A stretch of 47,452 nucleotides of DNA from the NCBI GenBank assembly GCA_026709025.1, contig JAPOTT010000031.1, positions 1 through 47,452 of the forward strand, in the 5' to 3' direction. The translations under genes were made by a program, and so were the position numbers. Of this stretch, positions 1-47,452 are shown one piece after another; position 1 is the stretch's first letter, and the number at the start of each line of letters is the position of its first letter. Under the pieces are notes generated by a model. That model saw nothing but the letters and a program-made list of their open reading frames with translations, did not search any database and had not been told where the DNA came from. Source of the DNA: a bacterium (GTDB taxonomy: Bacteria > Actinomycetota > Acidimicrobiia > Acidimicrobiales > Bin134).

Positions 1-789
1 ACTGCTGATTGGGACGTGTTGAAAAAACAAATGACCAACACCCGCCTGCTAGACGACACTCCCATACCAGTCACAGAAGCCATCAAACTAGCGTGTGAAG
101 CAGATATTTTGCCTGCGGTGTTCAACACCAAAACACAGAAACTCTGGTTAGGAAGAAAACACCGCTCCGCAACCGAAGCGCAACGCGCCGCGCTAGTAGT
201 ACGCGATAAACACTGCGTAGGATGCGGGCGTACTCCAACATGGTGTGAAGCACACCACATCCAACACTGGGCTCACGGCGGACAAACCAACCTAGACAAC
301 CTCGTATTAGTTTGCACATCATGCCACCACAACATCCACGACAACGGCTGGCAAGTAGTCCAAAACCAAGATCGTAAATACGATCTCAGGCCCCCACCCA
401 AACCCCACACGGCCAACAGAACACCGCCGGGCGAACACCGCAACCATCAACTCCGACCCCCACCCGAACCCTATTCGGCTAGCAGAACATCGCCATGGGA
501 ACACGGTAACCATCAACCCTGGCCTCCAACCAAAACCTACGCAGCTAGCAGAACACCGCTGGGGGAACACCGCAGCAATAACCTCCGGCCTCCACCCGAA
601 CCCCACGCGAACACACCAAAAAGCCAACCCTGCAACCCACCCCCCAAGACCAAAACAAAAAAGAAACCTAGCGAGCAATCCCCGCACCCCAAACAACCCA
701 CCAGCTCAACCACCTCAACCGGCCCAACCAACACCAAACCCAAAACCAACCACCAACCAGTGCTGGGCAACTCACCACTAGAGCGCTAG
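1..789 (+). CDS. DUF222/13E12-type HNH endonuclease, 5'-truncated by window edge
   Basis: The reading frame is already open at base 1 (T-A-D-W-D-V-L-K-K-Q), so the N-terminal DUF222 domain lies outside the window. What remains is the C-terminal HNH nuclease domain: a CVGCG pair, an EAHHIQHW catalytic stretch, then CTSCHHNIHDNGW, which gives a zinc-binding HNH/McrA-like fold. The first 390 bases are roughly 90% identical by eye to the inverted copy near 46.1-46.5 kb. The two then diverge. This copy carries a Pro/Thr/Asn-rich tail of about 130 residues that opens with three 22-residue repeats (385-582). Such proteins are multi-copy in actinobacteria, and their biological role is unsettled. The last 12 bases overlap the convergent menA gene. 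The family call is secure; the cellular function is unknown. Confidence 0.85.
   Translation, partial: TADWDVLKKQMTNTRLLDDTPIPVTEAIKLACEADILPAVFNTKTQKLWLGRKHRSATEAQRAALVVRDKHCVGCGRTPTWCEAHHIQHWAHGGQTNLDNLVLVCTSCHHNIHDNGWQVVQNQDRKYDLRPPPKPHTANRTPPGEHRNHQLRPPPEPYSASRTSPWEHGNHQPWPPTKTYAASRTPLGEHRSNNLRPPPEPHANTPKSQPCNPPPKTKTKKKPSEQSPHPKQPTSSTTSTGPTNTKPKTNHQPVLGNSPLER
385..606 (+). repeat. 66-bp coding tandem repeat (3.3 copies) in the HNH protein tail
   Basis: Units start at 385, 451 and 517, with a partial fourth unit from 583. Each encodes 22 residues of the type L-R-P-P-P-[KE]-P-x-x-A-x-R-T-x-x-x-E-H-x-x-x-x. The paralogue at the other end of the window lacks them, so they expanded or were lost after the duplication. 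Confidence 0.8.
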
Positions 790-1686
790 GGCGAGGGTGA
801 GCAATGTGCCTAAAAGCCATTGCAGGCGGGCTGTTTGGGCTAACAACAACGCTCTATGTTCCTGCACAAACGCCAAACGACCTACCACCACAGCTACAGC
901 CAGCGAAATCAGCGTGAGCGGTGCCCATGGACGAACCACCACAAGCGCTACAGCCGAACCAATAGCCCCAAACACCATCACCAAATACGCCCAGACAGCC
1001 CACCTCTCCCCCAAGCGAACAGCTAAGGTGAGCTTGCCAGATTGCCCATCTGTAGCAATGTCGCGCAGGTTGTTAGCCATCAAAAGCGCACAGCCAACAA
1101 GCCCTACCGGGACCGCAGCAGCTATTGCCAACCCGCTTATCGCCTCGGTTTGCACAAAGGCAGTTCCCACCACACACACCAACCCAAAAAACACGAACAC
1201 AAACAACTCTCCAAGCCCAAAGTAGCCATACGGCCGCTTGCCCCCGGTATAGAACCACCCGGCCAAGATGCATGCCACTCCAACCAGCAACAACCACCAA
1301 GCTGTTACGCCCCAATCAGGCACCACCACTAGCAACAAGCCAGCCACGCAAGCCACGCAAAAAGATGCCACAGCTGCCATGCGCACCGTAGCTGGCGATG
1401 CCATACCAGCACCCACCAAGCGAATCGGGCCTACTCGGTTGGCATCGCTGCCCCGTATCCCGTCGGAATAGTCGTTGGCGTAGTTCACCCCCACTTGAAA
1501 CGCCCAAGCCACCACAAGGGCCGTAGCAGCCCGCCACCAAATCACATCTGGAGCAACTGCGGCGGTGCCCACGGCCACCGGCACCACAGAAGCAGGCCAC
1601 GTGCGAGGCCGCGCTCCCAAAAGCCACAACCCCCATTGAGCAGATCTGGGTTTGCGTACCTGCTTCTTGTGTGCCTGCTTTACCAT
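778..1686 (-). CDS. menA: 1,4-dihydroxy-2-naphthoate polyprenyltransferase (MenA)
   Basis: This 302-residue integral membrane protein belongs to the UbiA prenyltransferase superfamily. MenA attaches a polyprenyl chain to 1,4-dihydroxy-2-naphthoate, giving demethylmenaquinone for the respiratory chain. The first Asp-rich motif is at residues 71-81 (N-D-Y-S-D-G-I-R-G-S-D), followed by R-V-G-P-I-R-L-V, which is typical of MenA rather than UbiA. The second motif is N-N-L-R-D-I-A-T-D near residue 205. Several hydrophobic segments fill the rest. The ATG at 1684-1686 gives a basic N-terminus before A-R-P-R-T-W-P, as in the family; no strong ribosome site is visible. The stop overlaps the end of the convergent HNH gene by 12 bp. 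No other men genes are in the window. Confidence 0.93.
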   Translation of the reverse strand: MVKQAHKKQVRKPRSAQWGLWLLGARPRTWPASVVPVAVGTAAVAPDVIWWRAATALVVAWAFQVGVNYANDYSDGIRGSDANRVGPIRLVGAGMASPATVRMAAVASFCVACVAGLLLVVVPDWGVTAWWLLLVGVACILAGWFYTGGKRPYGYFGLGELFVFVFFGLVCVVGTAFVQTEAISGLAIAAAVPVGLVGCALLMANNLRDIATDGQSGKLTLAVRLGERWAVWAYLVMVFGAIGSAVALVVVRPWAPLTLISLAVAVVVGRLAFVQEHRALLLAQTARLQWLLGTLLTLALAL

Positions 1687-1687
1687 T

Positions 1688-1730
1688 ACCCATCTCAGGT
1701 TAACTCATACCCATCTACGGTTAGCTGTCC
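1688..1730. repeat. Imperfect 21-bp direct repeat between divergent menA and DUF255 gene
   Basis: The core ACCCATCT(N3)GGTTA occurs at 1688 and again at 1709, that is two helical turns apart. It lies immediately upstream of menA in the 160-bp divergent gap. It could be an operator for menA or only a small duplication. The rest of the gap (to 1846) is rich in CTAG and GCTAGC but shows no clear promoter. Confidence 0.4.
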
Positions 1731-1846
1731 AAGTTAGCTAGCTATGTTTGGTAGCCGTATTAACCCGCTCACCCTAGCTAGCCTCAGCTACCCTCATAAT
1801 CTCAGTTGTCACAGCTAACCGACTCGCTTCAACTAACCTCAAAGCA

Positions 1847-4012
1847 GTGAACCGACTTAAAGACGAAACCAGCCCATACCTGCGTCAGCACGCCGACAAC
1901 CCGGTGGATTGGTATCCATGGTGTGCCGAAGCCTTTGCTGCGGCCCGTACAAGCGACAAACCCATTTTGTTATCGGTGGGCTACTCAGCTTGCCACTGGT
2001 GCCATGTTATGGCCCACGAGTCTTTTGAGGATCCCGGAACTGCACAAGTGATGAACGAGCTGTTCATCAACATCAAGGTAGATCGCGAAGAACGACCCGA
2101 CGTAGACACCATCTACATGGAAGCCACTCAAGCCATCAGCGGCAGGGGTGGCTGGCCCATGACCGTTTTTCTTACCCCCGAAGCCAAACCATTTCACGCG
2201 GGAACCTACTACCCCAAAACAAGCCACCCCCAGATGCCATCTTTCACAGATGTTATGCATCGCATCAAAGAGGTTTGGACAAACAACCGCGCCGATGTTG
2301 AAGCCCAAGCTAACCAGCTCACCAGCACCTTAAACCGCGCCGCGCTGATCCAAGCCAACACCCAACCAAACCAAGCAGATGCCGCCAGCAGCGCTGCCAG
2401 CCAACCCTCACGAAGCAACCAGCCAGCAACACCCACAGACACCACACCCACAGACACCACACCCACAGACACCACAGCCATAAGCACCGCAGCCGCAGCC
2501 TTGCGCCTCCAGTACGACGCAGCGTGGGGCGGTTTTGGAGGTGCTCCTAAGTTCCCCCAATCCATGAACCACGAGGTGCTGTTGCGCTGTTACCTCCACA
2601 CCGGCGACCCAGACACGCTCAATATGGTGATCAACTCTCTAGATGCCATGGCTTCGGGCGGCATCTTTGATCATCTCGGCGGAGGCTTTAGCCGCTACTC
2701 TGTAGATGCCCAGTGGATCGTCCCCCACTTTGAAAAGATGCTCTACGACAACGCACTGCTAGCCCGGCTCTATCTGCATGCTTGGCAAGTCAGCGGTCGA
2801 CCCCGCTATCGCCAAGTTCTAGACGAAACCGTGGATTTCGTTCTGCGGGACTTGCGCCACCCAAACGGCGGCTTTTACTCAGCGCTAGATGCCGACTCCG
2901 AAGGTGAAGAGGGCAAGTTCTACGTTTGGACCCCCGCGCAAATCACCTCAGTGCTAGGAGCCGATGCTACCGAATTCATGGCTTGGTATGGCGTAACACA
3001 AAACGGCAACTTTGAAGGTAAAAACATCTTGTGGCGGCCAGTGCGCGGCGACCTGTTGCGCTCCAGCACCATCAACCAAAACAGAGAACGCCTGCTAGCA
3101 GCCCGCAACCTACGCATCGCACCAGGATTGGACGACAAGGTGCTGTTGGAATGGAACGGCCTCATGCTGAGTGCCCTAGCCGAAGCAGCAGCAGCCACCG
3201 GCAACCAACAGTGGCTAGAAGCTGCCATCAAAAACGGTTGTTTCTTACTGGAACAGATGCGCCGTGCCGACGGACGCTGGCTGAGGTCTTGGCAAGCAGG
3301 TAACCAAAACCGTCCAGCTCAAGCCCGCCATTTGGCTTACGCTGCCGACTACGCCGCCATTATCGATGCCTTTACCCGCTTGGCTGAAGCTTCCGGGCAA
3401 AGCCGCTGGATTAACGAAGCCACAAAGGCCGCAGACGGGCTCTTGGAGTTGTTTTGGGATCACACCCATGGCGGTGTGTTCTCCACCGGCCTAGATGCCG
3501 AAGAGTTGATCTGTCGACCCAAAGAGGTGGCAGACAACGCCGTTCCCTCAGCCAACAGCGCATCGGCTCTTGCGCTGCTGCGATTAGGCGCGCTAACTGG
3601 CAAAGAGCATTATGCCACCAAAGCCCAAGAAATCTTGGCGCTCTTGGGTACCGCAGCAGCTCAGTACCCAAACGGTTTTGGTCATCTCTTAGAAGCTTTA
3701 GATGTTCAAACCAGCGGCATCACCGAGGTGGTTGTCACCGGCAACCGGCCAGACCTCACAGAAACGGTTTGGCGAAGCTATCGCCCCAATACAGTTCTGG
3801 CGTGGGGTGAACCCTACGATTCCCCGCTCTGGCAAGGCCGCAGCCACTCAACCTCCCACTTAACCTCCACAGATAACAACCCAACCACACAAGACAGCAA
3901 AGGTGCCGCTTATGTGTGTCACAACTACGCCTGCCTCGAACCAGCTCACACAAAAGAAGAATTGAGAGCCAAACTACCGCAGGTTCACCAAAACGAGGCT
4001 TGGCTGTTGTAA
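1847..4012 (+). CDS. DUF255 thioredoxin-domain protein (YyaL/SPATA20 family)
   Basis: The 721-residue protein starts at a GTG (1847) with [20 protein letters not shown], the characteristic opening of this family. The N-terminal thioredoxin-like domain carries a CHWC pair at Cys49/Cys52. The remainder resembles the (alpha/alpha)6 barrel fold of N-acylglucosamine epimerase-like proteins, with H-F-E-K-M-L-Y-D-N and A-L-D-A-D-S-E-G motifs. Members occur from bacteria to mammals and their reaction is not established; a redox role is inferred from CxxC only. Between the two domains there is a low-complexity linker including a 15-bp triplicated repeat (T-P-T-D-T). The gene stands alone, divergent from menA. 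Confidence 0.88.
2429..2473 (+). repeat. 15-bp tandem repeat, three exact copies, in DUF255 linker
   Basis: The unit ACACCCACAGACACC is repeated three times head to tail and encodes T-P-T-D-T repeats in the interdomain linker. Because the unit is a multiple of three, copy number can change without frameshift. Confidence 0.9.
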
Positions 4013-4056
4013 GGTTGCAGGTTGCGAACCAAATTTTGCTTACCACAGCTAAGGTA

Positions 4057-4077
4057 TAGCGATGGTAAGCATCGCTA
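4057..4077 (+). promoter_or_regulatory. Perfect 8-bp hairpin just upstream of the FN3-protein ribosome site
   Basis: TAGCGATG, a 5-nt loop, then CATCGCTA form a perfect stem-loop that ends 4 nt before the GGAGGA ribosome site (4082-4087) of the secreted protein gene. It could be an operator, a translational control hairpin, or the terminator of the upstream DUF255 gene, though no T-tract follows. Confidence 0.5.
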
Positions 4078-4091
4078 AATTGGAGGACATC

Positions 4092-7000
4092 ATGGCAGAA
4101 GTCCCTGCTAAAACAGCAAAGGCCACCTTAGTTGTGGTGGCTATCTTGGGGCTATTGGCCAGCGCCACCACGGTGGCCAACGCCCAACAACAAGCCAACA
4201 CGAACCGTTTTTACTCCGGGCCCACCATAACAAGCGCGACTTATTGTGCAGACCGCAGCCTCGGCGGGCCCACAACATTTCCTCATGATGCCAACAGTGA
4301 CGGCATAGCTGATGTTTGCTCTTTGCCCACCACGCGCCGTGCCACAATCGCCATTCAAAACGCGCGCGAGTTCTTAGCAATGGAGCAAGCCAACCGTGGG
4401 CGTTTTGGGCAGATATATGGGTTTGAATGCAACCAAGTAAACGAAAGCTACGGCGAATCCGACAAAGAACCGAACGACGAATGTGCCGGGCCTCGAGCAG
4501 CTGTAGCTCGCGGAGAACGAATCCCTGCTGTAGATGCAGACCGACTTTTCCCGCAAGTAGCCACGAGCCAACGACCAGCTAGGTTCTACTCCGGGACAGT
4601 TGTTACAAGCGCAACATTTTGTGCAAACCGTAGCCTTGGCGGGCCCATAACCTACGGACACGATACGAACGGTGATGGCGTTGCCGATATATGTTCCCTG
4701 CCAACCACCCGTCGTGCCACAATCGCCCGACAACGAGCGCTAGAGAGATTCCAACAAGAACTAATCAGAAGACCAGCCTCGGCCGGTGGCAGCGCTTACC
4801 AACAACTCTTAGAGAGGGAGTGTGCAGCACTCACAGGCCAAACCTTTCCTGGCGACAACAAGAGCGACCTAGACGAAGACGAATGTGCCAGAGGAAGCGG
4901 AACGGCGCTGCCTGGCAGTGAAAACAATAACAACAACAATGGTGGCAACAGCAATACCAACAATAACAACAACAACGGTGGAGATAGCACAGACAGCACG
5001 AACACCGGCATTTCTAGAAGCCCCAGCTTCCCGCAAACAACCCGGCCAGCTGCCTACAGCAAACGGGCCGCTCAGAACGTGCTTCTAGCATCAGGCAATA
5101 GCCAGATTGTTGTGCATTGGAATCCGGTTACCGCAGATGACAACACAGATGACAACGATGCCGATCCTTATGATGCAAACGATGTCTTTGAGTATGTGGT
5201 GCAGTACAGCACCAGCAGCTCAATGAGCAACGCAAAAGAACTGGCGCTTTCGGTAAGCAGTGGCACACCGGGAACCAGCACCCCTGCCAATGCCTGTGTA
5301 GCAAGCACAAGAGACGGCTCCGATTTCCAATGCACCATTGCTCAGCTCACCGATAACACAAGGTACTACGTAAGGGTTTTAGCTAACCGTGGGAACGCTA
5401 GATCAACTGGCGCGGGCAGCAGCACTAGCCGCGATTACTACACACCAACCTTGTCCATCATCCCTGGTCTCTCAGGGCCACCAATATGGGGCGATGCTGA
5501 TAGCGAGAAAGAGGGCAACCAGCCACTTAATAGTCCTGGGTTCGGACAACTCACCGTTGCTTGGGCACCACCTGTAGAAGGTAGGGACACCATATTGAGC
5601 TACAGGCTGCAATGGGGAACCAACAGCAGCCTGGCCAACAACTGTCGCACCAGCACAAGCTGCGATGAGGTCTCCTTCAACATAAACACCACTAGTCACA
5701 CCATTGAAGGTCTAGACAACAATCGCACCTACTACGTAAGAGTACAGGCTTATGCTCGCAGCGGTCCGGGAATGTGGACTTGGACAGAGTCTCTCAGGCT
5801 AAGCGAACGGAGCCTGCCAAATCCCGGCAGGCCCACCAACCTAGTACTCAGCACCGTCACTGGCGGCACTGGCTTATCTGTGGGTTGGGATGCTCCAGCG
5901 GTTAAAGACAACGACCCTGCCGCAACCGGGTATCGTCTGCAGTGGCGCAGTATCAGCAGCAGCCAAAGTTGGTCTGCGAAAGACCGCCAAGCAACCCTGA
6001 ACGCCGGGGTAACCACCCACACGATTCCAAACCTCGTGCCGCTAAACCGCTACGAAGTACGGGTGCTAGCTGTGAACCTTTACTCAGCAGGGCCATGGTC
6101 TGCTCCCCAAAACATCACATTGGGGGTTGCAGGAGCTCCGCACAGCATCACTTTGGCTCCGGGAGCGCGCAGCATTAGTGCTAGTTGGACAACGCCCACC
6201 AGCGTGCCAGCAGCTTCAGGCATCCAAATACAGTGGGACACCAACCGCTCCTTCGCCTCACGCTGTAGCAGCGATTCCTCGTGCGACGAAGCATCGCTAG
6301 CACCATCGGCCACCACACACACCATCGGTGGTCTAAGAAGCAACACCGTCTACTATGTGCGGCTGCGAACCACCAACCCCTTTGGGCCCAGCCCCTGGTC
6401 TCAGACAGCATCCATAGAACCCGGCACCCCGATAGCTCCCACAGGCGTGACTGTAACCGAAGATGCCGACCATATCCGCCAGCTAGATATGGAATGGACT
6501 TACACCACCGAAACCGGCAAGCCTGCGGCTACCGGCTTTAGGGTGCAGTACCGCAGGGTAGGCACTACCAGTTGGACTACCCGTACGTTGTCGCTTTCTC
6601 AAGCCGACTATGACGCACCGGGTAGTGACACAACAGCTGCCTACACGCTCACCGGCCTAACATCTGGAGTTGCCTACGAAGTTAGAGTACAAGCTCGTAA
6701 CAACTACGGAGATGGTCAGTGGTCTGAGGTTACCGATACAACCACAGTCACACCTGGTGCTGATTTCATTCCCGCCAGCATCACGCTGCAACAAGGTGCC
6801 CTAACCAACAGCAACGTCACCATTGCAGCTAGTTGGGGTACGCCTGGTAGCTCGTTAACCGTAAACAACTACACGGTGCAGTGGCGCACCTGTGGAATCT
6901 CTGGTGGTAGTTGCGGCGGCTGGGGCAACAGTCGCACCACCGACGCAGACGAAACCACAGGCCTTAGCTCAGCCTTCAGAAGCTCCCTGCGAGATGGTAT

Positions 7001-7157
7001 CTACTATCAAGCTAGGGTACGGGCTAACGGAGCCTCGTCTGTAGGTGGCAGCAGTGCTTATCTTGAATCAGTGCAATACAAGATAGATATAGACGATAAC
7101 GACACACCTCGGGATCGCACCGACGACTCAATCACGCTAACCGAATTGCCGTCTTAG
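4092..7157 (+). CDS. Secreted protein: two four-Cys EF-hand-like modules, Asn linker, six fibronectin III domains
   Basis: I chose ATG 4092 because GGAGGA (4082-4087) precedes it. The product has 1021 residues. Residues 1-32 are a signal peptide (hydrophobic T-L-V-V-V-A-I-L-G-L-L, likely cut after A-N-A). Two homologous modules start near residues 39 and 164. Each has R-F-Y-S-G, S-A-T-[YF]-C-A, R-S-L-G-G-P, H-D-x-N-x-D-G-x-A-D-[VI]-C-S-L-P, T-T-R-R-A-T-I-A and a later E-C...D-E-C-A, giving four cysteines. The D-x-N-x-D-G-x-x-D loop looks like a calcium-binding EF-hand or thrombospondin-3 loop. A Gly/Asn-rich linker follows (about residues 277-302), then six FN3 domains (about 319-446, 458-575, 576-677, 678-777, 778-889, 890-996) with the usual Y-x-V-R-V-x-A strand motif. 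The C-terminus is acidic, with no LPxTG signal or membrane anchor. A surface or matrix adhesin is inferred; no catalytic domain was recognised. Confidence 0.85.
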   Translation: MAEVPAKTAKATLVVVAILGLLASATTVANAQQQANTNRFYSGPTITSATYCADRSLGGPTTFPHDANSDGIADVCSLPTTRRATIAIQNAREFLAMEQANRGRFGQIYGFECNQVNESYGESDKEPNDECAGPRAAVARGERIPAVDADRLFPQVATSQRPARFYSGTVVTSATFCANRSLGGPITYGHDTNGDGVADICSLPTTRRATIARQRALERFQQELIRRPASAGGSAYQQLLERECAALTGQTFPGDNKSDLDEDECARGSGTALPGSENNNNNNGGNSNTNNNNNNGGDSTDSTNTGISRSPSFPQTTRPAAYSKRAAQNVLLASGNSQIVVHWNPVTADDNTDDNDADPYDANDVFEYVVQYSTSSSMSNAKELALSVSSGTPGTSTPANACVASTRDGSDFQCTIAQLTDNTRYYVRVLANRGNARSTGAGSSTSRDYYTPTLSIIPGLSGPPIWGDADSEKEGNQPLNSPGFGQLTVAWAPPVEGRDTILSYRLQWGTNSSLANNCRTSTSCDEVSFNINTTSHTIEGLDNNRTYYVRVQAYARSGPGMWTWTESLRLSERSLPNPGRPTNLVLSTVTGGTGLSVGWDAPAVKDNDPAATGYRLQWRSISSSQSWSAKDRQATLNAGVTTHTIPNLVPLNRYEVRVLAVNLYSAGPWSAPQNITLGVAGAPHSITLAPGARSISASWTTPTSVPAASGIQIQWDTNRSFASRCSSDSSCDEASLAPSATTHTIGGLRSNTVYYVRLRTTNPFGPSPWSQTASIEPGTPIAPTGVTVTEDADHIRQLDMEWTYTTETGKPAATGFRVQYRRVGTTSWTTRTLSLSQADYDAPGSDTTAAYTLTGLTSGVAYEVRVQARNNYGDGQWSEVTDTTTVTPGADFIPASITLQQGALTNSNVTIAASWGTPGSSLTVNNYTVQWRTCGISGGSCGGWGNSRTTDADETTGLSSAFRSSLRDGIYYQARVRANGASSVGGSSAYLESVQYKIDIDDNDTPRDRTDDSITLTELPS

Positions 7158-7235
7158 CGTTGTCTCAAACGAGTTAGCTTGGCCCAAAAAGAATGAGCTA
7201 GCTGGCTATACTAGCTGGCGATTTTCAATATCGGC

Positions 7236-7267
7236 GGTACTAACGGTAACCGGTTACCGTTAGTACC
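7236..7267. terminator. Perfect 32-bp palindrome between convergent genes
   Basis: GGTACTAACGGTAACC is followed directly by its exact reverse complement, giving 16-bp arms with no spacer. It lies between the stops of the FN3 gene and the thiolase gene. The position suggests a bidirectional terminator, but there is no T-tract and no loop, so a protein-binding dyad is an alternative. Confidence 0.55.
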
Positions 7268-7268
7268 T

Positions 7269-8468
7269 CTAGCTAGCGCTCTTTTCTAGGATGTGAACCG
7301 CACAGCTTGAACCCAAGCCAATTACATGGGTCAGCCCAACGTTGGCACCCTCAATTTGACGGTCGCCAGCTTCACCACGAAGGTGCGTGGTTACCTCGTA
7401 CACGTTGGCCACACCGGTAGCACCAATTGGATGACCCTTAGAGATCAGCCCACCCGATACGTTCACCGGGGTTTCACCGTCTCGCCACGGGCCACCTCTG
7501 TCGATAAAGTCGCCAGCACCGCCGGGCTCACACAAACCCAAGTTGTCGTAATGAATTAGCTCAGCTGTGGCAAAGCAATCGTGCAACTCCACTAGGTTCA
7601 AATCTCCCGGTGCCACACCCGACTGCTCATAAGCAGCCTTAGCCGCGTTGCGGGTTAAGGTGTTCACATCTGGTTGGGCCTGACCCGATGCCACATAAGG
7701 ATCACTAGTTAGCACTGAGGCGGATATCTTTACCGCCCGAGCCCGCTGCTCTGGGTTAAGAGACGCAAACCGCTCTTCTCCCACCAACACGCAGGCTGCT
7801 GCGCCGTCTCCTGTGGGGCAGCACATCAACAAGGTGTTGGGATAAGACTGCATGGGCGACTCCATCACCTCTTGCAAGCTGAACTCCTTGCGATATTGCG
7901 CTAGAGGGTTCAGCGCGGAGTGGGCATGATTCTTCTGAGCCACCTTGGCAAACTGCTCAAAACCTACGCCATCGTTGTCGTTGGCATACTCCATGCCCGC
8001 TTGACCAAACACGCCAGGCATGGTGTCTGTGCCCAAAATGCCGTCAATTGGCATAACCGCTCCAAAGCGGCCAGAGGGCTCATAGGTGTTTTTCTGCTCG
8101 CGCGAACCGCCAGCCAACAACCCCATCTTGCCCATCTGTTCCACGCCAATGGCCAAACCCATTTCGGCTTCTCCAGCCCGAATAGCCAAGATCACCGTGC
8201 GTAACGCAGTAGCACCGGTAGCACAGGCGTTAGACACGTTGTAAACAGGGATACCGGTTTGGCCTATCTGCTTCTGCACCTGTTGTCCCATGCTGGCACC
8301 AGCCTGAAATAAGGTGCCACAAGCTAAGATATCCATGTCGGATATTCCAACACCGCCGTCTTCTAGAGCACCTAGCGCAGCTGTGCAAGCTAAATCTACG
8401 GCATCCTTATCGATGTACCGCCTAAAGGGGGTCATGTGGGTGCCTAACACCCAAACATCTTGTGGCAT
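7269..8468 (-). CDS. SCP-x type thiolase / lipid-transfer-protein-like acyltransferase
   Basis: This thiolase-fold protein has 399 residues from ATG 8468. GGAG sits 8 nt before that ATG; an in-frame TTG at 8480 is less likely. Catalytic features are visible: nucleophile Cys82 in V-S-N-A-C-A-T-G, His296 in H-D-C-F-A, and His346 in K-G-H-P-I-G-A-T-G. The HDCFA box marks the SCP-x/Ltp subfamily, whose members cleave or condense acyl-CoAs. Bacterial examples act in sterol side-chain or fatty acid breakdown, often with a DUF35 partner. The next gene upstream on the same strand encodes exactly such a partner, so the two probably form one complex. The substrate cannot be read from sequence. The gene converges on the FN3 gene across a palindrome. 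Confidence 0.88.
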   Translation of the reverse strand: MPQDVWVLGTHMTPFRRYIDKDAVDLACTAALGALEDGGVGISDMDILACGTLFQAGASMGQQVQKQIGQTGIPVYNVSNACATGATALRTVILAIRAGEAEMGLAIGVEQMGKMGLLAGGSREQKNTYEPSGRFGAVMPIDGILGTDTMPGVFGQAGMEYANDNDGVGFEQFAKVAQKNHAHSALNPLAQYRKEFSLQEVMESPMQSYPNTLLMCCPTGDGAAACVLVGEERFASLNPEQRARAVKISASVLTSDPYVASGQAQPDVNTLTRNAAKAAYEQSGVAPGDLNLVELHDCFATAELIHYDNLGLCEPGGAGDFIDRGGPWRDGETPVNVSGGLISKGHPIGATGVANVYEVTTHLRGEAGDRQIEGANVGLTHVIGLGSSCAVHILEKSAS

Positions 8469-8548
8469 GGTTGGCTCCAATCTTTTGCTGTTTAATCGTT
8501 TGTTGTGTTGGTTGCTGTGCTCTTTGTCTCTAGGTTCCTATTTGCCGT

Positions 8549-8582
8549 GTAGCTGTACTCGCTGCGTAACTGTACTCGCTGC
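8549..8582. repeat. 17-bp tandem duplication between the DUF35 and thiolase genes
   Basis: GTAGCTGTACTCGCTGC is followed directly by GTAACTGTACTCGCTGC, one mismatch in 17. It sits in the 142-nt gap between the two co-oriented genes. No promoter or terminator is evident there. Confidence 0.8.
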
Positions 8583-8610
8583 TTGGTGTTATGAGGATAC
8601 GCCAAAGCTA

Positions 8611-9000
8611 TTACGCAGGCTCGTAGGCAAAGGCCACCGCCTCTTTGCCTTCATCATCTGTACCCACCACATAGGTAGCTAACTTAACCTTCATTCCTAG
8701 CACTACCTTGTCTGGAGTGGGATCGATGTTGATCAGGTTGGTTCGTACCGATGTGCCATCATCGGTCACAACGATGGCCGACACATAAGGCGTGGGGATG
8801 GACGGAGCAGCCCGATGGACTATGCTAAAGGTTCGCAAGGTCCCGGTGTCGCTCACCCGAGCCTGCTGAAACTCTTGAGACCCACATTGACCGCACGCAT
8901 TGCGCCGACCAAAATATCTGGCCCCACAGTTTTTGCATTCGTTAACTTGCAAGTAGGGCTCATCGCCCAACACGAGGTAATCCACCATAGGTATCTGCAC
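8611..9000 (-). CDS. DUF35 zinc-ribbon/OB-fold acyl-CoA-binding partner of the thiolase
   Basis: The small protein (129 residues, GTG start at 9000) has a rubredoxin-like zinc ribbon with Cys22, Cys25, Cys36 and Cys39 (E-C-K-N-C-G and N-A-C-G-Q-C-G), then an OB-fold domain from about residue 48. DUF35 proteins bind acyl-CoA and are required partners of Ltp-type thiolases and aldolases (established for ChsH2/Ltp2-like pairs). The gene lies just upstream of the thiolase on the same strand, 142 nt away, which supports a two-subunit enzyme. A second in-frame start, ATG at 8988, is possible. Confidence 0.87.
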   Translation of the reverse strand: MQIPMVDYLVLGDEPYLQVNECKNCGARYFGRRNACGQCGSQEFQQARVSDTGTLRTFSIVHRAAPSIPTPYVSAIVVTDDGTSVRTNLINIDPTPDKVVLGMKVKLATYVVGTDDEGKEAVAFAYEPA

Positions 9001-9084
9001 AATGCTTACCCTACTGCGCGATGAAGACCATAACCATAACCAACGCTAAAACTCAAAGGCCCGAAGCTGCGAGCTACCGATGCA

Positions 9085-9702
9085 TCAGCACATGGAGTCG
9101 TAGTGAACTACCTCTTGCAACGGCCGGCGAGGACGCCGGGCCGAAGCCCCACTGCCTAGTTGCTGTGCCCCAGCGTTGGTATTGCTGGTGTTGCTGGCCC
9201 CAGAATTGTTGGCTCCAGCGTTGGGATACCCCAATGCAACAGTGCCCACAATGCGATACCGCTCGGGAACACCAAACGCCGCCTTTACCTTTTCCTCGTG
9301 GGCAAAGACTCCAAAAAAACAAGCACCTAAATTGTTGGCCGACGCGCCTAGCAGCAGGTTCTGCACTGCCATACCTGCATCTACCCACCAATACGGCACC
9401 CCCCAAGCATCTAAGCTCTCGCCCAAGCTAGCGTATGCTTTATTGGGTTCTGAGTAACGCTCTAAGTAGCGAACGGGATCGGTCAGCGTAATCACCAACA
9501 CCGGTGCCCGGAACAAACCAGGCTGCCAAAAGCCTGCGCGGCGCTGTGAGCTCATGGTAACTGCCCAATACTTATCGGGATTGGTGATCACACAGAACTC
9601 CACAGCCTGCGTGTTGCCCGCAGAGGGGGCACGCCGTGCTTGGTCTAGCAACTCTTCTAGCAGGCCCTCAGGCAAGGGGTCTGCCACAAAGTCACGGCAC
9701 AT
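9085..9702 (-). CDS. Nitroreductase-family FMN oxidoreductase
   Basis: The 205-residue protein begins M-C-R-D-F-V-A-D-P-L-P and contains R-R-A-P-S-A-G-N-T-Q-A, the FMN-binding N-terminal pattern of the nitroreductase superfamily. Later W-W-V-D-A-G-M-A-V-Q-N-L-L-L-G-A and G-A-C-F-F-G-V are the central helix and FMN-contact segment. Near the C-terminus an Asn/Ser/Gly/Ala-rich insertion of about 27 residues separates A-L-G-Y-P from R-R-P-L-Q-E-V-V-H, which normally lie closer together. The frame is open upstream but offers no usual start codon before ATG 9702, so the N-terminus is slightly short for the family. It starts 23 nt after the stop of the upstream gene and is probably co-transcribed with it. 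The substrate is unknown. Confidence 0.85.
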   Translation of the reverse strand: MCRDFVADPLPEGLLEELLDQARRAPSAGNTQAVEFCVITNPDKYWAVTMSSQRRAGFWQPGLFRAPVLVITLTDPVRYLERYSEPNKAYASLGESLDAWGVPYWWVDAGMAVQNLLLGASANNLGACFFGVFAHEEKVKAAFGVPERYRIVGTVALGYPNAGANNSGASNTSNTNAGAQQLGSGASARRPRRPLQEVVHYDSMC

Positions 9703-9725
9703 TGCCCGCCGCCGAGGAACCGGGC

Positions 9726-10394
9726 TCAGGTGTACTTCAGAAGGTCTTCGGCCATGATCCAGCCAAAGGCCACCAAGGTGTCACCGTTTGCGCGATCCAC
9801 GTTGTCAAACAGCGCCACCAACTCGGCATCTATGCTTTCGGGCTTGAGGGGGTCATAATCCAACAAACAGCCTTGGTTTTCATCGCCTACCACCTGAAAA
9901 TGACGGTCGCGATAGCGGCTTTCGCTGATGCCAAAGCGCTTCACCAGGCGCCTGCCCCAAGCTCGTTCCTCACCAGATGCCTTGTGCTCTGGCCGAGGTA
10001 CGATATCCACTAAGGGCTTAAAGGTCTCAAACCCACCCGGGTTGTCAAACTGTGTGCCCAGCAACACATCCTCATCGGGAAACGCCATCAGCGCCCGATG
10101 CAGCTGTGCATCTACTAAGTGACGCAGCACCACAGAACGCCGCGAGGTACGAGCCACCGACGCCAAAGCCACCAGCACGCAAGGCGTTCCACCAATGCGC
10201 TCCAAAGTAGAAAAAGCAAATCCGCGGAGCTTGCCGTTCTCACGGACAGTGGTGATCAGCACCCACTTTTCGGTTTGCTTCGACAACAACCCCACCGAAA
10301 ACGGGTTATGCCCGTCCGCGCAAATATCAGACATTTCGGCCAGCTCAGCGTCTGTAACCGCTGTGCAGTCCTTCGTTTCTACATCCATTGCCAT
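9726..10394 (-). CDS. Unrecognised 222-aa protein, possible GNAT-like fold
   Basis: I do not recognise this protein. A GGGAGGA ribosome site lies 10 nt before the ATG at 10394; a second ATG two codons on is possible. The middle (about residues 40-130) alternates strands and helices: W-V-L-I-T-T-V-R-E-N-G-K-L-R-G-F-A-F, then P-C-V-L-V-A-L-A-S-V, then a helix starting R-R-S-V-V-L-R-H-L-V. That order resembles GNAT acetyltransferases, but a clear acetyl-CoA loop (R/Q-x-x-G-x-G/A) is not visible. The C-terminal third is rich in acidic residues. There is no signal peptide or membrane segment. It is followed by the nitroreductase gene after 23 nt. Function unknown. Confidence 0.7.
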   Translation of the reverse strand: MAMDVETKDCTAVTDAELAEMSDICADGHNPFSVGLLSKQTEKWVLITTVRENGKLRGFAFSTLERIGGTPCVLVALASVARTSRRSVVLRHLVDAQLHRALMAFPDEDVLLGTQFDNPGGFETFKPLVDIVPRPEHKASGEERAWGRRLVKRFGISESRYRDRHFQVVGDENQGCLLDYDPLKPESIDAELVALFDNVDRANGDTLVAFGWIMAEDLLKYT

Positions 10395-10422
10395 GGGCTG
10401 CTAGTCCTCCCGGCTTTTATCT

Positions 10423-10437
10423 GACTCACTTGGAGTC
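10423..10437 (-). promoter_or_regulatory. Small inverted repeat in the leader of the 222-aa protein gene
   Basis: GACTC, 5 nt, GAGTC lies about 30 nt before the start codon. It may be a 5'UTR hairpin or an operator half-site pair. The rest of the 191-nt gap (10395-10585) shows only TTGCT-N7-AGCAA (10561-10577), a weak terminator candidate for dnaE. Confidence 0.3.
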
Positions 10438-10585
10438 GGCGCATTTCGCCCTTAGGCCCCCGCCTATAGTCCACCAAGCCAGACCACTCCAGCGCAAACC
10501 CATTGGCTAATGCAGGGATTTTGCAAACAAACACCCCCAAAACTGACCCGCACCCAACCCTTGCTAATGCTAAGCAACTACCACG

Positions 10586-13500
10586 CTAGGCAGCTACCAC
10601 CTCATCGCCAAACATCTCCCGTAGTTCACCCATCACACCGCCAGAAACCTGCACTCGGTAATCAGCAGGCAGCTTGATTGCCTGATCATCGCCTATCAAC
10701 AACAGCACCTCTGACTGACCAGGGTGAGATGCTAACAAGCTCTTGAGCTGATCCAACGCTTCGGTGCCAATACCTCTAGCACCCACACGCAACTTCACCG
10801 GGGCCATGCCCACGGCAACTTTGGGATCTACCGTTTCTACCTCAAAGCAGATTATCTTGATGTCTTCATCGCGGATCTCCAAACGACCCTGCACAATCAC
10901 AACCTGATCGTCGGCCAGTTTGTCGCCATAAGCAGTCATGGCTTTGGGAAACACGGTTACCTCAATGGCGCTGTATAAGTCCTCCAAAAAAAAGGAAGCC
11001 ATAAGCTGGCCCTTGCGAGTCCAGCGCTTGGAAAAGTTGCTTACTACACCACCTAGCTTGACAGAGGTTTCCCCTGCACTGGGATCTAGCCGATCAATGC
11101 GCAAGGTGCCTTTACGAGCCAGGTAATCCTCCATCCCAAACAAGGGATGGTTAGACACGTACAGGCCCAACATCTCCTTTTCCACAGCCAACAGGCGACT
11201 CTTTTCAAATTCCACATCAGGGATCGGAATCTGAACATTTATAGCATCGTCTGATCCCTCCCCAAACAGGCTCATCACCCCAGCGCTTCGCTCCTTTTGC
11301 CCCGCAATAGCCCGCTGCACAATATCCTCAAAGGAGGTCAGCAACCCCTGACGGGGATGCCCTAGCGTGTCAAAACACCCACCCTTGATAAGCGCTTCCA
11401 CCACGCCTTTGTTAAGCACCATCGGATCTACTCGGTCGCAAAAGTTATAAAAGTCTGCAAAAGGCCCGTTATCGCTGCGTTCGGCTAGGATCATCGCAGC
11501 CGTTCCCTCCCCCACTTGGCGAATTGCCGACAGCCCGAAGGAGATGGCTTGAGTGCCATCGGTATCTTCTACAGCAGCAAAGCCAGATTCCGATTTGTTC
11601 ACATCTGGGGCAAGAACCTTTAGCCTCATCTGCCGACACTCAGCTAAGTACACCGCAGCCCTGTCCAGTTTGTTCTTGACGCTGCTCAACAAAGCCGACA
11701 TGTACTCCACTGGATACTGAGCCTTGAGATACGCGCATTGGTAGGCAATCATCGCGTAGCCATAGGAGTGGCTTTTGTTGAATGCGTAGTCGGCAAACTT
11801 CTGGATGATGTCAAACAGTTGGGTTCCCAGATCCTGCCCATAACCGCTTTTATCGCAGCCTGCCACAAACCTATCCCGCTCCTTGGCCATCAGCTCACGA
11901 TCTTTTTTGCCACAAGCCTTACGCAGGTTGTCGGCAGCTGCTAGCGAATAGCCAGCAAAACGCTGCGCTACACGCATCACGTTTTCCTGATAGATCATCA
12001 AACCGTAGGTTTCGCCGAGAATATCTGCGGCATCTTCGTGGAACATAGACACCGGCTGCCTGTTGTTCTTGCGATCGGCGTAGTCGGTATGCATGTTGGC
12101 CGCCATTGGCCCAGGCCGATACAACGCCACAAGAGCAGCCACATCATCAAAGCAAGTGGGCTTGAGGGATTTGATGAGCGAGCGCATAGGTGGGCTCTCA
12201 AGCTGAAAAACGCCAACTGTCTCACCCCGAGACAACAGCGCGTAGGTGGCTGCATCGTCCAAATCCAGGTTATCGATATCTAGGCGAAAACCTTGCGACT
12301 GCTCTATCAACCCAAGAGCATCTTCGATCACATCTAGGTTCCGCAGCCCCAAGAAATCCATCTTCAGCAAACCCAAGTCTTCCACAGCATGCATTTCATA
12401 CTGCGTGACGATGGGGGCATCTTCGGGCTTGGTGCCTTGAGAGGGCTTGCGCTGAATAGGCAGATACTCAGTAAGAGGCTCTTTGGTAATCACCACCGCA
12501 GCGGCGTGGATGCTGTCTTGACGACGCAGCCCCTCCAACCCCCGGGCCATGTCCATAACCTTGCGAGCATCGTCATCTTCTTCATACATGCGACGCAGAT
12601 CGGCCGCAGCCACATAGCCTTCTGCGTACTCTTCGCTCTTCTCTAAGCAGGCCCACAGTGGGGTATCCCGCCCCAACACTAACGGCGGCATGGACTTGGC
12701 TAACTTGTCACCTAGCGCATAAGGCAAATCCAAAACACGAGCGCTGTCGCGTACCGCAGCACGAGCCTTGATGGTAGAAAAGGTGATGATCTGCGCTACA
12801 TGGTCTTCGCCGTACTTTTGGGATGCATAGCGGATTATCTCGTCGCGGTAACGGGAGTCAAAATCCATGTCGATATCGGGCATGGACACGCGTGACGGGT
12901 TCAAAAAACGCTCAAAGAGAAGGTCGTAGCGAATGGGATCTAAATCTGTGATACGCAAGCAGTACGCCACAGCGCAGCCTGCGGCACTGCCTCGGCCCGG
13001 CCCTACACGAATACCCTGCTCGCGGGCATAGCGAATTAAATCCCATGTGATGAGAAAGTAAGACGAAAAGCCCATGTCTGAAATCACCCGCAGCTCATAG
13101 GCCAAGCGATCCGACATCTCCTCGGTGAGCACCTCACCCCAGCGCTGCTTGGCTCCCTGCAATGTCAGCGCCCGCAAGTAGGCATCTGAATCTTCGTGTT
13201 CAGCGGGTATTGGAAAATCTGGCAACTGCGGCTTTCCAAACTCAATCTCCACATCGGCGCGCTCGGCCACCCACAAAGTGTTATCGCAAGCCGTAACAAC
13301 CTCCGAGAACACTTGGCGCATCTCTGCGGCAGTCTTGAGGTAATGGTTGCTGCCGTCAAACTTCAAGCGGTTGGTGTCTGCCACCAAAGAACCCGTCTGC
13401 ACGCACAGCAAGCAATCGTGAGCCTCGGCATCTTCTCGGTTGGTGTAGTGACTGTCGTTTGTGGCCAATAACGGCGCGCCAATCTCTTGGGCTATCCGCA

Positions 13501-14113
13501 TGAGATCGGGGTTGGTGCGAATTTGGTCGGCGATACCGTGATCTTGTATCTCCACAAACAGATTGTCTTTACCGAAGATGTCTTGCAAGCGAGCTGCTTT
13601 GGCCTTGGCCTGTTGGTAGTCATCACGCAACAAGGATTGGAGTACATGGCCGCCCAAGCAGCCGGTGGTGGCAATAAGCCCCTCTGAGTGATCGGCCAAA
13701 AGCTCCCAATCCAACCTGGGCTTGTAGTAGTAGCCTTCTAGAAAAGCCCGACTAGAAAGCTGAATGAGGTTCTTGTAACCCACATTGTTCTCTGCAAGCA
13801 AAGTGAGGTGATAATAGATCTTCTCGCCGTCAGCAGTGCTACCTCCACTGTCGTCTACTTTGCCCTGACGAGGCGGTCGACTGCGGCGATCTTCATGGGC
13901 CATGTATGCCTCAAAACCAATAATTGGTTTTACGCCTTTGGCCTTACATGCCTGATAAAAGTCCACAACCCCGTACAGGTTGCCGTGGTCTGTGATGCCC
14001 AAAGCCTGCTGACCGTCGGCTAAGGCTGCATCCACCAACTCCCCCACCCGCGAGGCTCCATCTAAGATTGAATACTCAGTGTGTACGTGAAGATGAGTAA
14101 ACGAAGGTGGCAT
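10586..14113 (-). CDS. dnaE: DNA polymerase III alpha subunit (replicative, DnaE1 type)
   Basis: I took ATG 14113, where M-P-P-S-F-T-H-L-H-V-H-T-E-Y-S-I-L-D-G-A matches family N-termini; the open frame upstream overlaps bpa and is not needed. The 1175-residue product is the chromosome-replicating polymerase. It has an N-terminal PHP domain (H-L-H-V-H-T, D-H-G-N-L-Y-G), the catalytic palm with P-D-I-D-M-D-F-D near residue 411, the G-P-G-R-G-S-A-A-G motif before it, a helix-hairpin-helix region, and a C-terminal OB domain (V-K-L-G-G-V-V-S-N-F...). PolC features are absent. The gene follows bpa by 4 nt with no separate ribosome site visible, so it may rely on translational coupling. Confidence 0.96.
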   Translation of the reverse strand: MPPSFTHLHVHTEYSILDGASRVGELVDAALADGQQALGITDHGNLYGVVDFYQACKAKGVKPIIGFEAYMAHEDRRSRPPRQGKVDDSGGSTADGEKIYYHLTLLAENNVGYKNLIQLSSRAFLEGYYYKPRLDWELLADHSEGLIATTGCLGGHVLQSLLRDDYQQAKAKAARLQDIFGKDNLFVEIQDHGIADQIRTNPDLMRIAQEIGAPLLATNDSHYTNREDAEAHDCLLCVQTGSLVADTNRLKFDGSNHYLKTAAEMRQVFSEVVTACDNTLWVAERADVEIEFGKPQLPDFPIPAEHEDSDAYLRALTLQGAKQRWGEVLTEEMSDRLAYELRVISDMGFSSYFLITWDLIRYAREQGIRVGPGRGSAAGCAVAYCLRITDLDPIRYDLLFERFLNPSRVSMPDIDMDFDSRYRDEIIRYASQKYGEDHVAQIITFSTIKARAAVRDSARVLDLPYALGDKLAKSMPPLVLGRDTPLWACLEKSEEYAEGYVAAADLRRMYEEDDDARKVMDMARGLEGLRRQDSIHAAAVVITKEPLTEYLPIQRKPSQGTKPEDAPIVTQYEMHAVEDLGLLKMDFLGLRNLDVIEDALGLIEQSQGFRLDIDNLDLDDAATYALLSRGETVGVFQLESPPMRSLIKSLKPTCFDDVAALVALYRPGPMAANMHTDYADRKNNRQPVSMFHEDAADILGETYGLMIYQENVMRVAQRFAGYSLAAADNLRKACGKKDRELMAKERDRFVAGCDKSGYGQDLGTQLFDIIQKFADYAFNKSHSYGYAMIAYQCAYLKAQYPVEYMSALLSSVKNKLDRAAVYLAECRQMRLKVLAPDVNKSESGFAAVEDTDGTQAISFGLSAIRQVGEGTAAMILAERSDNGPFADFYNFCDRVDPMVLNKGVVEALIKGGCFDTLGHPRQGLLTSFEDIVQRAIAGQKERSAGVMSLFGEGSDDAINVQIPIPDVEFEKSRLLAVEKEMLGLYVSNHPLFGMEDYLARKGTLRIDRLDPSAGETSVKLGGVVSNFSKRWTRKGQLMASFFLEDLYSAIEVTVFPKAMTAYGDKLADDQVVIVQGRLEIRDEDIKIICFEVETVDPKVAVGMAPVKLRVGARGIGTEALDQLKSLLASHPGQSEVLLLIGDDQAIKLPADYRVQVSGGVMGELREMFGDEVVAA

Positions 14114-14117
14114 AACA

Positions 14118-14621
14118 CTAAAGGTATGTACCCATAGGCCGCTCGCCCCGCGAGCTTGCTCCCGGTGGGAGTTCGGCACGCATGTTGGCTAGCTGCTGTT
14201 GAGCTGAAATCTGCTGGGCAAACAGGGTGGCTTGAATACCCTGAACCAGCCCCTCCAACCAGCCCACAAGCTGTGCTTTGGCCACCTGTAGTTCCGATTG
14301 GGTAGGCGGGTTGTCTGCAGGAAACGGCGAGATCAGCCGAGCTAGCTCAGCTTGCAGCTCAGGCGAAAGCGCCGAGCCCAACTCAGCAATGGAGGTAGCG
14401 TAGATATCGCGCAGCCGGTCGCGGCTGGACTCATCTAGCGATGATTGGCGCACCTCCTCCAAAAGCTGCTTCATCATGGTGCCTACCCTCATAACCTTGG
14501 CTGGCTGTTCTATGGACTCAGTGCCCGAAGGCAACTTGTTTTCGGAGGTATCTTCGTTTCCATCCGCATCTGATACAACCTCTGCGGCTTCGGGCTGGGG
14601 TTCTTCTAAATCTTGAGACAT
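14118..14621 (-). CDS. bpa: Bacterial proteasome activator Bpa (DUF2587)
   Basis: The 167-residue protein matches the Bpa family (Mycobacterium Rv3780 type) in its helical core: R-V-G-T-M-M-K-Q-L-L-E-E-V-R, then L-D-E-S-S-R-D-R-L-R-D-I, A-T-S-I-A-E-L, A-Q-L-V-G-W-L-E-G-L and L-F-A-Q-Q. It ends G-T-Y-L, equivalent to the GQYL tail that docks Bpa rings into the 20S proteasome. Bpa forms a dodecameric ring that opens the proteasome gate for ATP-independent degradation. The first 45 residues are acidic and disordered. ATG 14621 is chosen; a TTG at 14630 is an alternative. The gene lies between a phosphodiesterase gene and dnaE on the same strand. The family call implies prcBA elsewhere in the genome. 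Confidence 0.92.
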   Translation of the reverse strand: MSQDLEEPQPEAAEVVSDADGNEDTSENKLPSGTESIEQPAKVMRVGTMMKQLLEEVRQSSLDESSRDRLRDIYATSIAELGSALSPELQAELARLISPFPADNPPTQSELQVAKAQLVGWLEGLVQGIQATLFAQQISAQQQLANMRAELPPGASSRGERPMGTYL

Positions 14622-14664
14622 GCTTGGCAATCTACCTCATATCTGAGTATCTACAACAACGCTC

Positions 14665-15819
14665 TCACGAACCCACACCAAATGCTGCAAGGCAAGGTAC
14701 AAAAACCTCTGCTGAAGTTAGCGATCCGTGACGCCCGATGAGCTCAAAAGACTTCTCTTTGCGTTCTTTCTTGGGTTTTTTCTCTTTAGGTACCACAAAA
14801 GCCACTGGCTCAGAGGGCACTAGAGCTACATCTCCCATCCTCCTGCAAGCTTCAGGGCTTACATAAGGGCCGAACCACCCCTCATCTACCACCTGTTCTT
14901 TGGTTACCACCAGGCCGTAATGCCCATACAGAGCCTGCGCCGTTTCTAGCAACGCCTTAGAGCGACCTGAGCGGGCGTGCAGCCAGCGAAAACGAGCCTC
15001 CCCAGAAGTAACCGAAACAAGCCCCAGCACCTCGCTTGATAACTCAATTTTGTTGTCGGCTACCTCTACTTGGCCGTGATCCGCCAGCACCAGCAACGCT
15101 GTGGTTGGTGGCAACAAGCCCAACAACTGAGCTACTAGCTGATCTGTGGCCATGTACTCAGCATCTAGATGTTCGGCTAAACCGTATTCGTGGCCAATGC
15201 GGTCGGGGCCGTCATAGTAGACATACACAAGCGACTCACCATCTCGCACCAAACGTTTGGTTTCCACACCGATGGTGCTGGTGAGCTTGTAGCCGGTGTG
15301 CCCGAGCCCGTCTAGATGGGCTCGGGAGAAACCACTGTCGTGAAACTCACTGCGGCTAATTACTGGCACTCGTCGCCCCAAAAACGCAGGCAAGGGTTGT
15401 ATCTGCTCGGGCACAAACATCTTGAGGGCATCTTTGTCGCCACCTTTCACAGTCCAGCGAAGCGTGTTGAGCACCTCGCCTTGTGTGTATAGCTGATAGC
15501 CAATAAGCCCGTGTGCGCCCGGAGCGGCACCGGTAACCAGCGAGGTTAACGCTGTGGTGGTAGTGGTGGGTGCCACCGTTGTGATGGGCCCACCCTGCAT
15601 GGCTGCCAGCGTAGGGGTGAGGTGAATGCGCTCTTGCAGCTGCTCCCAGCCCATGCCGTCGGCCAACAAGATAACCACCTGTGTGGCCTCTGTAACTGGC
15701 GCTGGCAACCAATCACACATCTCAGGCGGACCCAACAAAGCTGGCACCACATTGGAGATGCACTGCCCCTGATAATCGGGCAAAACCGGAAACTGCGGCG
15801 CGAGCGAGTACGACATCAT
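14665..15819 (-). CDS. Alkaline-phosphatase-superfamily type I phosphodiesterase / nucleotide pyrophosphatase
   Basis: The 384-residue protein has the metal-binding and nucleophile motifs of the phosphodiesterase/nucleotide pyrophosphatase family. These are L-L-A-D-G-M-G-W near residue 53, a Thr-rich nucleophile segment T-T-T-T-T-A-L-T-S-L, Y-Y-D-G-P-D-R-I-G-H-E-Y-G, L-A-D-H-G-Q and I-G-R-H-G-S-L near the C-terminus. No signal peptide is seen, so a cytoplasmic location is likely. A Lys-rich loop (K-E-K-K-P-K-K-E-R-K-E-K) lies near residue 347. The substrate is unknown. It starts divergently from the Rrf2 gene across a 59-nt gap containing a CRP-like dyad and is 43 nt upstream of bpa. Confidence 0.85.
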   Translation of the reverse strand: MMSYSLAPQFPVLPDYQGQCISNVVPALLGPPEMCDWLPAPVTEATQVVILLADGMGWEQLQERIHLTPTLAAMQGGPITTVAPTTTTTALTSLVTGAAPGAHGLIGYQLYTQGEVLNTLRWTVKGGDKDALKMFVPEQIQPLPAFLGRRVPVISRSEFHDSGFSRAHLDGLGHTGYKLTSTIGVETKRLVRDGESLVYVYYDGPDRIGHEYGLAEHLDAEYMATDQLVAQLLGLLPPTTALLVLADHGQVEVADNKIELSSEVLGLVSVTSGEARFRWLHARSGRSKALLETAQALYGHYGLVVTKEQVVDEGWFGPYVSPEACRRMGDVALVPSEPVAFVVPKEKKPKKERKEKSFELIGRHGSLTSAEVFVPCLAAFGVGS

Positions 15820-15843
15820 GAGCGCATCAACCTAACCGCTAAG

Positions 15844-15859
15844 TGTGACAACTATCACA
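15844..15859. promoter_or_regulatory. CRP/FNR-type dyad TGTGA-N6-TCACA
   Basis: The sequence TGTGA CAACTA TCACA is a perfect match to the CRP-family consensus. It sits in the 59-nt gap between the divergent phosphodiesterase and Rrf2 genes, 19 nt before the Rrf2 GTG. At that position a bound regulator would probably block the Rrf2 promoter. Binding by the Rrf2 protein itself is an alternative. Confidence 0.6.
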
Positions 15860-15878
15860 ACAAGTAGGGTTAGGCATT

Positions 15879-16325
15879 GTGAGAGTATCCACGAGAGGAG
15901 ATTACGCTAGCAGAGCCCTGTTGTCTTTAGCGTTGCACACTGACGATACCAACGAACCCACTTCGGTACGCGACATCGCCGAGCGCACCGGCCTCCCGCA
16001 GCCATACCTAGAGCAGATCCTCCAAGCCCTAAAAGGTGCAGGCTTGGTGCGCTCCAAAAGAGGTGCCAGCGGCGGCTACACGCTAGCTCGCCCCGCAGAA
16101 GATATCCGCCTCAGCGAAATCATAAGCGCAGTAGATGGCCCCATCTCCCTAGGCGACTTCAGAGAACCGCATCAAGGTGGTGCCTGTCAGCATGAGGGAC
16201 AATGCGTGTTGTTAGCCATCTGGCTGCACGTGGGCGACAAGCTCAACGAGTTCTTAAGCGCCTACACCCTAGCCGACATTGCCAAAGCCTCTCAGGGCCT
16301 ACTGCCCTGGCCAGGCACCGACTAA
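15879..16325 (+). CDS. Rrf2-family transcriptional regulator
   Basis: The 148-residue protein begins M-R-V-S-T-R-G-D-Y-A-S-R-A-L-L, the standard Rrf2 N-terminus, with a GTG start. The winged helix-turn-helix includes S-V-R-D-I-A-E-R-T-G-L-P-Q-P-Y-L-E-Q-I-L and the wing R-G-A-S-G-G-Y-T-L-A. Fe-S sensing relatives (IscR, NsrR) use three cysteines spaced C-x5-C-x5-C. Here Cys103 and Cys109 are present but the third position is Trp115, so a standard cluster would need another ligand. No isc or suf genes lie nearby; the next gene is convergent. The regulon is unknown. Confidence 0.9.
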   Translation: MRVSTRGDYASRALLSLALHTDDTNEPTSVRDIAERTGLPQPYLEQILQALKGAGLVRSKRGASGGYTLARPAEDIRLSEIISAVDGPISLGDFREPHQGGACQHEGQCVLLAIWLHVGDKLNEFLSAYTLADIAKASQGLLPWPGTD

Positions 16326-16366
16326 CCCCGCCAACACATAGCTGCGCTTGCCTAGTACCTAACCTA

Positions 16367-17407
16367 CTACGCAGAGAGTTGGGCTAGCAGGCTGGCTATA
16401 TCTTGGGGGATTGGGGTACTAAACTGCAGCATCTGGCCGGTTGTTGGGTGCGCGAAGCCCAGTGTTTGGGCATGAAGTGCAGGTCGGGTCAATGCAGCTG
16501 TGGGTGGCCCCCCGTAGAGTTCATCGCCCAACAAAGGGTGTCCAATGGCAGCCAAGTGAACCCTGATCTGATGGGTACGACCTGTCTCTAACTGCAACTG
16601 GAGATGAGCCGCATCGGGCAGCTTTTGTGGGTTCTGCTGTGGGGTCTTTGCAGCGGATGTCTGTGCAGCAGCCCGCAGACGGGCAACCACCTCATAGCGA
16701 GTGCGAGCCGCTTGACCTGCTGCAACCACCGCCATCTTGGTGGGATGACGCTGCGAGCGGCCCACTGGAGCGTCTATCACCCCGCTGTCGTTGCCGGGCA
16801 GTCCCTCTACCAACGCTATGTAGCGCCGCTCAACTGCACGCTGGCGCAGAGCATCTGTCAAAGCCGTATAAGCCAGCGTTGTGCGAGCCACCATTAGCAC
16901 CCCTGAGGTGCCCTTATCCAAACGATGCACAATGCCGGGACGCTCAGGTGAGCCCACCTGTGCTATCTCTGGGTACTGTGCTAACAAACCGTGTACCAAA
17001 GTGCCAGTTGAATGGCCCGACCCTGGATGCACCACAAGATGAGCAGGCTTATCTATAACCACCACGTGATCGTCTTCGTGTAGCAGCTTCAAGCCAACCG
17101 TTGCGTCGGGCTTCAGAGGCCGCTGCGACAGCGCTGGCAACTCCGTAAGCGTCACCTTATCACCGGGGTTTAACCGCACAGATCGCGCGGCTGGCACCAA
17201 TCCATTAACCGCAACCTTGCCTTCGCGTACCAACCTTGCAGCCTCGGCCCGGCTGCACTCCCAGATCAGCGACACAAACCTATCTAAACGCTCTCCCCCA
17301 CCAGCGTTGGGTACCACAACTTGGGAACTAGCACTGCCTATCCGATCGTCGTTCATGCTAAAGCCTCTGGTGGTACCTGCGCTGTTAGTATCTGTGCTGT
17401 TAACCAT
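16367..17407 (-). CDS. rluD: RluD-family 23S rRNA pseudouridine synthase
   Basis: The 346-residue protein has an N-terminal S4 RNA-binding domain (about residues 39-95: R-L-D-R-F-V-S-L...G-K-V-A-V-N-G) and a pseudouridine synthase domain with the catalytic Asp164 in H-R-L-D-K-G-T-S-G. Later T-G-R-T-H-Q-I-R-V-H-L is the conserved RluA-family motif. A Gln/Ala/Lys-rich insertion lies at about residues 246-265. It starts 9 nt after the lspA stop with AGGTGA upstream, as in many actinobacteria where lspA and rluD are paired. Exact target uridines are assumed from the family. An alternative start is the ATG at 17356. Confidence 0.9.
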   Translation of the reverse strand: MVNSTDTNSAGTTRGFSMNDDRIGSASSQVVVPNAGGGERLDRFVSLIWECSRAEAARLVREGKVAVNGLVPAARSVRLNPGDKVTLTELPALSQRPLKPDATVGLKLLHEDDHVVVIDKPAHLVVHPGSGHSTGTLVHGLLAQYPEIAQVGSPERPGIVHRLDKGTSGVLMVARTTLAYTALTDALRQRAVERRYIALVEGLPGNDSGVIDAPVGRSQRHPTKMAVVAAGQAARTRYEVVARLRAAAQTSAAKTPQQNPQKLPDAAHLQLQLETGRTHQIRVHLAAIGHPLLGDELYGGPPTAALTRPALHAQTLGFAHPTTGQMLQFSTPIPQDIASLLAQLSA

Positions 17408-17416
17408 GCCGGGGTC

Positions 17417-18079
17417 TCACCTGGAGGCCTCTTGTGAGTCCCCCTCTGGTATCTCCCCTTCTGACATCACCTCTGCATCTGCTACGCCTAGCTGGCGCCC
17501 TGCAGTTAGCACCAGCACAACAGCCGCTATCACGATGGCAGCATCGGCAACATTAAACACCGGCCACCATTGCAGGTCAATAAAATCCACCACAGCTCCG
17601 CCCAAAAAGCCATCTCCAGCGCGAAAAAACCGATCACTCAAGTTGCCCACAGCTCCACCTAAGATCATGCCCAACAAAAACGGTGGCACCTGCACACGCC
17701 ACCTGCTCAACTTATGCCACCTAATACCCACCACAAACAGCCCCACTACAAACAGCAAAGCCAAGATGGCAATATAGGTGTCTAGGCTTTGCCCTAGCCC
17801 AAAAGCAGCGCCACTGTTGTGTACAAGGTTAAGCCGCAGCGTCCATATCAGATCTATGTTGCGATCCTCTAGATCTTCTAGCGCCCACCACTTAGAGAGC
17901 TGATCGATAGCTACAACTAACGCCGCTACACCCAACAAAGTCAGATTATGACGAAGAGTTCGCTCTGTAACAGCTTGTTCGGTTATGTCAGCCTGCTCAG
18001 CAGTATCGCAAGCAGCACCGACTGTGCTAAAAACCACCGGCTTTGTACTCAACCCGCTCTGCCGCCCAGGGGATTGCAT
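17417..18079 (-). CDS. lspA: Lipoprotein signal peptidase II (LspA)
   Basis: LspA cleaves signal peptides of lipidated prolipoproteins in the membrane. The 220-residue ORF has four hydrophobic segments and the two catalytic aspartates, Asp149 in G-N-L-S-D-R-F and Asp179 in F-N-V-A-D-A-A-I. N-L-V-H-N-S-G-A-A-F-G is the conserved second motif. The N-terminal 45 residues are extra and hydrophilic. ATG 18079 lies inside the end of the upstream TraR-like gene (53-bp overlap), so a GTG at 18038 near that gene's stop may be the real start. It is followed by rluD. Confidence 0.92.
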   Translation of the reverse strand: MQSPGRQSGLSTKPVVFSTVGAACDTAEQADITEQAVTERTLRHNLTLLGVAALVVAIDQLSKWWALEDLEDRNIDLIWTLRLNLVHNSGAAFGLGQSLDTYIAILALLFVVGLFVVGIRWHKLSRWRVQVPPFLLGMILGGAVGNLSDRFFRAGDGFLGGAVVDFIDLQWWPVFNVADAAIVIAAVVLVLTAGRQLGVADAEVMSEGEIPEGDSQEASR

Positions 18080-18914
18080 TTAACCGCTGCCGTGGGATCG
18101 GCTTACCCGAAACCACGCACACCCCGTAAGTGCCGTTGTCGATGCGACTAAGGGCAGCATCTATCTGATCCACCGCATCTCGGGCTTGAGCGCTCAGGGC
18201 CAAATCCCGCTCTCGCTCCACGGCCAAGGTGTCACCCTCACCTGATTCCTCGTCAAACTGCACATCGCCCGGTTCACGCTCTTCAACCAAAGAATCAGCC
18301 TCTGCCTTAAGCCGCGTAGCAGAGGTGACATATCGACTCCGCTCTTGCAGGAGCATCTTGCGCTGCTTATCTAGGTACTTGGCATCAAACAAAGGCTTTT
18401 TTGCTGAAGCCCGACTTCTAGGAGACTTTTTTGCGGGTGCCTTTTTAGCAGGTGTCTTGGCAGCAGCAGGCTTTTTAGCAACTGGCTTTTTCGCAGCAGA
18501 CGCTTTCGCAGCAGCAGGCTTTTTCGCAGCAGACGCTTTCGCAGCAGCAATCTTCTTCGCCACAGCAGGTTTCTTAGCAGCAGATGTTTTGGCTACGGGC
18601 TTCTTAGCAGCAGATGCCTTCGTAGCTGGTTTTTTCGCAGCAGCAGGCTTTTTAGCAACTGGCTTTTTCGCAGCAGACGCTTTTGCTGTAGCAGTCGTCT
18701 TAGCAGCAGCTGACTTCGCCACAGGCTTTTTGGCAGCAGGTTTTTTCGCAGTAGCAGACTTAGCAGCAGCAGTCTTCTTCGCAGCGGGCTTCTTCGCAGC
18801 AGGTTTCGCAGTAGCAGGCTTTTTGGGTGATGTTTTCTTAGCTGCGGGTGCGGGCTGAGACGACTTAGTTGCCTTTGCCGATGGCTTAGCAGCAGTTGCT
18901 TTGGTAACAGGCAT
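18027..18914 (-). CDS. TraR/DksA-like protein with long Lys/Ala-rich (histone H1-like) N-terminus
   Basis: I chose ATG 18914 (M-P-V-T-K-A-T-A-A-K); the frame open further upstream is a Cys-rich artefact of a 12-bp repeat. The product has 295 residues. Residues 1 to about 175 are A-A-K-K-P-[AV]-A-K-type repeats, strongly basic and resembling histone H1 tails. The C-terminal 115 residues follow the DksA/TraR plan: a helical coiled coil, then D-N-G-T-Y-G-V-C-V-V-S-G-K-P-I-P-R-Q-R-L-N-A-I-P. Of the usual four zinc cysteines only one remains, so the zinc finger is probably degenerate. Similar fusions beside lspA and ileS are known in actinomycetes. Binding to nucleic acid or RNA polymerase is inferred. 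Confidence 0.83.
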   Translation of the reverse strand: MPVTKATAAKPSAKATKSSQPAPAAKKTSPKKPATAKPAAKKPAAKKTAAAKSATAKKPAAKKPVAKSAAAKTTATAKASAAKKPVAKKPAAAKKPATKASAAKKPVAKTSAAKKPAVAKKIAAAKASAAKKPAAAKASAAKKPVAKKPAAAKTPAKKAPAKKSPRSRASAKKPLFDAKYLDKQRKMLLQERSRYVTSATRLKAEADSLVEEREPGDVQFDEESGEGDTLAVERERDLALSAQARDAVDQIDAALSRIDNGTYGVCVVSGKPIPRQRLNAIPWAAERVEYKAGGF

Positions 18915-18950
18915 TAGGCGGCACATCTTACCCGAACGCCCCAACAAACG

Positions 18951-18998
18951 CTTACACGGACACTTACACAGACCCTTACACAGACCCTTACACAGATG
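18951..18998. repeat. 12-bp tandem repeat, four copies, between TraR-like gene and ileS
   Basis: The units CTTACACGGACA, CTTACACAGACC, CTTACACAGACC and CTTACACAGATG lie head to tail upstream of both divergent genes. They may be iterated operator sites or slippage products. I saw no T-box consensus in this 163-nt gap. Confidence 0.8.
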
Positions 18999-19053
18999 CT
19001 GGCATAAGCAACCGCAACAATATCCCAAACAATGTCGGCATCATCTTGCCTAC

Positions 19054-19071
19054 AAGGTATTTTAGTACCTT
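19054..19071 (+). promoter_or_regulatory. Small hairpin immediately before ileS
   Basis: AAGGTA, a 6-nt loop TTTTAG, then TACCTT form a perfect 6-bp stem ending 6 nt before the ileS GTG. It could affect ribosome access. It is too short to be a T-box. Confidence 0.35.
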
Positions 19072-19077
19072 CACGCT

Positions 19078-22000
19078 GTGCTTGGAGGCCCGTTGCCCAA
19101 CTCTGCTAACCCCTACCCTGAGGTTGATCCCAAACCCCACTTCCCCGACATTGAACAAAACGTACTACGGTCTTGGGCCGCTCAGCACACCTTCGAGCAA
19201 TCTGTAGCCAACCGGCCTGCGGGCACCGAGGGCAATAACGAGTACGTGTTCTACGATGGGCCGCCTTTCGCCAACGGCCTGCCCCATCATGGCCACCTGC
19301 TCACCGGCTACGTAAAAGATGTCATCCCCCGTTACCAAACCATGCGCGGTCGCCGTGTGGAACGTCGCTTTGGCTGGGATTGTCACGGCCTGCCCGCAGA
19401 GATGGAAGCAGAAAAGGAGTTGGGGGTTTCAGGCCGAACTGCAATAACCAATTTTGGCATCCATAAGTTCAACGACTACTGCCGCAAATCGGTGCTGCGC
19501 TACACCGAAGAATGGCAAACAACGGTTGCTCGTCAGGCCCGCTGGGTGGACTTCTCCCACGACTACAAAACCATGGATCTACCATATATGGAATCGGTTA
19601 TGTGGGCCTTCAAAACCCTGTGGGACAAGGGCCTCATCTATGAGGCATACCGGGTGATGCCGTACTCTTGGGCTGCCGAAACCCCTTTGTCTAACTTCGA
19701 GATCCGCTTAGATGATGCCACCCGGCCACGTCAAGACCCAGCCATCACGGTGGAGTTCAAGCTGGCCCCCCAAGTTGGCGACCCGGGCCCTATGGCAATG
19801 CTGGCCTGGACAACCACCCCATGGACGCTGCCCTCTAACCTGCTGCTTATCGTAGGCCCCGATGTGGAATACACCATCGTGGAGCACCCAAGCCACAACC
19901 GCTACCTCATCTTGGCATCGGCCACCTTGGAGTCTTATAGCGCCGAACTCGGTGAAGCGCGGGTGGTGGGCACCATCGCTGGCAACGAGCTGATCGGCAG
20001 GCGCTATGAGCCCCTGTTTGAGTACTTTTCCCACCTAGCCACACCTCACCCACCCAACAAGGCAGCTTTTCGGGTTGTGGGAGCAGATTTTGTGGACACC
20101 AACGAGGGTACCGGCATTGTCCACGCAGCCCCCGGCTTTGGCGAAGACGATCAACAAGTGGGCGAGGCCAACGGTGTTGGGGTGGTTGTGCCGGTGGATG
20201 ATCAGGGATGCTTTACACCTGAGGTTTCCGACTGGGCTGGCGTAAACGTCTTTACGGCCAACGCAGAGATAATCGCCCATCTCAAAGAACAAGGCCGGGT
20301 GTTGCGTCACGCCACTTACGAACATAACTACCCGCATTGCTGGCGTACTGATGAACCCATTATCTACCGAGCCCTCAGCTCTTGGTACGTACGGGTATCT
20401 GAGATACGCAACCGGATGCTAGAACTCAATCAGCAGATCAACTGGGTGCCAAGCCATGTGCAAGATGGACGTTTTGGAAGCTGGCTAGAAGGTGCCCGAG
20501 ATTGGTCTATCAGCCGTAACCGCTTTTGGGGCTCACCTATCCCTGTTTGGCAGAGTGATAACGCAGACTACCCACGTATTGATGTCTACGGCAGCCTAGA
20601 TGAGATTGAGAAAGATTTCGGCATACGCCCAACAGACCTGCACCGGCCCTTCATAGACAACCTCACCCGCGCTAACCCAGATGATCCAAGCGGTCAAACA
20701 ACGATGCGCCGAGTACCCGAGGTGCTGGACTGCTGGTTTGAGTCGGGTGCTATGCCGTTTTCCCAAATCCACTATCCCTTTGAAAACAAGGACTGGTTTG
20801 AGCACCATTTTCCCGCTGACTTCATAGTGGAATACATCAACCAAACCCGAGGCTGGTTCTACACCTTGCATGTGCTGGCCACGGCGTTGTTTGACCGACC
20901 AGCCTTCAACAACGTGATCTGCCACGGCATCGTGCTGGATGCCAAAGGCCAAAAGCTCTCCAAGAAGCTCAAGAACTACACCGAACCCACCGAGGTTTTC
21001 GCCACAAAAGGTGCCGATGCGTTGCGTTGGTACTTGATGAGTTCCCCTATCGTGCGCGGTGGCGATCTACGCCTGAACGATGCTGGCATTGATGATGTGC
21101 TGCGTCAGGTGATGATTCCTATTTGGAACGCTTATTACTTCTTCACCCTGTACGCCAACGCCGACAACATCCGCGCTAAACAGCTAAGCGATACCGCATC
21201 TACCACGCACGAGGAGTTATTAGACCGCTACATCTTGGCAAAAACCCGCCTGCTTATCGAGGCCGTCACCACAAAGATGGATGCTTACGACCTGCCCGGT
21301 GCCACAGCCGAGCTAGAAGGCTTTGTGGACTCTTTGAACAACTGGTACATCCGCCGCAGCCGCGACCGCTTCTGGGCACCAGCCCGTGATGCATCAGCCC
21401 AAGACAAACAAAACGCCTACGACACCTTGTACACAGTGCTCACTTGTCTAGCTAGGCTGCTAGCGCCGTTTTTGCCGTTGATTGCAGAGGATATCTATCG
21501 CGGGCTCACCGGCGAACCAAGCGTGCATTTTTGCGACTGGCCCGACGCGGCCAAGCTACCGTCTGATCCTGAGCTAGTAGCTGCCATGGATAAGGTACGC
21601 GCAGTGTGCTCTACAGGGTTACGGGTACGCGAAGAACAAGCCATTCGCGTGCGTCAGCCACTGGAATCGCTAACCGTGGCTGGCACCCACAGTAACGTCC
21701 TAAGCCCCTTTGTGGCCTTGATTGCCGATGAAGTGAACGTCAAAACAGTTCACTTCAGCGATGACCTAGCAGCCTACGGCGAGTTTGTGCTACGACCCAA
21801 CGGTCAAGTGTTAGGGCCCCGCCTCGGCAAAGATGCCCAGCACATATTTGCCGAGGCAAAAAAAGGCCGTTGGGAGATCAACAGCGACAACAGCATAGCC
21901 ATTGCCGGGCACACGCTTTGTGCAGACGAGTTTGAGCTAGCCCTGCACCCGGTGGAGGGAGCTACAGCCGCAGCACTGCCTAGCAACGATGCAGTGGTGA

Positions 22001-22302
22001 GCTTGGATACAACCGTCTCCTCAGAGTTGGCATCGGAAGGAATTGCACGAGATGTGGTGCGCGTGATCCAAGCCGAACGCAAGAACATAGGCTTAGAGGT
22101 TACAGACAGGATTAACCTGTGGTTCGGAGCCAACGCAGCCATTGTGGACGCTGTATCGGCCCATCAAGATTACGTAGGCCAACAAGTGCTAGCTTCTGGA
22201 GAAATCCACCTACAAACCCTCAGCTCAACAGACCTAGCAGAATCAAGCGGCCTCAGCATTGAGGCAGGACAAGTTGCTGTAAGGATAGAAAAAGCTAACT
22301 AG
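19078..22302 (+). CDS. ileS: Isoleucyl-tRNA synthetase (IleRS, eukaryotic-like type 2)
   Basis: The 1074-residue class I synthetase charges tRNA-Ile. The HIGH motif is H-H-G-H at residues 70-73 and the KMSKS motif is K-L-S-K-K at about 626-630. R-R-F-G-W-D-C-H-G-L-P-A-E after the HIGH region marks the type 2 (eukaryote-like) clade rather than the Escherichia coli type. The editing domain and the C-terminal tRNA-binding region are both present, so the length is normal. The start is uncertain: GTG 19078 is given, but GGAGG (19084-19088) lies inside it and points to a TTG at 19093. The gene is divergent from the TraR-like gene and convergent with sepF. Confidence 0.96.
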   Translation: MLGGPLPNSANPYPEVDPKPHFPDIEQNVLRSWAAQHTFEQSVANRPAGTEGNNEYVFYDGPPFANGLPHHGHLLTGYVKDVIPRYQTMRGRRVERRFGWDCHGLPAEMEAEKELGVSGRTAITNFGIHKFNDYCRKSVLRYTEEWQTTVARQARWVDFSHDYKTMDLPYMESVMWAFKTLWDKGLIYEAYRVMPYSWAAETPLSNFEIRLDDATRPRQDPAITVEFKLAPQVGDPGPMAMLAWTTTPWTLPSNLLLIVGPDVEYTIVEHPSHNRYLILASATLESYSAELGEARVVGTIAGNELIGRRYEPLFEYFSHLATPHPPNKAAFRVVGADFVDTNEGTGIVHAAPGFGEDDQQVGEANGVGVVVPVDDQGCFTPEVSDWAGVNVFTANAEIIAHLKEQGRVLRHATYEHNYPHCWRTDEPIIYRALSSWYVRVSEIRNRMLELNQQINWVPSHVQDGRFGSWLEGARDWSISRNRFWGSPIPVWQSDNADYPRIDVYGSLDEIEKDFGIRPTDLHRPFIDNLTRANPDDPSGQTTMRRVPEVLDCWFESGAMPFSQIHYPFENKDWFEHHFPADFIVEYINQTRGWFYTLHVLATALFDRPAFNNVICHGIVLDAKGQKLSKKLKNYTEPTEVFATKGADALRWYLMSSPIVRGGDLRLNDAGIDDVLRQVMIPIWNAYYFFTLYANADNIRAKQLSDTASTTHEELLDRYILAKTRLLIEAVTTKMDAYDLPGATAELEGFVDSLNNWYIRRSRDRFWAPARDASAQDKQNAYDTLYTVLTCLARLLAPFLPLIAEDIYRGLTGEPSVHFCDWPDAAKLPSDPELVAAMDKVRAVCSTGLRVREEQAIRVRQPLESLTVAGTHSNVLSPFVALIADEVNVKTVHFSDDLAAYGEFVLRPNGQVLGPRLGKDAQHIFAEAKKGRWEINSDNSIAIAGHTLCADEFELALHPVEGATAAALPSNDAVVSLDTTVSSELASEGIARDVVRVIQAERKNIGLEVTDRINLWFGANAAIVDAVSAHQDYVGQQVLASGEIHLQTLSSTDLAESSGLSIEAGQVAVRIEKAN

Positions 22303-22340
22303 TTGGCCTGCTCTAGTTAGCCTGCTCTAGTTGGCCTGCT
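22299..22340. repeat. 14-bp tandem repeat, three copies, at the ileS stop
   Basis: CTAGTTGGCCTGCT, CTAGTTAGCCTGCT and CTAGTTGGCCTGCT run head to tail from the ileS stop codon into the 74-nt convergent gap before sepF. No hairpin terminator with a T-tract is visible there. Confidence 0.85.
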
Positions 22341-22376
22341 AGTGAGCTGGCCCAATTTGCTGGCCTACTTTGCAGG

Positions 22377-22901
22377 TTAGTTTCCTTGATAGTCGGCTTG
22401 CTCCATGCGGCGACGCTCTTCGGCTGAAATCTCCACGTTGGAGGGACTCAGCAAGTACACATGATCGGCAACCCGTTCCATTCGTCCGTCTAGCCCATAA
22501 CAAAGCCCGCTAGAGAAATCGATTAGGCGCCGGGCCACATCACGAGTGCTGTGTTGCAAGTTGACAATCACAGCTAAGCCATTGCGAAAACAATCTCCAA
22601 CTTCTTTGGCATCATCAAACGAAGTTGGAGTAACCACCGAGGGTTTGACCGGAGCCGAAGGTACCGGCCGCACGGCGCTATGGCGGAACACCTCTGCACC
22701 ACTCGATGCTTCTTGGGGAGCAACCGCACCCGGTAATTGTCGAACACTGCTCATCTCTGCACCCCCATCGGGCAGCACAGCACCCTGCACCCCCGGCACC
22801 AACCGCATGTCGGTGTCGTACTCAGGCGGTAAATGCTGACCGAACTCTTCCTCGGTTCCAAAACCGAGCCAGTACTTGGTTTTTTGCCACACCGACGACA
22901 T
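22377..22901 (-). CDS. sepF: Cell division protein SepF
   Basis: SepF anchors FtsZ to the membrane in Gram-positive bacteria and is the main anchor in actinobacteria without FtsA. The 174-residue protein has an N-terminal segment (W-Q-K-T-K-Y-W-L-G-F) able to form the membrane-binding amphipathic helix, a disordered middle, and the C-terminal SepF domain from about residue 92. That domain shows P-T-S-F-D-D-A-K-E-V-G-D, A-V-I-V-N-L, R-R-L-I-D-F-S-S-G-L-C-Y-G-L-D-G and Y-L-L-S-P-S-N-V. It closes the dcw cluster, 51 nt after the YggS-like gene. yggT and divIVA, which often follow, are not here. Confidence 0.95.
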   Translation of the reverse strand: MSSVWQKTKYWLGFGTEEEFGQHLPPEYDTDMRLVPGVQGAVLPDGGAEMSSVRQLPGAVAPQEASSGAEVFRHSAVRPVPSAPVKPSVVTPTSFDDAKEVGDCFRNGLAVIVNLQHSTRDVARRLIDFSSGLCYGLDGRMERVADHVYLLSPSNVEISAEERRRMEQADYQGN

Positions 22902-22952
22902 GTGCCTATCCTAACTTAAATTGATGTTCTTGCAATTCTGATTGAGCAGCCT

Positions 22953-23723
22953 TCATGCTACAGGATTAGCTGTTTGCGGGCGTGGTCCAAACAAACTGGT
23001 TCCAACCCGCACCATTGTGGCACCTTCGCTCACTGCAACTTCTAAGTCATTGCTCATTCCCATAGATAGCTCAGCTAAACCCAACTCAGTGCCCAAAGAT
23101 GCCAACTTGCGAAAGCCCATGCGAGCACTCTCAGGTAGCCCTGGGGTACCTACTCCCATCAAACCCTCCACCTCTAAACCACTGCTGCGGCAGTGCTCAA
23201 CTAAAGAAGCGGTTGCATCGGGCGCACAACCCCCACGCTGCGGGTTGTTACTGTCGATACCAACGCCCATACCAATAGAGGTTATGTCTACCTGTACCAA
23301 TACTTTGGCCCCCGGTGCGCGTCGCGCAATCTCAGAGGCCAACTCAAAGCGATCCACGCTTTGCCATAGGTGTACCACCCCGGCCAGCTTGCGAACCTTA
23401 TTGCGCTGTAGCTGACCAACAAAATGCCATCGGGGTTGGCCCAATGCAGCGCCGTCGCTGCTGCCACCGATAACCGGATGGCTAGGTGGGTCGCTAGTCA
23501 GGTGGCTAGCTTCGCTAGGTGTAATTTCAAGCGATGCGGCCTTAGCCAACAGTTCTTGCGCGAAGTTCTCCCCTATATCAGTCAAACCCACAGATAACGC
23601 CGCAGCCACAACGTCGGGCCCAAAGCCCTTGGTTACTGCCACCACCTTGACATGGGTGCCACCCAAGCCAACTAACCGCTCACGCAACGCACCTAACCGG
23701 TGGGCCAACTCTACAGAACCCAT
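22953..23723 (-). CDS. yggS: YggS/PLPBP-family pyridoxal-phosphate homeostasis protein
   Basis: The fold is the alanine-racemase-like PLP barrel. Lys32 in V-V-A-V-T-K-G is the PLP lysine, followed by D-I-G-E-N-F-A-Q-E and W-H-F-V-G-Q-L-Q-R-N-K, then S-M-G-M-S-N-D and V-R-V-G-T-S-L-F-G at the C-terminus. These proteins bind PLP and maintain vitamin B6 balance; no catalysis is established. The placement between ftsZ and sepF is conserved in Gram-positive bacteria. I chose ATG 23723; the open frame also has a TTG at 23759. An insertion of about 25 residues (Ser/Pro/Gly-rich, near residue 75) makes it longer than the usual 230 residues. Confidence 0.92.
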   Translation of the reverse strand: MGSVELAHRLGALRERLVGLGGTHVKVVAVTKGFGPDVVAAALSVGLTDIGENFAQELLAKAASLEITPSEASHLTSDPPSHPVIGGSSDGAALGQPRWHFVGQLQRNKVRKLAGVVHLWQSVDRFELASEIARRAPGAKVLVQVDITSIGMGVGIDSNNPQRGGCAPDATASLVEHCRSSGLEVEGLMGVGTPGLPESARMGFRKLASLGTELGLAELSMGMSNDLEVAVSEGATMVRVGTSLFGPRPQTANPVA

Positions 23724-23801
23724 AGCTAGAGAACTAATAGCCAGCCTCCCAACAGCCAAGCGCTAGTTGGCTAATTGTAGGTAGAAAACTATTAGGGGCT
23801 G

Positions 23802-24875
23802 CTAGCGGAGGAAAGAAGGAACCGCGAACTCGTCTTCGGTTTCTGGCGAATCTGTATCCTCACCAAAAATATCGGGCATCTCGCTAGAGCCAATGGCAGC
23901 AGCCGACATGCGCGTGGCACGCTCGCCTTCCCAGCGGTCAAAGCCTGCGGCCACCACGGTTACCCGAATCGTATCGCCCATGGCCTCATCCACCACAGTG
24001 CCAAAGATGATGTTGGCATCTGGGTGAGCAACGCCTTGCACGATCTCAGCGGCCTCATTCAGCTCCAACATGCCAAGCCCTGGCCCACCAGACACGCTCA
24101 ACAAGATACCCCGAGCCCCCTCTATAGATGCCTCCAACAAGGGACTAGAGATGGCCTTGCGAGCCGCGCTAGAAGCACGACCCTCGCCAGAGGATAGGCC
24201 CACGCCCAACAACGCCGAGCCAGCGTCATGCATGACGGTACGCACATCTGCAAAGTCAGTGTTGATCAAACCTGGGGTGGTGATGAGATCTGTAATGCCC
24301 TGAACACCCTGTAACAACACCTCGTCGGCCATGCGGAACGCATCCACAACCGAGGTGCGATCATCGGCGATGTTCAAAAGCCGATCGTTGGGGATAACAA
24401 TTTGGGTATCCACCTTGTCCTTCAGGTTTAAGATACCGTTTTCGGCCTGCACCGAGCGGCGGCGGCCTTCAAAACCAAATGGCCGGGTAACCACTGCAAT
24501 GGTCAAAGCACCTAGCCCTTTAGCCACCTCAGCAATAACCGGCGCGGCTCCCGTGCCCGTGCCACCACCTTCACCTGCGGTAACGAACACCATATCTGCA
24601 CCGGTCAAGGCTTGCTCGATTTCCTTGCGATGGTCAGACGCTGCCTGCTCCCCCACCTCGGGATCACTACCAGCACCTAAGCCACGGGTTAGCTCGCGGC
24701 CAATATCAATCTTGAGTTCCGCAGAACTCATCATCAAAGCCTGCGCGTCTGTGTTGATGGCAATGAACTCCACGCCGCGTAGACCAGCTTCAATCATCCG
24801 GTCTACAGCGTTGACACCACCTCCACCGACACCAACAACCTTTATTACTGCAAGATAGTTTTGAGGTTCAACCAT
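23802..24875 (-). CDS. ftsZ: Cell division GTPase FtsZ
   Basis: FtsZ polymerises into the Z ring. The 357-residue protein has the tubulin signature G-G-G-T-G-T-G at residues 103-109, the N-x-D-x-x-D synergy loop in I-N-T-D-F-A-D, and a short C-terminal linker ending [10 protein letters not shown], the peptide expected to bind SepF. AAGGA lies 6 nt before the ATG. The 106-nt gap to ftsQ is the largest between mraY and ftsZ and may hold a separate ftsZ promoter; it contains the 10-bp palindrome TTGATATCAA at 24922-24931. Confidence 0.98.
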
Positions 24876-24981
24876 AATTTTCCTTAGCCTGGTTGCTCAA
24901 ACTGTCATCCTCTACCAATGGTTGATATCAAGATGAAGTTGAGACTTGTTAACCTATCTGTTTACTTGAGGTCTAAGTAGT

Positions 24982-25725
24982 TTAGGGGCAAAGACCACTG
25001 CTGGTCAATACAGGGAAATCTGGAACACCCAAATCAATCTGCTCATAGCAGTCTGAGTCCACCTTTTCGAGGAAGGTTGCAAGGGCTACGGCTTTTGCTT
25101 GCGAGCTATCTGCGCTTCCCCAAAGGGCCTGACGGTCGCCTTCAAGCCCAACCACTACTTGAGCGTTTTGCCAGCTTATAGCACCTAATGAGTACCGTCC
25201 TGCTAGCGGCATCAACGCCTCACTAACCTCCAAGAGGGGTGCCGCGCTAGACGCTAGCCAACCACCTGGTTCTGGCACCGAAGCCACCTGCACCACGGGG
25301 AGTTTTTGCTGCCTGTTACCTTCTTGCAACACTCGACCCTTAACGTCAACTAGAACCCAAAAGTCTCCTGTGTAAGCTTGTGCAACTGCCTCGCGCTCAA
25401 CAACATCCAATGTAATCTTGCCTCCCCAAGTACGGTTGGAACGCACCCGATGCACCCAGGGCAACGCAGCAACGGAGCGACGCGGCCCATCCAAATCTAA
25501 CCCAAGTAGCGGGGTGCCAACCTCTATGCCAGCCGCATCAAGCACGTTTTGCGAGCCAGTACGCTGCGCGCCTATCACCACCACCTCATCAACATCTAAA
25601 AATGGACTCTGAGTGAACCCCCACGTCAGCGCCACAAGCAACCCAACAACCCCCAACAAGATCCATATTCTCAGCCGACGACGAGCGCGCACATCGGTGC
25701 GCCGGGCAGCTATACGAGGCTCCAC
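24982..25725 (-). CDS. ftsQ: Divisome protein FtsQ
   Basis: FtsQ links early and late divisome proteins. The 247-residue protein (GTG start) has a basic cytoplasmic N-terminus (R-R-T-D-V-R-A-R-R-R-L-R), one transmembrane segment at about residues 19-38, then a POTRA domain beginning S-P-F-L-D-V-D-E-V-V-V-I-G, and the beta domain with P-W-V-H-R-V and V-E-R-E-A-V-A. Position between murB and ftsZ fits. It starts 32 nt after the murB stop. Confidence 0.93.
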   Translation of the reverse strand: MEPRIAARRTDVRARRRLRIWILLGVVGLLVALTWGFTQSPFLDVDEVVVIGAQRTGSQNVLDAAGIEVGTPLLGLDLDGPRRSVAALPWVHRVRSNRTWGGKITLDVVEREAVAQAYTGDFWVLVDVKGRVLQEGNRQQKLPVVQVASVPEPGGWLASSAAPLLEVSEALMPLAGRYSLGAISWQNAQVVVGLEGDRQALWGSADSSQAKAVALATFLEKVDSDCYEQIDLGVPDFPVLTSSGLCP

Positions 25726-25757
25726 AGTTAATCCTCAGTACCTATAATCCTCAGTAC

Positions 25758-26744
25758 CTAATTCCAAGAGCCAGGGTCATCCCACGGACCGGGGGCAAAA
25801 CCCACCAGCTTGGTCTCAGGTATCAAATCCACCGCGAACTTAAGCTTTACTGCTTGGAATACCTCACACATAAGCGCAAAAACATCATCTGCTGAACCGT
25901 TGTGATCTACAACAAAGAAGTTGGCGTGCTTTTGCGACACCTCACAAGAGCCGTGACGCAACCCCTTCAACCCTGCGGCTTCTATGAGATGCCCGGCACT
26001 GTGGCCAGTTGGGTTCGTGAAAACCGAACCAGCATTTTGTCCGCCGGGTTGGTTGTTTCTACGCCAACTAACAATCTCAGCAATCTGAGCTTGTGCCGAT
26101 GCAACATTGCCGTTTTCTAATAACAACTCGGCGCTCAGAACCAAGTGATGCGGAGCCAAACCAGAGCTACGGTAGCCAAACCTCAGACGCTGTGTGTCCC
26201 AACGCTCTACGATGCCACTGCGAAGATCTGCCACCTGCGCTGCTACCACCGAAGCTGCCATGTCGGAACCATGTCCCCCGGCGTTCATACGCACAGCGCC
26301 ACCCACAGAACCAGGTACACCCACAGCCCACTCGAATCCGCTAAGACCCGCCGCGGCACTTTTGCGGGCAACCACAGCCAAGCTTGCAGCGCCACCAACA
26401 CAAAGGCCCACGCCGCTAATCTTAAGCCAATCAAAACTGCGGGCTAGCCAGATACCCACACCCTCAAAGCCCGCATCTGCCACCAACAGGTTAGACCCCT
26501 TACCCACCACCAAAATATGTTGATTTTCTGTTGCGCTCAACGCCTCGGCTAGCGCTGTAAAGTCCACATCGGCAGGCAAGCTCACACCCACCCGCACAGC
26601 CCCACCCACCCGATAGGTTGTCTCTGCCCCCACCCCACGATCGCGCCTTACAGCATCTACACCCAACACCCCCACCAGGGCCTCTGCGGTGCGATCCAAT
26701 GCTGTTCGGTCTCGCTTGGAGTTACCCCATTGGGCCTTAGCCAT
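25758..26744 (-). CDS. murB: UDP-N-acetylenolpyruvoylglucosamine reductase (MurB)
   Basis: MurB reduces enolpyruvyl-UDP-GlcNAc to UDP-MurNAc using NADPH and FAD. The 328-residue protein shows the FAD-binding segments V-V-G-K-G-S-N-L-L-V and G-V-P-G-S-V-G-G-A-V-R-M-N-A-G, the Y-R-S-S motif, and the catalytic Ser240 in N-A-G-S-V-F-T-N-P. K-H-A-N-F-F-V follows near the end. The ATG lies 2 nt after the murC stop, so the two are probably translationally coupled. Confidence 0.97.
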   Translation of the reverse strand: MAKAQWGNSKRDRTALDRTAEALVGVLGVDAVRRDRGVGAETTYRVGGAVRVGVSLPADVDFTALAEALSATENQHILVVGKGSNLLVADAGFEGVGIWLARSFDWLKISGVGLCVGGAASLAVVARKSAAAGLSGFEWAVGVPGSVGGAVRMNAGGHGSDMAASVVAAQVADLRSGIVERWDTQRLRFGYRSSGLAPHHLVLSAELLLENGNVASAQAQIAEIVSWRRNNQPGGQNAGSVFTNPTGHSAGHLIEAAGLKGLRHGSCEVSQKHANFFVVDHNGSADDVFALMCEVFQAVKLKFAVDLIPETKLVGFAPGPWDDPGSWN

Positions 26745-26746
26745 GG

Positions 26747-28129
26747 TTAGCTCTCCAGCAAAGACATAACCTGATCCGGCACTTCGGTTATGTCACCTGC
26801 ACCCAACGTGAGGCACAGATCGCCTGGGCGCAGCACCTCCACCAACCGCTCCACCACATCGGATAACGAGGCCAGATAAGTGATGTCGCCTGCAGGGTTG
26901 TGATCAGTTACAGCCTGCCAAATCAACTCGCCAGACACCCCAGCAATTTCTGCTTCGAACGCCGCGTATATGTCGGTCAAGATCACCACATCAGCTAGGT
27001 TGAAGCAGCTTGCAAAGTCCTGCCACAAGTGTGCTGTGCGAGTGTAACGATGCGGCTGAAACACACACACCACCCGCTGCCAATTACCTCGGTGCGCGGT
27101 GCTCAAAGCACAAGACACCTCTGTAGGAAGGTGGGCATAGTCATCTATGAACTCCACTCGTGCTGCCACACCGCGTTTCTCAAAACGCCGAGCGACACCA
27201 GCAAATGTTTCCATAGCTGCAGCTACGCTGGTGGGCTCTGCGCCAAGCGTACAGGCCATGGCCAACGCACCCACCGCATTGAGGGCATTGTGATGCCCCG
27301 CCATCGGCACAACCATCTCTACGGTCTCACCGCACGGATGTTGCACCAAACCAACAGTGGTCAATCCCTGCGTACCCAACGGCAGCCAGCGATAGTCAGC
27401 AGCAGGTGCGGTACCATACAGCACGCGTTTGCACCCCTGTGAAGCTGCCAAAGCCCCAGGATCATCAGCACACACCACCAGCGCTTCGGTAGCTTGGCTA
27501 CAAAATTGCTTAAACTCGGCTTGTAACATCTCGCTGCTGCGATCTGTGCTCAGGTGATCCGCCTCAACGCTGGTAACCAACGCTCTCTTAGCTCCAATCT
27601 GCCAAAAGGTGCCGTCGCTTTCATCGGCTTCGACAACAAACCATTCTCCACCACCCCAGCGAGCCCCGATGCTGCCATCGGCTAGCGCTGCGCCCACTAG
27701 GTAGCTCAGATCAACCCCGGTGGCAGCAAGGATGTGAGCCAGCATTGCCGTGGTGGTTGTTTTGCCGTGTGTACCTGCTATGGCAACCATAGACCGGAAC
27801 GCACCAATAGCAGCCAATAACTCAGCACGGCACCACACTGGAGTGCCGCCGTCTCGGGCCGCTCGTACCTCTGGATTCTCTTTGCTCACCGCAGTGGATC
27901 TAGCTACCAAATCCACAGCAGCCACATGGGCGGAATCATGGCCCACAAACACCTCTATGCCCTCAGCCCGCAAGCGTTCCAGAATTGGTGAATCGGCAAC
28001 GTCGCTTCCGCTAACCAACTTGCCCATCTGTTGCAAAAGAACAGCCAGCGCCGACATGCCCGCTCCCCCAACACCAACAAGATGCACCTGCAGCAAGCCC
28101 TCCAAGCCAACGGCGCTGCGCTCAGACAT
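26747..28129 (-). CDS. murC: UDP-N-acetylmuramate--L-alanine ligase (MurC)
   Basis: MurC adds L-Ala to UDP-MurNAc with ATP. The 460-residue protein has the N-terminal UDP-binding domain (H-L-V-G-V-G-G-A-G-M-S-A-L-A), the ATP loop G-T-H-G-K-T-T-T (119-126), V-E-A-D-E-S-D-G-T and N-A-L-N-A-V-G-A, and the C-terminal domain with R-R-F-E-K-R-G and D-D-Y-A-H-L-P-T-E. In the last motif the second His common in the family is Leu here. ATG 28129 lies 5 nt after the murG stop. Confidence 0.97.
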   Translation of the reverse strand: MSERSAVGLEGLLQVHLVGVGGAGMSALAVLLQQMGKLVSGSDVADSPILERLRAEGIEVFVGHDSAHVAAVDLVARSTAVSKENPEVRAARDGGTPVWCRAELLAAIGAFRSMVAIAGTHGKTTTTAMLAHILAATGVDLSYLVGAALADGSIGARWGGGEWFVVEADESDGTFWQIGAKRALVTSVEADHLSTDRSSEMLQAEFKQFCSQATEALVVCADDPGALAASQGCKRVLYGTAPAADYRWLPLGTQGLTTVGLVQHPCGETVEMVVPMAGHHNALNAVGALAMACTLGAEPTSVAAAMETFAGVARRFEKRGVAARVEFIDDYAHLPTEVSCALSTAHRGNWQRVVCVFQPHRYTRTAHLWQDFASCFNLADVVILTDIYAAFEAEIAGVSGELIWQAVTDHNPAGDITYLASLSDVVERLVEVLRPGDLCLTLGAGDITEVPDQVMSLLES

Positions 28130-28134
28130 TGCTC

Positions 28135-29379
28135 CTACCCCTGCGTGCCGCTGGGTAGGGGCATAGGGCCGCTAGCGTGCTTTTCCAGCAAATCTGCCAC
28201 CCGCTCATCGGCATCCAAACAACCCAGGCTTTTGGCCCTTTTTGCCATTGCCTCTAAGCCTGTGGGGTTGCTAAGCAATCTTTCCACCTCCACAATCAGC
28301 TTGTTTGCGTCCAACTCCTCATCTAGCGTCAGCACAGCCGCGCCCTGTGCAGCCAAATAGGTAGCGTTGGCCATTTGGTGATCGCCAGGTGCCCCAGCAA
28401 GCGGCACTAACAAGCTAGCCACGCCCACCGCCGTCAACTCTGCCAAGCTAGATGCACCAGCACGCCCCACAATCAAATCAGCCGCTGCGTAAACATCGGC
28501 CATCTGCTCACAGTACTCGGTTGCTAGGTACTGTAGCCCGAGACCTGACTTGTCAGCTTGAGTGTGAGCTTGAGCGCTAGCTTGAGCGCTAGCTTGAGCC
28601 TCAGCCTGTGTAACAGCTTGGGCAGCACGGCGCAAAGCAGCGAGTTGGTGCCAATCACGCTTGCCAACAACGTGATATACGCTGAGATCGGCGCGGTCAC
28701 GCCAAGCTCGCACAGCTTCAAAGGTGGCCGAGTTTATGCGAGCTGCCCCCAAAGATCCGCTCACCACGACCACCAGCAAGCGCTCGGGGTCAACTCCCAA
28801 AGCTGTCCGAGCCCGCATCCTGTGGGCATGGGGATCTACCGCTTGAATCTCATCTCGCACCGGGTTGCCAGTGCGTACCGCTTTTGGCAAGCCTGTATCT
28901 GGAAAAGCTACGGCCGCAGCCTGTGACCAGCGACCAGCTAGCCGATTAGCCAACCCTGCCACGGCGTTTTGTTCGGCAATCACCAACGGTATGCCAAGAC
29001 GTTTTGCAGCCAACACACACGGCACGCTGGCGTATCCACCAACCCCCAACACAACGCCAGGTTCTAGCCGCCGTAACAGGCCGATAGCCTGCGGTACTGC
29101 TTTGGCCAACCCCCAAACCGACTTAGCATTTTGCAAGCTCATCTGTCGCTGTATTCCTCTGCCAGCCAACACGCTCAGCTCAAAACCCGCCTTTGGCACA
29201 AGGTCTTTCTCCACTCCCCTAGACGAGCCCACAAAATGAATAGCCCGAGGCTCATACCCCCGCTTCACCAATGCCCCGGCCACAGCCAACCCCGGGTACA
29301 CATGGCCTGCGGTGCCTCCTCCGGCAATAACCACCCTCACAGGGTGAGAAACTTGAGGCTTAGCAGATGACATTGACAT
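28135..29379 (-). CDS. murG: Lipid II synthase glycosyltransferase (MurG)
   Basis: MurG transfers GlcNAc onto lipid I to make lipid II at the inner face of the membrane. The 414-residue protein has the G-G-G-T-A-G-H-V-Y-P-G loop at about 20-30, G-V-G-G-Y-A-S-V-P, A-E-Q-N-A-V-A-G-L-A-N-R and the C-domain donor-site motif G-R-A-G-A-S-S-L-A-E. An Ala/Gln-rich insertion (A-Q-A-S-A-Q-A-S-A-Q-A-H) interrupts the C-domain near residue 265 and is encoded by short DNA repeats. The ATG is 2 nt after the ftsW stop. Confidence 0.96.
   Translation of the reverse strand: MSMSSAKPQVSHPVRVVIAGGGTAGHVYPGLAVAGALVKRGYEPRAIHFVGSSRGVEKDLVPKAGFELSVLAGRGIQRQMSLQNAKSVWGLAKAVPQAIGLLRRLEPGVVLGVGGYASVPCVLAAKRLGIPLVIAEQNAVAGLANRLAGRWSQAAAVAFPDTGLPKAVRTGNPVRDEIQAVDPHAHRMRARTALGVDPERLLVVVVSGSLGAARINSATFEAVRAWRDRADLSVYHVVGKRDWHQLAALRRAAQAVTQAEAQASAQASAQAHTQADKSGLGLQYLATEYCEQMADVYAAADLIVGRAGASSLAELTAVGVASLLVPLAGAPGDHQMANATYLAAQGAAVLTLDEELDANKLIVEVERLLSNPTGLEAMAKRAKSLGCLDADERVADLLEKHASGPMPLPSGTQG
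28556..28610 (-). repeat. 12-bp coding repeats inside murG
   Basis: Near-copies of GCTTGAGCGCTA recur in this stretch and encode A-Q-A-S-type residues, an insertion between conserved MurG segments. Confidence 0.7.
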
Positions 29380-29381
29380 CT

Positions 29382-30614
29382 TCAGTTCACTCGGGCAGGC
29401 CGTTTAGCAATTTCAGGCCGCCGTGACTCTGCAGATTTGGGAGCAGCAGCCCCAATCTGGCGAGCTACGTTCAACAAGATGCCACTAGCAGCCATGCTAG
29501 TGATAAGCGCCGAGCCTCCCACCGACAAAAAGGGCAGAGGCACACCGGTTACAGGCAACCAGCCCAACACCGCAGCAATGTTCAGCCAAGCCTGAGTGCC
29601 AATCCAAACGGTAATTCCGGTAGCCAAAACCTGCCCAAAACGGTCACGGCTGTTTATAGCTACCCAGATGCCACAATAGATAAACCCGGCAAACAACAGC
29701 ACAACAAACATGGCTCCTAACCACCCCATCTCTTCAGCCAAAACAGCAAAGATGAAGTCGGTTTGTGCCTCAGGCAAAAACCCCCATTTGATGCGACTCT
29801 CCCCCAAGCCCAAGCCAAATAAACCCCCAGAAGACATCCCCACCCTGGCTTGAATCGTTTGCCAGCCAGCATCTAAAGGATCCGACCATGGATCGAACAA
29901 GGTCTGGATTCGCTCGCGCCGATAACCGGTTACCCATGCACCGGTTACTGCTGCCACACCGCTCACCAACGACCATAACGTGAGCGGGATAAGCGGTGCA
30001 CCAGCAATGTACAGGGCTGCGAATGCTATGCCAGCAATGAGCAACGGCGTAGCCAAACTGCGCTGCAACAAGATCAAAACACACATGGCAGTACACACCA
30101 CCAACACAGGGTGAATGGTTACTCGAGCACTTCGCTCGCTGCCAACCTTGTCGGCCAGCCAAGCCGCAGCAAACACGACCATTGCTAGCTTGGCGAACTC
30201 TGAGGGTTGAAAGCTGATGGGGCCGATGTATATCCAGCGAGTAGCGCCGTTTGCAGACGTGCCGATTCCTGGAACGAGCACCGCCACCAACAACAACAGC
30301 GCCACGCCCACCATCGGCACCGCAAACTTTTTCAGCCTGTGGTAATCGAAGCGCATCATGGTTATCAACGCCAACAAACCCACAACAGCCCACACCAACT
30401 GACGCTGGAAGGTGAAAAAGGTGGATTGACCTGCGTACAAGCTGGTAACCGAAGAAACCGACAACACCATCACCAACCCGGTCGCGGTCAAGACGAATAC
30501 AGCCCCAAACAACAAATAAAACGGTGCGGTAGCTCGCCCCACCGGTGCTGCAAACAGACCAGACACCCTGCTTCGCCTAGCCGGAGCTAAGCCGTTAACA
30601 CCGATTACGCTCAT
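29382..30614 (-). CDS. ftsW: SEDS-family septal glycosyltransferase FtsW
   Basis: FtsW polymerises lipid II into septal glycan together with FtsI. The 410-residue membrane protein has about ten hydrophobic segments and the family motifs W-I-Y-I-G-P-I-S-F-Q-P-S-E-F-A-K, R-I-x-x-L-F-D-P-W-S-D-P-L-D-A-G-W-Q (with the conserved Asp), F-I-F-A-V-L-A-E-E-M-G and P-F-L-S-V-G-G-S. At residues 184-189, where most relatives have Q-P-D-L-G-T, this protein has Q-R-S-L-A-T. The start overlaps the murD stop (ATGA). Confidence 0.95.
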   Translation of the reverse strand: MSVIGVNGLAPARRSRVSGLFAAPVGRATAPFYLLFGAVFVLTATGLVMVLSVSSVTSLYAGQSTFFTFQRQLVWAVVGLLALITMMRFDYHRLKKFAVPMVGVALLLLVAVLVPGIGTSANGATRWIYIGPISFQPSEFAKLAMVVFAAAWLADKVGSERSARVTIHPVLVVCTAMCVLILLQRSLATPLLIAGIAFAALYIAGAPLIPLTLWSLVSGVAAVTGAWVTGYRRERIQTLFDPWSDPLDAGWQTIQARVGMSSGGLFGLGLGESRIKWGFLPEAQTDFIFAVLAEEMGWLGAMFVVLLFAGFIYCGIWVAINSRDRFGQVLATGITVWIGTQAWLNIAAVLGWLPVTGVPLPFLSVGGSALITSMAASGILLNVARQIGAAAPKSAESRRPEIAKRPARVN

Positions 30615-31999
30615 GGCGAGCCTCCCATCAACTCACGTACCACCTCACAAAAGTGCTCCCCTCGTTCTACATACGAGCCGTACCAATCAAAAGAAGCACA
30701 CCCGGGCGACAAAAGCACCGCATCGCCCTCACAAGCACTGTTTGCACTTAGCTGTACCGCCTCCAACATAGAACCAGCAGCAGTTGTTGGGCAGCGACCA
30801 GCAAACACACGACCCACCTCCGCCGCGGCCTCGCCGATGGTCACCACAGCCCGCAACGCGTCGGCAATCTCAACCAGCGGGCCCAAACCTAGGCCCTTGT
30901 TACGCCCTCCCGCTATGAGCACCACCTTGCCCTTGCCCGCAGACTGTGCTGAATTGGCCAGCGACCGCACCGCAGCACAAACCGCATGGGGAGTTGTGGC
31001 CTTGGAATCGTCAAAGTACCGCACCCCACAATGTTCGCCCACAAACCACAACCTGTGCGCTAACCCATCCCACTCCAACATAGCCAAACGCACCGCTTCA
31101 GGCCTAGCGCCTGCCGTCATAGCCAAAGCAGCGGCACCAAGCAGGTTAGAGAGATCATGGGGCATCTGGCGCTTGAGTTCTACACAATCCACAAGCTTGT
31201 GGGTACCAGCCCACAAAGCGCCATTGGCTAAACGGAAATCTCCTTCGTGAAGCCCGTAAGTAATCACACGAGCCGCTTGAGGGGCATGCGCTGCCACCAC
31301 AGGATCGTCCAAGTTCACTATGGCCGTGTTGTGAGCCTCAGCATCTCTCCAAATAGCAGCCTTTGCGGCCCGATATGTATCTAGCGAGGCGTGTACGTCC
31401 AAATGATCGGGTGCGAAGTTGAGCCAAGCTGCTACCTCAGGCTTATAGCAACAGCTGTGGCCCAACCTAAACGAGGATGCCTCCACCACAAAGGCTTGTG
31501 GCACAGGGTTGTCGATGGCTTCTATGAGCGGCGTATCGGTGTTGCCAGCAACTGTTGTTGCGATATCGCTAGCCTCCAACATACAAGCTGCCATGTTGGT
31601 CACGGTGGTCTTGCCGTTGGTGCCGGTTACGGCCAAGTTGGGGCGCTCATCCCATCTCTGAGCCAGGTCTAGCTCAGAGATGACAGGCACATCTAACCTA
31701 GTAGCCGCAGCAAACACAGGATGCGATTCAACTAACCCAGGCGTAGGCACAAGCACCTCTGTGGCTCTCACCAGTTCCGCCCACTCCCCCTCACTAGGCC
31801 GCTCCAGCAGTTCCAAACCCAACGAAACAGCGTGGCTTTGGGCTTGGGTGCGCGCGGCATCGCTGCCAAGCCCATCATCACCAAGCAACACCTGATGCCC
31901 ACGTTTGGTGAGCTGGGTGGCCACTGCCCGATTGGTGATACCATAGCCCGCCAACAAGAACCGCTTGGAGGTCTGTGCAGAGGGCGTGTTGGAGATCAT
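30611..31999 (-). CDS. murD: UDP-MurNAc-L-alanine--D-glutamate ligase (MurD)
   Basis: MurD adds D-Glu to UDP-MurNAc-L-Ala. From ATG 31999 the product has 462 residues; GGAGG lies 7 nt upstream of that ATG, and the longer open frame is ignored. Visible motifs are the N-terminal G-Y-G-I-T-N-R-A, the ATP loop T-G-T-N-G-K-T-T (125-132), E-A-S-S-F-R-L, N-F-A-P-D-H-L-D-V-H, D-D-S-K-A-T-T-P-H-A and L-L-S-P-G-C-A-S-F-D. ATGA overlaps join it to mraY upstream and ftsW downstream. Confidence 0.96.
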   Translation of the reverse strand: MISNTPSAQTSKRFLLAGYGITNRAVATQLTKRGHQVLLGDDGLGSDAARTQAQSHAVSLGLELLERPSEGEWAELVRATEVLVPTPGLVESHPVFAAATRLDVPVISELDLAQRWDERPNLAVTGTNGKTTVTNMAACMLEASDIATTVAGNTDTPLIEAIDNPVPQAFVVEASSFRLGHSCCYKPEVAAWLNFAPDHLDVHASLDTYRAAKAAIWRDAEAHNTAIVNLDDPVVAAHAPQAARVITYGLHEGDFRLANGALWAGTHKLVDCVELKRQMPHDLSNLLGAAALAMTAGARPEAVRLAMLEWDGLAHRLWFVGEHCGVRYFDDSKATTPHAVCAAVRSLANSAQSAGKGKVVLIAGGRNKGLGLGPLVEIADALRAVVTIGEAAAEVGRVFAGRCPTTAAGSMLEAVQLSANSACEGDAVLLSPGCASFDWYGSYVERGEHFCEVVRELMGGSP

Positions 32000-33027
32000 T
32001 CCGCCCCTCCAACAGATACAAAGTCGGCATAAAACAGCCCCAATGCGATAGCTGTCAGCAAACCAGCCACTATCCATAAGCGAATTATCACCGTGGTTTC
32101 AGGCCAGCCCCACAGCTCAAAATGATGGTGTATGGGTGCCATGCGAAATACCCGTTTACCAAAAACCTTAAAGCTGAACACCTGAATGATCACAGACAGT
32201 GTCTCCATCACAAACAGCCCACCAATGATGGGCAACAACAGGTGAGTGTTGGTGGACAGCGCCAACACCGCTAGGCCCGTACCTAGCGCCAAGGAACCAG
32301 TATCACCCATAAATATCCGCGCCGGGGCAGCGTTCCACCACATGAACCCAGCAGCAGCACCCACCATAGCCGCGGCGATTATGGCTAGGTCTAAAGCGTG
32401 CGGCACCCCATAGATCTCCTCATGGCGAAAAGCCCAGAATCCGATCACCACAAAAGCAGCAAAACCAAACACCGATGCACCTGCAGCCAAGCTGTCTAGC
32501 CCATCGGTTAAGTTCACAGCATTGCTGGTACCCAAAATCAATAGCACCACCCAGAGCCCCCAACCCCATGGTCCCAAATCAATGTTTAACGAGTCGTAGC
32601 GGGTAAAAGACAACTCGGTATGCACGTCGGTCAAATTCAGCATTGCAACGGCATAAGTCACCGCTACAGTCAACAGACCCAATATCTTGGCTGTCTTGTT
32701 TAAGCCCAGATTGCGTTCCCTAGAAACCTTTAGCCAGTCGTCCACAAAGCCAACCACTGCGGCTGCCAAGATGGTGAATATCACGATCAAACCAGTGCGG
32801 GTGAAGATGCCGTTGTAAAGATCGCTGATTACATAGCCCGCCAACGCCCCGCCCACAATGGCCACACCCCCCATAGTGGGAGTGCCCGCCTTGCTGACGT
32901 GACCTTGCGGGCCATCTAAGCGAATGGGTTGACCGATGGAGCGCTTTTGCAAAAAGGGAATCAAAAAGCGGGTTCCAACAAGCGTGACCGTGCCAGAAAT
33001 AGCTAGGGCAAACAGCAGGCGAATCAT
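31996..33027 (-). CDS. mraY: Phospho-N-acetylmuramoyl-pentapeptide transferase (MraY)
   Basis: MraY makes lipid I from UDP-MurNAc-pentapeptide and undecaprenyl phosphate. The 343-residue membrane protein has about ten hydrophobic segments, the F-V-D-D-W-L-K motif (Asp96-Asp97), N-A-V-N-L-T-D-G-L-D-S-L-A, F-M-G-D-T-G-S-L-A-L-G and M-A-P-I-H-H-H-F-E. Its substrate is the product of MurF, but no murF lies between murE and mraY: the gap here is only 3 nt. Confidence 0.97.
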   Translation of the reverse strand: MIRLLFALAISGTVTLVGTRFLIPFLQKRSIGQPIRLDGPQGHVSKAGTPTMGGVAIVGGALAGYVISDLYNGIFTRTGLIVIFTILAAAVVGFVDDWLKVSRERNLGLNKTAKILGLLTVAVTYAVAMLNLTDVHTELSFTRYDSLNIDLGPWGWGLWVVLLILGTSNAVNLTDGLDSLAAGASVFGFAAFVVIGFWAFRHEEIYGVPHALDLAIIAAAMVGAAAGFMWWNAAPARIFMGDTGSLALGTGLAVLALSTNTHLLLPIIGGLFVMETLSVIIQVFSFKVFGKRVFRMAPIHHHFELWGWPETTVIIRLWIVAGLLTAIALGLFYADFVSVGGAE

Positions 33028-33030
33028 TGC

Positions 33031-34542
33031 TCAAGCTCTTGTTCTGTCTATGCCCAGAGCCTGGTCCGCAGACAAATTGGCTTGGGCCTCTAGTGCAGCT
33101 AAAACTTCTTTAGCCACCACACGATCGTCAAAGGGCACTACTTGAGTGCCAATTGTCTGGGTAGTTTCATGGCCCTTACCAGCAATAACCACCACATCAC
33201 CTGTAGTTGCTTCACCTAAACAATTCCTAATGGCACTGCGGCGATCTACGTTCTGAGCACAGATTGCGTCGCCATCGGCACCTGCAACAATGTCAACCAG
33301 AATTGACTCTGGTGCCTCACCACGAGGGTTATCGGAGGTAACCGTTACATGATCGCACAGCTCACTAGCTACCCTTCCCATCTGCGGGCGTTTGGGAAGG
33401 TCTCGTTCTCCTCCGCAACCAAACACAACCCGCAACTTGCCAGCACCTTCCACCCACTCCTTAGCACTGTTGAGCACCTGAGCTAGAGCATCTGGAGTGT
33501 GGGCGTAGTCCACTAGAACCACAAAAGGCAACCTTGTGGGTACCCGCTCAAAGCGCCCTGGTATCGGCGCTGCACCCTCTAGGCCAGCCACCACCTGTTG
33601 GGTATCCATACCCAACAACACCGCAGCTTCAGCAGCAGCTAGAGCGTTAGCTACATTAAAGCTCCCCTGGAGGTTGAGGTTTACCTCATGGCCTCGCCAG
33701 TGCAAGCTCAACCCGCCTTTGCGCGCTCGGGTCATCGCAGCGCTGGGGTTGAAGCCTACGGTAGGAATTGCGGGCGCAGATGCTAATCGTTGTCCGTAAG
33801 GATCGGCTAGGTTCACCAGAGCCTGTTTGGCTAGCTCAGGAGTGAACAAACGGGCTTTGGCCGCAAAGTAGTTCTCCAAGCTTTTATGATAATCTAGATG
33901 GTCTCTGCTGAGGTTTGTAAAAACTGCTAGGTCATAGCAGATACCGTCTGTGCGGTGCTGCTGGAGGGCATGGCTAGAAACCTCCATTGCCACTGCCTGC
34001 ACTCCGCTAGCGTGCCAACAAGCTAGCTGACGGTGCAGTTGTATCGGTGCTGGCGTGGTGAACGTCCCGCTGAGGGTGCCAACCGTCTCAGCTGCCATGC
34101 CGCCAGCGAACAAAATGTCGCCCAACAAACTGCAAACCGTGGTCTTGCCGTTGGTGCCGGTAACGCCTACAATCTGCATCTTTTGCGCGGGGTTGCCATA
34201 ATAGGCAGCGCTCATAGGGCCCATCGTGTGGCGCACCGAAGCAGTCAACACCTGCGGACACTCCAGCGGCAACCAACGCTCAACTACCAAGGCCACTGCC
34301 CCTTTTGCAAGCGCCTCTGCGGCAAAGTTGTGGCCGTCTTGTTGGGTGCCCGTCACACAAAAGAAGAGATCGCCTGGGCTTACTTGACGCGAGTCGTCTG
34401 TGAGGCCGCTTATATTTACCTGAGCATCGCCCCGACATTGCGTTTGTATTGCGCCAGTTTTAAACACACCCGGCTGTGATACACCCTGATGCGGCATAAC
34501 AGAGGCCGCCAACTCACCCAAGCTCACCAAGCCGCTCTTCAC
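33031..34542 (-). CDS. murE: UDP-MurNAc-tripeptide synthetase (MurE), meso-diaminopimelate type
   Basis: MurE adds the third stem amino acid. The 503-residue protein has the ATP loop V-T-G-T-N-G-K-T-T (127-135), M-E-V-S-S-H-A-L and S-R-D-H-L-D-Y-H, and the amino-acid-selecting motif D-N-P-R at residues 404-407, typical of enzymes that add meso-diaminopimelate rather than lysine. The GTG start overlaps the ftsI stop (GTGA). The C-terminal tail ends shortly after the MurE domain, so no MurF is fused. Confidence 0.96.
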   Translation of the reverse strand: MKSGLVSLGELAASVMPHQGVSQPGVFKTGAIQTQCRGDAQVNISGLTDDSRQVSPGDLFFCVTGTQQDGHNFAAEALAKGAVALVVERWLPLECPQVLTASVRHTMGPMSAAYYGNPAQKMQIVGVTGTNGKTTVCSLLGDILFAGGMAAETVGTLSGTFTTPAPIQLHRQLACWHASGVQAVAMEVSSHALQQHRTDGICYDLAVFTNLSRDHLDYHKSLENYFAAKARLFTPELAKQALVNLADPYGQRLASAPAIPTVGFNPSAAMTRARKGGLSLHWRGHEVNLNLQGSFNVANALAAAEAAVLLGMDTQQVVAGLEGAAPIPGRFERVPTRLPFVVLVDYAHTPDALAQVLNSAKEWVEGAGKLRVVFGCGGERDLPKRPQMGRVASELCDHVTVTSDNPRGEAPESILVDIVAGADGDAICAQNVDRRSAIRNCLGEATTGDVVVIAGKGHETTQTIGTQVVPFDDRVVAKEVLAALEAQANLSADQALGIDRTRA

Positions 34543-36572
34543 TGGCTAACCTCAGGTGTGAGCGCAGGTGCGGGTACAGGCGCGGGCACAGGCGCGGCTG
34601 TAGGTATCGGCGCAGACACAGGCGCAGGCGTAGGTATCGGCGTAGACGCAGGCGCAGCCGTCGGGGCAAGCGTCGGCGCAGGCGCAGGTGTGGCTGCAGG
34701 TATCGGCGCAGCCGCAGTCGTGGGGGCAGGCGCAGTTGTGGCTGTAGGTATCGGTGCAGGCGCAGGTGTCACAACAGGCTCGGGCTGCGTTGTTGGTGCT
34801 GGCCCAAGCCTCGGGACAACCGTCACATAGTCCACCGGCGGAGCAATCCGCAGACGTTGCAAAGAGTAGCTAGCCAACTCTGCAAAAAGCGGCGCGGCAG
34901 CCCCGCTTGCATAATAGTTGGTTTGAGGCTCATCAATAACCACGATCATGGAAAGCTGCGGGTCGTCTGCTGGAAAGAAACCAGCAAAGGTGGCGGTATA
35001 GTTACGCCGCCCAGAATCATCTTCATAATTGCCTTGTGCAGAAGCCTTAAGACCAGTACCGGTTTTACCCGCCACGCTGTAACCCTCTACTTGAGCGTTA
35101 CGTCCAGTTCCCTCCCGCACCACGGTTACCAACATCTCGGTTAACTTGGCAGCAGTAGCGACCGATACCACCCGCACTGGAGCGTCTCGCTCAAACGGTA
35201 CCCGTGTTCCGTCGGCATCAACAACCGCTAGACCCAGCGTGGGTGGTACCCGCACACCCCCGTTAGCCAAGGTGTTGTACACCATCAACGTCTGAAGAGG
35301 CGTTGCCAAATAACCCTGCCCCAATGCGAAGCTAGCCACATCTGTTCCGCTCCAACTAGACACCTCAGGCACCAACCCAATTGACTCACTTTTAAAACCC
35401 AGCCCGGTTGGTTGTCCCAAACCAAACCTCGCCATGTAATTAGCCAGCTGAGCCGCCCCAAGGTCTAAGGCCCACAAAATAGTGCCGGTATTAGAGGACC
35501 TGGCCAATATCTCCTCCATGGAGTACACCGCCGTTCCGTACTCAGTGTGATCGGTGTACTCCTGATCGTAAAGATTAAGCCAATGACGTACTTGCCGGAA
35601 ATGTTGCGGCCCACCTAAACCCTCATCAACAACCCCCGAAAACAACACCGGTTTCATGGCCGATCCAGGCTCATAAGACCACGTAACCGCCCGATTCTCA
35701 CTTAGCAACACGGGCATTTGTTGCTCATCGCGACCCACCGAAGCCATGGCCAATATCTCACCGGTATCGGGCACCATAATGATGGCGATCCCACTAGATG
35801 CCTCAACTTCTTGAATTTGACGCATCAACGCCCGCTCTGCCTCAAACTGTAAAGAGCGATGGATGGTAAGCACCAAATCTGAACCGGGCTGAGCTGGCTT
35901 GATGTGAACAGCCCCCCGAGGAATGGTTCTGCCGCCTTGTCCGCTTTCTAGCACCTTCGTTCCAGCTACACCGCTCAGCAGATTGTTGTACTGATACTCC
36001 ACCCCGCTAATGCCCACCTGATCAACGTCCACCGATCCAATCACCGCCCTGCCTAACTGCGATCCAGAAGGGTTGAAGCGAGCTGGTTCGGATAATCGGT
36101 ACACCCCATCTATCTCTAAGTTGGCTACCGCATCGGCAACCTGGTCGGGAACTGTTCTAGCTAAGTAGGCATGCTGATCGGGTTCGGTCAACAAGCTCAA
36201 CAAACGCTCTGTGTCCAAGCCCAACACAGGAGCTAAAGCAGCCGCAGCATCTTCAGGAGCTTTCACTTGGCTGGGATCTGCCCAGATAGTCCACTGAGGT
36301 ACCGACATGGCCATAGCCACGCCGTTACGATCCAAGATACGCCCCCGATGAGCGGCCAAATCCACAGTACGGATACGCTGCTGCTCGCCATAAGACACAT
36401 AGGCATCGGAAGGAAAGAGTTGCAGATCTACTAAGCGATAGGTGGAAAAGCCCGCAATGGCAGTAAAACAAAGAGCTATTGCCAGAGCACGCCTGTTTCG
36501 CGACCGATCTAAGCTCCGCGACTTGAGGTTTTGTAACTTGAGGTTCTGTGACCGATCTAGGTTTGCGGCCAC
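34539..36572 (-). CDS. ftsI: Septal peptidoglycan transpeptidase FtsI (class B PBP) with Pro/Ala-rich tail
   Basis: FtsI crosslinks septal peptidoglycan. The 677-residue protein (GTG start) has a basic cytoplasmic N-terminus, one membrane segment (about residues 29-47), the pedestal domain beginning R-G-R-I-L-D-R-N-G, and the transpeptidase domain. Active-site motifs are S304-A-M-K307, S359-S-N361 and K-T-G-T-G (503-507). Residues 591-677 form an unusual Pro/Ala/Thr-rich tail of A-P-A-P-type repeats with no PASTA domain; it would lie outside the membrane, possibly spanning the wall. Two 15-bp repeats encode N-L-K-x-x near the N-terminus. Confidence 0.95.
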   Translation of the reverse strand: MAANLDRSQNLKLQNLKSRSLDRSRNRRALAIALCFTAIAGFSTYRLVDLQLFPSDAYVSYGEQQRIRTVDLAAHRGRILDRNGVAMAMSVPQWTIWADPSQVKAPEDAAAALAPVLGLDTERLLSLLTEPDQHAYLARTVPDQVADAVANLEIDGVYRLSEPARFNPSGSQLGRAVIGSVDVDQVGISGVEYQYNNLLSGVAGTKVLESGQGGRTIPRGAVHIKPAQPGSDLVLTIHRSLQFEAERALMRQIQEVEASSGIAIIMVPDTGEILAMASVGRDEQQMPVLLSENRAVTWSYEPGSAMKPVLFSGVVDEGLGGPQHFRQVRHWLNLYDQEYTDHTEYGTAVYSMEEILARSSNTGTILWALDLGAAQLANYMARFGLGQPTGLGFKSESIGLVPEVSSWSGTDVASFALGQGYLATPLQTLMVYNTLANGGVRVPPTLGLAVVDADGTRVPFERDAPVRVVSVATAAKLTEMLVTVVREGTGRNAQVEGYSVAGKTGTGLKASAQGNYEDDSGRRNYTATFAGFFPADDPQLSMIVVIDEPQTNYYASGAAAPLFAELASYSLQRLRIAPPVDYVTVVPRLGPAPTTQPEPVVTPAPAPIPTATTAPAPTTAAAPIPAATPAPAPTLAPTAAPASTPIPTPAPVSAPIPTAAPVPAPVPAPALTPEVSQ
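34549..34800 (-). repeat. Degenerate repeats encoding the Pro/Ala/Thr tail of FtsI
   Basis: Short G/C-rich units (on the plus strand GGCGCAGG, GTAGGTATCGGCGCAG and variants) recur through this stretch and encode A-P-[AIV]-P-type residues. An antisense Gly-rich open frame here is only their shadow. Confidence 0.75.
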
Positions 36573-36575
36573 TAG

Positions 36576-37076
36576 CTAGTTCAATTCTGCTGGGGCCAAG
36601 TAAACCCGACGCTCTGGTTCCACCATTCCCAAATTGTTGATTGCCACTGCCACTACCCGCTCTGGCGCAGAAGCCCGAGCCACGTTTAACCGCAACCTGT
36701 CGTTGATGGCCCGCACCTCTGTGAGTTCTGTGTTAAGCCCATCTAGGTTGGTTTGGCGTTGCACTATCAAGGCTTGCAATGCAGCCACAACAAACAATGC
36801 CGCTAAAACGGTGACCGCAATCACCCAACCCAACTTGGGCGCTAACCGCCGCTTGGGCGCAGCTGCCACACGCAAGTGCGTAGGTTGTTGCCCGACGTGT
36901 ACCGGTTGGACTTGGCTTGCTGGCGCTGCTGAGCCTTGGCGCGTTGAATCTTGACTAGCTGAATCTTGACTAGCTGAGTCTTGGCGCGTTGAATATTGTC
37001 TCGCTGAGGCCGGGCGCGCTGGAGTTGAGCGCGCTGAAGCATTGTTTGCTGGAGCTGGGCGCGCCACCGCAGCCAT
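36576..37076 (-). CDS. ftsL: Divisome protein FtsL with repeat-rich cytoplasmic N-terminus
   Basis: The identification rests on position between rsmH and ftsI and on topology: a cytoplasmic tail, one membrane segment at about residues 83-104 (W-V-I-A-V-T-V-L-A-A-L-F-V-V-A-A-L), then a coiled coil (L-N-T-E-L-T-E-V-R-A-I-N-D-R-L) and a C-terminal segment with I-N-N-L-G-M-V-E-P. FtsL bridges FtsQ and the FtsW/FtsI synthase. The first 75 residues are low-complexity Ser/Gln/Arg/Ala units of five residues. The ATG shares one base with the rsmH stop. Confidence 0.88.
   Translation of the reverse strand: MAAVARPAPANNASARSTPARPASARQYSTRQDSASQDSASQDSTRQGSAAPASQVQPVHVGQQPTHLRVAAAPKRRLAPKLGWVIAVTVLAALFVVAALQALIVQRQTNLDGLNTELTEVRAINDRLRLNVARASAPERVVAVAINNLGMVEPERRVYLAPAELN
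36931..37065 (-). repeat. 15-bp coding tandem repeat, nine degenerate units, in ftsL
   Basis: Units of 15 bp run continuously from 36931 to 37065, for example GAATCTTGACTAGCT twice in succession at 36946-36975. Each encodes five residues such as D-S-A-S-Q. Confidence 0.85.
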
Positions 37077-38059
37077 CAGACAACTCCTGCAAGTTCAGGT
37101 TGCGGCAGCTTTTTAAACGCCCGCAAACGTGCGCTGGAAGATCTTGGGTTGGCCCGCACCTCAGCTTCTGTGGGAGTACGACCACGTTTCTCCAACAACT
37201 CAATTGCGGGAGCAGCTTGGCCAACCCCTTGAGGCAAACCCTGAAAGCGGGCTGGATCGTTCAACCCTGCAAGCTGGCGTAAGGTTGTCTTCACGATGCG
37301 GTCTTCACCACTGTGGTAGCTGATCACCACACCCCGTCCGTCGGGCACAAGGCGGGCAATGGCCTGTTCTAATCCAGGTTGAATCTGAACCAGTTCCTCA
37401 TTCACCGCAATGCGGATTGCTTGAAAGGTGCGCTTGGCTGGATGCCCTCCGGTTCGTCTGGTGGCTGCGGGAATAGCTGCACGAACAACCTCGGCCAACT
37501 CAGCAGTACCCTCTATTGGTCGACAAGCAAATATGGCCTCAGCAATCCTTTTTGCAAAGCGCTCATCCCCATACGCTCTGATAATCCGTGTCAACTCCTC
37601 CACAGGCCAGCCGTTTACAATGCGATCTGCCGACAGCTCTTGGCTGCTGTCCATCCTCATGTCTAGCGGCCCATCTTGGCGATAGCTAAAGCCCCTAGCC
37701 GGGGTGTCTAGCTGTGGTGAGCTAACCCCAAGGTCAAACAGACACCCCGCTAGCTCGCCCACCCCTAAAGCATCTAATGCGTTGCTGGCCTCGCCAAAGC
37801 GGGCCTTTGCCACCGTAGCCCTTGCGCCCATCGTTTTACCCAACAAAGCCCTAGCAGCCGCTACTGCATTCTCATCTTGATCTAGCCCTACCACAGCTAT
37901 GTCGGCTCTCGCTCGCAATAGGGCTTGAGCGTGGCCTGCACCACCTAAGGTGGCATCTAGAATAATGCCCGCAGGAGCTTGGCTCAGACACTCCAACACC
38001 TCCGCTAGCATCACGGGGCGATGAACAAAGCCGCTATCAGGCCCTAAAGGTGCTCCCAT
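37076..38059 (-). CDS. rsmH: 16S rRNA m4C1402 methyltransferase (RsmH/MraW)
   Basis: RsmH methylates N4 of C1402 in 16S rRNA. From ATG 38059 the protein has 327 residues and begins M-G-A-P-L-G-P-D-S-G-F-V-H-R-P-V-M-L. AAGGG lies 6 nt upstream of this ATG; a second ATG at 38065 is possible. SAM-binding features are L-D-A-T-L-G-G-A-G-H, G-L-D-Q-D and L-F-D-L-G-V-S-S-P-Q-L-D, followed by R-G-F-S-Y-R-Q-D-G-P-L-D-M-R-M and S-Y-H-S-G-E-D-R-I-V-K. The open frame continues about 260 codons upstream, through the leader and mraZ, but that part lacks conservation and a ribosome site. Confidence 0.95.
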   Translation of the reverse strand: MGAPLGPDSGFVHRPVMLAEVLECLSQAPAGIILDATLGGAGHAQALLRARADIAVVGLDQDENAVAAARALLGKTMGARATVAKARFGEASNALDALGVGELAGCLFDLGVSSPQLDTPARGFSYRQDGPLDMRMDSSQELSADRIVNGWPVEELTRIIRAYGDERFAKRIAEAIFACRPIEGTAELAEVVRAAIPAATRRTGGHPAKRTFQAIRIAVNEELVQIQPGLEQAIARLVPDGRGVVISYHSGEDRIVKTTLRQLAGLNDPARFQGLPQGVGQAAPAIELLEKRGRTPTEAEVRANPRSSSARLRAFKKLPQPELAGVV

Positions 38060-38378
38060 CAGCATCCCTTGTGGTTCTTCGGATCGTGATTTTTCCTCAT
38101 TGGATTGTTCCCAACTTGGCTTTGTCTGCTGCGACTTAGGGTTGTTTGTCCCTCGACAAGCTGTGATGATGTTGGTCTTTTTTGCGCTTAGCGGCACCAA
38201 TCGATAAGAATGTCGCTGATCAGCAGTCCTTCGCCCGGCGATCGCACTCTGGGATTTTTCCCCATTAGTGTCGATGGTAAGCGGGCGGAGTAGGGGCCTT
38301 CCATCTCGTCGGACGAAGGACTGCCCATCAGCGCTCCTCAACTTCGGTGCTACATCACTACATACAAGTTCATCCACA
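38060..38378 (-). ncRNA. 319-nt mraZ-rsmH gap: candidate structured RNA leader of rsmH
   Basis: This gap between two genes of one operon holds no recognised gene. Its core is a 20-bp inverted repeat with two mismatches (38214-38233 and 38314-38333, built on GCAGTCCTTCG and CGAAGGACTGC) enclosing 80 nt. On the transcribed minus strand the enclosed part holds smaller inverted repeats: GATGG...CCATC, TGGG-N7-CCCA and the palindrome GCGATCGC. A closing stem with several inner hairpins is the plan of a multi-branch RNA. An actinobacterial mraW RNA motif upstream of this same gene is known; whether this is a member needs a covariance search. Confidence 0.55.
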
Positions 38379-38786
38379 TCACAACCACCGATCCATCTTG
38401 GCGTTGCCCATTTGAGACTTAAGCATTTCCCACTGATCCTCATCCCAAACCTCGGCGCGGTTAAAAACCCCGATAAGCGCCACATGCTTACCGATGCCCA
38501 GCTGTTCTCTTTTGATGGCAGACAACGCCAAACGACCCTGAGAATCAAGGGTGGTAAAGTCCAAATTTGCAGAAAACCAACGCTGGTCATCGCTGCTTGC
38601 CTCACCAGAACGAACCGCCTCCTCAAAGCGCTGCGAAGCCTTAAGAGCTTCTTCGGCAGTCCAAATCCCCAAACAGTTCTTGTAGATGCCCACAAAAGCA
38701 CCATCTGTGAGCGCGGAGCGAAAGGCTGGCGGCAAAGAAAGCCGCCCCTTATCGTCAAGAGAGCGCCTATGCTCACCGGTGAGCAC
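38379..38786 (-). CDS. mraZ: Transcriptional regulator MraZ
   Basis: MraZ is an AbrB-like DNA-binding protein that controls its own dcw operon. The 135-residue protein (GTG start, AGGGGAGC upstream) has the two tandem swapped-hairpin repeats with L-D-D-K-G-R-L-S-L-P and L-D-S-Q-G-R-L-A-L, each carrying the D-x-x-G-R core. It is the first gene of the cluster. Upstream lie five GGG triplets at 10-bp spacing, the expected binding site. It is followed by an unusually long 319-nt gap before rsmH. Confidence 0.96.
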   Translation of the reverse strand: MLTGEHRRSLDDKGRLSLPPAFRSALTDGAFVGIYKNCLGIWTAEEALKASQRFEEAVRSGEASSDDQRWFSANLDFTTLDSQGRLALSAIKREQLGIGKHVALIGVFNRAEVWDEDQWEMLKSQMGNAKMDRWL

Positions 38787-38814
38787 TTGCTCCCCTGAGG
38801 ATGTCTTTTAGCTT

Positions 38815-38857
38815 CCCCTTTTCTCCCATATCGCCCCACAATAACCCCTCACCACCC
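38815..38857 (-). promoter_or_regulatory. Putative MraZ operator: five GGG repeats with exact 10-bp period
   Basis: On the plus strand CCC occurs at 38815, 38825, 38835, 38845 and 38855, that is GGG every 10 bp on the mraZ strand, 29-71 nt before its GTG. Known MraZ operators consist of TGGG-type repeats with the same period, usually about three or four. Confidence 0.75.
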
Positions 38858-38936
38858 ACAACGCAACCCCAACTGTGGAAATCTTAGGTCTAGTAGATGA
38901 AAGATAAACGAGAACTAGGTGCGAACTAGCAAAAAA

Positions 38937-39623
38937 CTAGGTAGGCAGCGCAGCCAAAAAGGTTCTCAAAACCTCCCTCGGATCACTAGCAACCGTCCAC
39001 ACTGCTGCGGCTAAATCATCTTGCAACGCTGCCACCTGCGGGGACGGTACGGCCAAACATGCGATCAACTCCTCTGGCAACCACTGCCTATAAAGCAAGC
39101 ACTGGAACCGGGCGTGTGTGCGCGTCCGACGCTGGCTGATGCCCACTGCCTTAGCACCTCCTACAAACACCTCGCCTGGCCCACGGCTAGCAAAACACAC
39201 CAAGTTCCCCCATCTGCCCGCCACATAGCTGTCGCACACCTGCACCCCCACAGCACCCAAAATGCCAAGCGTCTTGGCCCAAACATGGCCCAGCCACAGT
39301 GCGGCTACGCTTACATCTTCATGCCACAGAGGATCATCTGGGGATATCACCACATCCACCCACAATGAGTTGTTAGGCGACAACAGCACCGCTGCGCCAC
39401 CACTGCGCCGCCTAACCACAGCAGCCCCAACCTCAGCGGACCCAGCCAAAGCAGGCCCAACTACTTCATCAGGCTGCGTAGAACCCAACACCACCGCAGT
39501 GTTTTGGGGCAACAACACCCACACCTCGCGCTCTGTGTGGGGATCGGGCAACAGCGCATGCAACTCCTCAACGGTGCCGTATATCTGTCGAACCGTCCAC
39601 GGTGGCAACGGCGAGCGCGCCAT
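38937..39623 (-). CDS. Lipoate-protein ligase A-fold (BPL/LplA/LipB) protein
   Basis: The 228-residue protein (ATG 39623, chosen over a TTG at 39635) shows the lipoate/biotin ligase core: V-V-L-G-S-T-Q near residue 50, V-V-R-R-R-S-G-G-A-A-V as the family R-R-x-S-G-G motif, and F-V-G-G-A-K-A-V-G-I-S-Q-R-R with the expected active-site Lys. Substrate, lipoate or octanoate or biotin, cannot be assigned. It starts 4 nt after the HNH gene stop and reads toward mraZ's upstream region. aceE is a few kilobases away, but its E2 partner, the usual lipoyl acceptor, is not in the window. Confidence 0.8.
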   Translation of the reverse strand: MARSPLPPWTVRQIYGTVEELHALLPDPHTEREVWVLLPQNTAVVLGSTQPDEVVGPALAGSAEVGAAVVRRRSGGAAVLLSPNNSLWVDVVISPDDPLWHEDVSVAALWLGHVWAKTLGILGAVGVQVCDSYVAGRWGNLVCFASRGPGEVFVGGAKAVGISQRRTRTHARFQCLLYRQWLPEELIACLAVPSPQVAALQDDLAAAVWTVASDPREVLRTFLAALPT

Positions 39624-39627
39624 TGCC

Positions 39628-40134
39628 CTACGCAACTTCAGACGAAGAGCCTAAGTACGGCAGCCAATCTTGAGGCACATGCCCCACCGCCGAAGCCACC
39701 CACGCCGACCGTGGAGGCTCAGCGGGAGGCCGCAACAGCCGCATGTGTGTCTCCGACAGCAAGCGATCTCTTTTAGCAATATTGCAACGCCGACAGGCAG
39801 CCACCACGTTCTCCCAAGAATGCGTGCCGCCGCGACTCTTGGGTTGCACATGATCGATGGAGTCGGCGTAACAACCACAGTACTGACAGCGATACTCATC
39901 GCGCGCAAACACCCCTCGACGGCTGAGCCCGCCAGTTCTGAAAAACGGCACCTTTACGTAGTACAACAAACGCACTACCGAGGGCACGGCCAAGTCCAAG
40001 CGCTCCGAGCGGAACCTATCGTCAGACTCCAAAATCACCTCGGCCTTTTCTGCCAACACCAACACCAGAGCGCGCCGCTGAGCCACAACGCTCAAAGGCT
40101 CATAGCTCGCGTTTAGTACCAGCGCTCGGCTCAT
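39628..40134 (-). CDS. Small HNH endonuclease-family protein
   Basis: The 168-residue protein begins M-S-R-A-L-V-L-N-A-S-Y-E-P-L-S-V-V, typical of a widely conserved actinobacterial HNH family. The C-terminal half carries the zinc and HNH elements: C-Q-Y-C-G, S-I-D-H-V-Q-P-K-S-R-G-G, H-S-W-E-N-V-V-A-A-C-R-R-C-N. It is unrelated to the DUF222 type at the window ends. Its role is not established. It precedes the ligase-fold gene by 4 nt and probably shares its transcript. Confidence 0.88.
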   Translation of the reverse strand: MSRALVLNASYEPLSVVAQRRALVLVLAEKAEVILESDDRFRSERLDLAVPSVVRLLYYVKVPFFRTGGLSRRGVFARDEYRCQYCGCYADSIDHVQPKSRGGTHSWENVVAACRRCNIAKRDRLLSETHMRLLRPPAEPPRSAWVASAVGHVPQDWLPYLGSSSEVA

Positions 40135-40176
40135 GTTAAAAACTTTAGTGAACCTGCCTGCTCATTTAGAACGATA

Positions 40177-40212
40177 TATAGATAACAAGATGAATATAGA
40201 TAACAAGATGAG
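40177..40212. repeat. 18-bp tandem duplication upstream of the small HNH gene
   Basis: TATAGATAACAAGATGAA is followed directly by TATAGATAACAAGATGAG. It is AT-rich compared with its surroundings and lies 43-78 nt before the HNH start, where promoter elements would be expected. Confidence 0.85.
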
Positions 40213-40257
40213 CATCGCGTATCAACATGGCACATCAACATTGTCTCCCCAGGTGAC

Positions 40258-40512
40258 CTATCTAGACGATCTATCAAGCTGACGCAGATACTGTTGATAC
40301 TGCTTACACCAACGCACATAGGCCACTAGATCAGATGGCCGTGGCTCCGTTGTTGTATCCCCGTACATGGTTAGCATCCGAAACCTCATGTAGCGGTTAT
40401 CTGGCCTCACACCAAGCCGAATGGCAAGGCGCACTGCGGTGTACCACAAGCCCGGATGGCCAAACAGCGCTACAATTACCCCTTTTGTTCCTTTGGGCAA
40501 CACACCAAACAC
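40258..40512 (-). CDS. Small unnamed protein, likely conserved (84 aa)
   Basis: The open frame encodes a basic protein with G-H-P-G-L-W-Y-T-A-V-R-L-A-I-R-L, R-Y-M-R-F-R-M-L-T-M-Y-G-D and P-S-D-L-V-A-Y-V-R-W-C-K-Q. I recall similar short proteins (H-P-x-L-W, R-W-R-x-x-T-A-Y-G, D-L-x-x-Y-L-x-W) in other actinobacteria, none with a known function. The start is unsure: GTG 40512 or GTG 40503. It is divergent from the HhH-GPD gene and followed by a 123-nt gap before the HNH gene on the same strand. Confidence 0.6.
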   Translation of the reverse strand: MFGVLPKGTKGVIVALFGHPGLWYTAVRLAIRLGVRPDNRYMRFRMLTMYGDTTTEPRPSDLVAYVRWCKQYQQYLRQLDRSSR

Positions 40513-40549
40513 GTCCTTAGGCTACGCGCTCGCACCAAGCAACGCTACG

Positions 40550-41134
40550 ATGGCACTCATGGGAACACTTGCTGTAACCGGCGAAACAGATGCCGATCAA
40601 CTGCTACTAGACGATCCGTTTGCCCTTTTGCTGGCCATGATGTTGGACCAACAAATCCCTATGGAGTGGGCTTTCAAATCTCCCTTACGCCTCAAAGAGC
40701 GCATCGGGAACGACTTTTCAGCCGAGCGTCTAGCCGTCTTAAACCCCGATGCCGCTGAAACGGCCTTCAAGGAAAAACCTGCGTTGCACCGCTTCCCCGG
40801 CTCCATGGCCCGCCGAGCCCAAGACCTCGCCCGACACATTGTGGAGAACTACAACGGCAATGCCGCCGAGATTTGGGGCAGCGCCAACAGCGGCGAGGAG
40901 TTGCTTGCGCGCCTCAAGGCCCTACCGGGCTACGGAGATGAAAAAGCCAGGATATTTGTGGCCCTTTTGGCTAAACGGTTCGGTATAAAACCAAGCGGCT
41001 GGGAACACGCCGCTGGCCCCTTTGCAGATGATGCGCCCCGAACCGTTGCCGACATTGACAGCCCCGAAGCCCTAGCCGAGGTGCGCGCATGGAAAAAGGC
41101 CCAAAAAGCCAAAGGCAAAGCCAAATCAGACTAA
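40550..41134 (+). CDS. HhH-GPD base-excision-repair-like protein (actinobacterial family)
   Basis: From ATG 40550 the protein has 194 residues; the open frame upstream is not conserved. M-A-L-M-G-T-L-A-V-T-G-E-T-D-A-D-Q-L-L-L-D-D-P-F-A-L-L-L-A-M-M-L-D-Q-Q-I-P-M-E matches a family resembling the helix-hairpin-helix glycosylase superfamily. L-K-A-L-P-G-Y-G-D-E-K-A-R-I is the HhH motif (about residues 123-136). No Fe-S cysteines are present. The C-terminus is Lys/Ala-rich. DNA glycosylase activity is an inference from fold only. No clear ribosome site precedes the ATG. Confidence 0.8.
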   Translation: MALMGTLAVTGETDADQLLLDDPFALLLAMMLDQQIPMEWAFKSPLRLKERIGNDFSAERLAVLNPDAAETAFKEKPALHRFPGSMARRAQDLARHIVENYNGNAAEIWGSANSGEELLARLKALPGYGDEKARIFVALLAKRFGIKPSGWEHAAGPFADDAPRTVADIDSPEALAEVRAWKKAQKAKGKAKSD

Positions 41135-41167
41135 GCGCAGCATCAGCATGGGCATGACACAGTAGCT

Positions 41168-41223
41168 AAGAACTTAGTATTAGGAACTCAGTATTAAAAA
41201 CTCAGTATCAAGAACTTAGTATC
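41168..41223. repeat. 14-bp tandem repeat, four copies
   Basis: AAGAACTTAGTATT, AGGAACTCAGTATT, AAAAACTCAGTATC and AAGAACTTAGTATC run head to tail between the HhH-GPD gene and the small membrane ORF, covering that ORF's last codons. Confidence 0.9.
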
Positions 41224-41303
41224 AAGATGGCCTGCACCGTGAAGGCCACCAAGATGGCTACTCCGCACAAAAGCGCCAAGAGAATTAGCTTGCGGGTGCT
41301 CAC
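41208..41303 (-). CDS. 31-aa single-pass membrane ORF coupled to the LapA-domain gene
   Basis: GTG 41303 overlaps the stop of the LapA-domain gene (GTGA). The product is M-S-T-R-K-L-I-L-L-A-L-L-C-G-V-A-I-L-V-A followed by F-T-V-Q-A-I-L-I-L-S-S: a short basic start and one membrane helix. The coupling and composition suggest a real small protein. Its end lies in a 14-bp repeat, so the C-terminus may have been altered by slippage. No function is known. Confidence 0.5.
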   Translation of the reverse strand: MSTRKLILLALLCGVAILVAFTVQAILILSS

Positions 41304-41632
41304 CTAGCGGCGCGGTTGCGGCGCCGACGTCCTACGTACCAGCGCACGATCTCAGTACACACCACGCTCAAGCCGATGGTGATCAACAACAACAAGAACA
41401 CCGGCAAATCCCAATCCCACCCAAGAAAGTGTACTTGGGTTTCCTCGGTGTTTTGAGCAATGAATATCACCAGCGCTATTCCAGCCGCCCCACCTAAAAC
41501 CATGCGAACGTTAATCTCACGCAACAAATCCCTCAGGTTTGGACGACCACGAGGCTTTTGAGCAGAGCTGTCGTGACCTTGATGATCAAACGGGGGGCGC
41601 TCAGAACCAGCGCTAGGAGGTGTCTGTGTCAT
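41300..41632 (-). CDS. LapA-domain (DUF1049) membrane protein
   Basis: The 110-residue protein has a polar, Pro-rich N-terminal stretch (1-40), a first membrane segment (M-V-L-G-G-A-A-G-I-A-L-V-I-F-I-A), the conserved N-T-E-E-T-Q-V-H-F-L-G-W-D-W-D-L-P element, a second membrane segment, and a basic end (G-R-R-R-R-N-R-A-A-R). This is the LapA/DUF1049 pattern. Its role in actinobacteria is unclear. It is divergent from the epimerase gene across 41 nt. Confidence 0.85.
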   Translation of the reverse strand: MTQTPPSAGSERPPFDHQGHDSSAQKPRGRPNLRDLLREINVRMVLGGAAGIALVIFIAQNTEETQVHFLGWDWDLPVFLLLLITIGLSVVCTEIVRWYVGRRRRNRAAR

Positions 41633-41673
41633 ACCCCCACGCTAGTCGCTCTCATACCCGCTACGCTGAACCT

Positions 41674-42576
41674 ATGAAAGTTGCGGTTACCGGTTCTAGC
41701 GGTTTAATAGGCAAAGCACTTATAGAGTTGCTTGAAGCCTCAGAACACGAAGTGATTCGCATCATCCGCGATCAATCCAAACTAGATAGCAACACCCGCT
41801 ATTGGAACCCCGCAACCGGTGATATCGATACCACCGCATTTGATGAAGCCGATGCAGTAGTGCATCTAGCAGGTGCAAACATCGGCGAGCGGCGCTGGAG
41901 CGATAACCGCAAGCGCGAACTGCGCGAGAGTCGTGTAACCGCTACTGAGCTATTAGTAGAGGCCATGCACGCTGTCCACAATCCGCCCGCAGTGTTGGTA
42001 GCCGGATCAGCGGTGGGCTACTACGGCAACCGCGGCGATGAAGTCCTTAGCGAAGATTCCGAAGCTGGTAAAGGTTTTTTGGCCGATCTCACGGTGGACT
42101 GGGAAGCTGCTACAAACACAGCTGAACATGAGGGAACCAGAGTAGTGCTAGCCCGTACTGGTCTGGTTGTGTCTGGCAATGCTCCGTTTCTCACCAAGAT
42201 GCTGAAACCTTTCAAGCTGGGCTTAGGCGGGCCGTTAGGCGATGGCACGCAATGGTGGTCTTGGATAGATATAGAAGACGAGGTGCGCGCCTTAGCGTTC
42301 CTGCTAACTTCCAACCTGTCCGGTCCTGTAAACCTGTGCTCGCCCAACCCCGTTACCAACCGTGAGTTCACCCGCACATTAGCCTCGGTACTGAAGCGGC
42401 CCGCGTTGTTGCCGGTGCCTCGCTTTGGCCCGCGCCTGCTATTGGGTGCCGAGCTTGCCGATGAACTGCTGTTCTGTAGCACTAAAGCCATGCCCAATGT
42501 GCTGTGCAATGCTGGCTTTAAGTTTGAGCACGACAACCTGCAAGCCACCTTGCAAAGGGCTCTGGTGTCTGCTTAG
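41674..42576 (+). CDS. SDR39U1/TIGR01777-type NAD(P)-binding epimerase-like protein
   Basis: From ATG 41674 the 300-residue protein opens M-K-V-A-V-T-G-S-S-G-L-I-G-K-A-L, the dinucleotide loop of extended short-chain dehydrogenases. D-A-V-V-H-L-A-G-A-N-I and S-A-V-G-Y-Y-G follow, with L-A-R-T-G-L-V and the C-terminal half typical of the TIGR01777 group (N-L-C-S-P-N-P-V-T-N-R-E-F-T-R). The family relates to the E. coli YfcH protein; its substrate is unknown. The 92-nt gap after it contains CTAG-rich sequence and no clear terminator. Confidence 0.9.
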   Translation: MKVAVTGSSGLIGKALIELLEASEHEVIRIIRDQSKLDSNTRYWNPATGDIDTTAFDEADAVVHLAGANIGERRWSDNRKRELRESRVTATELLVEAMHAVHNPPAVLVAGSAVGYYGNRGDEVLSEDSEAGKGFLADLTVDWEAATNTAEHEGTRVVLARTGLVVSGNAPFLTKMLKPFKLGLGGPLGDGTQWWSWIDIEDEVRALAFLLTSNLSGPVNLCSPNPVTNREFTRTLASVLKRPALLPVPRFGPRLLLGAELADELLFCSTKAMPNVLCNAGFKFEHDNLQATLQRALVSA

Positions 42577-42668
42577 CTCTGGCACCTACTTAGCTTCAGT
42601 ACCTGTGTAGCTGCCAACGAGCTAGCTGCTAGCGCTCTTAGGAGTGATCCAAGCTAAAGCGATCTAAA

Positions 42669-43133
42669 CTAAAACAGCGTCACCACAGATTCTGGCTCGT
42701 CGGGTTGTTCATCGGCGGCCTCAGTGGCCAACCGGTCGGCCTCATCGTTCCACGGGTCGCCAGAATGGCCTTTCACCCACACAAACTTGATGTCTCGCGC
42801 TTGTACCTGTTCAATCAAAGGCTCCCACAGATCTCGATTGGCCACAGCCTTTTTGTCACTGTTACGCCAACCTCGCTTAATCCACCCTTCCCACCAGCCG
42901 TCTCGAAAGCAGGTGGTCACATAAGTGGAATCACTGTATATCTCTAGCGGGCCTTCTAAGTTCCTTACCGCCTCAAGCACAGCGGTGAGCTCCATGCGCT
43001 GGTTAGTAGTTTTGGGCGATCCGCCAGACGCTTGGGCACCTCCAGGCACCACCCAACCCCAACCGCCCTTACCCGGATTCCCCCGACAAGCACCATCGGT
43101 GTAAACCATCGTAGTTCTTTGTTGCCCCGACAC
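42669..43133 (-). CDS. rnhA: Ribonuclease HI
   Basis: RNase HI cuts the RNA strand of RNA-DNA hybrids. The four catalytic acidic residues are visible: Asp in V-Y-T-D-G-A, Glu in R-M-E-L, Asp in Y-S-D-S and Asp in N-D-E-A-D-R-L-A. The histidine of V-K-G-H-S-G is also present. I chose GTG 43133 because starting at ATG 43109 would cut the first strand short; the product then has 154 residues. It is divergent from aceE. Confidence 0.95.
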   Translation of the reverse strand: MSGQQRTTMVYTDGACRGNPGKGGWGWVVPGGAQASGGSPKTTNQRMELTAVLEAVRNLEGPLEIYSDSTYVTTCFRDGWWEGWIKRGWRNSDKKAVANRDLWEPLIEQVQARDIKFVWVKGHSGDPWNDEADRLATEAADEQPDEPESVVTLF

Positions 43134-43203
43134 CACCCCAATAGTGGCACGAAAGACCACAAACTTGAAACATAGAGGCTAAATTGAATAAGAAAATATT
43201 CAA

Positions 43204-43263
43204 CCTCTCATCTACCCACCTCTCATCTACCAACCATCCACCTAACAACCATCCAACCAACAA
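43204..43263. repeat. 15-bp degenerate tandem repeat, four units, upstream of aceE
   Basis: CCTCTCATCTACCCA, CCTCTCATCTACCAA, CCATCCACCTAACAA and CCATCCAACCAACAA follow one another in the rnhA-aceE divergent gap. The plus strand is almost free of G, so a transcript would be unstructured. Confidence 0.75.
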
Positions 43264-43283
43264 ATCAAGAAAGCCGAGCTTCA

Positions 43284-45992
43284 GTGTCTGAGCCCTTCGT
43301 GTCTGTCCACTTCTCACAACAGCTTCCCGACACAGACCCCACCGAAACCCAAGAATGGCTAGACAGCCTAGACGCGGTGGTACGCGCCTCGGGCCGTCAA
43401 CGAGGCCGCTACCTGCTGCGCCGTCTGTTGGATCGAGCCGAAGAACTAGGCAGCGGCATCTCAGGCACGGTTCAAACGCCCTACGTAAACACCATTCCCA
43501 CTTCCAAGCAACCGTTCTTTTCGGGTGACGAACACCTCGAACGCCGTATCAGAGCCTACATCCGCTGGAACGCTGCGGTGATGGTGGTGAAGGCCAACAA
43601 GCAAGCCGATGGCATTGGCGGACACCTATCTACCTTCGCCTCCTCCGCATCACTTTATGAGGTGGGTTTCAACCACTTCTTTAGAGGCAAAGAAGACGGG
43701 CTGCCCGGCGATGCCATCTACATTCAGGGCCACGCAGCACCGGGTATATACGCCCGCGCCTACCTAGAAGGACGGCTCAGCGAGCAGCAACTAGACAACT
43801 TCCGCATGGAGATTTGCGGCAACGGACTATCTAGCTACCCCCACCCCCGACTCATGCCGGATTTTTGGGAATATCCAACGGTGTCTATGGGGCTAGGGCC
43901 AATCAACTCCATCTACCAAGCCCGCTTCTACCGGTACCTGCACGACCGGCGCATAGAAGACACCAGCAGCTCCAAAGTGTGGTGCTTTGTGGGTGATGGA
44001 GAGTGCGACGAGCCCGAAACACTAGGCTCCATATCACTTGCAGGCCGGGCCAAGCTAAACAACCTAATTTGGGTAGTGAACTGCAACTTGCAGCGCCTAG
44101 ACGGGCCAGTGCGAGGCAACGGCAGCATCATCCAAGAGCTAGAGGGCAACTTCCGTGGCTCAGGCTGGAACGTGATTAAGGTGATTTGGGGCTCCAGATG
44201 GGATGAGCTGCTAGCTGCCGATGTGGATGGGTTGCTGTTAGAGAAGATGGGCTCCACAGTGGATGGGGAATACCAGCGTTATGCCACCGAAACTGGTGCC
44301 TACATCCGCGAGAAGTTCTTTGGACCAGATCCCCGCCTACGTAAGATGGTGGCCCATCTAACCGACCGTCAGCTAGAAGAACTCCCCCGCGGCGGCCACG
44401 ACTATCTCAAGCTGTATGCCGCCTACAAAGCTGCTGTGGAGATGACCGAACGGCCAACCGTGATCTTGGCCAAAACAATCAAAGGGTGGACTTTGGGCGA
44501 AGGTCTAGAAGCCCGAAATGCCACCCATCAGGCCAAAAAGATGACCACCGAACAGCTAGTGGAGTTGCGCTCCCGCCTGCACCTAGAAAACGAAATACCT
44601 ATCGAAGCCTTAAGCGACGACACCAACCCTCCCTACTACAAACCACCACCCAACTCTGCGGAGCATCGCTACCTAATGGCCCGGCGCACCGAACTAGACG
44701 GGCCGTTGCCCAGCCGCATCGTACACGTGCGTCGTCCACTGAAGCTGCCCGACAACAAGCTGTTCAGCAACTACGACGAGGGCTCTAGTGGGCGGGAGGT
44801 GTCCACCACCATGGTGTTCACGCAGATGCTACGCAACATGATGCGCGATAAAGCGTTTGGGGATCGCGTGGTTCCAATAGTGCCAGATGAGGCCCGCACC
44901 TTCGGCATGGACTCGCTGTTTCGAGAGTTCAAAATCTACGCCTCTCAGGGCCAACTCTATGAACCGGTAGACCACGACCTATTGCTTTCATACGCCGAAG
45001 GACAAGAAGGTCAGCTACTAGAAGAGGGCATCACCGAGGCGGGTTCTTTAGCTTCATGGACAGCAGCAGCCACCAGCTATGCCACCATGGGTGTGCCGAT
45101 GGTGGCGTTCTACACCTTCTACTCCATGTTCGGATTTCAAAGGGTTGGCGATTTGATCTGGTCTGCGGCCGATTCTAGGGCTCGTGGATTCCTGATGGGC
45201 GCTACCGCTGGGCGTACTACCTTGTTGGGTGAGGGCTTGCAGCATCAAGACGGCCACAGCCTGCTTTTGGCATCCACCGTGCCCGCTTGTCGAGCTTACG
45301 ACCCTGCATTTGCCTACGAACTAGGTGCCATCGTGCGATCTGGGTTAGAACGCATGTACGGCAGCGGCAACAAAGATGAGTTCTATTACATAACCATTTA
45401 CAACGAAAACTACACCCAACCCCAAAGAGCCGACTTCATAAGCGATGAGCAGATCTTGTCGGGCCTGTACCAGTGGAACCACACTCCCGAAGGCACCAGC
45501 CAGCAAGCCTCCATCATCTTTTCTGGCGTGGCCCACCAAGCCGCTCGCGATGCACAAACCGAGCTAGCAGAGCGTTACGGCATCGGGGTAGACCTTCTAA
45601 GCGCTCCCTCCTACAAAACAGCCCGCGAGCAGGCTCTAAGCGTTGAGCGACATAACCGCCTCCACCCCGATGAACCGCCACAAGTGCCGCTTGTTACCCA
45701 ACGCCTAGCCGCAGGGCAAGGCCCTGTTGTAGCGGTTAGCGATTTTATGACCATGGTTCCCGACCAAATTGCTCGTTGGGTACCACGGCCGTTTGTACCT
45801 TTGGGAACCGATGGCTACGGACGCTCCGATACCCGTGAAGCCTTGCGGAAGTTCTTTGGTACCGATGCCAACAGCGTGGTTGGTGCAGTGCTTAGCGCCC
45901 TAGCTGCTGAGGGTAGCTTAGATGTGGCCGTAGCCAAAGAGGCCATTGCCCGCTATGGCCTTCTAGAACCCCAACACGATCCCACCGCCTAG
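43284..45992 (+). CDS. aceE: Pyruvate dehydrogenase E1 component, homodimeric type (AceE)
   Basis: AceE decarboxylates pyruvate with thiamine diphosphate and passes the acetyl group to lipoyl-E2. The 902-residue protein has the family opening D-P-T-E-T-Q-E-W-L-D-S-L-D, the thiamine-diphosphate motif G-D-G-E (about residue 237) with N-C-N some 28 residues later, and E-G-I-T-E-A-G and Y-T-F-Y-S-M-F-G-F-Q-R in the central domain. The length is normal. The start is GTG 43284. Actinobacteria usually carry aceE apart from E2 and E3, as here. A short GCCTC-TAT-GAGGC hairpin follows the stop. Confidence 0.97.
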   Translation: MSEPFVSVHFSQQLPDTDPTETQEWLDSLDAVVRASGRQRGRYLLRRLLDRAEELGSGISGTVQTPYVNTIPTSKQPFFSGDEHLERRIRAYIRWNAAVMVVKANKQADGIGGHLSTFASSASLYEVGFNHFFRGKEDGLPGDAIYIQGHAAPGIYARAYLEGRLSEQQLDNFRMEICGNGLSSYPHPRLMPDFWEYPTVSMGLGPINSIYQARFYRYLHDRRIEDTSSSKVWCFVGDGECDEPETLGSISLAGRAKLNNLIWVVNCNLQRLDGPVRGNGSIIQELEGNFRGSGWNVIKVIWGSRWDELLAADVDGLLLEKMGSTVDGEYQRYATETGAYIREKFFGPDPRLRKMVAHLTDRQLEELPRGGHDYLKLYAAYKAAVEMTERPTVILAKTIKGWTLGEGLEARNATHQAKKMTTEQLVELRSRLHLENEIPIEALSDDTNPPYYKPPPNSAEHRYLMARRTELDGPLPSRIVHVRRPLKLPDNKLFSNYDEGSSGREVSTTMVFTQMLRNMMRDKAFGDRVVPIVPDEARTFGMDSLFREFKIYASQGQLYEPVDHDLLLSYAEGQEGQLLEEGITEAGSLASWTAAATSYATMGVPMVAFYTFYSMFGFQRVGDLIWSAADSRARGFLMGATAGRTTLLGEGLQHQDGHSLLLASTVPACRAYDPAFAYELGAIVRSGLERMYGSGNKDEFYYITIYNENYTQPQRADFISDEQILSGLYQWNHTPEGTSQQASIIFSGVAHQAARDAQTELAERYGIGVDLLSAPSYKTAREQALSVERHNRLHPDEPPQVPLVTQRLAAGQGPVVAVSDFMTMVPDQIARWVPRPFVPLGTDGYGRSDTREALRKFFGTDANSVVGAVLSALAAEGSLDVAVAKEAIARYGLLEPQHDPTA

Positions 45993-46004
45993 CCTCTATG
46001 AGGC
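45992..46004 (+). terminator. Weak hairpin at the aceE stop
   Basis: GCCTC, loop TAT, GAGGC begins at the last base of the aceE stop codon. The stem is 5 bp and GC-rich but no T-tract follows, so termination is only suggested. Confidence 0.35.
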
Positions 46005-46051
46005 CAGCCCCCGCTCCTTATCGGGCAAAGGAAAGTTGAAGTCATCAGGAG

Positions 46052-47395
46052 TTAGGGTACGCCAACCTTTAGTGGCGCCAACATAGAGTTTTTTTTAGGT
46101 GGCCTGAGATCGTATTTACCATCTTGGTTTTGGGTTACTTGCCAGCCGTTGTCGTGGATGTTGTGGTGACATGACGTGCAAACCAACACAAGGTTGTCTA
46201 GGTTGGTTTGTCCGCCGTGAGCCCAGTGTTGAATGTGGTGTGCTTCACACCACGTAGCTGTACGCCCGCATCCTACGCAGTGTTTATCGCGCACTATTAG
46301 CGCGCAGCGTTGCGCTTCAGTGGCGGAGCGGTGTTTTCTTCCTAACCAAAGTTTCTGAGTTTTGGTGTTGAACACAGCAGGCAAAATGTCTGCTTCACAG
46401 GCTAGTTTGATGGCTTCTGTGACTGGTATAGGGGTGTCGTCTAGGAGGCGGGTGTTGGTCATTTGTTTTTTCAACACGTCCCAATCAGCAGTTAAAATCA
46501 ACGTAGGCCGCCGCTGTTTACGCTCACCACCCTCGCTGTTACCCTCACTACTACCGTTGTTTTTGCTGTCTTTGTGCAACAGGTTCACTAAAGCGTCAGC
46601 TAATAGCTGATCAAAACCTGTGAGATCACCAGGATTGTTTGTTTCAGCGTTTTGGTTGCGTAGCCTGCGTGTTTCATCGGCTAGGGCTGTTTCAATGATG
46701 CTGCCTGCTACGGGGTCGAAACGACCGTTGAGGATGAACATGCCGTCATCGGGCGAAGTGAAACAGTTCAGCGAACGATTTGCGCGTTGACGGTCGAAGT
46801 TGGATTGCCCGTCGTCGCCTGATTGTTCGTGTTGGTGATCGCGCACTGTTTTTGTGAAAGCACCGTAATCTTGTGTACGAGCAGCTTCCACCAAAACACT
46901 CTCATCTACTGGGCCTTGCGAAGCTGCTTTAGCGATCTTAGTGGCATGAGCAGATGGAATCTCACCAGCACTCAAAGCATTCAAAGTCTCGGGCACCTCA
47001 GCGAACTGTGATGCTGTTTGCACCTCGCGGCGAGCTTGTTGGCGTGAAGCCTGCAACGCTTCAGTCACCATACGACGAGCCATACCCTCACCAACACGGC
47101 TTTTGTACTCAGCCAAAGTAGACGTTTTCATAGCCGCCAACTGAGCCTCAGAAACTTTGATCAACTCCAACCGCTCCCGCAACCCCAACAAAGACAAACC
47201 CGACACATCCACCACACCAGGCCACACCACACCACCACCACCATCAACCACACCACCGCTCACAGCATCACCCGCCACTGAACCGCTAACAACACCACCA
47301 ACCGCACCATCAGCATCGCCAACAAACGAACCACTCACAAGCTCACCGGCCTGTAGGCCCTGCCCAACAACCTCATCTAGAAGCTCAAACTCCAT
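46052..47395 (-). CDS. DUF222/13E12-type HNH endonuclease, probably frameshifted near its 3' end
   Basis: The protein has an N-terminal DUF222 region (about residues 38-260) and a C-terminal HNH domain with C-V-G-C-G, E-A-H-H-I-Q-H-W and C-T-S-C-H-H-N. It is the inverted relative of the partial gene at 1-789. Start ATG 47395 is preferred; ATG 47425 and TTG 47443 are in frame. After D-L-R-P-P-K-K an A8 tract (46089-46096) leads to a short end N-S-M-L-A-P-L-K-V-G-V-P. With one more A the frame would read K-L-Y-V-G-A-T-K-G-W-R-T-L-T-P-D-D-F and run to a stop at 45996-45998, filling the gap up to aceE. Confidence 0.85.
   Translation of the reverse strand: MEFELLDEVVGQGLQAGELVSGSFVGDADGAVGGVVSGSVAGDAVSGGVVDGGGGVVWPGVVDVSGLSLLGLRERLELIKVSEAQLAAMKTSTLAEYKSRVGEGMARRMVTEALQASRQQARREVQTASQFAEVPETLNALSAGEIPSAHATKIAKAASQGPVDESVLVEAARTQDYGAFTKTVRDHQHEQSGDDGQSNFDRQRANRSLNCFTSPDDGMFILNGRFDPVAGSIIETALADETRRLRNQNAETNNPGDLTGFDQLLADALVNLLHKDSKNNGSSEGNSEGGERKQRRPTLILTADWDVLKKQMTNTRLLDDTPIPVTEAIKLACEADILPAVFNTKTQKLWLGRKHRSATEAQRCALIVRDKHCVGCGRTATWCEAHHIQHWAHGGQTNLDNLVLVCTSCHHNIHDNGWQVTQNQDGKYDLRPPKKNSMLAPLKVGVP
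46089..46096 (-). other. A8 homopolymer (T8 on plus): likely frameshift site in the DUF222/HNH gene
   Basis: Eight A residues on the coding strand separate the conserved HNH part from an alternative-frame tail that stays open for 30 codons after the tract. Natural slippage, phase variation or a sequencing error are all possible. Confidence 0.6.
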
Positions 47396-47452
47396 GAATG
47401 TAAGCCTACAAGCACCCTGCGACATATCCAACCAAATAATCAAAAAAACTAG

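Follow-up and report, generated by a model that had tools for sequence, protein, structure and literature searches.

A covarying structured RNA between mraZ and rsmH across an actinobacterial class, probably Acidimicrobiia

The 47,452-nucleotide stretch of DNA analyzed here (the window) carries on its minus strand a mraZ gene followed by rsmH (mraW) and by an open reading frame that matches FtsL models at scores under their curated cut-offs (Table 1). The initial annotation had pointed to a 319-nt gap between mraZ and rsmH, and this gap stands: it measures 313-319 nt, depending on which of two in-frame ATG codons (38065 or 38059) starts rsmH, a gene identified by its match to TIGR00006. Just upstream of mraZ, TGGG-type repeats with a period of about 10 nt can be seen by eye (38871-38825, minus strand); these are likely MraZ operator boxes. 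The window also contains an HNH-endonuclease-like open reading frame (39628-40134, minus strand), which hits IscB/Cas9d profiles along no more than a short stretch and at scores far under cut-off.

Within the gap, the minimum free energy fold of the minus strand (38214-38333) is a stable three-way junction composed of a long basal stem (P1) and two arms (P2 and P3). The folding energy is -66.0 kcal/mol (z -7.3), and none of 200 dinucleotide shuffles is as low (mean -38.0, sd 3.8 kcal/mol). A 20-bp inverted repeat with 18 of 20 positions paired had been reported at this site, enclosing smaller inverted repeats of a possible structured RNA. Our analysis bears out both features: 19 of the 20 positions of the arms 38333-38314 and 38233-38214 are paired (18 Watson-Crick pairs and one G-U), and the inner structure is supported by the folding energy and by covariation across many families (see below). 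P1, with 26 pairs, is longer than the repeat first reported. The plus strand of the same interval also folds (z -5.9), as expected since the element is near-palindromic. A covariance model built for the element (R1) matches 38204-38334 of the window, with 126 bits on the transcribed strand versus 32 bits on the complement. The element has a single match in its own genome, which rules out a dispersed repeat or MITE. An intrinsic terminator or attenuator, which would require a run of U after a G+C-rich hairpin, is rejected since no terminator-like site was found on the element.

Table 1. Genes and RNA parts at the mraZ-rsmH locus of the window
Feature	Coordinates	Strand	Evidence or remark
mraZ	38379..38786	-	TIGR00242 75.7 bits, under curated cut-off 98.35; conserved neighbour of the element
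rsmH (mraW), probable start ATG 38065 or 38059	37076..38065	-	TIGR00006 293.9 bits, over cut-off
Whole RNA element, three-way junction P1-P2-P3	38214..38333	-	Fold z -7.3, homologue covariation, model R1
P1 5' strand	38306..38333	-	MFE and consensus structure
P1 3' strand	38214..38241	-	Fold and covariation
Purine-rich GAAGGA within P1 3' strand	38232-38227	-	Counterpart of relatives' Shine-Dalgarno-like run
Codon AUC, not a start here	38218..38220	-	Relatives' rsmH start-codon site (AUG/GUG)
Arm P2, GAUGG.AGGC ... GCUU.CCAUC	38273..38305	-	Fold and covariation
13-nt C-rich P2 loop CCCUACUCCGCCC	38283..38295	-	Core seen in 121/124 elements
Near-invariant P2 loop core CUCCGCCC	38290-38283	-	Core seen in 121/124 elements
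Arm P3	38245..38270	-	Fold; arm missing in two-arm families

Covarying pairs in homologues had been set in advance as the test of a structured RNA, and in an alignment of 32 sequences double compensatory changes occur in 35 of the 41 pairs. The paired fraction of alignment cells is 92.2%, versus 33-48% in slid controls, and the covariation score is 0.501, versus 0.215 for shuffled alignments and 0.08-0.13 for slid structures. In P1, 22 of the 23 pairs have double compensatory changes in alignment A2. G-U pairs are frequent in the aligned elements; this, together with the much higher score of the transcribed strand, places the constraint on the RNA and not on a DNA palindrome.

The element occurs in two forms. 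In 35 of the 124 elements collected (a set that includes a few duplicates from two collections, 120 being distinct), P3 is missing and the RNA forms one long hairpin of 97-106 nt, while most elements are three-armed. The two-arm forms show covariation on their own, in 22 of 31 pairs, with a score of 0.270 versus 0.169 when shuffled. The constant part of both forms is the P2 arm, GGAAGGCCCCU(U)ACUCCGCCCGCUUCC, and 121 of the 124 elements carry the core of its loop, CUCC(G/A)CCC. The P3 loop reads GAAAAAU in the window and GAGA(A/C)AU in most relatives; a consensus of (G/A)GAGA(A/C)A(U/A) is kept in the three-arm forms, although the arm is dispensable. Within most of the genus, visual inspection suggests that the P2 loop could pair with GGGCGGAG of the P1 3' strand; other families lack this pairing, and we treat it as coincidence.

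A DNA search finds the element in 21 of the genus's 22 genomes (a count that includes the genome of the window) and matches it partly in further families belonging to the order. Within the genus the element is 83-92% identical at the nucleotide level, versus roughly 60-65% identity for the adjacent RsmH protein. The covariance model extends this distribution across the class, to at least 171 of 247 genomes, a lower bound set by strict search filters, and to 107 of 124 genera. In a 297-genome sample of the phylum there are no matches outside the class, all 15 genomes with matches being class members. Since close RsmH matches are annotated as Acidimicrobiia, Ilumatobacteraceae and Acidimicrobiaceae, we infer that this class is Acidimicrobiia. 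Across families, every element whose neighbours are present in the retrieved DNA lies between mraZ and rsmH. Several class members that lack a match have almost no mraZ-rsmH gap (loci L060, L283, L285 and L287), which means a true absence of the RNA and makes the element dispensable. In other classes of the phylum (L291, L292, L295, L301, L305 and L307) the gap seems to hold a short open reading frame; by eye, its product has a membrane-like C-terminal stretch and an end near ...MVAIATRALGR.

The relation of the element to the rsmH start codon differs among families. Among the 120 distinct elements, 55 have in the P1 3' strand a start codon from which rsmH is reached in frame without an intervening stop, and 49 of these codons (40 AUG, 8 GUG and 1 UUG) fall at exactly position -16, counted from the end of the element. 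Most of the two-arm forms belong to this group. A G-rich run such as GGGGGGCUG precedes the embedded start codon and could serve as a Shine-Dalgarno sequence, so that both the ribosome-binding site and the start codon of these genes would be contained in a long, G+C-rich helix. In the other 65 elements, among them that of the window, rsmH starts outside P1, and occlusion is thus neither the whole nor a universal story. Throughout the window's genus, the window included, the corresponding site reads AUG, AUA or AUC, none of them the rsmH start. A conserved leader-peptide reading frame starting in P1 was considered for this genus and rejected, since several members have AUC or AUA in place of its AUG. 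Judged from the sequences, direct occlusion of the rsmH start is a well-supported prediction for about half of the class; in the window, the start lies about 140 nt 3' of the element. The suggestion that rsmH may be tuned separately from mraZ is plausible, and it gains a better footing from those other families in which the stem contains the rsmH start codon.

The closest known RNA is the mraW RNA motif (RF01746), a cis-regulatory RNA of Actinomycetales (PMC2864571), and the element had been proposed to be a member of that family or a divergent relative. The searches do not support membership: the RF01746 covariance model does not match the element even at E <= 10 or the two-arm forms at E <= 5, and it yields no score over the gathering threshold in 14 related loci and none over the cut-off in 41 relatives (membership threshold >= 50 bits). 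The positive control C. glutamicum does score, as do 7 of the 150 genomes taken from the phylum. Conversely, model R1 has no convincing match in mraW loci; its two weak matches (E 0.005 and 0.24) are aligned via the outer stem alone, with most of the arms skipped. The two RNAs are alike in that both precede mraW (rsmH), are about 100 nt long and carry a conserved C-rich loop at the tip of a long hairpin. However, the loop is ACUUCCCC in mraW RNA and ACUCCGCCC in the element; mraW RNA is one long bulged hairpin, whereas the element is a three-way junction in most members; and mraW RNA occurs in Actinomycetales, in families of the phylum other than those with the element, whereas the element is matched only within the window's class. 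Transcription of the two may differ too, as RNA-seq in Corynebacterium detected a 5' end near or within the mraW motif (PMC3890552). We read the two RNAs as analogues, each lifting a C-rich loop on a long stem before rsmH; the idea of a relative thus survives with respect to place, target gene and C-rich hairpin, but not with respect to homology. The literature searched gave no description of an RNA at the mraZ-rsmH gap in Acidimicrobiia, which is weak evidence of absence. The element is, in our assessment, a genuine class-wide structured RNA that lacks a match in Rfam 15 and was previously uncatalogued.

What might such an RNA do? The most likely reading, to which we give an even chance, is that the element is a class-specific cis-regulatory RNA that controls rsmH via a ribosome-binding site that is either hidden or processed, and that the P2 loop is a docking site. 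The element would be transcribed within the mraZ-rsmH intercistronic gap, where P1 would conceal the ribosome-binding site of rsmH. The P2 loop would be read by a trans-acting factor, probably a protein, which would set whether P1 stays closed or is opened or cut. The length of P1 would suffice for an RNase III substrate; given the high stability of this stem, it is difficult to picture a ligand simply driving it open. In this way the output of RsmH, and perhaps also of the downstream division genes, could be set apart from that of MraZ. In the window's genus, where the rsmH start has moved downstream, control would operate by processing, stability or translational coupling and not by direct occlusion.

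Several other functions can be weighed against the same observations. In RNase III-processed intercistronic or leader stems, a long conserved double-stranded stem lies beside the ribosome-binding site. P1 could be a plain cut site of this kind, splitting the mraZ mRNA from the rsmH-ftsL-ftsI messenger and freeing the rsmH ribosome-binding site. The long stem is shared with those systems, and stems of at least 20 pairs are maintained by compensatory change in every family; moreover, given the gene order, the cut would separate exactly two cistrons whose needs differ, and cleavage would also work with a start codon downstream. What a cut site leaves unexplained is the near-invariant P2 loop, a feature of the element and not of such stems, and the high sequence conservation within the genus, and we consider this function unlikely, if the strongest of the alternatives. 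Alternatively, the RNA could be excised from the operon as a trans-acting small RNA whose C-rich P2 loop would pair with the G-rich Shine-Dalgarno sequences of other messengers: an unpaired CUCC/CCC stretch is exposed amid an otherwise fully paired, stable RNA, and there is one copy per genome. The strict linkage to rsmH and the start codons in the stem favor a cis role, however, which makes a small RNA improbable. Finally, most members form a three-way junction and have two conserved terminal loops, as might a metabolite-binding riboswitch, but about a quarter of the members lack P3, the junction is not conserved and conservation is concentrated in one terminal loop, so that a riboswitch seems very improbable.

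A further alternative is autogenous control by rRNA mimicry, in which free RsmH would bind its own messenger via the P2 loop and repress it. Autogenous ribosomal-protein leaders mimic the rRNA site of the protein they encode, and here the P2 loop ACUCCGCCCG is identical at 9 of 10 positions to ACACCGCCCG of 16S rRNA (positions 1396-1405), a segment that includes C1402, the base methylated by RsmH. The comparison uses the 16S rRNA of relatives (locus L279), the window's own assembly containing none; in that locus CCGCCCG occurs once, and the C1402 site is the best 10-mer match to the loop. The gene immediately downstream of the element encodes the enzyme of this very site. Compared with the known leaders, however, the possible mimicry is short and statistically weak: between 1 and 8% of shuffles equal the similarity at the site (p 0.01-0.08), about 40% equal it somewhere in 16S rRNA, and the longer P2 arm has no significant 16S similarity, so that mimicry beyond the 10-mer is rejected. 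The final G of the loop is missing in one subgroup, and the internal G or a nearby C is changed in five elements. Also, RsmH is an enzyme reported to require the assembled 30S subunit and not to act on free 16S rRNA (PMC5053481), and METTL15, its mitochondrial orthologue, shows no sequence specificity, its contacts being with the RNA backbone (PMC10828496). The likeness of the loop to the C1402 target is suggestive only, and autogenous repression ranks behind an RNase III site as a rather doubtful account. More doubtful again is that the loop acts as a decoy of the C1402 site, such that RsmH would recognize or even methylate its own messenger and set its own level; if true, a decoy feedback loop would link ribosome modification to the division operon across the whole class.

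The reading we prefer, a cis-acting RNA that controls rsmH through its ribosome-binding site, concerns one of the most conserved operons in bacteria. The presence of long hairpins with C-rich loops before rsmH suggests that such a structure was placed there by each of several actinobacterial lineages, which would imply that RsmH dosage (methylation of 16S C1402), or the coupling of RsmH to cell division, needs a control of its own.
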